Shown here one piece after another: positions 1-47,469 of a DNA stretch of 47,469 nt. Each line of letters starts with the position of its first letter. The first letter of the stretch is position 1. The position numbers and the translations under genes are program-made. The notes beneath the pieces are model-generated. The model was not told the DNA's origin. It was given only the letters and a program-made list of their open reading frames with translations, and ran no database searches. Origin of the DNA: an uncultured beta proteobacterium (lineage in GTDB: Bacteria > Pseudomonadota > Gammaproteobacteria > Burkholderiales > Rhodocyclaceae); the NCBI GenBank assembly GCA_903908065.1, contig CAIVQO010000027.1:1-47469 (forward strand). The letters are read 5' to 3'.

Positions 1-68
1 AGAACGAAGGGCAGGGCGATCAGCGCCACAGCGATGGCGGCGAGCCCGAATTTCTCCTTGGCGCTCAT
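1..68 (-). CDS. livM: Branched-chain amino acid ABC transporter permease LivM (5' fragment)
   Basis: Only the first 22 codons are in the window, and the gene runs off the left edge. The start ATG (complement of 66-68) overlaps the stop of the upstream permease gene as ATGA, the usual arrangement of livH-livM. The visible peptide begins MSAKEKFGLAAIAVALIALP, a short cytoplasmic stretch followed by the beginning of a hydrophobic segment, as in LivM inner-membrane permeases. The identification rests mainly on position and the start of a membrane helix. Translational coupling to livH is likely from the overlap. Confidence 0.7.
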   Translation of the reverse strand, partial: MSAKEKFGLAAIAVALIALPFV

Positions 69-1057
69 GCCCGCTCCGAAACGCGCTCGCCGAGCAGGCC
101 CGAGGGCCGCAGCACCAGCACCAGGATCAGCATCAGGAAGGCGAACACGTCCTGGTAGTTGCTGCCGAACAGCACGAAGTGGGCGCCGTCGGCGCAGCGC
201 TCGCCCATCCAGCCGCCGTCGGCGGCGCCCGGCCAATGGCAGAGGTCGGTGTACTCGCCGATGTAGCCGGTGCCCAGCGCCTCGACCAGGCCCAGCAGCA
301 GGCCGCCGACCATGGCGCCGGGGATGTTGCCTATGCCTCCGAGCACGGCGGCGGAGAAGGCCTTGAGGCCTAGGATGAAGCCCATCGTGTAATGGGCGAT
401 GCCGTAATAGGTGCCGTACATCACGCCGGCCATGGCGCCGAGTGCCGCGCCGATGACGAAGGTGGCGGCGATCACGCGATCGGCATTGACGCCCATCAGG
501 CTGGCGACATGCACGTTCTCGGCCGTGGCGCGGATGGCGATGCCGAAGCGCGTGCGATAGACGAACCAGGAGAGGCCGGCCATCATCACCATCGACAGCA
601 GGATGATGCCGATCTGCACGCCGCTGATGGCGGCGCCGCCGACGGTGAACGTCGGATTGGAGACGATCTGCGGAAAGGCGATCGGGTTGCGGCCCCAGAC
701 CAGCAGCGCCAGGTGTTGCAGGATGATGGACATGCCGATCGCGGTGATCAGCGGCGCCAGGCGCGGCGCGTGGCGCAGCGGGCGATAGGCGATGCGCTCC
801 AGGCCGTAGCCCAGTAGCATGCAGGCCGGCACCGCGGCAAGCACCCCGGCCAGCACGATGGCCGCCGGCGGCAGGGCGCTGCCGGCCAGCGACGCAATCA
901 CGGCGAAGGCGACCATGGCGCCGATCATCACCACCTCGCCGTGGGCGAAATTGATCAGCTGGATCACGCCGTAGACCATGGTGTAGCCGAGCGCCACGAC
1001 AGCGTAGACGCTGCCCGTGGTGAGGCCGTTGATGATCTGCTGCAGCAGGATGTCCAT
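65..1057 (-). CDS. livH: Branched-chain amino acid ABC transporter permease LivH
   Basis: Inner-membrane permease of the LivFGHMK-type importer for leucine, isoleucine, valine or related compounds. The N-terminus MDILLQQIINGLTTGSVYAV and the following GYTMVYGVIQLINFAHGEV stretch are characteristic of LivH. Several hydrophobic helices follow, and the protein ends in LRPSGLLGERV, also typical. An ATG at 1108 would add 17 residues, but it lies directly against the U-tract of a terminator and has no ribosome binding site, so the start at 1057 (330 aa) is preferred. AAGGA lies 15 nt upstream of it, which is not ideal. Residues about 230-260 include a Cys-containing insertion (DLCHWPGAADGG) absent from short LivH proteins, placed between the later helices. 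The stop overlaps the livM start. Confidence 0.9.
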   Translation of the reverse strand: MDILLQQIINGLTTGSVYAVVALGYTMVYGVIQLINFAHGEVVMIGAMVAFAVIASLAGSALPPAAIVLAGVLAAVPACMLLGYGLERIAYRPLRHAPRLAPLITAIGMSIILQHLALLVWGRNPIAFPQIVSNPTFTVGGAAISGVQIGIILLSMVMMAGLSWFVYRTRFGIAIRATAENVHVASLMGVNADRVIAATFVIGAALGAMAGVMYGTYYGIAHYTMGFILGLKAFSAAVLGGIGNIPGAMVGGLLLGLVEALGTGYIGEYTDLCHWPGAADGGWMGERCADGAHFVLFGSNYQDVFAFLMLILVLVLRPSGLLGERVSERA

Positions 1058-1108
1058 GACTGGAGCGGGCATTCCTTTGGATACCGTCCGCTCGATCCTC
1101 GCGGACAT

Positions 1109-1144
1109 AAAAAACGGGGAAGGCGCGTGAGCGGCTTCCCCGTT
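1109..1144 (-). terminator. Rho-independent terminator between livK and livH
   Basis: A perfect 10-bp stem (AACGGGGAAG at 1113-1122 with CTTCCCCGTT at 1135-1144, 12-nt loop) is followed on the minus strand by six U. It lies 19 nt after the stop of the binding-protein gene and directly before livH. Most transcripts from the binding-protein promoter should end here, with read-through feeding the permease genes. Confidence 0.85.
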
Positions 1145-1163
1145 GTGCGGCTTCGCTCTCCGT

Positions 1164-2531
1164 TTACTTGGCGGGAGCGGGTGCGGCAGGTTTTGCTGCG
1201 GCTGGCGCAGCGGCCGGTGCAGCGGGTGCGGCCGGAGCCGCCGCCGGGGCGGCGGGCGCCATGCCTTGCATGCCAGCCATCGCTGCCGGCTGGGCCGGCG
1301 CAGCAGCAGCTGCGGGAGCGGGCGCCGACAGCGCGGCGTACTCGTCCAGCGTCAGCGACTTGCCGCCCTTGATGATGGCCAGCGGCGTTATCTTGCCGTC
1401 CTTCAGGGTGAAGATGGTCATCTCGGCGTCCTTGCGATCACCCTTCTCGTCGAACTTGATGTTGCCGCTGGCGCCGTTGTAGTCGCTGGCGGCGAGCGCC
1501 GCCAGGTACTTGGCGGGCTCGGCCGAGTCGGCCTTCTTCATTGCAGCGATCAGCAGGTTGGCGGCGTCGTAGGTGAAGGGCGAATAGAGGATGGGATCGA
1601 CCTTGAACTTGGCTTTGTAGGCGTCGAGGAACTTCTTGCCCGCGGCCTGCACCGGAATGCCGGCCTGCGAACAGATAAGGCCTTCGGCGGCCGGTCCGGC
1701 GAGTTCGGCCATCTTGTCGGTACAGGCGCCGTCGCCGAACGAGAACACCGATGTCATCTTCAGCTCGCGCGCCTGCTTGAGCAGCGGGCCGGCCGTGGCG
1801 TCCATGCCGCCGTAGAACACGGCGTCGGGCTTCTTGCCCTTGACCTTGGTCAGCACGGCCTTCCAGTCCACCGTCTTGTCGGTGCCTTTCTCGCGCGGCA
1901 GCACCTTGACGCCGGCGGCCTTGAGGGTTTTCTCGACTTCGTTGGCGAGGCCTTCACCGTAGGCAGTGGCGTCGTCGATCACGGCCACGGTCTTCGGCTT
2001 GTTGTTGGTGGCGAGGTAGTTGGCGACGGCCGGGCCCTGCTGGTCGTCGCGGCCGACGACGCGGAACACGCCCTTGAAGCCCTGCTCGGTCAGCGCCGGG
2101 TTGGTCGCCGAGCCGGAGATCATCGGCAGGTTGGCGCCGTTGTAGATCGCCGAGGCCGGGATGGTGGTGCCGGAGTTCAGGTGGCCGACCACGCCGGCAA
2201 CCTTGGCGTCGACCAGTTTCTGCGCCACCGTGTTGCCGACCTTGGGATCGGCCTGGTCGTCTTCGGAAACCAGTTCGAACTTGACCTCGCGCCCGCCCAG
2301 CTTGGGCTTGGCGGCATTCGCTTCGTCGACCGCGAGTCGCGCACCGTTTTCATTGTCCTTGCCCAGGTGTGCGATGCCGCCGGTGAGCGGCGCGACGCTG
2401 CCGATCTTGACCACCAGCGGTGGGGGCGGGGCCTGCACCGGGGGTGGGGGGGGCGGCTCTTCCTTGCCGCAGCCCATCATGGCGATGGCGGCGATCACGG
2501 ACAGCGAAAGGGTCTTCATGGGCACATTCAT
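1164..2531 (-). CDS. livK: Branched-chain amino acid ABC transporter substrate-binding lipoprotein (LivK/LivJ family)
   Basis: Periplasmic binding protein (PBP type I fold) that delivers ligand to LivHM. A signal sequence ends in AMMGC (Cys21), which fits a lipobox, and a proline-rich linker follows before the mature start VVKIGSVAPLTG, typical of LivK. Signature segments include DNENGARLAVDEANA and VAVIDDATAYGEG. The start ATG at 2531 has GGAG at 7-nt spacing; a second in-frame ATG at 2519 lacks one. At 455 aa the protein is about 80 residues longer than usual. The excess is an N-terminal polyproline stretch and a C-terminal tail of about 55 residues made almost only of Ala, Pro, Met and Gly. 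The tail does not belong to the binding fold and may be a flexible cell-envelope extension. Ligand specificity cannot be read from sequence. Confidence 0.9.
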   Translation of the reverse strand: MNVPMKTLSLSVIAAIAMMGCGKEEPPPPPPVQAPPPPLVVKIGSVAPLTGGIAHLGKDNENGARLAVDEANAAKPKLGGREVKFELVSEDDQADPKVGNTVAQKLVDAKVAGVVGHLNSGTTIPASAIYNGANLPMISGSATNPALTEQGFKGVFRVVGRDDQQGPAVANYLATNNKPKTVAVIDDATAYGEGLANEVEKTLKAAGVKVLPREKGTDKTVDWKAVLTKVKGKKPDAVFYGGMDATAGPLLKQARELKMTSVFSFGDGACTDKMAELAGPAAEGLICSQAGIPVQAAGKKFLDAYKAKFKVDPILYSPFTYDAANLLIAAMKKADSAEPAKYLAALAASDYNGASGNIKFDEKGDRKDAEMTIFTLKDGKITPLAIIKGGKSLTLDEYAALSAPAPAAAAAPAQPAAMAGMQGMAPAAPAAAPAAPAAPAAAPAAAKPAAPAPAK

Positions 2532-2615
2532 GGGTGGGCTCCGGTATGTTCGGGGGATGCGAAGCGCGAATGATAAATCAGGCGGCGCAAAAGCGCGCCA
2601 TCCCTGTCAGGAAAG

Positions 2616-2651
2616 AAAAAGGCCGTCTCCGCCGGGAGCGGAAACGGCCTT
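2616..2651 (-). terminator. Rho-independent terminator downstream of cytochrome c gene
   Basis: AAGGCCGTCTCCGC (2619-2632) pairs with GCGGAAACGGCCTT (2638-2651) with one mismatch. On the minus strand the hairpin is followed by a run of U. It ends the small cytochrome c transcript and insulates the liv genes. Confidence 0.85.
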
Positions 2652-2671
2652 CTGCGACGGGTAGCCGATTC

Positions 2672-2980
2672 TTACTTGGCGCCGCCGAGTACCCACTTGA
2701 CCAGGGTCTTCAGATCCTCGTCCTTGAGCTTGTCGTTCGGCGGCATCGGGATCTGGCCCCAGTTGCCCTTGCCGCCCTTCTTGACCTTGTCCACCAGCAT
2801 GGCTTCGTCGCTGGCCTTGTACTTCTTGGCGACTTCCTGATAGGCGGGACCGACCAGCTTCTTGTCGACGGCGTGGCAGGCCATGCAGCCGCTCTTGGTG
2901 GCGAGATCCTTGTTGGCGAAGGCCGGCGCCGAGGCGACGAGGCCGGTGGCAACCAGGGCGGAGATCAGAACCGATTTCAT
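2672..2980 (-). CDS. Periplasmic class I cytochrome c (c551/c8 type)
   Basis: Small soluble electron carrier of 102 aa with a cleavable signal peptide (residues 1 to about 22, ending APAFA). One heme is attached at CMACH (Cys32, Cys35, His36), and the sixth ligand is probably Met79 in GQIPMPPN. The GPAYQEVAKKY segment and overall length match cytochromes c551/c552 that donate electrons to nitrite reductase or terminal oxidases. The start ATG at 2980 begins the signal peptide; the in-frame GTG at 3022 would put a non-signal extension in front and is rejected. It is monocistronic, with its own terminator. Confidence 0.92.
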   Translation of the reverse strand: MKSVLISALVATGLVASAPAFANKDLATKSGCMACHAVDKKLVGPAYQEVAKKYKASDEAMLVDKVKKGGKGNWGQIPMPPNDKLKDEDLKTLVKWVLGGAK

Positions 2981-3070
2981 GTGAATTCCTTTGTATGGGT
3001 AGATGAGGGATGTCCCGGGCACGGGTCGGCGAAAGCTACCGGATCTCGATGGGGCAAAAAATGCTTCAGA

Positions 3071-5053
<1,983 letters not shown>

Positions 5054-5162
5054 GGGGCGGCACCGAGGGACAAAACCTGACTATAGCCGATAAAAATACT
5101 CGGGTATGTCTTCCGCAGCGGAATGACGGGCGTGTCGGTCGCACGCCGAGCCGGGGCCCGGT

Positions 5163-5585
5163 TCAGATGCCCATCTGTTCGAAGACGTTGTCGAGCTTTT
5201 CCTGCAGGGTGGCGGAGTTGAAGGGCTTGACGATGCAGCTGGTAACGCCGGCGCGCATTGCGGCGTTGAGCTTTTCCTGCTTGGCTTCGTTGGTGATCAT
5301 GATGAAGGGCAGGGTCTGCAATGCGGTGTCGGCGCGGACATTGCGCAGCAGGGTAAGGCCGTCCATGTTGGGCATGGTCCAGTCCGAAACCACGAATTCG
5401 AAGCCGCCTTCGCGCAGCTTGCTGAGGGCTACGGCGCCATCTTCGGCTTCCTCGACATTGGTAAAGCCGAGTTCCTTGAGCAGGTTGCGCACGATGCGGC
5501 GCATGGTCGAGAAATCATCGACGACGAGGAACTTCAGGGCGGTGCGGTCGGGCAGGGTCTCGGTGCTCAGGGCCATGGCCGCCAC
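5163..5585 (-). CDS. cheY: Chemotaxis response regulator CheY
   Basis: Single-domain receiver of 140 aa that carries the chemotaxis phosphoryl signal to the flagellar motor. Counted from the GTG at 5585, it has the acidic pair Asp23-Asp24 ([16 protein letters not shown]), phospho-acceptor Asp68 ([10 protein letters not shown]), Thr98 (MITNEA) and Lys120 (VKPF), all matching CheY. An ATG at 5576 is an alternative start that would remove three residues; GGAGG lies nearer to the GTG. No other chemotaxis gene is nearby. The gene is at the distal end of a same-strand run of sulfur genes, and it may be transcribed with them or separately. Confidence 0.88.
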
Positions 5586-5635
5586 TATGCCTGAGCCCTC
5601 CGACGCCCAAAACCGGGAATACCGGCCGGAACCGC

Positions 5636-6073
5636 CTAGCTATCCCGGAAAAGGGCTTGCCACCAGCGGCGACGCCCGGCAGGAACCGGCCCGGCAACCG
5701 CCAGCCCATCGATGGGCAACCGGCTCATCACCCAACCCGGCCCGGGAGGGTTTTTCGAAGAACCGCAGGACGACCCGAGGTTGTTCGGGTCGTAAATCTT
5801 CACCAAACGCGGGTTTTCCAGGTCGTCCGCATAGACGATGCCGCAGTAGGCTTCCAGGTGTTCCTTGCGCAGCAACGCATCGATCTCGGCGATGAAGGCG
5901 CTTACCGCGGCGGCATCCTGAATAGTCGGCGCTGACGGGACGCCGCTCGCGGCGATATACCACCCGGCGCCCGGATCGATGCGCTGCCAGAATGCCTCCA
6001 GCTGGTCCCAGCCCATCACCGACCAGAGTCGGCCGGTGTAAAGGCGCTGGAATTCGCTGGCGGGATGGACCAA
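5636..6073 (-). CDS. Conserved hypothetical protein, unknown function
   Basis: A 145-aa soluble protein without signal peptide or membrane segment. I do not recognise a named family. It contains [18 protein letters not shown], a central acidic region ([19 protein letters not shown]) and a C-terminal [16 protein letters not shown] element, and ends in a basic Trp-containing tail. The only in-frame start near the N-terminus is TTG at 6073, three codons after the stop of the DsrE gene and in the same frame, with no clear ribosome binding site. Translation by coupling or reinitiation is therefore likely. The position at the end of the sulfur operon suggests, but does not show, a related role. Confidence 0.7.
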
Positions 6074-6082
6074 GGCGTCGGC

Positions 6083-6517
6083 TTACCAGCTCAGGGTCAC
6101 GGTGTTGGGAAGGCTCAGTGTTTCGCGCAGGAGCTTGGGATTGCCCTTTTGCACTCCGTCCATCAGGTCGGCATCGGTGATCCCGTGGTACATCAGGCTA
6201 CGCGGGTTGACGATCACCTTCACGCCGGCCTTCATGGCTGCATCGAGGTCGGCGCGCTCGTTGGACAGCGATGCATGCGGAGTCTTGACGGCGATCCGCA
6301 CGGCATCGATGGTGAGCAGGACCGTTACCGGAACATTGGCTTCAGCCTGGCTAGTGGCGATGAACATGGCCAGCGCGGCGCGATGCGGGTCAACCGAGCT
6401 TAGGTTGATGAACATGCGAACCTTCGGTTCCGGAGAGGCCTGGGCGAATGACGACGATGCCGGAAAGGCAAGGCTGATGGCCAGCAGGAAAGCGGCAAAC
6501 AGGCGGGCGAGTTTCAT
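6083..6517 (-). CDS. Periplasmic DsrE-family protein
   Basis: A 144-aa protein with a signal peptide (residues 1 to about 26, LARLFAAFLLAISLAFPASSSFAQA) and a DsrE/DsrF-like alpha-beta fold (VRMFINLSSVDPHRAALAMF, VPVTVLLTIDAVRIA, AGVKVIVNPRSLMYHGI). Cytoplasmic DsrE relatives relay sulfur on a conserved Cys, but this mature domain has no Cys, so it is more likely to bind or chaperone than to carry persulfide. The start at 6517 has AAGGAAA upstream and opens the signal peptide; the longer frame upstream is rejected. It follows two rhodanese genes in the same operon, which supports periplasmic handling of reduced sulfur. Confidence 0.82.
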   Translation of the reverse strand: MKLARLFAAFLLAISLAFPASSSFAQASPEPKVRMFINLSSVDPHRAALAMFIATSQAEANVPVTVLLTIDAVRIAVKTPHASLSNERADLDAAMKAGVKVIVNPRSLMYHGITDADLMDGVQKGNPKLLRETLSLPNTVTLSW

Positions 6518-6563
6518 GATGTTTCCTTTCGTGCGTAGGTGAAACGGATGTTGAAAGCGTTGG

Positions 6564-6968
6564 CTAACGGATGTTGGGGCTGCCGTCCGGCCGGATCTGT
6601 ACTTGTGCATCCAGGAAGTGGACCGTCATTTCCGGACGCAGCATCTTCACCGTGTCGTAGGCCTCGCTGGCACGACCGCCGGTGGCGCAGAAAAATATGA
6701 TCGGCTTGTCGGTCGGTAGGCTGGCCAGCTGTTTCTCTAGCTGGTTGATCGGAATGTTGCTGGCGCCCTTGATGCTGCCGGTGGCGTATTCGCGTGCGCT
6801 GCTGACATCGATCAGGTGTATCGAGTTACCGGCTTCGTTCAGCAATCGCGTAAAGGAAGGAATGCTGATCGATCCCTTGCTTCGGCCGGGCTCGATGGTC
6901 TGTGCCTGTGCTGACGCTTGCATGCCAAGGGTCAGCGCCAGGCAGGCCAAGGCGATGAGCTTTTTCAT
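6564..6968 (-). CDS. Periplasmic single-domain rhodanese
   Basis: A 134-aa exported sulfurtransferase. A signal peptide (residues 1 to about 22) is followed by one rhodanese domain with HLIDVSSAREYATGSIKGA and the active-site loop Cys94 in FFCATGGRASEAYD. The domain resembles the third rhodanese domain of the gene immediately upstream, including the conserved spacing into DTVKML and the FLDAQV ending, so the two probably arose by duplication. GGAGG lies before the ATG. The protein would take a sulfane sulfur on its Cys in the periplasm. The donor and acceptor are not known; thiosulfate, polysulfide or tetrathionate products are likely candidates from the neighbours. Confidence 0.88.
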   Translation of the reverse strand: MKKLIALACLALTLGMQASAQAQTIEPGRSKGSISIPSFTRLLNEAGNSIHLIDVSSAREYATGSIKGASNIPINQLEKQLASLPTDKPIIFFCATGGRASEAYDTVKMLRPEMTVHFLDAQVQIRPDGSPNIR

Positions 6969-6994
6969 GGAGTGTCCTCCGCAACGGAATGGCT

Positions 6995-7020
6995 CCGGTC
7001 GGCGGTGGATTGCCGACCGG
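6995..7020. repeat. Intercistronic hairpin between the two rhodanese genes
   Basis: A perfect 9-bp inverted repeat, CCGGTCGGC (6995-7003) and GCCGACCGG (7012-7020), with an 8-nt loop. No U-tract follows on the minus strand, so it is not a standard terminator. It may protect the 3' end of a processed upstream message or lower downstream expression. Confidence 0.6.
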
Positions 7021-7040
7021 ATGGATAAGTCCCCGGGGGC

Positions 7041-8210
7041 TTATTTCTGCTTCATGCTGAACGTGCCGTCGGCGTTGAATTTCACGTCGGCATCAAGGAA
7101 GGCCGCCTGGACCTTGCCACCCAGCAGCTTGACCGTGTCGAAGGCCTCGCCGGAGCGCGCACCGGTACCGCAGACGAAAACCACCGGCTTGTCGCCGGGC
7201 AGGCTGCCGACTTTCTTTTCCAGCTCATTCATCGGGATGTTCACCGAGCCCTTGATCATGCCGGAGGCCACTTCCTTGGGATCGCGAACGTCAACCAGCA
7301 TGATCGAGCTGGGATTGCTCTTCCATACTTCTTCGAACGAGGCGACGGTGACTGAGCCTTTTTCCTTGCCCGGTACCAGTTTTGCCGCGGCTTGCGTCAT
7401 GGCGCCGGCCATGTTCGCAGCGGCGCCAGCCATGGCCGCCATTGGCGATGCAGGCGGATTAAGCTTTTCCCACTCCGGATAGCCGGGCGGATAGGTCAGG
7501 ACATTGGTATAGCCCAGCTTCCTCGCCTTTTCCGCCGAGTTGTCGGAGAGCACGCACTCGAGGCCGCCACAGTAGTAGATCAGCGGCGTCGCCTTGTCGG
7601 CCGGCAGCTTGTCGACGTTCTTGTCGAACTCAGTGTCGGAAATGTTGATGGCGCCCGGGATCATGCCCTTGTCGGCGACGCGCTTGGGCCGCGCATCGAT
7701 CAGCACGTGGGGAGTCTTGTCTTCGGCCAGTTTCTTCAGGTAGGCGGCCGAAACCGAGACGTACCCGCCCTTGGCCTTCCAGTCCGGCGAGCCGGCGGGG
7801 TAAACCTTGATGTTGGTGTAGCCGAGCTTTTCCGCCTTGAAGGCCGAGTTGTGGCTTAGCATGCATTCCAGCCCGCCGCAGTACAACAGCAGCAGCGTCG
7901 CCTTGTCGGCCGGCAGCTTGTCGACCAGCTTGTCGAACTGGCTGTCCGGGATGTTGATGGCGCCGGGAATGTGACCGGGGTCGTACTGGCGCGCGGCGGG
8001 GCGCGAGTCGATGATCATCACGCCCTTCTTCGGCGGAATGCTGACCTGTTGCTTGACGAAGTCATAGTCGACCAGGGCCTTGTTGTACCAGCCATCCTTG
8101 GGCTGGATGGTTGCCGCGTCGGCGGCGAAGGCCGAAACCGGGTACAGCAGCGGCGTGGCGCCGAGCGCGGCGGCAACCGCGACCAGCAGGCTGAGTTTTC
8201 TCGCTCTCAT
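7041..8210 (-). CDS. Periplasmic triple-rhodanese protein
   Basis: A 389-aa exported protein with a signal peptide to about residue 30 (VSAFAADA) and three rhodanese domains at about 42-145, 150-250 and 285-385. Domains 1 and 2 carry an unusual two-Cys loop, CGGLEC-LS (Cys111/Cys116 and Cys214/Cys219), and domain 3 a standard CGTGARSG loop (Cys347). Domains 2 and 3 are joined by an Ala/Met-rich linker (about 255-278). Paired cysteines in the active loop could form a disulfide and release sulfur, or use a persulfide-disulfide cycle; this is inference. AAAGGAG lies before the ATG. The gene lies between the YeeE/YedE transporter genes and the single rhodanese, so it probably feeds or receives sulfane sulfur at the outer face of the membrane. 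Confidence 0.9.
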   Translation of the reverse strand: MRARKLSLLVAVAAALGATPLLYPVSAFAADAATIQPKDGWYNKALVDYDFVKQQVSIPPKKGVMIIDSRPAARQYDPGHIPGAINIPDSQFDKLVDKLPADKATLLLLYCGGLECMLSHNSAFKAEKLGYTNIKVYPAGSPDWKAKGGYVSVSAAYLKKLAEDKTPHVLIDARPKRVADKGMIPGAINISDTEFDKNVDKLPADKATPLIYYCGGLECVLSDNSAEKARKLGYTNVLTYPPGYPEWEKLNPPASPMAAMAGAAANMAGAMTQAAAKLVPGKEKGSVTVASFEEVWKSNPSSIMLVDVRDPKEVASGMIKGSVNIPMNELEKKVGSLPGDKPVVFVCGTGARSGEAFDTVKLLGGKVQAAFLDADVKFNADGTFSMKQK

Positions 8211-8222
8211 GATGATCTCCTT

Positions 8223-9464
8223 TTATAGAAGCGTGAATTTTTCGGTGGATTCGTTGTAGCGCACCAGCGCGTACCAGAGCAGCAACAGGGCGCCACCGGC
8301 AAGCAGCGTCCAGCCCCAACTGCCCCACATCTCGGGTAGGTAGGCCTGGAAACCGATCCGGGTCATCTCCCAGGATTCGACATTGCTCTCGTCGATGGTG
8401 GTGAGGCCGAGCTTCTTGAATATGGCGCTCGCCGTCGAACCCATCCACGAGAAAAAGAACATCGTCACCCACAGCTTGAGGTGGCCTTCGCCCATGCGCC
8501 ACAGCGAACCTGAGGCGCAGCCGCCGGCGAATACCATGCCGATGCCGAAGATCAGGCCGCCAAGCAGCGAGCCGATCCAGAACGCCGGCGGAATCGCCAG
8601 GTAAGGGTCGATCACCTTCTTCTGGAACAGCAGCGCCGCGATCGGGATGCCGATCGCCAGCGCCAGGATCACCGCTTTGGTCATGTCGCCCTCGGCGGTC
8701 ATGAAGGGTTCGCGGAAGGCACGCGCGAAGCACAGGCGCGAGCGGTGCATGATGAAGCCGATGGCGAAGCCGGCGACCACGATCACGGCGCGTGCCGCAA
8801 GTTTCTCGTCGGTCGATCCGAACCACTGCGTGGCCCACAACAGCACGCCGACGATGACCACCAGGCCCAGCCAGGGGAAGTTGTTGCGCAGGCCCTCGGG
8901 GATATCGAGCGCGGGCGGCGCCTGCATGCCCCATTCGATGTGGTCGAGCGTCCACAGCAGCAGCTTCAGGCCGATTGCGGCGCCGGCCAGCAGGCCCAGC
9001 CACATGGCCCAGCCGGCAGGCGAGGAATGCAGCACCGGGTTGAAGAAGCCTCCCGTGGTACAGCCGCCGGCTAATGCGGCGCCGATGCCGAGCAGGCTGC
9101 CACCCGAGGCGGCCCAGACATATTCCAGTGGCGGCGGCCGGTTTGGGCTGAACTGGCGCGACAGCAGTGCGGCGGCGAAAGCGCCCAGCACCAGCATGAT
9201 GTTCATCAGCGACATGCGGTGCATCAGCCAGCCGTCCAGTTCAGCGGGGATACCGAGCACGGGACCGAGGCCGATCAGGTTGTTGAACCAGTCGCCCCAG
9301 AACTTGACCCCGCCGAATACACCCCAGACCAGGCCGGAGAGCATCAGGCCAATGATGGTCAGCACCAGCAGCAGGGCGCCGACAAAGGGTGACCACTCCT
9401 CGACGAAAATCGATTGGTAATCGGCCTTGAAGCCGGTGCGCCAGGCGGGAGCGTTGTCACTCAT
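8223..9464 (-). CDS. YeeE/YedE-family (TsuA-like) sulfur-compound transporter
   Basis: A 413-aa polytopic membrane protein. The family includes TsuA, an inner-membrane thiosulfate importer that passes its ligand along conserved cysteines. Here the motif cysteines are in LAGGCTTGGF, SRLCFARAFREPF and FAGGCASGSLWRMGEGH, matching the pattern of full-length YeeE proteins. The start ATG at 9464 overlaps the preceding stop (ATGA); longer frames reading into the upstream gene are shadows. It is the third of three adjacent YeeE/YedE genes and is the only one of two-repeat length. It probably moves thiosulfate or a related sulfane species. Substrate and direction cannot be fixed from sequence. Confidence 0.87.
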   Translation of the reverse strand: MSDNAPAWRTGFKADYQSIFVEEWSPFVGALLLVLTIIGLMLSGLVWGVFGGVKFWGDWFNNLIGLGPVLGIPAELDGWLMHRMSLMNIMLVLGAFAAALLSRQFSPNRPPPLEYVWAASGGSLLGIGAALAGGCTTGGFFNPVLHSSPAGWAMWLGLLAGAAIGLKLLLWTLDHIEWGMQAPPALDIPEGLRNNFPWLGLVVIVGVLLWATQWFGSTDEKLAARAVIVVAGFAIGFIMHRSRLCFARAFREPFMTAEGDMTKAVILALAIGIPIAALLFQKKVIDPYLAIPPAFWIGSLLGGLIFGIGMVFAGGCASGSLWRMGEGHLKLWVTMFFFSWMGSTASAIFKKLGLTTIDESNVESWEMTRIGFQAYLPEMWGSWGWTLLAGGALLLLWYALVRYNESTEKFTLL

Positions 9465-10072
9465 GGTGTCGGTGCAGCACCTGCAACGGCTTGCTCGGCG
9501 GTCACGGGACCGCCGCGGCGACGCTCGAACCAGGAGCCGAAATAGAACACCGCAATCAGTGCGGCGACCAGGATGCCCAGCATCACGGGCTCTGGAACCG
9601 AATAGACATCGGTGAAGGTGTCGCCCTCGGCAATCAATCCGGCGGCCTTGAGCGACTTCAGGGTGGCGCCGTAAAACGCGGCAAAACCGGCGGTGCCGGC
9701 GATCACGCCGACAATAAAGACCGCCGCATCGATACGCCCGGAGAACACGCCGGCAACCGAGGTGCCGGGGCAGTAACCTCCGACGGCAAATCCTGCGCCG
9801 ACCAGCGCGCCGCCCACGGCAGAAGCAGCCATGGCCGCCTGCGGCACGGCGATCGAATCGGGCTTGAGCAGGCCGCCAATGCGTAGCAGCCAAAGGCCCG
9901 CCGCCGCCACCACGATGGCAGTAAACATCACCTTGAACACGGCCCAGTCGTTGAGGCGGAACTGGGCGCTGAGTTTGACTGGGCTGCCGAAGCCGGCGTT
10001 CTCCAGCACATAACCGAACAGGATGCCGCAGAGCAGGCCGGAAATCATGCCATTGTCGTTGAGCGGGAACAT
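9461..10072 (-). CDS. YeeE/YedE-family half-size membrane protein
   Basis: A 203-aa membrane protein with about five hydrophobic helices. It starts MFPLNDNGMISGLLCGILFG and contains the family motif VGGYCPGTSVAG, in which the Cys of the GYCPGT loop is conserved. Half-size YeeE/YedE proteins often occur as adjacent pairs and may act together like the two halves of the longer proteins. The stop overlaps the start of the 413-aa relative, and the start is 1 nt after the stop of the third relative, so all three are translationally linked. It has a C-terminal soluble tail ending in Ala/Pro. Confidence 0.85.
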   Translation of the reverse strand: MFPLNDNGMISGLLCGILFGYVLENAGFGSPVKLSAQFRLNDWAVFKVMFTAIVVAAAGLWLLRIGGLLKPDSIAVPQAAMAASAVGGALVGAGFAVGGYCPGTSVAGVFSGRIDAAVFIVGVIAGTAGFAAFYGATLKSLKAAGLIAEGDTFTDVYSVPEPVMLGILVAALIAVFYFGSWFERRRGGPVTAEQAVAGAAPTP

Positions 10073-10073
10073 G

Positions 10074-10598
10074 TCAGACTCCTTTGACCAGGCGACTCAC
10101 GATCATGCCGGTCGCGAAGAACAGGGCGAGGAAAACAAAGGCAGCGACGCCCAGTGCTGCTGCGCCGGAGAGGCCCAGGCCGCTGGTGCAGCCGCCGGCG
10201 ATGCGGGCGCCGAATCCGGCCAGGATGCCACCGACCAGGGTCTTCACCAGCCGCGACTTTGCGCCGACGCTGCGTTCGCCGTCGAGCTGGACGCGGAAGC
10301 GACCGGCCATGAAGGCCCCGAACAGCGCGCCGATCGCGACGCCGACGATTTCCCATGTCATCCAGGATCCAAGCGGGCTGCCATCGGCCACCTGTGGGCC
10401 GAGGTATCCGTTCGCCTTTGTTGCTTCCGGAACCAGTTGCAGACCGACGCCGGCAACGAGGTCGTTGGCAGCTCCGCTGGCGCCAAGGCCGTGGCCCGAG
10501 AGCACGAAGGTGAGCAGCAACACGAGACCGAGCACAATGCCGGCGACGAAGGGTGGCCAGAAGGGTTTGACCGGTCGATTTTGGTTAGGAGTGTTCAT
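10074..10598 (-). CDS. YeeE/YedE-family half-size membrane protein
   Basis: A 174-aa membrane protein, the partner of the next gene. It has an N-terminal helix (FVAGIVLGLVLLLTFVLSGHG), an exported loop, then the family motif IAGGCTSGLGLSGAAALGVAAF with its conserved Cys, and a last helix. A CAGGG-like ribosome binding site precedes the ATG at 10598. A strong hairpin lies between it and the upstream cytochrome c gene. With the 203-aa protein it can supply the two cysteine motifs found within one polypeptide in longer YeeE proteins. Function in sulfur-compound transport is inferred from the family and from the rhodanese genes downstream. Confidence 0.84.
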   Translation of the reverse strand: MNTPNQNRPVKPFWPPFVAGIVLGLVLLLTFVLSGHGLGASGAANDLVAGVGLQLVPEATKANGYLGPQVADGSPLGSWMTWEIVGVAIGALFGAFMAGRFRVQLDGERSVGAKSRLVKTLVGGILAGFGARIAGGCTSGLGLSGAAALGVAAFVFLALFFATGMIVSRLVKGV

Positions 10599-10646
10599 GG
10601 CCCTGCCTTTCGATGTCAGTATTCGCTTCCGCCCGGATCACGACGA

Positions 10647-10679
10647 GCGGAAGCATCGCCAGGACGGCGACGCTTCCGC
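10647..10679. repeat. Intercistronic hairpin, cytochrome c / YeeE gap
   Basis: GCGGAAGC (10647-10654) pairs with GCTTCCGC (10672-10679), and after one mismatch TCGCC pairs with GGCGA around a 5-nt loop. A further GCTTCCGC lies at 10625-10632, so two alternative pairings are possible. No U-tract follows on the minus strand. It may stabilise the 3' end of the upstream octaheme-cytochrome b-cytochrome c message. Confidence 0.6.
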
Positions 10680-10696
10680 TTGCGATCGCTCGGGAA

Positions 10697-11083
10697 TCAG
10701 CTGCAGGTGGCGGGGGCGTCGCCGTCCTTGGCACCCTTGGTCAGGAAGGCGGAAATGTCATCCAACAGTTCCTGGTCGGGGGTGTCGGCAAATTTTTCGG
10801 CCGCCTTGTTGCCGGACTTGATGCTGGCACGGTAGGCCTTGCTGACGTATTGCTTGACCGTGTCCTTGCCCTTGGCATGCTTGTCGGCCTTGAGGTAGGC
10901 CGCCCATTCCGCCTTTGTCTTGGTGCTCGGATTGATCGAACCGATCGGCATGGCCGCATGGCAGGAGGTGCAGACGCTGCGGTAATAGACGCGGCCCCGC
11001 TTCCAGTCGGCGTCGTAGGCGGATGCCGAAGCAGCAATGACCGAGAGGATGGCGCCGGCGGCGAGGGTTTTGACGAGTTTCAT
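10697..11083 (-). CDS. Periplasmic monoheme cytochrome c
   Basis: A 128-aa exported cytochrome. The signal peptide ends ASASA at about residue 22, and the single heme site is CTSCH in YYRSVCTSCHAAMPIGS. It contains a WAAYLKADKHAKGK segment and a C-terminal helix DQELLDDISAFL, as in small c-type cytochromes. It ends in a lone Cys (PATCS). GGAG precedes the ATG. It lies directly downstream of the cytochrome b gene and the octaheme gene, so it probably shuttles electrons between the membrane cytochrome b and the octaheme enzyme or another periplasmic partner. Confidence 0.88.
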   Translation of the reverse strand: MKLVKTLAAGAILSVIAASASAYDADWKRGRVYYRSVCTSCHAAMPIGSINPSTKTKAEWAAYLKADKHAKGKDTVKQYVSKAYRASIKSGNKAAEKFADTPDQELLDDISAFLTKGAKDGDAPATCS

Positions 11084-11107
11084 GGTGGTCTCCGTTTTTG
11101 GTGGTTG

Positions 11108-11704
11108 TTAATCGACTTCTTCCCAGCCGGTGATCATGGCCTTGATGTGCGCCATGGGCGTGTGGCCGGCAGTGGTGAGATATACGTGGGCGATGAGGAA
11201 GGCCAGCATCATGAAAGCGCCAATGGTGTGGCCGAGGGCGACCCATTCCAGCGACAGGCTGCCCAGCCCCCAGGCGGCCCACTTGTCGTAGAACAGATAA
11301 AGCACTCCGGTGACCCACAGCAGCGGGCCGACGCAGACGAGGATGAACAGGTAGGCCAGGCGCTGCAGCGGGTTGTGCTTGCGCAGCGTGGTCAGCTTGA
11401 AGGGGTGCGGCGCGTGCTTGAAGATGCCCACCAGGTAGTACTTCATCATCGCCACCACCTTTTCTGTGGTCGGGATGTACTGCTTCCATTCGCCGGTGGT
11501 GAAGTGCCAGAAGATGGCGAACACCCACAGCCCGATCAGCGTCCAGGCCGCGGTGGTGTGGTAGGCCACCGCTTTCTCGAAGCCAAAGATTTTGTAGGTG
11601 CCGTGGATGTCGAAAGCCGTGAGCATCAGGAAGATGATCAGTGCCGCCTGCGACCAGTGCCAGAAGCGCTCGAAGCGCTTGAAGACGTAGATACGTTCAG
11701 ACAT
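11108..11704 (-). CDS. Membrane cytochrome b subunit (FdnI / b561-like quinol dehydrogenase)
   Basis: A 198-aa protein with four hydrophobic helices and the histidines expected for two b hemes: His16 (RFWHWSQAAL), His48 or 49 (AYHTTAAW), a His near 67 (FAIFWHFTTGEW) and histidines in the last helices (ALGHTIGAF, LIAHVYLTT). The helix order and the GEWKQYIP loop resemble the gamma subunits of formate dehydrogenase and related cytochrome b561 proteins, which exchange electrons with the quinone pool. A good AGGAG site precedes the ATG. The gene is 12 nt after the octaheme gene. It is likely to connect menaquinol or ubiquinol to the octaheme cytochrome; the direction of electron flow is not certain. 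Confidence 0.88.
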   Translation of the reverse strand: MSERIYVFKRFERFWHWSQAALIIFLMLTAFDIHGTYKIFGFEKAVAYHTTAAWTLIGLWVFAIFWHFTTGEWKQYIPTTEKVVAMMKYYLVGIFKHAPHPFKLTTLRKHNPLQRLAYLFILVCVGPLLWVTGVLYLFYDKWAAWGLGSLSLEWVALGHTIGAFMMLAFLIAHVYLTTAGHTPMAHIKAMITGWEEVD

Positions 11705-11716
11705 GTTCGCTGCTCC

Positions 11717-13324
11717 TTAGTGCTTGCGGGTGACGATGCGCAGGGCGCCATGGCCGATCACGCCCAGCAGCGTGAGCAGTACGATGGCCCAGCCGGCGGT
11801 GTCAACCAGCTTGTTATTGTCGCGGGCGGGCAGATACACACCCTGGATGCCGGCCAGGCGTCCTTCGCGGGCGTGGCATTCGGCGCAGCCCAGGGCCTTT
11901 TCCTTGGGTGCCACCATGTGCGTGATCGGCCAGCTCATCTCGGTCTTGATGAAGTCGAACTTGCCGGAATAGGGCGCGCCGGAATCCTGCATGCCGACCG
12001 GAATCGCCTTGTCCCAGTCCAGGTTCTTCCAGAAACCCGTGTCGTCGTTGCCGGCGGTGTGCGGCGTGATCAGGGTCTTGTTCACCGGGTCGTAGGGCTG
12101 CGAGCCGCGGAATACCTTCATCGGCCAGATCATCGACTTGCCATCGGTGGGGCTGCCGCCCATGCGGTTGATCGGCGTGCGTTGCTCGGACTTCTCGATC
12201 TTGTCGGTGAGCAGGGTGTATTGCACGTTGCCGTTGAACCAGGCGTATTCGGGCTTGACGTTTTCGGCCAGGGTGAAGTCGCCCTTGCGCGATTCGTAGG
12301 TGATGCGGCCCTTGGCGTCCTTCAACGTGATGTGCTTGCCGTCCTTGTCGCGCTTGCCGGCTGTGGACCAGTCCCAGGTCATCTTGGTGGCGATGCCGCC
12401 GCGCGCGTAGGTCGGGATGTGGCAGGTCTGGCAGGCGATCTTGGTGGCGTGGTGGTTGAGGCGTGCCTCCTTCTTGTGCGGCGCGTTGTCGTGGCAGGCG
12501 ACGCAGGTCGCGGGGTTGCCGCTGCCGGCCTTGCCGCGCACCTGAACGCCCTTGTCGTCCTTGGCGGTCGGCGTGTAACGGCTGCCGGCGACATCATGGC
12601 TGGATGTTTTGTGGCAGGTGCCGCAGGTGAAGTCGAGGCCCTCGGCGTCCATGTGCACATCGATTTCCTTGGTCGGCGCTGCCAGTGAGGAATCCATGTC
12701 ACCGTGCTTGACGCCGTCGCCGCCGCCGCCGTTGAAGTGGCAGGCGCCGCATGTGTCGCGGCTGGACTTGCCGACCTTCTGCGCGATCTTGGCGAGGTCG
12801 ATGCCCTTGACGATCTTGCCCGAGCCGGGCGGGAACTCGGTGTCCTTGGTCACCGGGTTGCCGGCGAATCCGGGCGGCTTCTTGTAATTGCCGGTGGTGT
12901 CATGGCAGGCCAGGCAATCGACGTTTTCCTGCTTGCTGAAGTCGAAGCTGGCGTCCTTCCAGCCGTAGCCGACGTGGCAAGAGGTGCAGGAGGCGTAGTT
13001 GGAGGCGATCGAGATGCAGAAGTTGTTGACCACCGTCTTTTTGCCCAAGGTCTGCTTGGTCTCGGGATTAAGGAACTCCCACTTCCAGTGCTTGGTGCGG
13101 TGGATCTGGCCGGCGGCCTCGGTGTGGCATTCGAGGCAGGCCTTGGTGACCTCAGGACCGGAGTCGAAGGTCTTCTGCAACTGCTTGAATTTGGAGTGGT
13201 CGGCCGTCGTCGTCAGCTTGACGGGTTTCGGCTCGGGTTTGGCTTCCTCAGCGCAGGCCGGGCCTGAGGCTAGCCAGCTAGCGCAGCACAGCGCCAGTGT
13301 GGCCTTGATCAATCGGGTTTTCAT
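11717..13324 (-). CDS. Octaheme c-type cytochrome, tetrathionate reductase (Otr) family
   Basis: A 535-aa exported multiheme enzyme. After a signal peptide (to about residue 25, SGPACAEE) there are exactly eight CxxCH motifs: CLECH, CTSCH, CLACH, CGACH, CGTCH, CVACH, CQTCH and CAECH. The spacing and the long heme-free stretch between the seventh and eighth match the Shewanella octaheme tetrathionate reductase family, whose members reduce tetrathionate, nitrite and hydroxylamine in vitro. Unlike a soluble enzyme, the protein ends in a hydrophobic helix (GWAIVLLTLLGVIGHGAL) and RKH, so it is anchored facing the periplasm. It is the first gene of the operon, behind an FNR-type site. The physiological substrate is not known; the rhodanese and YeeE/YedE neighbours favour a sulfur compound. 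Confidence 0.9.
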   Translation of the reverse strand: MKTRLIKATLALCCASWLASGPACAEEAKPEPKPVKLTTTADHSKFKQLQKTFDSGPEVTKACLECHTEAAGQIHRTKHWKWEFLNPETKQTLGKKTVVNNFCISIASNYASCTSCHVGYGWKDASFDFSKQENVDCLACHDTTGNYKKPPGFAGNPVTKDTEFPPGSGKIVKGIDLAKIAQKVGKSSRDTCGACHFNGGGGDGVKHGDMDSSLAAPTKEIDVHMDAEGLDFTCGTCHKTSSHDVAGSRYTPTAKDDKGVQVRGKAGSGNPATCVACHDNAPHKKEARLNHHATKIACQTCHIPTYARGGIATKMTWDWSTAGKRDKDGKHITLKDAKGRITYESRKGDFTLAENVKPEYAWFNGNVQYTLLTDKIEKSEQRTPINRMGGSPTDGKSMIWPMKVFRGSQPYDPVNKTLITPHTAGNDDTGFWKNLDWDKAIPVGMQDSGAPYSGKFDFIKTEMSWPITHMVAPKEKALGCAECHAREGRLAGIQGVYLPARDNNKLVDTAGWAIVLLTLLGVIGHGALRIVTRKH

Positions 13325-13361
13325 GACTCATCCCCACGGGTATCGGAATATCAGACGTTAT

Positions 13362-13409
13362 GAAAATCATTATCTGCTTATATACCCGTGAGGTTTTGAC
13401 CGAAGTCAA
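13362..13409 (-). promoter_or_regulatory. FNR/CRP-family site and class II promoter for the octaheme operon
   Basis: TTGACCGAAGTCAA (13396-13409) is a perfect palindrome of the FNR/DNR type, with TTGAC half-sites separated by 4 nt. On the minus strand GATAAT (13374-13369) lies 21 nt downstream, one mismatch from the -10 consensus. A start near 13362 places the site centre at about -40.5, where FNR-type class II activators bind. There is no -35 hexamer, as expected for such promoters. The predicted leader to the ATG at 13324 is about 38 nt. Confidence 0.75.
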
Positions 13410-13452
13410 AGAAATCATTCAGATACGGCCCCGTACTTGCCGCAGCTTGACG

Positions 13453-15300
13453 TCAGGAAAGCTGTGTGATGTCCCTTACCGCCCCGGTATCGGCCGAAGT
13501 GGTCATCGCGGCGTAGGCTTTCAGCGCCGCGGATACCTCGCGCTGGCGCGATATCGGCTTCCAGGCCGCCGCACCGCGGGCTTCCATCGCCGCGCGCCGT
13601 GCCGCCAGCGCCGACTTTTCGACCATCAGTTCGATGCGGCGATTGGGGATGTCGATCTCGATCGTGTCGCCTTCCTCGACCAGGCCGATGGTTCCGCCGG
13701 AAGCGGCTTCCGGTGACGCATGACCGATCGAGAGGCCCGAGGTGCCGCCGGAGAAGCGGCCGTCGGTGAGCAGGGCGCAGGCCTTGCCGAGGCCCTTCGA
13801 CTTGAGGTAGCTGGTCGGGTAAAGCATTTCCTGCATGCCGGGGCCGCCCTTGGGGCCCTCATAGACCACCACGACGATGTCGCCGGCAACGATCTGGTCG
13901 GAGAGGATCTTCTCGACGGCTTCTTCCTGCGACTGGCAGACGCGGGCGCGACCGGTGAAGCGCAAGTTGGAGTCGTCCACGCCGGCGGTCTTGACGATGC
14001 AGCCTTTCTCCGCGATGTTGCCGAACAGCACGGCCAGGCCGCCATCCTGCGAATAGGCGTTGGCCTTGTCGCGGATGCAACCATGGGCCCGGTCGAGGTC
14101 CAGCGTCGGGTAGCGGCGGCTTTGCGAAAAGGCCACCTGGGTCGGCACGCCGCCCGGTGCGGCGCGGTAGAACTCATGCACCGCCTTGTCGGCATTGCGC
14201 TTCACGTCGCAGCAATCGAGCGCTTCGCCCAATGTCGGGTAGAGCACGGTCGGGCAATCGCGATTGAGCAGCCCGGCGCGGTCCAGTTCGCCAAGGATGG
14301 CCATGATGCCGCCGGCGCGATGCACGTCTTCCATGTGGTACTTCTGCGTCGCCGGCGCCACCTTGGCCAGGCAGGGCACCTTGCGCGACATGCGGTCGAT
14401 GTCGGCCATGGTGAAGTTGACTCCGCCTTCGCGGGCGGCGGCCAGCAGGTGCAGCACGGTATTGGTCGAGCCACCCATGGCGATGTCCAGCGCGATGGCG
14501 TTTTCGAAGGCGGCGAATGAGGCGATCGAGCGCGGCAGGACGCTGGCATCGTCGTGGTCGTACCAGCGCTCGCACAACTCGACGGCGAGTTGCCCGGCCT
14601 TGCGGAAGAGCTTTTCGCGGTCGGCGTGGGTGGCGACGATGGAGCCGTTGCCGGGCAGCGCGAGGCCCAGCGCTTCGGTCAGGCAGTTCATCGAGTTGGC
14701 GGTGAACATGCCCGAGCAGGAGCCGCAGGTCGGGCAGGCCGAGCGTTCCATGGCTTTCACGTCGGCGTCGGAGTTCTTCGAGTCGGCCGCTTCGATCATG
14801 GCGTCGATCAGGTCCACCATGCGGTACTCGCCGTGCCACTTCACCTTGCCGGCCTCCATCGGCCCGCCGGAGACGAAGACGGTGGGGATGTTGAGGCGCA
14901 GCGTGGCCATCAGCATGCCCGGGGTGATCTTGTCGCAGTTGGAGATGCAGACCATGGCATCGGCGCAATGCGCATTCACCATGTATTCGACACTGTCGGC
15001 GATCAGTTCGCGCGAGGGCAGGGAATACAGCATGCCGCCGTGGCCCATGGCGATGCCGTCATCGACGGCGATGGTGTTGAACTCCTTGGCCACGCCACCG
15101 GCGGCTTCGATCTCGCGCGCCACCAGCTGGCCGAGGTCCTTCAGATGGACGTGGCCGGGCACGAACTGGGTGAAGGAATTGACCACCGCAATGATGGGCT
15201 TGCCGAAGTCGTTGTCCTTCATGCCGGTGGCGCGCCACAGGGCGCGGGCGCCGGCCATGTTGCGGCCGTGGGTCGAGGTGCGGGAACGGTAGGCGGGCAT
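13453..15300 (-). CDS. ilvD: Dihydroxy-acid dehydratase IlvD
   Basis: Iron-sulfur enzyme of valine, leucine and isoleucine synthesis, which converts 2,3-dihydroxy acids to 2-keto acids in the cytoplasm. At 615 aa it is the length of the E. coli enzyme. It begins [20 protein letters not shown], with [18 protein letters not shown], the cluster cysteines in [10 protein letters not shown] and [18 protein letters not shown], and the C-terminal [19 protein letters not shown] signature. The ATG at 15300 has GGAG upstream; a longer frame to 15558 crosses into the promoter region of lgt and lacks homology. It is divergent from lgt. Confidence 0.97.
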
Positions 15301-15412
15301 GGGATTCTCCGTGGCGATGCGGCGGGGACGAAACGCCCATTTTATCGCCGTCCCGCCAGCGCCTGCGCGCTGCGTCCGTCCGGGAACTTTGGTGCCGGCT
15401 AGAATCGCCGGC

Positions 15413-16210
15413 ATGCTGATCCACCCCCAGTTCGACCCCGTCGCCATTGCCGTCGGCCCGCTGGCCATACGCTGGTACGGCCTGATGTATCTCGCCGGCT
15501 TTCTGGCCTTCATCTGGCTGGGCAAGCGGCGCGCGGCGCAGCAGCCGTGGCATGGCATGAGCGCACAGGACGTGGATGACCTGCTGTTCTACGGGGTGCT
15601 CGGCGTGATCCTTGGCGGGCGGCTGGGCCAGGTGCTTTTCTACGAGCCGGGGTATTACCTGTCGCGCCCGCTGGAGATCCTTGCCGTGTGGAAGGGCGGC
15701 ATGTCCTTCCACGGCGGCTTCCTGGGCGTGCTGGTGGCGATGGCGCTGTGGGGGCGCAAGGCGGGCAAGGGCTTTTTCCAGGTCACCGACTTCATCGCGC
15801 CGCTGGTGCCGCTGGGCCTGATGGCGGGGCGCATCGGCAACTTCATCAACGGCGAACTCTGGGGGCGGGTGGCCGATCCGGCGCTGCCGTGGGCGATGGT
15901 GTTCCCGCATGTCGACCCGCTGCCACGCCATCCGTCGCCGCTGTACCAGGCGGCCGGCGAAGGTATGTTGCTGTTCCTGCTGTTGTGGTGGTTTTCAGCA
16001 CGGCGGCGGAAATCGGCCGCCGTATCGGGCATGTTCCTGGTCGGCTATGGCGGCTTCCGCTTTCTGGCCGAATACTTTCGGGAGCCCGACCATGGCATCT
16101 TCGGGCTGTCTTACACGGTCAGCATGGGGCAATGGCTGAGCCTGCCGATGATTGCCTTCGGCATCTGGCTGCTACTGAGAAAAAAATCGGGCACTCCGGA
16201 TGCCAGCTGA
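15413..16210 (+). CDS. lgt: Prolipoprotein diacylglyceryl transferase Lgt
   Basis: Inner-membrane enzyme that transfers diacylglyceryl from phosphatidylglycerol to the lipobox Cys of prelipoproteins. The protein is 265 aa and polytopic. It begins [20 protein letters not shown] and has [11 protein letters not shown], the signature [25 protein letters not shown] and a late [10 protein letters not shown] motif. The ATG at 15413 matches homologue N-termini; an upstream in-frame start at 15299 would overlap the ilvD start. No strong ribosome binding site is visible. Confidence 0.96.
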
Positions 16211-16401
16211 GGAGGAGGTGCAGTTTGCCGGCATCCGGTGGCGACTTTGTGCCGAAGTCGCCAAGGCCCAAGCAGCCATACCGGGGTAACTCTCGGGGAA
16301 TTCCCTCCGGTGCCCATCCGTACCCAGGAGACGGGCTGACTGCCTGAGAACAGTCTCTCGCAGGCGGCCGTTTCCGGCCATCGGGGAATCCCCTATTTGC
16401 G
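16211..16401. other. Convergent intergenic region with hairpins
   Basis: Gap between lgt (plus) and the response regulator gene (minus). It holds a perfect 8-bp hairpin GGCGACTT/AAGTCGCC (16240-16262), a CCTGAGA...TCTC..AGG structure near 16343-16367, and GGGGAATCCCC near 16382-16392. None has a U-tract, so these are not standard terminators. I see no gene and recognise no riboswitch class. Confidence 0.4.
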
Positions 16402-17070
16402 TCAGTCTGGCGTGATCAATCCGTTGCGCAAGGCAAACCGCGTCAGACCCGCAACGTCACGTATTCCCAGCCTTTCCATGATCTGTGCGCGATGGGTTTC
16501 GACGGTTTTGATGCTGATCGAGAGCTTGTCGGCGATGCTGCGGGTGGAGTGGCCCTCGGCCACCAGCTGAAGGATCTGCCGCTGGCGCGGGGTCACCTGG
16601 TCGAGCGGCTTGGGAGCGGTGTCCGAGCCGGCCTGGGCCTGCTGCAACAGGTCGTCGGCGATGCGTCCGGCGATGCTCGCTGACAGATAGCGTCCGCCAC
16701 CGGCTACCACTCGGATGGCCAGCGCGAGTTCCTCGGGCGCCGTATCCTTGACCACGTAGCCGGCGGCGCCGGCGCGCAGCGCTTCCAGCACATAGCTTTC
16801 GGCGGTATGCATGGACAGGGCCACGCAGCGCGTGGCCGGTGCTTCCCGCGCTGCGCGGGCGATCACGTCGAGCCCGGAAAGCCCCGGCATGGTCAGGTCG
16901 ATCAAGGCCACGGCGGGCTGCATCTGACGGATCAGGCGCGCGGCTTCGATGCCATCCGCCGCTTCGGCGACGACTTCGCAACTGGCAATGCCACCGAGCA
17001 AGGCGCGCAGGCCGGCGCGCATCAGGGCATGGTCGTCAGCCAGCAGCAGGCGGGTGAGCGGAGCGTTCAT
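16402..17070 (-). CDS. NarL/FixJ-family response regulator
   Basis: A 222-aa DNA-binding response regulator. The receiver domain (about 5-120) has the acidic pair Asp12-Asp13 (LLADDHALMRAGL), phospho-acceptor Asp58 (ALIDLTMPGLSG) and a Lys in GYVVKD. The LuxR-type helix-turn-helix domain (about 155-215) has LTPRQRQILQLVAEGHSTRSIADKLSISIKTVETH-type sequence (first part VTPRQRQILQLVAEG). Its start lies inside the end of the histidine kinase gene (35-nt overlap), so the two are co-translated and form a cognate pair. The regulated genes are not apparent from sequence. Confidence 0.93.
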   Translation of the reverse strand: MNAPLTRLLLADDHALMRAGLRALLGGIASCEVVAEAADGIEAARLIRQMQPAVALIDLTMPGLSGLDVIARAAREAPATRCVALSMHTAESYVLEALRAGAAGYVVKDTAPEELALAIRVVAGGGRYLSASIAGRIADDLLQQAQAGSDTAPKPLDQVTPRQRQILQLVAEGHSTRSIADKLSISIKTVETHRAQIMERLGIRDVAGLTRFALRNGLITPD

Positions 17071-18268
17071 TGCCGGTCAAGTCAAAGTGGACATGGATGC
17101 GGGTTCCCTCGCCGAGCCTGCCCTGCAGCCGCAGGCGGCCACCGAGCGCCTCGATCCGCTCGCGCATGCCGGGAAGGCCGACGCCGGGGCGGATGTTATT
17201 GCTGTCGAAACCGCGTCCATTATCGACGATGCTGAGGTCGAGCCTGTCGTCCGCTGCCCGGATTTCGATTTCGATGCGACTGGCTGCTGCATGTTTGAGG
17301 CTGTTGGTGATGCCCTCCTGGACGATGCGATAGGCGGCGGTCGCGAGGTCCGGCGGCAGCAGGGGCAAGGGGGTTGCATCGAAGGCAATGGCGACGCCGC
17401 TGCGCTGCGCCTGCTGCCGGCAGAGCCAGTCGAGCGCCGCGGCGAGGCCCAGGTCGTCGAGCAGCGCGGGACGCAGGTCGAGTGCCCGGTCGCGAATCTG
17501 GGCGATCGTGGCATCGACGATTTCGATACCGTCGCGGATGCGTGCGGGAATGTCGGTTCCCTGGTTTGCCAGTGCCTTGAGATTGAGCTTGATGGCGCCG
17601 AGCTGCTGCCCCACTTCGTCGTGCAGTTCGCGCGCCAGCGCACGCCGCTCCTCCTCTTGCACCCGCAGCAGGCGTCGCGACAACTCGCGCTGGCGCGACT
17701 CGGCGCGACGTTGCTCGGCGGTTCGGGCGGCCACGCGGATTTCGAGCTCTTCGTTACTGCGCTTGAGTTCGTCCTCGGCGGCGCGACGCTGGCGGTTGTC
17801 GCGGATCACGATGTAGAACGCCGCGGCCAGCAGCACCATGACCACCATACCGCCGATGACCAGCGCAATGCGTGCCTGGCGCGATTCCCTGCCCGAGGTC
17901 TGGCGCCGATCGATCAGCAGCGTGGTTTCCTCGCCGATAAGCTCCTCCACCCGGAGGCGGGCACGCTCGAGACCGAAGCCGAGTTCGACGGAAATCGTGT
18001 CCAGCGCTTCGACGGCACGCGGACGATCGGTCAGCTTTTCACGCAGCGCCACGACCATGTTGAGCGCGCGTGGCGTTTGGGTTGGGCCATCATCGATGGT
18101 GGCGAGCAGTTGCTGCAGTCGGGCGCGGACATCGAGCGAATGCGAAACCCAGTCGGCGGCCTCGAAGGCGTCGTTCTGCTGGCGCAAGAGCAGGCCGATC
18201 AGGGCGGCGGCCAGCACCAGTGCGGCAACGAAAAAAACCAGGCTCAGGTGCAGGCGGCGCGACAACAT
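17036..18268 (-). CDS. Membrane sensor histidine kinase (HisKA_3 type)
   Basis: A 410-aa kinase with two membrane helices (about 8-28 and 134-155) enclosing a roughly 105-residue periplasmic, helix-rich domain resembling CHASE3. A charged coiled coil (about 157-205) follows, then the HisKA_3 dimerisation domain with His216 in RALARELHDEVGQQLGAIKL. The HATPase domain has EGITNSLKHAAAS (N box), DNGRGF and GVGLPGMRERI. This architecture belongs to the NarX/UhpB/DegS group, which pairs with NarL-type regulators such as the overlapping downstream gene. No heme or PAS domain is seen. The signal is not known; an envelope-related cue is possible. Confidence 0.92.
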   Translation of the reverse strand: MLSRRLHLSLVFFVAALVLAAALIGLLLRQQNDAFEAADWVSHSLDVRARLQQLLATIDDGPTQTPRALNMVVALREKLTDRPRAVEALDTISVELGFGLERARLRVEELIGEETTLLIDRRQTSGRESRQARIALVIGGMVVMVLLAAAFYIVIRDNRQRRAAEDELKRSNEELEIRVAARTAEQRRAESRQRELSRRLLRVQEEERRALARELHDEVGQQLGAIKLNLKALANQGTDIPARIRDGIEIVDATIAQIRDRALDLRPALLDDLGLAAALDWLCRQQAQRSGVAIAFDATPLPLLPPDLATAAYRIVQEGITNSLKHAAASRIEIEIRAADDRLDLSIVDNGRGFDSNNIRPGVGLPGMRERIEALGGRLRLQGRLGEGTRIHVHFDLTGNERSAHPPAAG

Positions 18269-18289
18269 GGGCTGTCGGCGATCAAGCGG

Positions 18290-19150
18290 CTAGCGAAACA
18301 CCACCGTCTTGTTGCCGTGGACCAGCACGCGGTCTTCGAGGTGGTAACGCAGGCCGCGGGCCAGCACGGTCTTTTCGATGTCCTTGCCGTAGCGCACCAT
18401 GTCCTCGGGCGAATCGGAATGGTCGATGCGGATCACATCCTGCTCGATGATCGGGCCCTGGTCGAGTTCCGATGTCACGTAATGGCAGGTGGCGCCGATC
18501 AGCTTGACGCCGCGCTGGTAGGCCTGGTGGTAGGGCTTGGCGCCGACGAAGCTGGGCAGGAAGCTGTGGTGGATGTTGATGATCTGCCCCGGATAGGCGG
18601 CACACAACTCGGGCGACAGGATTTGCATGTAGCGCGCCAGCACCATGCTGTCGCCGCGGGACTCCTCGAACAGGCGCCTGACCTCGGCATAGGCCTGCGA
18701 TTTGTTTTCCGCCGTCACCGGGACATGGTGGAAGGGAATCCCATGCCATTCGACGAAGCCGCGAAAATTGTCGTGGTTCGAGATCACGCAGGGAATCTCG
18801 ATGTCGAGTTCCTTCGACTGCCAGCGTGCCAGCAAATCATAGAGGCAGTGCTCCTGCTTGCTGACCAGGATCACGACGCGTTTCTTGACCGCCGAATCGG
18901 TGATGCGCCAGGTCATCTGCAGCGATTCGGCGAGCGGCCGGAAACGCTCGCGAAACTCGGCCAGCATGAAGGGGATCGAATCCGCCTTGACCTCGATGCG
19001 CATGAAGTAGCGTCCGTCGAGGCTGTCGGCGTGGAAGCTCGATTCGAGCACCCAACCCTTGTGTTCGGCGATGAAGCCGGTGACGCGCGCGATGATGCCG
19101 ACCTGGTCCGGGCAGGAGGCGGACAGCGTGTAGAAGCGCGCTTTATGCAT
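18290..19150 (-). CDS. purU: Formyltetrahydrofolate deformylase PurU
   Basis: Hydrolyses 10-formyl-THF to formate and THF, balancing one-carbon pools and supplying formate for PurT. The 286-aa protein has an N-terminal ACT regulatory domain (about 5-85, starting LSASCPDQVGIIARVTGFI) and a C-terminal formyltransferase domain with NIHHSFLPSFVGAKPYHQA, the catalytic His/Asp motif region and LDQGPIIEQDV. The length is that of the family. It follows the thrH gene on the same strand with a 12-nt gap and is probably co-transcribed. Confidence 0.96.
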   Translation of the reverse strand: MHKARFYTLSASCPDQVGIIARVTGFIAEHKGWVLESSFHADSLDGRYFMRIEVKADSIPFMLAEFRERFRPLAESLQMTWRITDSAVKKRVVILVSKQEHCLYDLLARWQSKELDIEIPCVISNHDNFRGFVEWHGIPFHHVPVTAENKSQAYAEVRRLFEESRGDSMVLARYMQILSPELCAAYPGQIINIHHSFLPSFVGAKPYHQAYQRGVKLIGATCHYVTSELDQGPIIEQDVIRIDHSDSPEDMVRYGKDIEKTVLARGLRYHLEDRVLVHGNKTVVFR

Positions 19151-19162
19151 GAGATGCGTGCG

Positions 19163-19771
19163 TCAGATCCGGCGCGAGGCCTTGTCGATTTCGGCGCGCA
19201 GTTCGGTGTAGTTCATGGTCACCGGAAACTGCGGGAACTCGTCGATCACGTTTTGCGGCGGGTGGAACAGGATGCCGGCGTGGGCTTCGGCGAGCATCGC
19301 GGTGTCGTTGTAGGAGTCGCCGGCTGCGATCACCTTGAAGTTGATCTCCTTGAAGCGCGTCACGGCTTCCTTCTTCTGATTCGGCATGCGCAGGTGGTAG
19401 TTCACCAGAAAGCCTTCAGCATTCGCTTCGAGCTTGTGGCAGAACAGCGTCGGCATGCCGAGCTGGGCCATCAGTGGCATGGCGAATTCGTAAAAGGTGT
19501 CGGACAGGATGATCACCTGGTAGTCGCGGCGCAGGGCGTCGAGGAAGTCCTTGGCGCCGGCCATCGGGCCCATGTCGGAAATGACCTTCTGGATGTCGGG
19601 CAGGCCCAGCTTGTGAGTCTTCAGCAGGTCCAGCCGGTATTTCATCAGTTTGTCGTAGTCGGGCTCGTCGCGCGTGGTGCGGGAAAGCTCGGGGATGCCG
19701 GTGCGTTTGGAGAACTCGATCCAGATTTCCGGAACGAGCACGCCTTCGAGGTCGAGACAAACGAGTTGCAC
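19163..19771 (-). CDS. thrH: Phosphoserine phosphatase / homoserine phosphotransferase ThrH
   Basis: HAD-superfamily enzyme of 202 aa. It resembles Pseudomonas ThrH, which acts as a phosphoserine phosphatase and can transfer phosphate from phosphoserine to homoserine. The HAD motifs are CLDLEGVLVPEIW (catalytic Asp-x-Glu, the ThrH variant), ILSDTFYEF (motif 2) and AAGDSYNDTAML (motif 4), with a Lys in PNQKKEAV. The length and the DLEGVL substitution distinguish it from SerB. It is divergent from hemA. The start codon is ATG at 19771. Confidence 0.93.
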   Translation of the reverse strand: MQLVCLDLEGVLVPEIWIEFSKRTGIPELSRTTRDEPDYDKLMKYRLDLLKTHKLGLPDIQKVISDMGPMAGAKDFLDALRRDYQVIILSDTFYEFAMPLMAQLGMPTLFCHKLEANAEGFLVNYHLRMPNQKKEAVTRFKEINFKVIAAGDSYNDTAMLAEAHAGILFHPPQNVIDEFPQFPVTMNYTELRAEIDKASRRI

Positions 19772-19779
19772 TGAAATTC

Positions 19780-19807
19780 TCCAGAAGCCGGCGCTGGCGA
19801 CACGCCG
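19780..19807 (+). repeat. Dispersed 28-nt intergenic repeat, copy 1
   Basis: This 28-nt element matches 29007-29034 at 25 of 28 positions. The shared core is CGGCGCTGGCGACACG. It lies just upstream of the thrH start, in the thrH-hemA gap, whereas copy 2 lies between convergent genes. It can fold partly on itself (GGCG/CGCC). It may be a short REP-like element. Confidence 0.5.
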
Positions 19808-19953
19808 CTTTCGGGCCGTGGATAGCCCGCATGGTGAAAAAGGGCAATTTTAACCGCTAGGCGCCTCGCTTGCAGTCCGTCGGGTGCGACGCAGCGCGTT
19901 ACAGCGGCGCCGTTTGCGCCATTTCGGCAGGGGTTTCCGTCGCGTTGGCCCAA

Positions 19954-20013
19954 TATAATTGCGGTTTCCGGGGCAACTGAATTGCCGCTTGCCGCCTTGT
20001 CGTTTGCCCCGGA
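19954..20013 (+). promoter_or_regulatory. hemA -10 element and 5' leader hairpin
   Basis: A consensus TATAAT lies at 19954-19959, with no convincing -35. The predicted start, about 7 nt downstream, coincides with TCCGGGGCAA (19967-19976), which is perfectly complementary to TTGCCCCGGA (20004-20013). The transcript would begin with a 10-bp stem enclosing a 27-nt loop, about 55 nt before the GTG start. The rest of the 298-bp thrH-hemA gap holds repeat copy 1 and no gene. Confidence 0.5.
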
Positions 20014-20069
20014 TAAGTTTCTAATACGCGCTGACTGAATTTTTCGTAGCGTTACAAGGTCTTATCGAC

Positions 20070-21323
20070 GTGCAGTTGTACGCTCTGGGCATCAACCATC
20101 ATACGGCCCCGCTCGCGGTACGCGAGCAGGTGGCGTTCGACCCGTCGCGCATGGGTCAGGCCCTGCACGACCTGTTGCGCGAGAAATCGGTGCGCGAAGC
20201 CGCCATCCTCTCCACCTGCAATCGCACCGAGCTCTACTGCGCCGCCGAGCATCCGCAGTTCGCCGCCAACTGGCTGGCCGAATACCATTCGCTGTCGCCG
20301 CAGAAAATCCATCCCTATCTCTACCAGCATCCGCAGCAGGATGCCGTACGCCACATGTTCCGCGTCGCCGCCGGGCTGGATTCGATGGTGCTGGGCGAAC
20401 CGCAGATCCTTGGCCAGATGAAGCAGGCGGCGCGTGCCGCCGAAGAGGCGGGAACCTTGGGCACGGTGCTGGGCAAGCTGTTCCAGCGTACCTTTGCCGT
20501 GGCCAAGGAAGTGCGCTCGACCACGGCGATCGGCGCCAACACGGTTTCCATGGCTGCCGCTGCCGTGCATTTGTCGGCGCGGATTTTCGACAGCCTGGGC
20601 ACGCAGAAGCTGCTCTTCGTCGGCGCCGGCGAAATGATCGAACTGTGCGCCGCGCATTTCGCCGCGCACAAGCCCAAGCGCCTGACGATCGCCAATCGCA
20701 CCATCGAACGCGGGGCCGATCTGGCGGCGCGCTTCGGCGGCGACGCGATGCGCCTCGACCAGCTGGGCGAGCGACTCGCCGAGTACGACATCGTCGTCTC
20801 CTGCACGGCGAGTTCCTTGCCCATCATCGGCCTCGGCATGGTCGAGCGGGCGCTCAAGGCCAGGCGCCACCGACCGATGGTGATGGTCGACCTGGCCGTG
20901 CCGCGCGATATCGAAGAGGAAGTCAGCCGGCTCGACGACGTCTTCCTCTATACCTTGGACGATCTTGGCCAGATCGTCGAATCTGGCCTCGAATCGCGCC
21001 AGGCGGCGGTGGTCGAGGCCGAGGCCATCATCACCGACCGCGTCAGCGGCTTCCTGCAGTGGCTGGAATCGCGCGAGACGGTGCCGACCATCCGTGCCCT
21101 GCGCGATGCCGGCGAACGCGCCCGCCGCCACGAGGTCGAGCATGCGCTGAAACTGCTGGCCAAGGGCGAAGACCCGGCCAAGGTGCTCGATGCCCTGTCT
21201 CACGGCTTGACCAACAAGCTGCTGCATCCGCCGACCCAGGCCCTGAACCAGTCCGAAGGCAACGACAGGGCAGAGGTCTCGGCGCTGATTTCACGCATTT
21301 ATCGCCTCAACGCCGGGGAGTAG
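20070..21323 (+). CDS. hemA: Glutamyl-tRNA reductase HemA
   Basis: First committed enzyme of C5-pathway tetrapyrrole synthesis: NADPH-dependent reduction of glutamyl-tRNA to glutamate-1-semialdehyde. The 417-aa protein begins [20 protein letters not shown]. The catalytic Cys is in [13 protein letters not shown], followed by the [17 protein letters not shown] motif, a Rossmann domain ([13 protein letters not shown]) and the C-terminal dimerisation helices. The start is GTG at 20070 with AAGGT about 10 nt upstream. It heads a run with plsB, prfA, prmC and a hemerythrin gene. In many proteobacteria hemA is followed directly by prfA; here plsB is between them. Confidence 0.97.
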
Positions 21324-21377
21324 CGGCATGGCCCCGCACTCATCGCCAGGCGCCCCGGTGCGCCGGATCGCCCGCCC

Positions 21378-23864
21378 GTGAGCCGCCCGTCCTTCTTCGA
21401 CTTTTCCGGCTGGGTGCTCAATCTCCTGCGCCGGTTGCTGTACCTCGTCACGCGCACCCAGGTGTTCCCCGAGTCGCCGGAGTCGCTTGGTCTGCGTTCC
21501 GACCGCGCGGTGTGCTACGTGTTGCACGAGCAGCATCTGGCCAACCTGCTGGTGCTCGACCACGAATGTCGCCGCTTCGGCCTGCCGCCGGCCCTTCGAC
21601 CTATGCGCGGCGACGCATTCAGCGCGCCGCGCTCGTATTTCTTCCTCTCGCGCAACCTGCGCGGCAACATCGTGCCCAACCCGCGCATCGACCATGCGGC
21701 GCTGCTCAAGTCGCTGGTCAAGGCGGCCTTCGCCGATCCAGGGTTCGACGTGCAACTGGTGCCGGTGACCCTGCTCTGGGGGCGCGAACCGGGCAAGCAG
21801 GATTCGGTGCTCAAGGCGCTGTTTGCCGAGACCTGGCAGCAGGTCAGTACCTTGCGCCACTTGTTCGCCATCCTGATCCACGGCCGCCATACGGTGGTTC
21901 GTTTCAACGATCCCATCTCGCTGCGCGCGGCGATCGGAGAGAGTCGCGACGAGTCGCGGGCCCTGCGCAAGCTGGGCCGCATCCTTCGCGTGCATTTCCG
22001 CCGCCAGCGCGAAATGGCGATCGGCCCCGACCTGTCGCACCGCCGCACGCAACTGCATAACCTGGTCACCACGCCGACGGTGCGCGAGGCAATTGCCGTC
22101 GAAGCGGGCAAGGAGGGCGGCTCCTACGCCGACGCCGCGCGCAGGGCACGCGACTATGCTTACGAGATTGCCTCGGACTACACCTACTCGGTGGTGCGGG
22201 CCTTCGCCCTGTTCCTGACCTGGGTCTGGAACAGGGTCTACAACGGCGTAGAGGTGCATAACTTCGAACGCGTGACTACCGTGGCGCCAGATCACGGCAT
22301 CATCTACGTGCCCTGCCACCGCAGCCACGTCGACTACCTGCTGCTGTCCTACATCATCTTCACGCGCGGCATGATGGTGCCGCACATCGCTGCCGGTGTG
22401 AATCTCAACCTGCCCATCGTCGGCTCCATCCTGAGGCGTTCGGGCGCCTTCTTCCTGCGCCGCAAGATCAAGGGCGATCCGCTTTACACGGCGGTCTTCC
22501 TCGAATATCTGCACATGATGATCGACCGCGGCTTCCCGATCGAATACTTCATCGAAGGCGGTCGTAGTCGCAGCGGGCGCATGCTGGCGCCCAAGGCCGG
22601 CATTCTGGCGATGACGGTGCAGAGTTTCGTGCGCAGCCGGGCGCGGCCGCTGGTCTTCGTGCCGGTATACATCGGTTATGAGAAGCTGATGGAGGGCAAA
22701 AGCCACCTCGCCGAACTCAATGGACGGCCGAAGAAATCGGAGTCCCTCACCGGGTTGATCGGCGCCGTGCGCTTGCTGCGACGGAATTTCGGCAAGGTGC
22801 ATGTGAATTTTGGCAAGCCGGTGCCGCTGGCGGAGTTTCTCGATACCCGCCATCCCGCATGGCGCGAGGAACCGTTCGACGTCCAGGTGCCCTGGCTGCG
22901 GCGGGCCGTCGATGCCACGGCAACCACGCTTGCGCGCGACATCAATGCCGTGGCGGTGGTCAATCCGGTGAACCTGGTCGCGCTCACCCTGCTTTCGACG
23001 CCAAAGCACGCCGCCGACCTGCAATTGCTGGCGCGCCAGATCGGGCATGTGCAGGCCCTGCTTGCCGACTCACCCTGGGCGGCAAGCATTATTCCCTGCG
23101 AGCTTGGGGCCGATGCGGTGATCGACTACGTGATCGGCCTCGACATGATCCAGCGCCACGCGCACCCGCTGGGCGACATGGTGCGGGCCGACGAGGTGCA
23201 GGCCGCGCTGCTGGCCTACTTCCGCAACAACGTGCTGCACCTGCTGGCCTTGCCGGCCCTGCTGGCCTGCCTGGTCAGCCACAACCAGAGCCTCAGCCGC
23301 GAACGTGCGCGTGCGGCAATCCGGGGCATCTACGGATTGCTGGGTGCCGATCTGTTCCTGCCCTGGCAGGATGACGCACTGGATGCCGTAATCGACGGTG
23401 CCGAGGCCTCGCTGCGGCGGCGCGGCCTGATCGTAAGCGAGGGCAGCGACGAGTTGCGCGCGCCGCCGCCCAACAGCCAGGCTGGCCCCGAGCTGCGGCA
23501 GCTCGGCGAGATCATCCGCCCTACGCTGGAGCGCCAGTTCCTGACCCTGGCGCTGTTGCAGCATTCCGGCAGCGGCACGCTGACACGCGCCAGGCTCGAA
23601 GAGGATACTCACCTGCTGGCGCAGCGGCTGGCTATGCTCTACGAATTCAACCCGGCGGAGTTCTCGGAAAAGCTGCTGTTTGCGAATGTCATTCGCAGCC
23701 TGATCGATGGCGATCTGCTCGAAGTCGATGGCGATGGCCTGCTGCGCTTCGACGAGCGCATCACCCAGGCGGTGGCCCAGACCGAGCTGTTGCTGGCGGC
23801 GGAAGTGCGCCACAGCATCGAACTGATCGCACGCAGCGCCGCACCCGCTGCGACAAACCACTGA
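21378..23864 (+). CDS. plsB: Glycerol-3-phosphate 1-O-acyltransferase PlsB
   Basis: Inner-membrane enzyme for the first acylation of glycerol-3-phosphate in phospholipid synthesis. It is 828 aa, the length of E. coli PlsB. The acyltransferase core has HRSHVDYLLLSY (HX4D motif, His near residue 315), GAFFLRRKIKGD, the IEYFIEGGRSRSGR block (glycerol-phosphate binding) and PVYIGYEKLMEG. The start is GTG at 21378. It lies 54 nt after hemA and 27 nt before prfA. Confidence 0.96.
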   Translation: MSRPSFFDFSGWVLNLLRRLLYLVTRTQVFPESPESLGLRSDRAVCYVLHEQHLANLLVLDHECRRFGLPPALRPMRGDAFSAPRSYFFLSRNLRGNIVPNPRIDHAALLKSLVKAAFADPGFDVQLVPVTLLWGREPGKQDSVLKALFAETWQQVSTLRHLFAILIHGRHTVVRFNDPISLRAAIGESRDESRALRKLGRILRVHFRRQREMAIGPDLSHRRTQLHNLVTTPTVREAIAVEAGKEGGSYADAARRARDYAYEIASDYTYSVVRAFALFLTWVWNRVYNGVEVHNFERVTTVAPDHGIIYVPCHRSHVDYLLLSYIIFTRGMMVPHIAAGVNLNLPIVGSILRRSGAFFLRRKIKGDPLYTAVFLEYLHMMIDRGFPIEYFIEGGRSRSGRMLAPKAGILAMTVQSFVRSRARPLVFVPVYIGYEKLMEGKSHLAELNGRPKKSESLTGLIGAVRLLRRNFGKVHVNFGKPVPLAEFLDTRHPAWREEPFDVQVPWLRRAVDATATTLARDINAVAVVNPVNLVALTLLSTPKHAADLQLLARQIGHVQALLADSPWAASIIPCELGADAVIDYVIGLDMIQRHAHPLGDMVRADEVQAALLAYFRNNVLHLLALPALLACLVSHNQSLSRERARAAIRGIYGLLGADLFLPWQDDALDAVIDGAEASLRRRGLIVSEGSDELRAPPPNSQAGPELRQLGEIIRPTLERQFLTLALLQHSGSGTLTRARLEEDTHLLAQRLAMLYEFNPAEFSEKLLFANVIRSLIDGDLLEVDGDGLLRFDERITQAVAQTELLLAAEVRHSIELIARSAAPAATNH

Positions 23865-23891
23865 TACGGCCGGAATCCGGCGCGGAAGGCA

Positions 23892-24968
23892 ATGAAACCC
23901 AGCATCCTTGAAAAACTTGAACGACTGAGCGAGCGCCTGGCCGAGATCGACGGCCTGCTCGGCGGCGAACAGGCTGCACGCGACATGGACAGTTATCGCA
24001 AGCTCACCCGTGAGCGTTCCGACATCCTGCCGGTGGTGGAATTGTTCCATGCTTACCGTGCTGCCAGCGCCGACTTTGCCAGTGCCGGCGAAATGCTCGA
24101 CGATCCGGAAATGAAGGAACTTGCGCAGGCCGAGCAGGAATCTGCGAGCGCCGAAATGGCCCGGCTAGAGATCGAGCTGCAGCGTGCCTTGCTGCCCAGG
24201 GATCCCAACGACGACAAGAACCTGTTCCTCGAAATCCGTGCCGGCACCGGCGGCGACGAGTCGGCGCTGTTTGCCGCCGACCTGTTCCGCATGTACAGCC
24301 GTTATGCCGAGCGCAAGCGCTGGAAGGTTGAGATCGTCTCACGCAGCGAATCCGACCTCGGCGGCTTCCGGGAAATCATTGCTCGCGTCGAGGGCAGTGG
24401 CGCTTATTCACGGCTCAAGTTCGAATCCGGCGGCCATCGCGTACAGCGCGTGCCGGTGACGGAAACCCAGGGCCGCATCCACACCTCGGCCTGCACCGTG
24501 GCGGTGATGCCCGAGGCCGACGATCTGGGCGATATCGACATCAATCCGGCCGACCTGCGGATCGACACCTTTCGCGCCTCGGGTGCTGGCGGTCAGCACA
24601 TCAACAAGACCGATTCCGCGGTGCGCATTACCCATCTTCCGACCGGCATCGTGGTCGAATGCCAGGATGACCGCTCGCAGCATCGCAACAAGGCGCAGGC
24701 CATGTCGGTGCTGGCGGCGCGGATCAACGACGCCAAGCAACGCGAACAGCAGCAGCAGATCGCCAGCACGCGCAAGAGCCTGATCGGTTCCGGCGACCGC
24801 TCGGAACGCATCCGCACCTACAACTTCCCGCAGGGGCGGATCACCGACCATCGCATCAACCTGACGCTGTACAAAATCGACAGCATCATGGACGGCGACC
24901 TCGACGAACTGCTGGGCGCACTCACCGCCGAACACCAGGCCGAACTGCTGGCGGCATTGGCCGAATGA
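23892..24968 (+). CDS. prfA: Peptide chain release factor 1
   Basis: Recognises UAA and UAG stop codons and triggers peptide release. The 358-aa protein has the codon-recognition region with [12 protein letters not shown] and the GGQ motif in [16 protein letters not shown] (Gln near residue 233), whose Gln is methylated by PrmC, encoded by the next gene. The N-terminus [19 protein letters not shown] is typical. The stop overlaps the prmC start by 4 nt. Confidence 0.98.
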
Positions 24969-25858
24969 CGATCATCGCGGCGGCGTTGGCGGCGGCACGC
25001 GGCAAGCTGCCGGCCAGCGAAGCGCGGCTGCTGCTCGGGCATGTCCTGCAGCGCCCCGCGGCCTGGCTGTTGGCCCATGACGATGTCGCGCTCGACGAAG
25101 AATCCCTGCTGGCCTTTGCCTCGCTGGTGGCGCGGCGTGCCGGCGGCGAACCGGTGGCATATCTGGTCGGCTATCGCGAGTTTTTCGGCCGCCGTTTTGC
25201 CGTCAATCCGGCAACCCTGATCCCTCGACCGGACACCGAGCTGCTGGTCGAGCTGGTTACGGCCAAAGTCGGCGCTGGTGCTACGGCGAGCATCCTTGAC
25301 CTGGGCACCGGCAGCGGTTGTATAGCCATAACGCTGGCCCTGGAGCTGCCAGCGACCCGGGTTACCGGGGTCGATTTCTCCGCGGCCGCGCTGGGAGTGG
25401 CGCGTGCCAATGCACAGGCCCTGGCGGCGATCGTCGACCTGCGCCAGAGCGACTGGTTCGCCGCGCTCGACGGTGAGCGCTTCGACGTGATCGTCGGCAA
25501 CCCGCCCTACATTGCCGCCGCCGACCCGCACCTGGGCGAGGGCGACCTGCGACACGAGCCGCTGTCGGCCCTGGCCAGCGGCGACGATGGCTTGGACGCC
25601 ATCCGGCGGATCGTCGCGGCGGCGCCGCGTTTTCTGAATCGAGGCGGCGCACTGCTGCTGGAACATGGACATGACCAGGGGTCTACCGTGCGCGAGTTGA
25701 TGCTTACCGCGGGCTTCATGGAACTGGCGCAGCATGGCGATCTGGGCGGGATCCTGCGGGTGACATCGGGTGTTTTTCGCGACGAAGATTCTGGATGCGA
25801 AAGTGCCGATAGAATTGATACTGAGGAGCAGGTGCGGTACCGCAAGGAAATGCAATGA
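24965..25858 (+). CDS. prmC: Release factor glutamine methyltransferase PrmC
   Basis: SAM-dependent methylase of the GGQ glutamine of RF1 and RF2. It has an N-terminal helical substrate-binding domain, then the SAM-binding motif [17 protein letters not shown] and the NPPY signature in VGNPPYIAA (near residue 178). It overlaps prfA as ATGA. The 297-aa protein is about 20 residues longer than usual: after the normal end ([10 protein letters not shown]) it continues with an acidic tail ([18 protein letters not shown]) that reaches the overlapping start of the hemerythrin gene. Confidence 0.96.
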
Positions 25859-26259
25859 AGTGGAACACCAGTTTTGCCATCGGAATCGAAACGATCGACC
25901 TTCAGCACAAGAAGATCTTCGAGCATCTGCTGGCCATCGAGAATGCGGTCGCCAAGCGTGACCCGTGGCATATCCAGCGCTCCCTGCTGTCACAGCTGGC
26001 CGACTACATGAAGTTCCACCTTGCAGTCGAGGAGGCTTTGCTGGAGATCGTCGGCTATCCGGGGCGGCTTGGCCATAACGAGGCGCATGGCGGAATCCTC
26101 GAGCAGATTGCCGAGCTCGAGCGCCGCATGAAGGACAATCCGTCTGCCGACAATCTGGTGCGCTTTTTCGAGAACTGGTTCCTCAAGCACGTGCTGCAAG
26201 GTGACCGCGAGTATGTCGCCTACATCCGGGATGAAATGCCCCAACTGTTGCGCGCCTGA
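25855..26259 (+). CDS. Bacteriohemerythrin
   Basis: A 134-aa single-domain non-heme diiron oxygen-binding protein. Iron ligands appear in order: His18 (IDLQHKKIFEHL), a His and Glu in MKFHLAVEEALLE, two His in YPGRLGHNEAHGG, then His and Asp in WFLKHVLQGDREYVAYI. This is the complete hemerythrin pattern. The ATG overlaps the prmC stop (ATGA), so translation is coupled, an uncommon neighbour. Possible roles are O2 storage, delivery or sensing in a microaerobic organism. A strong bidirectional terminator follows. Confidence 0.94.
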   Translation: MKWNTSFAIGIETIDLQHKKIFEHLLAIENAVAKRDPWHIQRSLLSQLADYMKFHLAVEEALLEIVGYPGRLGHNEAHGGILEQIAELERRMKDNPSADNLVRFFENWFLKHVLQGDREYVAYIRDEMPQLLRA

Positions 26260-26281
26260 TCGGCCGGCGCGCAGGACCAGA

Positions 26282-26317
26282 AAAGCAAAAGGCCCGGAAT
26301 TCCGGGCCTTTTGCTTT
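26282..26317. terminator. Bidirectional Rho-independent terminator
   Basis: A perfect 36-nt palindrome centred on GGAATTCC, with GGCCCGG stems flanked by A-rich and T-rich arms. It lies between the convergent hemerythrin (plus) and cytochrome c4 (minus) genes and gives a U-tract in both directions. Confidence 0.93.
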
Positions 26318-26331
26318 GGGACAGGGCGGGC

Positions 26332-26973
26332 TTAGCGAAGGCCGGCGATGTAATCCGAAACCGCCTTGATTTCTGCGTCGGTCATCTTGATCGCCACCAT
26401 GCGCATCATCTTGTTCGGGTCGTTGGCGCGGGCGCCGTCGCGGAATGCCTTGAGCTGGGCTTCCGTGTACTCGGCGAACTGGCCACCGATGCGCGGGTAC
26501 TGCGCGGGGATGCCGGCGCCAGCCGGGCCGTGGCAGGCGGCACAGGCGGGCAGGCCCTTGCTCTGGTCGCCACCGCGATACAGCTTCTGGCCGAACTCGA
26601 TGGTTTCGCGATTCTTCGCCGTTTCGCCCTTTTGCGATTGCGACGCGAAGTAGGCGGCGATGTCGCGCATCTGGCCTTCGTCGAAGGCGGCGATCATGCC
26701 GTTCATGATGGCATTCACGCGCTCAGGCTGCTTGCCGTCGGCCGCCTTGAAATTCTTCATCTGTTTCAGCAGGTACTCGGGGTGCTGTCCCGCCAGTTTC
26801 GGGTTGGCCGCAAGCTGGCTATTACCGTCGGCGCCGTGGCAGGCGCCACAGACGGCGGAGGCAATCGGCTGGCCGCGGGCAGCATCGCCTTTGGGCGTGG
26901 CCTTGGCTGCATCGGCAGCCTGGACGCCGAATGCAGTCAGCGTGCAGAGCAGGGCTAGCAGGGAACGCTTCAT
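26332..26973 (-). CDS. Diheme cytochrome c4
   Basis: A 213-aa periplasmic diheme electron carrier. A signal peptide (to about residue 20, FGVQAADA) is followed by two similar class I domains with heme sites CGACHGADGNS and CAACHGPAGAGIP. Candidate Met ligands are in the Met-rich NAIMNGMIAAF and NKMMRMVAIKM stretches. The order KLAGQHPEYLLKQM in domain 1 and PRIGGQFAEYTEAQL in domain 2 is typical of cytochromes c4, which donate to cbb3-type oxidases. It is divergent from engB. Confidence 0.95.
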   Translation of the reverse strand: MKRSLLALLCTLTAFGVQAADAAKATPKGDAARGQPIASAVCGACHGADGNSQLAANPKLAGQHPEYLLKQMKNFKAADGKQPERVNAIMNGMIAAFDEGQMRDIAAYFASQSQKGETAKNRETIEFGQKLYRGGDQSKGLPACAACHGPAGAGIPAQYPRIGGQFAEYTEAQLKAFRDGARANDPNKMMRMVAIKMTDAEIKAVSDYIAGLR

Positions 26974-27088
26974 GGGGAAAACTCCTCGGAATGCCGGGAT
27001 TCAGTATTTGGAAACCTGATATTCTATCCCAGCTCGACCGAATCTCCACGTCGGCCATTGATGGAGGTGCGCTTCTGGTAACTGGTTC

Positions 27089-27697
27089 ATGTCCGTCTTT
27101 CGTCACGCTGCATTCGAGATTTCCGTCGCCAAACCCGATGGTCTACCACCGCCCGACGCCCCCGAGATTGCCTTCGTTGGGCGCTCGAACGCAGGAAAAT
27201 CGAGTGCGATCAATACCCTGGTGGGACATACCCGGCTTGCCTACGTCTCCAAGACACCGGGACGTACGCAGCTGATCAATCTGTTCCGGCTGAAAAATGG
27301 TGTTGCCCTGGTGGACTTGCCGGGGTATGGCTTTGCCCAGGTTCCGCTTGCAGTGCGACTGCAATGGCAGGGATTGCTGGAGCACTACCTGATCCGGCGT
27401 CCGAATTTGGTTGGGCTGGTGTTAATCATGGATGCGCGGCGACCCCTGACCGAGCTCGATCGCAAGATGATCGACTGGTTTGCGCCGACCGGCAGGCCCA
27501 TCCACTGCCTGCTGACCAAGTCCGACAAGCTCACCCGCCAGGAGCAGGCCAAGACCCTGCGCGAAACCCGCAGCGCACTGGCCGAACAGGGTGCGCAGAT
27601 TACGGTGCAATTGTTTTCCAGCCTGAAAAAGACCGGTATCGACGAGGCCGAAGCAGCGATTGCCAGCTGGTTGAGGCGGGAAGAGTCCGTCGCATAA
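27089..27697 (+). CDS. engB: Ribosome biogenesis GTPase EngB (YihA/YsxC)
   Basis: Essential GTPase needed for 50S ribosomal subunit assembly. The 202-aa protein has G1 GRSNAGKSSAIN, G2 TPGRTQ, G3 DLPGYG, G4 LLTKSDK and a late FSSLKKTGI (G5). The start is ATG at 27089. No good ribosome binding site is seen directly upstream, although a GGAGGTG lies about 20 nt before it. The neighbouring candidate sRNA repeats the linkage of engB with Spot 42/CsrC in E. coli and ErsA in Pseudomonas. Confidence 0.96.
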   Translation: MSVFRHAAFEISVAKPDGLPPPDAPEIAFVGRSNAGKSSAINTLVGHTRLAYVSKTPGRTQLINLFRLKNGVALVDLPGYGFAQVPLAVRLQWQGLLEHYLIRRPNLVGLVLIMDARRPLTELDRKMIDWFAPTGRPIHCLLTKSDKLTRQEQAKTLRETRSALAEQGAQITVQLFSSLKKTGIDEAEAAIASWLRREESVA

Positions 27698-27797
27698 AGC
27701 CGCCGAGGCGCTCAGCCTGACTGCCAGTTGGCGCCGATGAGCCGCATGGGGGTTGGCCCTATAATTTGTCCGACGGGGTTCGGTTCTCGGCCAGGAC

Positions 27798-27921
27798 AAA
27801 ATAAAAGCCCTCGACCAAAGGGGGAAGGCCGAGGGCAAAACACCTTGAAGAAATCAAGGCACCCGCTCAGGGAGGTGAAGCGGGAGGCAGCGCAAACGAA
27901 TGAATCGTTCGCCGCCACCTG
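27798..27921 (-). ncRNA. Candidate small RNA between engB and hemB
   Basis: Predicted transcript of about 124 nt on the minus strand. It has an imperfect 5' hairpin (27887-27917), a hairpin with a CCCGCT/AGCGGG stem (27862-27884) whose loop exposes CACCUCCC, a small hairpin TCAAGG/CCTTGA type (27843-27859), and a terminator hairpin with stem GCCCTCG/CGAGGGC (27807-27836) and a C-rich loop (CCUUCCCCCUUUGG), ending in UUUUAUUUU. The C-rich loops could pair with Shine-Dalgarno sequences. A sigma70-like promoter lies directly upstream. No open reading frame of note is inside. It is next to engB, the location of Spot 42 and ErsA in other bacteria. I do not recognise the family. Confidence 0.65.
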
Positions 27922-27927
27922 CTAACT

Positions 27928-28999
<1,072 letters not shown>

Positions 29000-29006
29000 G
29001 CCTTAT

Positions 29007-29034
29007 TCCAAAAGTCGGCGCTGGCGACACGGCG
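29007..29034 (+). repeat. Dispersed 28-nt intergenic repeat, copy 2
   Basis: Matches 19780-19807 at 25 of 28 positions, in the same orientation. It lies between the convergent hemB and slmA genes. Here it extends into a longer imperfect palindrome (GTCGGCGC ... GCGCCCCGAC). Confidence 0.5.
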
Positions 29035-29054
29035 CCCCGACAGACGTCAGGCCA

Positions 29055-29642
29055 TCAGCGCGCCAGAATCGGCCATTGCGCTGGCCATCCGGCCAACGGA
29101 TCTTCCTTGAAGCCGCTTTTGACAAAGCGCTGCCAGCGGCCGAGCGCATAACAAACCAGCAGGTTGGCATGGGCGCCGAAATCGTGCTCGGCCGAAAGCG
29201 CGCCCTGCGCCGCCGCCACCTTGAGGCATTGCTTGAGGGTCGAGTCGATGCGGTCAAGCAGCTGGTTGATCCGTGTTTGCAGGCGGGGGTTTTCGTGAAC
29301 CAGCGCGTCGCCGACCAGGACGCGGGTCAGGCCCCGGTTCTTCTGCGCAAAGCGCAGCAGCGAGGCGATGATCGCCTCGGCCTGCTTGAGACCGGATTCT
29401 TCTGCCGATTCGATCTGGTTGATGACTGAGAACACGCCGGTTTCGATGAACTCGATCAGTCCCTCGTACATCTGCGCCTTGCTGGCGAAATGGCGATAGA
29501 GGGCGGCTTCCGAGACCTGCAGTTGCTTGGCCAGCAGCGCGGTGGTGACCTTCTCCGCGGCCGGGCGCTCCAGCATTTCGGCGATGGTTTGCAGGATCAG
29601 CAGCTTTTTCTCGCCGACCTTGGCGGCTCGTTCGTCGTTCAT
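29055..29642 (-). CDS. slmA: TetR-family nucleoid occlusion factor SlmA
   Basis: A 195-aa TetR-fold protein. The helix-turn-helix region reads ILQTIAEMLERPAAEKVTT then LQVSEAALYRHFASKAQMYEGLIEFIE, very close to SlmA, which binds chromosomal sites and blocks FtsZ ring assembly over the nucleoid. The length is right for SlmA, and the C-terminal half lacks a metabolite-specific signature. It lies 22 nt downstream of argB, as in many betaproteobacteria, and is probably co-transcribed with it. Confidence 0.92.
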   Translation of the reverse strand: MNDERAAKVGEKKLLILQTIAEMLERPAAEKVTTALLAKQLQVSEAALYRHFASKAQMYEGLIEFIETGVFSVINQIESAEESGLKQAEAIIASLLRFAQKNRGLTRVLVGDALVHENPRLQTRINQLLDRIDSTLKQCLKVAAAQGALSAEHDFGAHANLLVCYALGRWQRFVKSGFKEDPLAGWPAQWPILAR

Positions 29643-29664
29643 CGCGTCCTCCTCGCGCTGGCGT

Positions 29665-30564
<900 letters not shown>

Positions 30565-30615
30565 TTAGTGGTAACTCCGTCCATTCTACCGAGAGCCCGG
30601 CGCGACGCCAGGATG

Positions 30616-30642
30616 AAAAAAGGCCGGGCAGTGCCCGGCCTT
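30616..30642 (-). terminator. Rho-independent terminator after the Met/Gly-rich protein gene
   Basis: AAGGCCGGGCA pairs with TGCCCGGCCTT (30620-30642) around a one-base centre, and six T follow on the minus strand. It separates the small exported protein gene from argB. Confidence 0.9.
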
Positions 30643-30663
30643 GGGGTCGTGCTATGCCACGCC

Positions 30664-31020
30664 TTACTTCAACATGCCACCGGCTTTCATCCGGTCACAG
30701 GCGTTGGCGCGAGGAGTGGGCAATGTCTTGCCCTGTTCCTTGGCCTTTGCTTCCATGGCCTTGTGGTGTTCCGCCTGATAGGCCTTGCACTCGTCGAAGG
30801 TCTTGAACGACCACATCTTGTCGCGATGCGCCGTGCGTTCTTCCGCACTCATCAGCGACCATCCCGGCGTGTTGCCCTGGTTGAAGGCGAAGCGGCCGCC
30901 CTTGCCGGGACCCATGCCACCCATGCCCATGCCGCCCATTCCGGGGCCCATTTGCGCCACGACCGGCGCCGCAACCGTGGCGGCGACGATGGCGATCAAT
31001 GCGATTTGCGAGCGTTTCAT
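30664..31020 (-). CDS. Small exported Met/Gly-rich protein of unknown function
   Basis: A 118-aa protein with a signal peptide (to about residue 22, ATVAAPVVAQ). The mature protein begins with a Met/Gly-rich repeat-like stretch (MGPGMGGMGMGGMGPGKGG). A helical charged domain follows with SAEERTAHRDKMWSFKTFDECKAYQAEH, and the protein ends NACDRMKAGGMLK. There are two Cys. The helical part resembles Spy/CpxP-like or conserved proteobacterial periplasmic proteins; the Met-rich part could bind copper or another soft metal. The ATG at 31020 has AAGGAAG upstream, and a longer frame to 31185 lacks a signal peptide. It has its own terminator. Confidence 0.75.
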   Translation of the reverse strand: MKRSQIALIAIVAATVAAPVVAQMGPGMGGMGMGGMGPGKGGRFAFNQGNTPGWSLMSAEERTAHRDKMWSFKTFDECKAYQAEHHKAMEAKAKEQGKTLPTPRANACDRMKAGGMLK

Positions 31021-31144
31021 GATGCTTCCTTTCGTCTGTCGATCCCGGCGGGTGCCGGCTTGCTTTGAGTTAAGTCCATGACTCTGTCTTGGGCAAGGGG
31101 AAGATCGCAACAGTTTGTAAATCCACCTGCCAACGCATAGCGAT

Positions 31145-31202
31145 TTCCTATTCATCAAATCGGAAAATAGTCTTGGACAATCCATTTTTGATCCAACAGA
31201 AT
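31145..31202 (+). promoter_or_regulatory. Promoter-operator A upstream of cbiM-cynS (shared with scn promoter)
   Basis: This block matches 35530-35587 in sequence and spacing. TTCCTATTC (31145-31153) and CGGAAAATAGTCTTGGAC (31161-31178) are identical in both, and 32 of the first 36 positions match. CTATT-N13-AATAG (31148-31170) forms an inverted repeat of the LysR-regulator type. TTGGAC (31173-31178) and CAGAAT (31197-31202), 18 nt apart, are a plausible promoter. The 326-bp gap 31021-31346 holds nothing else recognised except a 7-bp hairpin, CTGCCGT/ACGGCAG, near 31293-31310 in the predicted leader. Confidence 0.75.
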
Positions 31203-31346
31203 TGAATCATCAAGGTTTAAAGCGTTAGCGCGTTGGAGCTTTGTTTTTCCCGAAAGCAAGCGCTAGGCAATTGATTCGTAGTCTGTAAATGTCGCTGCCG
31301 TAAGCACGGCAGTATTGTTGCACCGCACCCAAGAGGAGAAGCAAGC

Positions 31347-32030
31347 ATGCATATCGAACCTGGCATCGTTGTCGGAGCTACCAAACTGGCCCTGGGTTAC
31401 GCCACGGCGGCCGGCGCGATCGGCTATTCGGCCAAGCTCGCGCTGGACATGGCGAAAAAGGACGGCGTCGGCCCAATGGCGGCCCGTGCCCTGATCGCTG
31501 CGGTATTGGTCCTGAGTTTCTTCGAAATCCTGCCGCACTACCCGGTTGGCGTTTCCGAAGTGCACTTCATCCTCGGCTCGACGCTGTTCCTGATGTTCGG
31601 CGCCGGACCTGCGGCGCTCGGCCTTGCTGCCGGCCTGCTGGTGCAGGGCCTGCTGTTTGCGCCGACTGACCTGCCGCAATACGGCATGAACGTGACCAGC
31701 CTGCTGGTGCCTCTGCTGGCGGTACACGCGCTCGCGGCCAAGATCATTCCTGCCAATACCGCCTATACCGACGTCAGCTACGCCCAGGCGCTCAAGCTCT
31801 CGACGGCCTATCAGGGTGGCGTGGTGGCCTGGGTGGCCTTCTGGGCCTTTTACGGTGCCGGCTTTGGTGCCGAGAATCTGGCCAATGTGGCAGCGTTCGG
31901 CGGTGCGTATTTGAGTGTGATCCTCATCGAGCCCGTGCTTGACCTGGGCATGCTGGCGGTTGCCAAGACCCTGCGCTCGATGGAGAGCAGCAAGCTGTTC
32001 CACGCCAGGATGTACCACCCCGCCATTTGA
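31347..32030 (+). CDS. cbiM: CbiM-type cobalt permease (energy-coupling factor family)
   Basis: A 227-aa polytopic membrane protein. The N-terminal MHIEPGIVVGA carries the His2 region used by CbiM to bind Co2+, and HFILGSTLFLMFGAGPAALG, GLLFAPTDLPQYGMN are strongly CbiM-like. No cbiN, cbiQ or cbiO is beside it, so it is an orphan substrate subunit, or it functions alone. GAGGAG lies before the ATG. The promoter is a copy of the one upstream of scnBAC, and thiocyanate hydrolase is a cobalt enzyme, so a role in supplying cobalt is likely. Nickel cannot be ruled out. Confidence 0.88.
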   Translation: MHIEPGIVVGATKLALGYATAAGAIGYSAKLALDMAKKDGVGPMAARALIAAVLVLSFFEILPHYPVGVSEVHFILGSTLFLMFGAGPAALGLAAGLLVQGLLFAPTDLPQYGMNVTSLLVPLLAVHALAAKIIPANTAYTDVSYAQALKLSTAYQGGVVAWVAFWAFYGAGFGAENLANVAAFGGAYLSVILIEPVLDLGMLAVAKTLRSMESSKLFHARMYHPAI

Positions 32031-32039
32031 TGGCATTGC

Positions 32040-32065
32040 GGGTATCCGGCCCCGGCCGGATACCC
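32040..32065 (+). repeat. Intercistronic hairpin between cbiM and cynS
   Basis: GGGTATCCGG (32040-32049) pairs perfectly with CCGGATACCC (32056-32065), and the loop is CCCCGG. No U-tract follows, so read-through into cynS is likely. It may adjust relative expression or RNA stability. Confidence 0.6.
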
Positions 32066-32167
32066 CGGTGCCAGAGGTTTCGAGACGGAACCGAATGCGC
32101 CGGCTTTCAGCGTTACACCCCCACCCCAGCCATACCAACTCAAACAACAAATTTACGGATTCAGCAC

Positions 32168-32608
32168 ATGAACAAAGCGGAAATGAAGGATGCGATCCTG
32201 GACGCCAAGGACGCAAAGAAGCTCAAGTGGGCCGACATCGCCAAGGCAGCTGGAATCTCGCCGGAATTTGTCTGCTCGGCCTGTCTGGGCATGAATCATC
32301 TGGAGAAAAAGCCTGCCGATGCGGTTGCCAAGGTGCTCGGCCTCGGCAAGGAGGTTTCGGCTGCCCTCCAGCGTTTCCCGAAAAAGACCTGGACCCAGAC
32401 GATTCCCACTGACCCCTTGATTTATCGCTGGTATGAAATCGTTGGTGTCTACGGTGAAACCATCAAGGAAATCATCAACGAGAAATTCGGCGACGGCATC
32501 ATGAGCGCAATCGACTTTTCCATGGATATCCAGAAGCAGGAAGATCCCAAGGGCGATCGCGTGGTGGTTACCCTGAACGGCAAGTTCCTGCCCTACAAGG
32601 CTTGGTAA
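32168..32608 (+). CDS. cynS: Cyanate hydratase (cyanase) CynS
   Basis: Converts cyanate plus bicarbonate to carbamate and CO2, releasing ammonia and CO2. The 146-aa protein has catalytic Arg87, Glu90 and Ser113, at the same spacing as Arg96, Glu99 and Ser122 of the E. coli enzyme. Motifs are LIYRWYEIVGVYGETIKEII and IMSAIDFSMDI, and the C-terminus is FLPYKAW. The start at 32168 begins MNKAEMKDAI. It is the second gene of the cbiM-cynS unit, which a terminator closes. Cyanate could arise from thiocyanate or from urea-type compounds. Confidence 0.95.
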   Translation: MNKAEMKDAILDAKDAKKLKWADIAKAAGISPEFVCSACLGMNHLEKKPADAVAKVLGLGKEVSAALQRFPKKTWTQTIPTDPLIYRWYEIVGVYGETIKEIINEKFGDGIMSAIDFSMDIQKQEDPKGDRVVVTLNGKFLPYKAW

Positions 32609-32636
32609 GACGCTTTCGGATTCAGCCGGCGCAAAG

Positions 32637-32676
32637 AAACCGGGTACCGCAGCGCGGTCCCGGTTTTTGCGTTTTT
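32637..32676 (+). terminator. Rho-independent terminator after cynS
   Basis: AAACCGGG (32637-32644) pairs with CCCGGTTT (32659-32666) and inner ACCGC with GCGGT, with a bulged T. It is followed by a T-rich stretch (TTTTTGCGTTTTT). It ends the cbiM-cynS unit. Confidence 0.85.
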
Positions 32677-32726
32677 GGGTATGGCGTCTGGTTCAGACGG
32701 AAAAATCGTGAACGTGGAGATAGACA

Positions 32727-33548
32727 GTGACAGCGAAAGACCCTCATAGATTCGTCAATGAACTCGATGCGGCGGCGATCGAGCGTCTGATTGCACGTTT
32801 GGAGAGCCGCGCCAAGGACAAGGTATTTACGCGATTGTTCGATCGCTACGCGCCCGAACTGGTCCCGGGGCCGGAGGGCCAAGTGCTGGAGGTCGGTTGC
32901 GGCACCGGGGCTACTTTGCGGTCCTTGGTTCGTCGCCCGGATTTCAGGGGGCGCGCCGTCGGTGTCGATCAGAGTGCCGATTTCATTGACGCAGCGCGCA
33001 GGTTTGTGGCAACCGAGCCCTTTGCCGATCAGGTCGAGTTCGATGTCGGTGATGCGCACCGCTTGGACTTTCCCGATGCCAGCTTCGATATCGTTTTTGC
33101 CCATACGCTGATCAGCCATGTCACCGATCCGCTGTCCGTATTGCGCGAGATGGTGCGCCTGGTGAAGCCAGGCGGCAAGCTGGCGATCTTCGACGGTGAC
33201 TATGCCTCGATGACCTACGCCTTGCCCGACCACGACCTGGGGCAGCGCCTGGATGCCGCGCTGGTGAAAGCCAGCTTCAACAATCCGCGGATCATGCGCG
33301 ACCTGCCGAGAATGATGCCCGAGTTCGGGCTCAAGCTGGAGTCGGCCTGGGGCGAGGCCGTGGTGGAAATCGGCAACGGCAGTTACTTCAAATCCTTCGT
33401 CGAAACCTATGCGCCCTACATCGTCAAGGCTGGCTTCTTCCCCGCCGAAGTGGTAGAGCCCTGGTTGGCCGCGCAGATCAAGGCGATCGAGGATGGCACT
33501 TTCTTTGCGGCCTGTACCTATTACACTTACATCGCCCGTCGCGTCTAG
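32727..33548 (+). CDS. SAM-dependent class I methyltransferase
   Basis: A 273-aa soluble enzyme with the class I fold. Motif I is VLEVGCGTGATL, followed by GVDQSADFIDAAR, the acidic loop VGDAHRLDFPDASFDIVFAH and a LVKPGGKLAIFDGDY stretch, as in UbiE/methyltransferase-11 proteins. The C-terminal half (about 170-273) has no motif I recognise. The start is GTG at 32727, and GGAG lies 8 to 10 nt upstream. It sits just beyond a terminator, so it is a separate unit from cynS. The substrate is not known. In this island a thiol or thiocyanate methylation is conceivable but unsupported. Confidence 0.82.
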   Translation: MTAKDPHRFVNELDAAAIERLIARLESRAKDKVFTRLFDRYAPELVPGPEGQVLEVGCGTGATLRSLVRRPDFRGRAVGVDQSADFIDAARRFVATEPFADQVEFDVGDAHRLDFPDASFDIVFAHTLISHVTDPLSVLREMVRLVKPGGKLAIFDGDYASMTYALPDHDLGQRLDAALVKASFNNPRIMRDLPRMMPEFGLKLESAWGEAVVEIGNGSYFKSFVETYAPYIVKAGFFPAEVVEPWLAAQIKAIEDGTFFAACTYYTYIARRV

Positions 33549-33601
33549 CCTCGCGGGCGCATGGCCACCGGCCATTGCTTGCCAACGTCGAACGAGAGCC
33601 C

Positions 33602-34483
33602 ATGAGCCCGGATTTTTTCATTGTTGATGTCTTTGCCGCGCGCGCTTACGCCGGCAACCCGTTGGCTGTTGTGCTCGGCGCCGAGCGGCTGAGCGACGAA
33701 ACCATGCAACTCCTGGCGGCCGAGACCAATTACTCGGAAACCACCTTCGTCTACTCTGGGAAGGAGGCGAATGGCGGCTATCGGACCCGCCTGTTTACGC
33801 CTGCCAGGGAAATTGCCTTTGCCGGGCATCCTATCCTCGGCACGGCATGGGTCATTGAAAAGTGGCTCCCGGGTGCCGCAGGAGATCGCGTCAAACTCAA
33901 CCTCCAGGTGGGCGAGATTCCGGTGTATTTCGAACACGACGGGGAGGGCGCCGATACCCTGTGGTTCGACGCTCCGCCCATCGCCGCGGGCATCCGCTGC
34001 GCTCCGGCAAGGATGGCTGTAGCCTTGGGCTTGGCAGAGGACGACATTGATCCACGTTACCCGGTTCAGGTCATGTCGGCAGGTACCTCAGCGGTGATTG
34101 TTCCTTTGCGAAGCCGCGCCGCGCTGCAGCGTGCAATGTTGGATCTGGCGACCTATGCCGGGTTGATGGCGGAGGGATTTCCTCCGCTTACCTATTTATT
34201 CTGCGCCGAAACCCAGTCAAAGGACAACGATTTGTCAGCGCGCTTTTTCTTCGAAGCGCACGGTGTCAGGGAAGATCCTGCTACCGGCAATGGCGCGGCC
34301 TTCCTGGCCAGTTATTTGCGGATGCATGAGGTCTATCCGCGCGAAAAGTTCTCCTGGCGCATCGAGCAGGGGCATGAGCTGCGACGGCCGTCGCTGGTGC
34401 GGATACGCATCGGAAATGGTGCCGGCTCGACAATCCAGGTCGGTGGCGGCGTCGTTGCGGCAATCCAGGGAAACCTGCTTTAG
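33602..34483 (+). CDS. PhzF-family isomerase-like protein
   Basis: A 293-aa protein of the PhzF/diaminopimelate-epimerase-like fold. Family marks are DVFAARAYAGNPLAVVL, ETNYSETTFVY (the catalytic Glu region), FAGHPILGTAWV, and the C-terminal domain with EDPATGNGAAFLASYLR. PhzF of phenazine synthesis is an isomerase, but most relatives have unknown substrates. It lies 53 nt downstream of the methyltransferase gene and is probably in the same unit. It converges on the LysR gene. Confidence 0.87.
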   Translation: MSPDFFIVDVFAARAYAGNPLAVVLGAERLSDETMQLLAAETNYSETTFVYSGKEANGGYRTRLFTPAREIAFAGHPILGTAWVIEKWLPGAAGDRVKLNLQVGEIPVYFEHDGEGADTLWFDAPPIAAGIRCAPARMAVALGLAEDDIDPRYPVQVMSAGTSAVIVPLRSRAALQRAMLDLATYAGLMAEGFPPLTYLFCAETQSKDNDLSARFFFEAHGVREDPATGNGAAFLASYLRMHEVYPREKFSWRIEQGHELRRPSLVRIRIGNGAGSTIQVGGGVVAAIQGNLL

Positions 34484-34512
34484 GCCTGAGCGGGGCAGGG
34501 CGACTCCGGGAG

Positions 34513-35523
34513 TCAGGCGACAGCGACCCCGGACTTCGGCATCGTTGCAACCTTGCTGGCCATCCGGGACTTCCTGGGGACCGGCTCGATCGGCTGGTCA
34601 GGCGAGATTGGCGCGCGCCCGAAGTTCCACTCCGCGGCGAGTTTGCCAAAGGCACGGCAGGCCGGACTCTTGTAGGTTCCATGCGGGCCGATCAGGGCAA
34701 TCGTGTGGTGCGGCAGTTCCGGAATCAGCGGGACGGCATACAGGCGTGGCAGCGTGCAGGCTATGGTGGTGGGTAGCACTGTGATCAGGCGCCCCAGTCG
34801 TACCGATTGCACCATCATGCTCAGGGAATTTGTTTCCACGGCAATCCTTGGATGGACCCCGTTCTCCATGCAGTAAAGGTCGAAGTGGCGACGCAAGGCG
34901 AAATTCTGGTTCAACATCACCAGCGGCTCCTGGGAAAGCACTTCGATGCCCATGGGTGTCTGACGTCCGGCAAGCGCATGGTCGGCGCCGACCGCAAGGC
35001 TCAGGGGCTCCATGAACAGTGTGTGCAGTTCGATCTTGCTGGATTCGACTTCGCTCGGCGTCGCGTGGGTAAAGGCAATTCCGGCATCCAGCGTCCCTTC
35101 CGCGACACCGGCTTCGATCTGGTCTTGGGACATCTCCATGGCGCTGATGGCGATGCCGGGATAGCGCGCATTGAACTCGTCGACCAGGGATGTGGTCAGG
35201 TATTCGGTGATCGGCGTCATCCCGAGGCGGAGATAGCCACGGCTGAGGTCTTCAAGATCGACTACGGCGCGCTTGGCGGCGTCGAGTTCCTCCAGGGCGC
35301 GTCGGGCGTGACGCACATAGACTTCACCGGCATCGGTCAGGCGCACGGTGCGTCCCGAGCGATCCAGCAGCTGCGCGTCGAGCGCCTCCTCCAGCAGCTT
35401 TATCTGCTGCGATAGCGTTGGCTGTGAAACGTGCAGCGCTTCTGCAGCCCGCGTGAAGCTATGGTTCTCGGCAACCGAGAGGAGATAGCGGATCGAGCGG
35501 GGAAACATCAGCTTCGAATGCAT
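34513..35523 (-). CDS. LysR-type regulator, CynR-like
   Basis: A 336-aa transcription factor. The N-terminal winged helix-turn-helix (about 5-65) reads RYLLSVAENHSFTRAAEALHVSQ with LSQQIKLLEEAL, and the rest is the LysR co-inducer binding domain (about 90-295) with RLGMTPITEYLTTSLV and FALRRHFDLYC. The closest style I recognise is CynR, the cyanate-responsive activator of cynTSX. The ATG at 35523 has AGGA at 7 nt; an in-frame TTG two codons earlier is less likely. The operator block begins at 35530, overlapping its own ribosome binding region, so autoregulation is likely. It is divergent from scnBAC, the classical LysR arrangement. The inducer is expected to be cyanate or thiocyanate. Confidence 0.88.
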   Translation of the reverse strand: MHSKLMFPRSIRYLLSVAENHSFTRAAEALHVSQPTLSQQIKLLEEALDAQLLDRSGRTVRLTDAGEVYVRHARRALEELDAAKRAVVDLEDLSRGYLRLGMTPITEYLTTSLVDEFNARYPGIAISAMEMSQDQIEAGVAEGTLDAGIAFTHATPSEVESSKIELHTLFMEPLSLAVGADHALAGRQTPMGIEVLSQEPLVMLNQNFALRRHFDLYCMENGVHPRIAVETNSLSMMVQSVRLGRLITVLPTTIACTLPRLYAVPLIPELPHHTIALIGPHGTYKSPACRAFGKLAAEWNFGRAPISPDQPIEPVPRKSRMASKVATMPKSGVAVA

Positions 35524-35529
35524 AACCAA

Positions 35530-35587
35530 TTCCTATTCTGCGGATCGGAAAATAGTCTTGGACAAACTTGCTTGAATTCCACAAAAT
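35530..35587 (+). promoter_or_regulatory. Promoter-operator B upstream of scnBAC (shared with cbiM promoter)
   Basis: TTCCTATTC (35530-35538) and CGGAAAATAGTCTTGGAC (35546-35563) are exactly as in copy A, with the same distance between them. TTGGAC (35558-35563) and CAAAAT (35582-35587) are spaced 18 nt, as in copy A. Similarity continues to CATCAA at 35593-35598, again at the same offset. The predicted leader to scnB is about 185 nt, and I see no other gene in it. The LysR-type gene begins 7 nt away on the other strand. Confidence 0.78.
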
Positions 35588-35779
35588 TTAACCATCAACG
35601 ATTTACCGGTTTCCTTGCTGGGCAAAACGACTGGCAATGATACGACTAAAGGCAGATTGTTGATGCCGATCCGGAATCTGAAAGCCAAGGTCTAAAAAAT
35701 GCGGCTGCTTGAAGTTGCGTCGAATATTAGATCGACTGCCGTGATTCCGAACGACAACAATTTAAGGAGAAGTCCAGCC

Positions 35780-36220
35780 ATGTCATCAAGTACCAGAGAC
35801 GAAGTGCTGCGGCATTTGCAGGCGGTGGTTGAAATCGAGCCGCCCGTGCAGCAGACCGGCAAGGCGATCTATGCATCCGACCTTACCCACGAGATGTTCC
35901 GCGCCTACACCCGCTCGCCGCATGACGTGGGCGGCCAGGTGGATGTGCCGGTCGAGTGGACCGAAGAAGAGTCCGAGGCTTGGGGCTACCGGGCCTACGT
36001 CACTACCGAGTGCCTGGCGTGGCGCGGCGTCTGGTGTGCCGAAGAGCGGCGTCGCATGCAAAACGTCGATCTCGGAACTAGCCAGTACCTGGGTCTTCCG
36101 TATTACGGCCGTTGGCTGCTCTCGGCGGCCCGAATCCTGGTGGAGGGGCATCACATCACCCTTACCGAACTCATCAACAAAATCGACGAGGTGAAAAAGC
36201 GCCATGAGCCAGCACGATAG
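35780..36220 (+). CDS. scnB: Thiocyanate hydrolase beta subunit
   Basis: Subunit of the cobalt enzyme that hydrolyses thiocyanate to carbonyl sulfide and ammonia. The 146-aa protein corresponds to the N-terminal half of a nitrile hydratase beta chain. Visible features are VEWTEEESEAWGYRAYVTTE, the helical YLGLPYYGRWLLSAARILVE and TLTELINKIDEVKKRH, typical of ScnB. The ATG at 35780 has AAGGAG 10 nt upstream. The end overlaps the start of scnA by 17 nt. Gene order scnB-scnA-scnC matches Thiobacillus thioparus. Confidence 0.9.
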   Translation: MSSSTRDEVLRHLQAVVEIEPPVQQTGKAIYASDLTHEMFRAYTRSPHDVGGQVDVPVEWTEEESEAWGYRAYVTTECLAWRGVWCAEERRRMQNVDLGTSQYLGLPYYGRWLLSAARILVEGHHITLTELINKIDEVKKRHEPAR

Positions 36221-36569
36221 AACCCATCACGCCAGGATCGCCACCGGCAAGGGTGATCCGCAATGTTTTGCTGGCACGGCCGGTGGCCCACCCAAATTCA
36301 AGGTTGGTGATCGCGTCCGCATCAAGGACATGCCGGATATCTTCTACACGCGCTGCCAGGTTTATACCCGTGGTGCGGTCGGCGAAGTCGCCGTTGTCAC
36401 GCACGAGAGTCCGGCGCCGGAAGACGAGGCCTGGGGCCACGTAGACAAGTCCGAGTGGTTCTACATCGTGCGTTTCAAGCAGACGGATCTCTGGCCTGAA
36501 TATCCGGCAGCGTTTGCCAACGACACCTTGCAGACGGAGTTCTCCGAGCGTTGGCTCGAGGCGGTTTAA
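36204..36569 (+). CDS. scnA: Thiocyanate hydrolase alpha subunit
   Basis: A 121-aa subunit corresponding to the C-terminal SH3-like part of nitrile hydratase beta chains, split off as a separate protein in thiocyanate hydrolases. Motifs are PKFKVGDRVRIKDMPDIF, GAVGEVAVVTHESPAPED and KSEWFYIVRFKQTDLWPEY. It overlaps scnB, giving coupled translation and roughly equal amounts. It has an N-terminal His-rich stretch (HDRTHHARIATG). Confidence 0.9.
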   Translation: MSQHDRTHHARIATGKGDPQCFAGTAGGPPKFKVGDRVRIKDMPDIFYTRCQVYTRGAVGEVAVVTHESPAPEDEAWGHVDKSEWFYIVRFKQTDLWPEYPAAFANDTLQTEFSERWLEAV

Positions 36570-36606
36570 CCGGCCGATCGGCACCAGATTAAAGGAAGGG
36601 AATTAC

Positions 36607-37305
36607 ATGTCACACGATCACGATCACAACGCACCGGCAGCGATGGTGGATGAAATCAGCGACTTCGAGGCGCTCGAAATCGCGGTTCGCGAAATCTGCA
36701 TCGAGAAGGGTTTGTTCTCCGCCGAAGATCACCGCAAATTCACCGAGTTCGCCGAACACATCGGGCCGACCCCGGCTGCCCGCATGGTCGCCAAAGCCTG
36801 GCTGGATCCCGAGTACAAGAAGCTGGTCATGACGGATGCGATCGCCGCCAGCAAGGCTGTCGGGGTTGATTACCTCAATCCGACGGGCTTTGGTACGCCG
36901 AGCGACTACACCGACCTGCGGGTGCTCGAAGATACGCCCAGCGTGCATCACGTTGTCGTTTGCACCCTGTGTTCATGCTATCCGCGCCCGATCCTGGGCT
37001 TCCAGCCGGAATGGTACCGGACGCCCAACTATCGCCGCCGCCTGGTTCGCTGGCCGCGTCAGGTTCTGGCCGAGTTCGGCCTTACTCTGCCCGCCGAGGT
37101 TGATGTGCGTGTCGAGGATTCCAACCAGAAATGCCGCTTCATCGTCATGCCCGTGCGCCCGGCCGGCACCGAGGGCTGGACCGAGGACCAACTCACGGAA
37201 ATCGTCACGCGTGATTGCCTGATCGGTGTTGCCCTGCCCAAGCCCGGTGTGACGTCGAACCTCGAACTGCCCGTGCATCGCGCGGCAAAGCCGGCGCATC
37301 ACTGA
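36607..37305 (+). CDS. scnC: Thiocyanate hydrolase gamma subunit (cobalt-binding)
   Basis: The catalytic subunit, related to nitrile hydratase alpha chains. The 232-aa protein carries the claw-setting motif VCTLCSCYPRP, with Cys119, Cys122 and Cys124, in which the second and third Cys are normally oxidised to sulfinate/sulfenate and bind Co3+. The Thr after the first Cys (CTLC rather than CSLC) is characteristic of the cobalt type. An HDHDHNAPA stretch at the N-terminus is rich in His. AAGGAAGGG lies before the ATG. Confidence 0.94.
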   Translation: MSHDHDHNAPAAMVDEISDFEALEIAVREICIEKGLFSAEDHRKFTEFAEHIGPTPAARMVAKAWLDPEYKKLVMTDAIAASKAVGVDYLNPTGFGTPSDYTDLRVLEDTPSVHHVVVCTLCSCYPRPILGFQPEWYRTPNYRRRLVRWPRQVLAEFGLTLPAEVDVRVEDSNQKCRFIVMPVRPAGTEGWTEDQLTEIVTRDCLIGVALPKPGVTSNLELPVHRAAKPAHH

Positions 37306-37319
37306 TAGGAGCAAGCATC

Positions 37320-37775
37320 ATGGCCGTACCCGAGAAAATGCACGCTCCCGCCGATATGGCGGAGTGCGCGGCGAACTGGACGCCAGTCCCGCTGCTTGAG
37401 GAGATCAAGGAGCATGGGCGGGTGTGGGGCGAACTGGCGGAGCAGTATGGAGTTACCAATCCCGATCCGCCCTGGAAAACCAGCCTCGATGGCATGTGTG
37501 AAGTGCTGGCATCGGGGTCGTGTTCGTCAATGGCGGCGGCTGAGAAGCGCTGGTTGGCCGGGGATGTGGTTCGCGATGCGATGGATGCGCCGCTGCCGCT
37601 GCTTGAGCGTCGCTGGGAAGAGGATGAACTGTCGGCGACCCTCTACCAGGATGTCCCTTTCCCGGAGCGTCAGCTGCTTGCGCTGACGCACTCGCTGATC
37701 AAGCGTGGTCTGGTCGATCCGGAAATCTTGAAACAAAGAATGAAGGAAGTGCACGAGCGGCTCGCCGCCACCTAG
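37320..37775 (+). CDS. P15K-like maturation protein for thiocyanate hydrolase
   Basis: A 151-aa protein resembling the nitrile hydratase beta N-terminal / accessory fold (PFPERQLLALTHSLIKRGLVD). In Thiobacillus thioparus a similar gene, P15K, follows scnC and is needed for cobalt loading and Cys oxidation of the gamma subunit. Its size (about 16-17 kDa) and position fit. Motifs include PDPPWKTSLDGMCEVLASG. GGAG lies before the ATG at 37320. The role is from family and position. Confidence 0.8.
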   Translation: MAVPEKMHAPADMAECAANWTPVPLLEEIKEHGRVWGELAEQYGVTNPDPPWKTSLDGMCEVLASGSCSSMAAAEKRWLAGDVVRDAMDAPLPLLERRWEEDELSATLYQDVPFPERQLLALTHSLIKRGLVDPEILKQRMKEVHERLAAT

Positions 37776-37963
37776 TCCGGCTGTCCGAGTGGCGGATTCC
37801 CGATGTTCTGGAGTTCGTCTGGTCGAAGCGCGGCGCAAGCAAGGCGAGTGCGCAGAAGGTAGTACCCAGCATGCGGAGCTGTCGATGGGCGGCGTGTCGG
37901 TTCGTCCGGCCGCCGACCCCGCCGGCGGAGACTCCAGAAAAACCAGTCACGGAGAATTGATCG

Positions 37964-38794
37964 GTGTCAATCAGAGGAGTCGAAATCAACATCCACGGGT
38001 TGGGCTACCGTTACAGCACGCGTGGCAACCCGACGTTCACCAATCTGCAACTGCAGTCCAGGCGCGGTGAGGCCTTGGCCATCATCGGACGCTCCGGTTG
38101 CGGCAAGTCGACGCTGCTGCACATCATCGCTGGCCTCAATCGTCCTACGGAGGGCGTCATCGAGTTCGATGGTAAGAAGGTCGATGGTCCGTCATCGCGC
38201 TGGGTCATGATGTTCCAGGCGCCCCATCTTTACCCCTGGATGAAGGTTTCGCAGAATGTCGGGGTTGGCTTGAAGTTTGCCGGTTGGCCCGAAAAAGAGA
38301 AGGCCGAGCGTGTTGCCGAGGCGTTGCGTTTGGTCGAACTGCAGGATTACGCCGAGGTAAGCGTCCAGGATCTCTCCGGAGGCCAGCAACAGCGGGTTGC
38401 GCTGGCGCGCTCACTGGTGATGGAGCCGGAATTGCTGCTGCTCGACGAGCCATTTTCCGCACTGGATGCCTTTACACGCTCGTCCCTGCAGCGCGATGTG
38501 CGCTCGATTGCCAAGAAACTCGGCTTCAACCTGATCATCGTGACCCACGATATCGACGAAGCCATCCTGATGGCGGACCGCGCGGTAATCATGGCGGGCG
38601 CTCCGGGGAAAATCGTCACCGAATTCGAAGTGCCTTTGCCGGATCCGCGCCAGCGCCAGGATCCCGCCGTACAGGCCATGCGTTCCCGCCTGATGGATGC
38701 CTTCCACAGCGCGGCCGGCAAGCCGACGGGTGCGGATGCCCATGGCGAAGAGGACGTCGATACTGATTCCGAAAGTGTTACACAGCATGCCTGA
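37964..38794 (+). CDS. ABC transporter ATPase (NrtD/SsuB/TauB type)
   Basis: A 276-aa ATPase of the nitrate/sulfonate/bicarbonate importer class. Walker A is IIGRSGCGKST (about 41-50), the Q-loop is in MMFQAPHLYPWMKV, the signature is LSGGQQQRVALARSL and Walker B is LLLLDEPFSALD. GTG start at 37964 with GGAG upstream. It follows the scn genes after a 188-bp gap in which I see no gene. The transporter genes downstream in the same unit, and the enzyme upstream, suggest that it powers thiocyanate uptake. Confidence 0.93.
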   Translation: MSIRGVEINIHGLGYRYSTRGNPTFTNLQLQSRRGEALAIIGRSGCGKSTLLHIIAGLNRPTEGVIEFDGKKVDGPSSRWVMMFQAPHLYPWMKVSQNVGVGLKFAGWPEKEKAERVAEALRLVELQDYAEVSVQDLSGGQQQRVALARSLVMEPELLLLDEPFSALDAFTRSSLQRDVRSIAKKLGFNLIIVTHDIDEAILMADRAVIMAGAPGKIVTEFEVPLPDPRQRQDPAVQAMRSRLMDAFHSAAGKPTGADAHGEEDVDTDSESVTQHA

Positions 38795-38836
38795 CCCTTT
38801 GCAGGTCAGCAGTTCCCTACCCTGAGGAGACCCACC

Positions 38837-40171
38837 ATGTGCATACTCTGCGATTCGCTTGCTGGAAAACATCATCCATCGGATGAGCCCCACAAGGACT
38901 ACAAGAAGCATGGCGATGGCATCAGCGATCCGAATCTGGTGATCGAGTACGACCCCCTGTTCAGCAGCGTCCTTGGCACTGGCGTCAATCGCCGTGAGCT
39001 CCTCAAGTGGGGTGGCCTCGGTGCTTTGGCCGGCTTGGCGCCGACCTCGGCCACCTTCGCCCAGGAAAAGAAGTGGGATCCCACGGTGCGTATCGGCTAC
39101 ATCCCGATTACCGACGCTTCGGCGCTGCTGGTTGCGCATGAAATGGGCTTCTTCAAGAAAGAAGGCCTGGAGTCGGCGCCGCCAACCCTGATTCGCGGCT
39201 GGTCGCCGCTGGTCGAGGCCTTCTCGGCGCACCGTTTCAATCTGGCCCATCTGCTGATCCCGGTGCCGATCTGGATGCGTTACGGCAATAAGTTCCCGAT
39301 CAAGATTACCGCGTGGAACCATACCAACGGTTCGGGCATCGTGGTGGGCAAGGACAGTGGCATCAACTCGCCCAAGGACTTCGGCGGCAAGCAGTTCGCC
39401 GTTCCCTTCTGGTATTCGATCCACAACATCATTTCGCAGAAGATCATGCGCGATGCCGGCATCACGCCGGTGATCAAGCCGCAAGACGCCAAACTGGCCC
39501 CGAACGAATGCAACTTCATCGTGCTCAACCCGCCGGACATGCCGCCGGCGCTGGCGGCCAAATCGATCGATGGTTATTGCGTTGCCGAGCCTTTCAACGC
39601 CCTCGGCGAGGTGCGAGCCGGCGCCAAGATGCTGCGCATGACCGGCGACGTATGGAAGGGACATCCCTGCTGCGTGGTGGTGATGCACGAACAGGACACC
39701 ATGGATCCGGCGCGGGCGGCTTGGGCGCAAGCGGTACATAACGCAATCGTCGCCGCCCAGATCCACCTGGTCGAAAACCGCGCTGCGATGGCCGAGATGC
39801 TGTCCAAGGACGGCAAGGGTTACCTGCCCTTCCCGAAGGAAGTCGTCGGCCGCGCCATGATGCTCTACGACATTCCGTATCCCGGCAACGCTGCGGCGAT
39901 CAAGAACAAGGACTGGGGCATGGATCGCATCAACTTCCAGGGCTGGCCCTACCGTTCCGCCACCGAACTGGTGGTCAATGACCTGAAGAAGACCATGATC
40001 ACCGGCGACGCCGGATTCCTGGAGAAGCTTGATCCCAAATTCGTTGCCAACGACCTGGTCAATTACAGCTTCATCAAGAAGGCACTGGACGCGAATCCCA
40101 AGTGGAAGAACGACCATAGCGTGCCGAAATCCGGCGATCCATTCACCCGTACCGAAACCATCATCCTATGA
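38837..40171 (+). CDS. ABC transporter substrate-binding protein (NrtA/CmpA-like), predicted thiocyanate binder
   Basis: A 444-aa periplasmic binding protein of the NMT1/NrtA class (VRIGYIPITDASALLVAHEMGFF). It is exported by a twin-arginine-like signal: Arg52-Arg53 in NRRELLKWGGLGALAGLAP, cleaved after about SATFA. Before it are 50 extra residues starting MCILCDSLAGKHHPS, with two Cys and a His-rich stretch, unusual for a Tat signal. GGAG precedes the ATG. Its stop overlaps the first permease gene. The ligand thiocyanate is inferred from the operon; the binding pocket cannot be read. Confidence 0.86.
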   Translation: MCILCDSLAGKHHPSDEPHKDYKKHGDGISDPNLVIEYDPLFSSVLGTGVNRRELLKWGGLGALAGLAPTSATFAQEKKWDPTVRIGYIPITDASALLVAHEMGFFKKEGLESAPPTLIRGWSPLVEAFSAHRFNLAHLLIPVPIWMRYGNKFPIKITAWNHTNGSGIVVGKDSGINSPKDFGGKQFAVPFWYSIHNIISQKIMRDAGITPVIKPQDAKLAPNECNFIVLNPPDMPPALAAKSIDGYCVAEPFNALGEVRAGAKMLRMTGDVWKGHPCCVVVMHEQDTMDPARAAWAQAVHNAIVAAQIHLVENRAAMAEMLSKDGKGYLPFPKEVVGRAMMLYDIPYPGNAAAIKNKDWGMDRINFQGWPYRSATELVVNDLKKTMITGDAGFLEKLDPKFVANDLVNYSFIKKALDANPKWKNDHSVPKSGDPFTRTETIIL

Positions 40172-41013
40172 GCAACCAAGCCACATCCGGGGCGGTCACC
40201 GCCGCTTCCGGTGTGACCCGCGGCGCGGGCGCACGCTATGCAATGGCGGCGTCCCGCGGCACCGCGAACTTCGTGCTCGGTCTGCTGATCCTCGCTGTGC
40301 TGTGGGGAATAGGCGGCTACATGATCGCCACCAATCCGAAGACAGCCAACTTTGCCGGCTTCGGATTGCTGCCGACGCTGCAAGCCTTTCCCGAGTTATG
40401 GGACATGGGCAAGTTGCAGAAGGCTACCTACGCCAGTGGCTATCGCCTTGGGTCGGGGATGCTGATTGCAATATTGGTCGGGGTGCCGCTAGGCATCATC
40501 ATGGGTCGGGTGCAATGGTTCCGCAAGCTCAGCAATTCGCCTTTCCAGTTGCTGCGGATGATCAGCCCGCTGTCCTGGATGCCGATTGCCGTGCTGGTGT
40601 TTTCTTCCTGGGACGGCTCGATAGTTTTCCTGGTGGCCTTTGCGTCGGTATGGCCCGTGATGTACCAAACCGCAGCCGGTCTGTCCAAGGTTGATCCCGC
40701 ATGGTTCAAGGTGGCTCGAAATCTGGGCGCAACCCAGGCGCAAATGCTGACGCAGATCATCCTGCCAGCCATCAGCTTCGACATCTTCACCGGAATTCGG
40801 CTTGCGCTTGGCGTCGCCTGGGTGGTGCTGGTCCCGGCCGAATTGCTGGGCGTGACGTCCGGACTCGGCTATGCGATCAAGGATGCGCGTGAAACCTTGT
40901 CCTACGATCATCTGACGGCAATGGTGCTGACCATCGGCATCATCGGCTACGCGCTGGATACGCTGTGTGCCCTGCTGATCAAGAAGTTCAGCTGGCATCG
41001 CGGAGACATGTGA
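40168..41013 (+). CDS. ABC transporter permease (SsuC/TauC type), first of two
   Basis: A 281-aa membrane permease. The N-terminus is a short cytoplasmic segment followed by a helix (FVLGLLILAVLWGIGGYMI). The BPD_transp_1 core contains ARNLGATQAQMLTQIILPAI, the EAA-type loop that contacts the ATPase. It is about 55-60% similar by eye to the next gene and probably forms a heterodimer with it. Overlaps the binding-protein gene by 4 nt. Confidence 0.92.
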   Translation: MSNQATSGAVTAASGVTRGAGARYAMAASRGTANFVLGLLILAVLWGIGGYMIATNPKTANFAGFGLLPTLQAFPELWDMGKLQKATYASGYRLGSGMLIAILVGVPLGIIMGRVQWFRKLSNSPFQLLRMISPLSWMPIAVLVFSSWDGSIVFLVAFASVWPVMYQTAAGLSKVDPAWFKVARNLGATQAQMLTQIILPAISFDIFTGIRLALGVAWVVLVPAELLGVTSGLGYAIKDARETLSYDHLTAMVLTIGIIGYALDTLCALLIKKFSWHRGDM

Positions 41014-41014
41014 C

Positions 41015-41839
41015 ATGAGTACCAACGCAGCCACGCTGACAAATCCATCAACCCAATCGCGCTCGTCCGCTGCCTTCAGCAGCGCGGCCTCCGGGATTGG
41101 CTACTTCGTTGCCGGCTTGGCTATCCTGATCGGCTTGTGGTGGCTGGCCATCTACATTGCGACGAAAAACCCGGCCCTGTCCCAGTTCGCCAACTTCGGA
41201 CCGGTGCCGGCCTTCAAGGCCATACCCCACATGTGGGACAACGGGCTGATCCCGAAGGCCTTGCAATCGAGTGGTTACAGGCTGGGCATGGGTCTCCTGA
41301 TCGCGATTGCCATCGGGGTTCCGATCGGCATCATCATGGGGCGCAACAAGCGTTTCCGCGATCTGACCAACTCCCCGTTCCAGTTGATGCGCATGATCAG
41401 CCCCCTGTCCTGGGAGCCGATCGCGGTTATCGTGTTTGCCGGCTGGGATTCGGCGATCATCTTCCTGATTGCCATTGCCTCCGTGTGGCCGATCATGTTC
41501 TCGACGGCAGCCGGCTTGGCCAAGGTTGATCCGGCATGGTTCAAAGTCGCGCGCAACCTCGGCGCCAAACCTTGGCAGCTGGTGACCGAGATCATCATTC
41601 CGGCGATCATGTTCGACGTGGTCACCGGTATCCGCCTAGCGGTCGGCGTGGCCTGGATCGTGTTGGTGCCTGCCGAGTTTCTAGGCGTCACCTCCGGTTT
41701 CGGCTACACCATCGAGGATGCGCGCGAGTCGCTGGAGTACGAGCATCTGATGGCCATGCTGCTGGTAATCGGCGCCGTCGGCTATGTGCTCGACAGCATT
41801 TGCATGGTCTTGATCAAGCGCTATAGCTGGCACCGTTAA
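41015..41839 (+). CDS. ABC transporter permease (SsuC/TauC type), second of two
   Basis: A 274-aa paralogue of the preceding permease, 1 nt after it. The EAA loop is ARNLGAKPWQLVTEIIIPAI, and the following AVGVAWIVLVPAEFLGVTSG is shared with its neighbour. Having two permease genes plus one ATPase and one binding protein suggests a heterodimeric channel. It is the last transporter gene before the sulfur-transfer genes. Confidence 0.92.
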   Translation: MSTNAATLTNPSTQSRSSAAFSSAASGIGYFVAGLAILIGLWWLAIYIATKNPALSQFANFGPVPAFKAIPHMWDNGLIPKALQSSGYRLGMGLLIAIAIGVPIGIIMGRNKRFRDLTNSPFQLMRMISPLSWEPIAVIVFAGWDSAIIFLIAIASVWPIMFSTAAGLAKVDPAWFKVARNLGAKPWQLVTEIIIPAIMFDVVTGIRLAVGVAWIVLVPAEFLGVTSGFGYTIEDARESLEYEHLMAMLLVIGAVGYVLDSICMVLIKRYSWHR

Positions 41840-41909
41840 GCACAGACTGACCGGATAACAATCACAACACCCGCCGCGGCACCCCCGGCCCCACAGGAGA
41901 CAGGAATAC

Positions 41910-42296
41910 ATGGCAAAGAAGTTGCACATCGTGTGCGTGTCCGGCACGAAGGAGAAGCTCCAGATGGCTTCGATGATCGCCTCGGTGGCTGCGGCTACGG
42001 GCGACGAGGTATCCGTGTTCTTTTCGATGAATGCGGTCAGGTACTTCATCAAGGGCAATACCGACGAAGCGCCGTGCGAAGGTGATTTCGGCCAGTTGCT
42101 CGGCAAGGGTGTGCCCCCGTTTCGCCAACTCTTCCAGCATGCGGCGGAGCTGGGGGATGCCTCGCTCTTGCCGTGCTCGATGGCCCTCGATTTGTTGAAG
42201 ATTGGCCATGAGGACCTGGACCCATCGTTTGGTCCGCCTACCGGACTGACCAAGTTTCTCAGCGATGCAGAAGGCGCTCAGCTGCTTTCTTTCTGA
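41910..42296 (+). CDS. Cytoplasmic DsrE-family sulfur-transfer protein
   Basis: A 128-aa DsrE/DsrF-like protein without signal peptide. The fold marks are KLHIVCVSGTKEKLQMASM and GDEVSVFFSMNAVRYF. Three Cys are at positions 9, 56 and 89; Cys89 in LLPCSMALDLL corresponds in position to the functional Cys of DsrE-type sulfur carriers. It is paired with TusA, a common partner in sulfur-oxidising bacteria, so a persulfide relay is likely. Confidence 0.85.
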   Translation: MAKKLHIVCVSGTKEKLQMASMIASVAAATGDEVSVFFSMNAVRYFIKGNTDEAPCEGDFGQLLGKGVPPFRQLFQHAAELGDASLLPCSMALDLLKIGHEDLDPSFGPPTGLTKFLSDAEGAQLLSF

Positions 42297-42340
42297 TTTG
42301 CGCCATACCGTTACCGATATTCCCAAGGAGGTTCCCCAAA

Positions 42341-42571
42341 ATGAGTGTTACCAAAACGATCGACGCACGCGACACCTTCTGCCCCGGGCCGCTGATGGAA
42401 CTGATTTCCTACATGAAGCACGCCACGGTGGGCGACGTGGTTGAACTGTTGTCCACCGACAGCGGTTCGGCCAACGACATTCCAGAGTGGGTCAAAAAGG
42501 TCGGCCACGAGATGGTGGGCACCGAACAGGTGGAAGGCGTCTGGCATCTGAAGGTACGCAAGGCGAAATGA
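42341..42571 (+). CDS. TusA-family sulfur carrier
   Basis: A 76-aa TusA protein with the conserved CPGP motif at Cys14 (DTFCPGPLMELI), which carries persulfide. The remainder (GDVVELLSTDSGSANDIPEWV) is typical. It follows DsrE in the cytoplasm. In sulfur oxidisers TusA passes sulfur from rhodanese and DsrE toward oxidation; the same may apply to sulfur from thiocyanate. AAGGAGG lies before the ATG. Confidence 0.95.
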   Translation: MSVTKTIDARDTFCPGPLMELISYMKHATVGDVVELLSTDSGSANDIPEWVKKVGHEMVGTEQVEGVWHLKVRKAK

Positions 42572-42640
42572 CATGGGCCGGGCGAGGCACCGGCTGCGAA
42601 CAGGGATGGATGCACAGGACATAATGGACAGGAGGAAGCA

Positions 42641-43774
42641 ATGAGGATCTTAGTCGTTGGTGGCGGAACAGCCGGCACCATCATCGCCAACAATCTGGCG
42701 CGTCGCCTGGGGCCTGAAACCCGCGCCGGCAAGGTGCGCATCACCATGCTTTCGGCTACCGACCGTCACATGTACCAGCCTGGCCTGCTTTATGTCGCAT
42801 TCGGCCAGATGGCGCCCGATCAGCTCTACCGCGACCAGGCCAGCCTTCTGGAACCGAATATCGAGTTCCACGTCGATCCGGTCAAGCAATTCAAGCTGGA
42901 CCGGAATCAGGTGGTCACCGAGGCCGGCAAGACCCATGAGTACGACATCATGGTGATCGCCACCGGCTCGCGCATGGTGCCGGACGAGACTCCGGGCCTG
43001 AGTGAAGGCGCCGAGTTCTTCTATACCGAAGCCTCGGCGGTCAAGATGTACAAGGCCCTGCGTGAATTCCAGGGCGGACGCGTTGCCGTGGCCGTCGGTG
43101 TCCCGCACAAGTGTCCGATCGCCCCGGTCGAGGTCATGTTTTCGCTCAATGACTTCTTCAAGGCCCGCGGTATCCGCGACAAGGTGCACCTCAAGTACTA
43201 CTACCCCATCGGTCGTATCCACACCATCGAAAACGTCGCGAAATGGGCCAAGCCCGAGTTCGACAAGATTGGTGTCGAATACGAGACGCTGTTCAACATC
43301 AAGGAAGTCGATGCCAAGAACAAGATCCTCAAGAGCGAGGAGGGCACCGAAGTCAATTACGACATGCTGATCGTCATTCCGCAGCATCGCGGCATGGAGG
43401 TCATCGAGCGCGACAACATGGGCCAGGGCGGATGGATCCCCACCGATCGCTACAAGCTGACCATGAACGGGCACGAGAATGTCTATGTGGTCGGCGATAC
43501 CACCAACCTGCCGGTGAGCAAGACGGGTTCGGCGGCCCACTTCCAGGCCGAGGTCGTGGCCGAGAACATCGCGTCCATCGTCAAGATTGGCGCACCGGTA
43601 AGGGACTATGACGGAAAGGTATACTGCTTCATCGAGGCGGGCCACGAAAAGGCCACCTACGCCATGTTCAATTACCTGAACCCGCCTGACCTCAAGCCGC
43701 CCTCCAAGCCCATGCACTGGTTCAAGCTTTCCTATAACCAGATGTACTGGACCAGCGTTCGCGGCCTACTCTGA
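42641..43774 (+). CDS. Sulfide:quinone oxidoreductase-like flavoprotein
   Basis: A 377-aa FAD-dependent oxidoreductase of the pyridine-nucleotide disulfide family (VVGGGTAGTIIANNLA for FAD; VYVVGDTTNLPVSKTGSAAH near the C-terminus). Cys158 in VPHKCPIAPVEV and Cys329 in KVYCFIE are at the positions of the two redox cysteines of sulfide:quinone oxidoreductases. The third Cys, near residue 128 in some types, is absent. The C-terminal membrane-association helices are short. It would oxidise sulfide to sulfane sulfur and reduce quinone. AGGAGG lies before the ATG. Confidence 0.88.
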   Translation: MRILVVGGGTAGTIIANNLARRLGPETRAGKVRITMLSATDRHMYQPGLLYVAFGQMAPDQLYRDQASLLEPNIEFHVDPVKQFKLDRNQVVTEAGKTHEYDIMVIATGSRMVPDETPGLSEGAEFFYTEASAVKMYKALREFQGGRVAVAVGVPHKCPIAPVEVMFSLNDFFKARGIRDKVHLKYYYPIGRIHTIENVAKWAKPEFDKIGVEYETLFNIKEVDAKNKILKSEEGTEVNYDMLIVIPQHRGMEVIERDNMGQGGWIPTDRYKLTMNGHENVYVVGDTTNLPVSKTGSAAHFQAEVVAENIASIVKIGAPVRDYDGKVYCFIEAGHEKATYAMFNYLNPPDLKPPSKPMHWFKLSYNQMYWTSVRGLL

Positions 43775-43786
43775 AGAGATCGAATC

Positions 43787-44221
43787 ATGACGACCCAGAA
43801 CGAAACGCCCATGACGAATTTCAACGAAAGCGATTTGCAGCGCCTGGTGGAGTTCGCCCAACTCGTCACGTCGGCCCAGGACGCGATGAACGACGATATC
43901 GTCAATCGCCTCGCTTCGACCTTGAGCGAAGGCATCAACATGCTCGATCGCCTGACACGCAACCAGGGCTTGCTGCACCTGCTGCGCGAAATGGACAGGC
44001 CGGAAAACCAGTGCTTCCTGATCTGCATGTCCAACGCCTTTACCGAGGCGAGCCGCGAGCTTGCTACCACGCCCCCGACCGGCGGCGGCATTGGCGGCCT
44101 GCTGAAGTTGATCAGCGATCCGGGAACGCAGGAAGGTTTGCGCCTGCTGGCCTTGGTTGCGTCGCGCATGAGCAACGGTCTGCGCGATTTGCACCGCCGC
44201 GGCTTGGGCAGCTGCACCTGA
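43787..44221 (+). CDS. DUF1641 domain protein
   Basis: A 144-aa helical protein of the DUF1641 type (LSEGINMLDRLTRNQGLLHLLREM and a Gly-rich GGGIGGLLKLISDPGTQEGL). Members are often next to sulfide:quinone oxidoreductase-like or formate dehydrogenase genes; their function is not known. It follows the flavoprotein by 12 nt and is the last gene of the scn unit. A second in-frame ATG at 43811 may be the true start. Confidence 0.82.
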   Translation: MTTQNETPMTNFNESDLQRLVEFAQLVTSAQDAMNDDIVNRLASTLSEGINMLDRLTRNQGLLHLLREMDRPENQCFLICMSNAFTEASRELATTPPTGGGIGGLLKLISDPGTQEGLRLLALVASRMSNGLRDLHRRGLGSCT

Positions 44222-44249
44222 ACCACCGGCACGGCAATTGAAATAACGG

Positions 44250-44277
44250 AACGGCCACCTGCGAGGGTGGCCGTTTC
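44250..44277 (+). terminator. Terminator-like hairpin after the scn operon
   Basis: AACGGCCACC (44250-44259) pairs perfectly with GGTGGCCGTT (44266-44275), followed by TTCGCTT. The stem is strong and the U-tract short. It probably ends the thiocyanate operon before napF. Confidence 0.7.
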
Positions 44278-44301
44278 GCTTGCAGCCCTTAGAATCGGAC
44301 C

Positions 44302-44775
44302 ATGGTCAGTCGTCGCAATTTCCTTCGCGGAAGCTTCCGATCAACGGCGCCGCCCTTGCGTCCGCCGTGGGCGTTGGCGGAACAATTGTTCATTCGGGCC
44401 TGTACCCGTTGCGGCGACTGTGCGCCCGTTTGCCCAACCGGCATCATCTCGATCCAGTCGGGGTTTCCGGAGGTCGACTTCAAACGCGGCGAATGTACGT
44501 TTTGCGGCGCCTGTGCTGCGGCGTGTCGCCACGGTGCGCTTCAGGACAGCGAGTTGCAGCTTTGGCCCTGGGCGATCAAGGCGCAGGCAGGGCGGGAATG
44601 CCTGGCGCGTCGCGGCGTCGAATGTCGTGTTTGCGGTGATCAATGTAGCGTTGGGGCAATTCGTTTCAGCCCGCGAATCGGCGGCCCGCCGGAGCCCGAA
44701 ATCGACGCCAATGCTTGCACCGGATGCGGCGCCTGTGTGGCGCCGTGCCCGGCCTCGGCAATTGTTATTGCTTGA
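44302..44775 (+). CDS. napF: Ferredoxin-type protein NapF
   Basis: A 157-aa iron-sulfur protein involved in assembly of NapA in the cytoplasm. Clusters are indicated by CTRCGDCAPVCPTG, CTFCGACAAACRHG, an irregular set CLARRGVECRVCGDQC and CTGCGACVAPCPA. The N-terminal SRRNFLRG resembles a Tat signal, but no hydrophobic core follows, as usual for NapF. It is convergent with napB and overlaps its end by 11 nt. No ribosome binding site is obvious. Confidence 0.93.
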   Translation: MVSRRNFLRGSFRSTAPPLRPPWALAEQLFIRACTRCGDCAPVCPTGIISIQSGFPEVDFKRGECTFCGACAAACRHGALQDSELQLWPWAIKAQAGRECLARRGVECRVCGDQCSVGAIRFSPRIGGPPEPEIDANACTGCGACVAPCPASAIVIA

Positions 44776-45199
44776 TATTGCCGACGAAGCGGTTTTCGAC
44801 CAGCGCCGGTGCGTCGACCTGGGGCACATGGCACTGGGTGCAGTTGTGGCGCGAGGGATCGAAGGCCTTGGTGGCGGCGACGAAATGGCTGTCGCCGAGC
44901 TTTGGCGCATTTTTCTTCACGTAGTTTTCGCTGCCATGACAGTCGAGGCACTGATTTTCGGCGAGGGTGACTTCGTCAAAGTTTTCCACCGCATGGGGAA
45001 TCACCGGCGGTTGCGTGCTGAATGTGCGTGCAACCAGCGGTTGCGTGCCGGGGCGCTTGCCGGCATAGACCATGGTCTCGGGCGCCTTGTCAGGCGCCGC
45101 GACGTCGGCGCCGCGCATCGAAACCAGCGGCTCGTAACTGGCGCAACCGACGATGGCGGTCAGCAGCGAAGCCAGAAGGATGGTGGCGGTTTTCTTCAT
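44765..45199 (-). CDS. napB: Periplasmic nitrate reductase diheme cytochrome NapB
   Basis: A 144-aa electron-transfer subunit of the NapAB nitrate reductase in the periplasm. Signal sequence to about residue 19, where LTAIVGCAS could also be a lipobox. Hemes at CLDCHGSENY and CTQCHVPQVD, with NapB marks VIPHAVENFDEVTLAENQC and SHFVAATKAFDPSRHN. The ATG at 45199 begins the signal peptide. Overlaps napF tail-to-tail. Gene order napA-G-H-B is common in betaproteobacteria. Confidence 0.96.
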   Translation of the reverse strand: MKKTATILLASLLTAIVGCASYEPLVSMRGADVAAPDKAPETMVYAGKRPGTQPLVARTFSTQPPVIPHAVENFDEVTLAENQCLDCHGSENYVKKNAPKLGDSHFVAATKAFDPSRHNCTQCHVPQVDAPALVENRFVGNIKQ

Positions 45200-45230
45200 G
45201 ATGGACTCCCCAGACGAGATTCGAAGATGG

Positions 45231-46145
45231 TTATTTCGGAGTCGCAGACGCGACCCCGGCGACAGGTAGCACGGTAGCTTTGAAACGGGTGCCGAAGGCG
45301 AACACATCCTTCGAGCAAACATCGATGCAACGACCACAGTTGGTACAGTTGGCTTCCGAAATAAGCGGCGGCGTGCCGTCGATTGCCTTTAGCGCGGGGC
45401 GGATCACCTGCGGCTCCGGACAGACCGCAAAACAGTCCATGCAGTCGTTGCAGGCCTCGCGCGCCGGCAGCCTGATCCGTGCCAGAGAAAATCTTCCGAT
45501 TAGGCTGTAGAAGGCGCCGACCGGGCAAAGATGGCCGCACCAGCCGTGACGCATGACGAACAGGTCGAACAGGAACACTGCCAGCAGCACCGCCCACGCC
45601 AGGCCGATGCCGAAGATCAGGCCCCGATGCAGCATCGACACCGGATTCACCATTTCCCAGGCAATGCTGCCTGTCGCCGCGGCCGCGACCAAGGTCATGC
45701 CGAGCATCCAGTACCGTGTCGGCCGGCTGATGTGGGCGCTGCCCTTGAGGCCCAGCCGCACGCGCATCCAATAGGCCAAGTCGGTCAGCAGATTTACCGG
45801 GCAGACCCAGGCGCAGTAGGCGCGCCCGCCAATCAACAGATAGAGCAGCACGACCAGGGCGACGCCGATCAGCGCCAACTTTTCCGGAACTTGCCCCGCC
45901 AGCATGGATTGCAGGATGACGTAAGGATCGGCCAGGGGCAGGAAATTCAATGTATAGCTGAAGGCCAGGTTGCCCTTGACGATCCACAGGCCGAACCATG
46001 GGCCGAGCAGGAACAGCAACAAGATGCCCACCTGGCTGGCACGCCGCAGCAGCAGCCACTTGTGGGCAGCCAGCCAGCCCTTGGCCGCGATGGCTTCGGC
46101 GCCGGGACGCAGGACCGGGGCGGCCGGGGCGGCCGGGGCGCTCAC
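45231..46145 (-). CDS. napH: Quinol dehydrogenase ferredoxin subunit NapH
   Basis: A 304-aa membrane protein with four hydrophobic helices and iron-sulfur motifs. Two CxxxCP motifs (CAWVCPVN, CGHLCPVG) lie at membrane helices. Two cytoplasmic 4Fe-4S sites are CNDCMDCFAVCPEP and CTNCGRCIDVCSKD. NapGH takes electrons from ubiquinol and passes them to NapB. The start is GTG at 46145, overlapping the napG stop (GTGA). It has an Ala/Pro-rich N-terminus. Confidence 0.95.
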   Translation of the reverse strand: MSAPAAPAAPVLRPGAEAIAAKGWLAAHKWLLLRRASQVGILLLFLLGPWFGLWIVKGNLAFSYTLNFLPLADPYVILQSMLAGQVPEKLALIGVALVVLLYLLIGGRAYCAWVCPVNLLTDLAYWMRVRLGLKGSAHISRPTRYWMLGMTLVAAAATGSIAWEMVNPVSMLHRGLIFGIGLAWAVLLAVFLFDLFVMRHGWCGHLCPVGAFYSLIGRFSLARIRLPAREACNDCMDCFAVCPEPQVIRPALKAIDGTPPLISEANCTNCGRCIDVCSKDVFAFGTRFKATVLPVAGVASATPK

Positions 46146-47008
46146 AGCTTGCCTCCCTGAAAGGCCTTGGGCAGTCCGGCGGCACTGCCGGGTGCGGCAC
46201 CGGAAGTCGGCGCTGGTGGCACGGCGTCGGTGGACAGACCTTTGCCGCTTTCATACTTCATGCCCTCCGGCATGTTGTAGCGGTGCTCGATGTCGGGCGC
46301 CACCAGACTGCCGCCGGCCTTTTCCTTCTCGACCCAACCCAGCCGGTAATGCGAGCTGAGTTGGCCCTTGGCCATGTAAAGTGGAAAGACCTTGATCGCT
46401 GCGATTTCGGTAGGGCAGGCCTTTTCGCACTTGCCACAGCCGGTGCAATGCTCGGAATGCACCACCGGAATAAACAGGGTGTGCTTTCCCGTCCGGGCGT
46501 TGGTTTGCGGTTCGAGCGTGATCGCCTTGTCGATGACCGGACAAACCCGATAGCAGATGTCGCAGCGCAGGCCGAGGAAGTTGAGGCAGGTTTCGTGATC
46601 CACCAGCACTGCGAGGCCCATCTTCGATTTGTTGATGTCCTTCAGCGCGTGATTCAGCGCCCCGGTGGGGCAGGCCTTGACGCAGGGAATGTCCTCGCAC
46701 ATCTCGCAGGGCGCCTGGCGCGCAACGAAGTAGGGCGTACCGGTAGACAAGGGCTCTTCCGGCTTTGCCAGGTGCAGGATGTCGAAGGGACAGTCGCGCA
46801 CGCACATCCCGCAGCGGATGCAGGCCGCGGAGAAGTCCTTCTCCGGCAGCGCCCCGGGCGGACGGATGGCCGCCGGCGGCAGCGCCCTGGCATGGCGCGC
46901 ATACAAACCGATGCCCAGGCCGAGCAAGCCGACACCGCAGGCCATGCGCGCCGTATCGGCGAGGAACTGCCGCCGCGCCGCTGTGCTGGGCTTGGTGTCC
47001 TTGTCCAT
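46142..47008 (-). CDS. napG: Ferredoxin-type protein NapG
   Basis: A 288-aa periplasmic 4Fe-4S protein. It is Tat-exported (ARRQFLADTARMACGVG). Iron-sulfur sites are CIRCGMCVRDCPFD, CEMCEDIPCVKACPTG, CDICYRVCPV and CTGCGKCEKACPTE. The C-terminal tail is Pro/Ala/Gly-rich. It works with NapH in quinol oxidation. It follows napA by about 60 nt. Confidence 0.95.
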   Translation of the reverse strand: MDKDTKPSTAARRQFLADTARMACGVGLLGLGIGLYARHARALPPAAIRPPGALPEKDFSAACIRCGMCVRDCPFDILHLAKPEEPLSTGTPYFVARQAPCEMCEDIPCVKACPTGALNHALKDINKSKMGLAVLVDHETCLNFLGLRCDICYRVCPVIDKAITLEPQTNARTGKHTLFIPVVHSEHCTGCGKCEKACPTEIAAIKVFPLYMAKGQLSSHYRLGWVEKEKAGGSLVAPDIEHRYNMPEGMKYESGKGLSTDAVPPAPTSGAAPGSAAGLPKAFQGGKL

Positions 47009-47067
47009 GATTCGAGGGCGGGAAGCTCACGCCAGTCACAACTCCCCGCCGTTCCCGGTCATCCGGC

Positions 47068-47469
47068 TCAGGCCTTGACCACCTTGGCCGCGCACTTTTT
47101 GAAGTCCGTCTCTTTCGAAATCGGGCAGGTTGCGTCCAGAGTGAGCTTGTTGACCAGCCGGTGCTCGTCGAAGAAGGGAATGAAGATCAGACCCTCTGGC
47201 GGCTTGTTGCGACCTTTGGTGTCCACTCGCAGCTCGATTTCGCCACGGCGTGTCGATACCTTGACCACGTCGTTGCGCTTGAGGCCCCGCTTTTCGGCAT
47301 CCTTCGGATGCATCCAGACCACGGCATCGGGGAAGGACTTGTAGAGCTCGGGCGCGCGGCGCGTCATCGAGCCGGTGTGCCAGTGCTCCAGCACACGCCC
47401 GGTGCACAACCAGAGGTCGAAATCCTTGTCCGGCATTTCGGCGGCCGGTTGATACGGCAGGGCGAAGAT
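47068..47469 (-). CDS. napA: Periplasmic nitrate reductase catalytic subunit NapA (3' fragment)
   Basis: The last 133 codons of napA; the gene continues beyond the right edge. The molybdopterin-guanine dinucleotide binding C-terminal domain shows [50 protein letters not shown] and the ending [12 protein letters not shown], all typical of NapA. It reduces nitrate to nitrite in the periplasm. Confidence 0.95.

Follow-up and report, generated by a model that had tools for sequence, protein, structure and literature searches.

A predicted operator shared by thiocyanate hydrolase genes and a cbiM-cynS unit on either side of a CynR-type regulator gene

In the 47,469-nucleotide stretch of DNA analysed here (the window; contig CAIVQO010000027.1 of an uncultured beta proteobacterium), a gene for a LysR-type regulator lies between a unit containing cbiM and cynS (unit 1) and the scnBAC genes with their downstream genes (unit 2), and nearly the same sequence precedes both units. 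This raises the question of whether the regulator encoded between the units controls both, and through which bases. The original prediction proposed a single regulon with an autoregulated CynR-type regulator.

The two units and the regulator gene

The features of the locus are collected in Table 1. Unit 2 encodes a thiocyanate hydrolase, as scnC scores above the TIGR03887 cut-off and adjoins genes for nitrile-hydratase-beta-type subunits. The order of its downstream genes is retained in many relatives; the names transporter and DsrE are taken from what is reported for a Thiobacillus cluster (passages of PMC5328954), not from a family search, and the best NCBIfam match of the last gene, a type III sulfide:quinone reductase model, is below cut-off. 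In unit 1, cbiM exceeds its Pfam cut-off, with matches to the NCBIfam CbiM models below theirs. The scn cluster of Thiobacillus thioparus DSM 505, as presented in the same passages, likewise has scnABC, a transporter, a DsrE-like gene and a sulfide:quinone oxidoreductase, together with cyanase, a methylase and a single cobalt transporter subunit. In Thiobacillus (locus L034), however, one gene run follows the regulator gene, whereas here the regulator sits between the cynS unit and scnB. PMC5328954 was not among the papers matched by a full-text search for 'thiocyanate hydrolase' together with 'LysR', so the regulator is not described there under that name, and among the matches listed from open-licence PMC papers we found no description of a regulator of thiocyanate hydrolase genes.

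Table 1. Features of the locus (window coordinates; regulatory elements are predicted)
Feature	Position	Strand	Basis or remark
Primary operator box ATAG-N7-CTAT (ATAGCGATTTCCTAT), unit 1	31137..31151	+	77-site logo, dyad scan
Conserved core CCTAT-N7-ATCGGAA-N4-GTCTTGGA, unit 1	31147..31177	+	block comparison, site patterns
-35, unit 1, TTGGAC (or TGGACA one base on)	31173..31178	+	predicted
-10, unit 1, CAGAAT	31197..31202	+	predicted; offset equals CATAGT of relatives
cbiM, cobalt-uptake substrate-specific membrane protein, unit 1	31347..32030	+	Pfam CbiM 60.4 bits (cut-off 23.1)
cynS, cyanase, unit 1	32168..32608	+	TIGR00673 164.5 bits (cut-off 113.3)
SAM-dependent methyltransferase, unit 1	32727..33548	+	accompanies cynS in many scn loci
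PhzF-family protein, last gene of unit 1	33605..34483	+	family search
CynR-family LysR-type regulator	34513..35523	-	NCBIfam CynR; start shared with relatives, ATG at 35523
Operator box ATAA-N7-CTAT (ATAACCAATTCCTAT), unit 2	35522..35536	+	predicted from logo; overlaps regulator start codon (35521-35523) and ribosome-binding sequence
Ribosome-binding sequence of regulator, ATAGGA	35531..35536	-	right arm of unit 2 operator
Conserved core CCTAT-N7-ATCGGAA-N4-GTCTTGGA, unit 2	35532..35562	+	block comparison, site patterns
-35, unit 2, TTGGAC (or TGGACA one base on)	35558..35563	+	predicted
-10, unit 2, CAAAAT	35582..35587	+	predicted
scnB, nitrile-hydratase beta N-terminal type, unit 2	35780..36220	+	Pfam NHase_beta_N
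scnA, nitrile-hydratase beta C-terminal type, unit 2	36204..36569	+	Pfam NHase_beta_C
scnC, thiocyanate hydrolase gamma subunit, unit 2	36604..37305	+	TIGR03887 383.4 bits (cut-off 291.45)
Downstream genes, unit 2	37323..43774	+	small protein without family match, ABC-transporter-like, DsrE-like, sulfide:quinone-reductase-like

The assignment of the regulator as CynR-like was borne out by the NCBIfam CynR model (360.7 bits against a cut-off of 277, scored from the inner start at 35508). Its N-terminal HTH_1 domain (83.2 bits) and LysR_substrate domain (140 bits) are both above the Pfam cut-offs, and by sequence its effector domain is homologous to the solved CynR structures 2hxr/3hfu (E 8.5e-40). 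The protein is 45% identical to E. coli CynR. In a tree of 57 rows, 51 scn-linked regulators group in a single clade (98/95) adjoining E. coli CynR, which is the sole cyanate-only CynR included and is placed as sister to the group, not within it. A promoter scan of 35480-35800 for the regulator's own promoter gave one weak minus-strand match (35786-35759). An Rfam search of 30500-37000 for riboswitches in the 5' leaders returned only two sub-threshold matches, both on the opposite strand and beyond the leaders.

The duplicated block and its operator box

Our recount gave the same 32 of 36 identical positions between 31145-31180 and 35530-35565 that had been reported, and 44 of 58 over the longer blocks (31145-31202 and 35530-35587). 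With the second block as query, the next-best 36-mer on both strands of the window matches at only 20 positions, and the top score among 200 Markov-simulated intergenic pairs was 24/36. As claimed, TTGGAC and CARAAT (CAGAAT and CAAAAT) are separated by 18 bases at both sites, and CATCAA recurs at the matching offset. The genome-wide search that had been proposed covered 3,840,682 bases in 103 contigs: two different site patterns, allowing at most 3 mismatches, match these two places only, and a reversed control pattern has no match in the whole genome. The motif is thus not scattered over unrelated promoters in this genome.

The likeness of the blocks stands, with the conserved sequence beginning 8 bases further left than the coordinates first given. 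The operator had been taken to be CTATT-N13-AATAG, which occurs twice in the window, both times exactly (at most 1 mismatch allowed; 0.19 expected). This repeat is kept in none of 77 non-redundant sites of relatives (loci from the best 80 of 94), and its centre was rejected as a dyad, scoring 0.234, below the mean of 0.265. What relatives keep is the dyad ATAG-N7-CTAT, whose centre lies 15 bases to the left; it is followed by a conserved -35 and, after 18 bases, a -10. Because it scores higher in the dyad scan (0.66 vs 0.58), CTAT-N7-AT(C/A)G is regarded as a second, weaker dyad and not as the sole box. The primary box has the T-N11-A dyad form of LysR sites, and its centre is at about -65 relative to the predicted start of the divergently transcribed target. 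E. coli CynR has a published second symmetric box at -44, whose counterpart is not apparent here (dyad 0.305 vs mean 0.265).

The input for the logo and dyad scan was sites scoring at least 16/20 from loci L003-L082 (113 sites, 77 without near-copies). We took the search pattern from the window and revised it once the sites of relatives were known, so counts at the pattern's own positions are partly circular. Two features lie outside the pattern. ATA at offsets -10 to -8 is conserved in 99, 99 and 96% of the 77 non-redundant sites, and a -10 hexamer occurs at offset +50 in 66 of them, against at most 16/77 at the nine neighbouring offsets tested. The -10 hexamers of both window sites are non-consensus.

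As predicted, the block overlaps the ribosome-binding region of the regulator, the box spanning both that sequence and the start codon. The same arrangement is found in 44 of 48 regulator genes (starts from 47 loci among the best 80 of 94; near-copies kept, matches lacking the first residues, such as L017, excluded), the box being elsewhere than the regulator start in L031, L042, L066 and L073. Among sites that do not adjoin the regulator gene, ATA...TAT is kept in 52 of 56. The box is thus not conserved through a start-codon constraint alone, and that explanation was rejected.

The 32/36 identity inside one genome and the clustering of the genes could also be accounted for by a recent promoter duplication with no common regulator. 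We consider this extremely improbable, as paired sites recur in relatives, the N7 spacer has diverged with specific bases kept, and sites precede genes as unrelated as cbiM and those for HupE-type (HupE/UreJ) permeases, glcF-like and porin-like proteins.

Occurrence of site and regulator in relatives

The thiocyanate-hydrolase loci compared were the best 80 of 94 from a one-protein scan, hence close relatives only, with the regulator scored as present at a threshold of 120 bits. Among these best 80 of 94, loci that have the regulator carry a site (at least 15/20, within 450 bases) upstream of 48 of their 51 scnB copies, and loci where none was found at that threshold carry one upstream of 4 of 31; at a stricter threshold of at least 17/20 the counts are 36/51 and 3/31. 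Loci L083-L090 enter the site score tally and the control but not these scnB counts. Three of the four scnB sites in regulator-less loci belong to L018 and L081, which carry a regulator fragment at the locus edge. Locus L065 has sites and no regulator found in the locus, and L031, L043 and L069 each have one scnB copy lacking a site. No recognised gene follows the sites at L017 1180 and L018 1416. The operator letters of L166 are identical to those of L057, so the two are probably one species.

Within the genus (31 genomes), scnC, the regulator and a pair of sites occur in the same 10 genomes (Fisher p 2.5e-7, kinship ignored). The sole extra genus site, in G407, precedes cbiM and a cynS that is cut off by the contig end. 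In the order, 10 sites have at most 1 mismatch, and all of them fall in 6 genomes, each with scnC above cut-off; G265 has scnC above cut-off and no site. In the class (274 genomes), CynR is above cut-off in five, and the four other than ours have the box at the regulator start, alongside scn in three and cynS in one. Taken together, this comparison supports the proposed grouping of cbiM-cynS with scnBAC and the genes downstream of it in one regulon, since site and regulator are found together.

At two mismatches, five sites occur in four genomes that lack scnC above cut-off; four are without the box, and one (G070/L118) has it, flanked by a peroxiredoxin-glutaredoxin-like gene and a LysR gene whose product shares 33% identity with the window's regulator. 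Judged by eye, these two genes look OxyR-type. Another LysR regulator, above all OxyR, might therefore read both boxes, the intervening regulator gene being incidental: the OxyR site given in PMC5002191, in the passages on these regulators, is likewise 5'-ATAG-n7-CTAT-3' with its centre near -66, and the seemingly OxyR-type genes adjoin the only box-keeping match in a non-scn genome. This reading is nevertheless very unlikely. The sites track the CynR-type gene and so regularly cover its start codon, the E. coli CynR operator aligns in register with them (see below), and the window's regulator reaches 122.8 bits on the OxyR model, below the cut-off of 329. Moreover, oxidised OxyR contacts four ATAG elements according to the same passages, whereas only two are clear here, the third being ATCG in most sites and the fourth not evident; the downstream half, ATCGGAA-N4-GTCTTGGA, differs from such a four-fold repeat.

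Proposed regulon and comparison with E. coli CynR

When 4 kb of the E. coli cynR-cynT region was aligned on both strands, the best alignment was the one that reproduces the register of the published CynR site exactly, at 28/45 to a relative's site and 25/45 to the window's (next best 22). The two systems share a divergent gene, a 15-bp box centred near -65/-66 and a cyanase gene among the targets. The half-sites differ, being ATAG/CTAT here and ATAA/TTAT (ATAA-n7-TTAT) in E. coli, whose own operator scores 14/20 on our search pattern and lacks the strict box. Furthermore, the box lies on the regulator's start codon here but begins 10 bases beyond it in E. coli. A CynR gene is expected to be divergent from cynTS(X), whereas this regulator is divergent from scnBAC, with cynS in the other unit. 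The predicted targets differ from those of E. coli CynR as well: thiocyanate hydrolase and cobalt import here, and glcF-like and porin-like genes in other loci.

Thus, it is very probable that one CynR-type LysR regulon covers cbiM-cynS and scnBAC, activated through the shared box, with a regulator that represses itself. By analogy with E. coli CynR, the regulator would bind both units at the ATAG-N7-CTAT box, whose centre is near -65, and would activate them in response to thiocyanate or cyanate as inducer, with its downstream contacts overlapping the -35 (CTTGGA). Unit 2 would then produce and supply the cobalt enzyme thiocyanate hydrolase, and unit 1 would import cobalt and produce cyanase. 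The regulator is proposed to repress its own synthesis, since the box extends over the ribosome-binding site and start codon of its gene.

What the sequences show is the sites, their promoter-like geometry, their conservation and their link with the regulator gene, from which we infer binding, activation, self-repression, the transcription start and the inducer. Alternatively, the regulator could repress both units until the inducer arrives; the conserved sequence extends into the -35, which would also allow a bound regulator to obstruct polymerase. We regard this version of the regulon as quite unlikely, since a weak -10 together with a main box centred at about -65 from the predicted start fits an activator, and E. 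coli CynR, as summarised in PMC5002191, activates cynTSX with cyanate and represses itself.

The site provides a directly testable operator and a predicted target list. Passages of PMC5328954 and PMC6504805 relate that cyanase activity had once pointed to a cyanate pathway in thiobacilli that use thiocyanate, although the hydrolase makes carbonyl sulfide; a CynR-type regulator inducing cyanase along with the hydrolase would explain this old puzzle. More tentatively, and with slightly less than even confidence, the sister group of CynR may be a dedicated thiocyanate sensor with its operator inside its own start codon, whose regulon, across several proteobacterial lineages, would combine thiocyanate hydrolase and cyanase with outer-membrane channels, glycolate oxidation and cobalt supply through permeases of two unrelated families. 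With cobalt import included, a single switch would govern both the metal enzyme and the supply of its metal. CbiM and HupE-type permeases interchange behind the same operator, which suggests that cobalt is their shared cargo.

The predicted shared operator and its promoter

The likeness claimed in the original prediction between the block ahead of the cbiM-cynS group (unit 1) and that ahead of scnBAC (unit 2) was borne out: the two are identical at 32 of 36 positions and at 44 of 58 overall, and 200 simulated intergenic pairs reached at most 24 of 36. Unit 1 contains cbiM, cynS, a methyltransferase gene and a PhzF-family gene, and unit 2 starts with scnB, followed by scnA and scnC.

The repeat first proposed as operator, CTATT-N13-AATAG, occurs twice in the window; it had to be given up, being kept in none of the 77 non-redundant sites used for a logo, and its dyad (centre 12, 0.234) lies below the mean of 0.265. 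With positions counted from the first C of CCTAT, the logo has ATAG at -10 to -7 and CTAT at 1 to 4, and downstream AT at 12-13, CTTGGA at 25-30 and a CATAGT-like -10 element at 50-55. The ATAG arm and the -10 element both lie outside the 20-letter search pattern; the latter was present at the expected offset in 66 of 77 sites and at nine neighbouring offsets in at most 16. In the dyad scan the top centre was -3 (0.66) and the second 8 (0.58). Taking the predicted start as about 7 bases past the -10, the main box, ATAG-N7-CTAT, is centred near -65. Long 5' leaders run for about 140 (unit 1) and 186 (unit 2) bases from the predicted starts, with no Rfam match in either, and the spacing of site and scnB is alike in many relatives.

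A search for motif scattering, suggested with the original prediction, covered the whole genome (3,840,682 bases, two patterns, up to 3 mismatches): it holds just the two window sites and no third, and reversed control patterns gave no match. A second cynS over the cut-off lies outside the window. Because the genome-wide searches give no operator near it, one of the genome's cyanases is inside the predicted regulon and the other outside.

Positions of features in the window, its genome and related loci
Feature	Sequence	Position
Block, unit 1	window	31145-31202
Block, unit 2	window	35530-35587
Box, unit 1	window	31137-31151
Box, unit 2	window	35522-35536
CynR-type regulator gene	window	34513..35523 (-)
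Regulator start ATG	window	35523
5' leader, unit 1	window	31203-31346
5' leader, unit 2	window	35588-35779
Second cynS	own genome	G000:C60:91790-92221
Site core, non-scn match	L118 (genome G070)	1501-1531
Operator pair	L010	8722, 8875
Operator pair	L011	8699, 8872
Site, no recognised gene downstream	L017	1180
Site, no recognised gene downstream	L018	1416

Co-occurrence of site, regulator and scn genes

As predicted, the regulator is LysR-type and CynR-like (360.7 bits; curated CynR cut-off, 277). It shares 45% identity with E. coli CynR, and among solved structures its top match is the effector domain of that protein. In a tree, 51 scn-linked regulators form a single clade (support 98/95) adjoining E. 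coli CynR, the sole named CynR included.

Among the best 80 of 94 ScnC relatives, 48 loci contain a CynR-like regulator (at least 120 bits) and 32 do not. The best site score (out of 20) in the former is 17 or better for 39 loci and 16 or better for 46; the remaining two reach 15. A score of 17 is reached in three of the other 32: L018 and L081, which have a regulator fragment at the locus edge, and L065, in which none was found. Sites of at least 15 lie no more than 450 bases upstream of scnB for 48 of 51 copies in regulator loci vs 4 of 31 in the others, and sites of at least 17 for 36 of 51 vs 3 of 31. By title, 26 of the 32 regulator-less loci are mycobacterial or Pseudonocardia, and all of these stay below 16. 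Reversed sequences of 88 loci gave 8 matches at 15 or 16 and none above; real matches of at least 17 numbered 102.

In the genus, scnC is over the cut-off in 10 of 31 genomes, and exactly those have a regulator ortholog (at least 65% identity) and two sites each (up to 2 mismatches); the sole extra site, in G407, is ahead of cbiM and a cynS truncated by the contig end. Across the order, sites with up to 2 mismatches occur in 11 of 399 genomes. All ten with at most 1 mismatch sit in six genomes, each with scnC over the cut-off; those with 2 mismatches, near the reversed-control level (three), number two among scn genomes and five among four genomes in which scnC is not over the cut-off. G265 has scnC over the cut-off, yet no site. 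Of 274 genomes of the class, 5, this one included, have CynR over the cut-off, which none of 14 control genomes (one E. coli among them) passed while all matched the model. The other four have the box at the regulator start, with scn alongside in three and cynS in one (L166, likely conspecific with L057). Judged by sequence, the predicted operator is real, specific and widely conserved.

CynR, OxyR and the likely inducer

PMC5002191 describes 15-bp boxes centred at -66 for both CynR (ATAA-n7-TTAT) and OxyR (ATAG-n7-CTAT). In 4 kb of E. coli cynR-cynT, both strands, the best alignment falls in exact register with the published CynR box (28/45 with the relative's site L124, 25/45 with the window's; next best, 22), although that operator scores only 14 on the 20-letter pattern. 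The layout therefore matches CynR, and the letters of the half-sites match OxyR. OxyR might thus read the boxes instead, and locus L118 speaks for it: ATAG-N7-CTAT is flanked there by a LysR gene and a peroxiredoxin-glutaredoxin-like gene, and is probably an OxyR operator. We regard OxyR control of the scn boxes as very improbable; the operator, laid out as in CynR, is most likely read by the adjoining CynR-type regulator, whose binding and response we infer from conservation and by comparison with E. coli.

The regulator start conserved in relatives is an ATG. Of 48 regulator genes, drawn from 47 loci, 44 have the box straddling this codon (exceptions: L031, L042, L066, L073), the other arm being ribosome-binding sequence. 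Since ATA...TAT is kept in 52 of 56 non-redundant sites away from the regulator gene, the conserved sequence is a predicted operator, more than a mere translation signal. This geometry backs the autoregulation originally proposed; self-repression itself would be as reported for E. coli CynR (PMC5002191). L010 and L011 each carry a pair of operators in the stretch separating the regulator from scnB: the copy at the regulator's start is degraded and the other, about 150-170 bases further, is intact, as if target control and self-control had separated.

In E. coli, cynT was induced by thiocyanate treatment, although, according to the authors, contaminating cyanate may have been the cause (PMC12096828). 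Because the products of thiocyanate hydrolase are described as carbonyl sulfide and ammonia rather than cyanate (PMC5328954), thiocyanate itself would be, with moderate confidence, the more economical guess for the inducer.

Genes behind the site in other lineages

The genes most often found after sites of at least 17 are scnB and cbiM, the latter replaced by a HupE/UreJ-family permease in L007, L026, L044, L057, L060 and L064 (6 of 6 tested). Less often, the site precedes cynS (in L006 and L078), a DUF4198 gene in L042, an alpha/beta hydrolase gene in L032, and porin-like genes in L057 (Alginate_exp) and L074 (OprD), both over cut-off, and L052 (below cut-off), which two further genes behind sites resemble by eye. 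Two sites have no recognised gene downstream (Table). A glcF-like gene follows the site in 14 loci (L023, L026, L034, L036, L037, L040, L043, L044, L046, L051, L056, L057, L064 and L069), of which 9 carry a Thiobacillus title; 2 of 2 tested genes were over the GlcF cut-off and the other 12 were called by likeness of translations. The presence of operator and promoter ahead of glcF-like genes close to the scn cluster is unexpected and suggests that thiocyanate and glycolate oxidation are linked.
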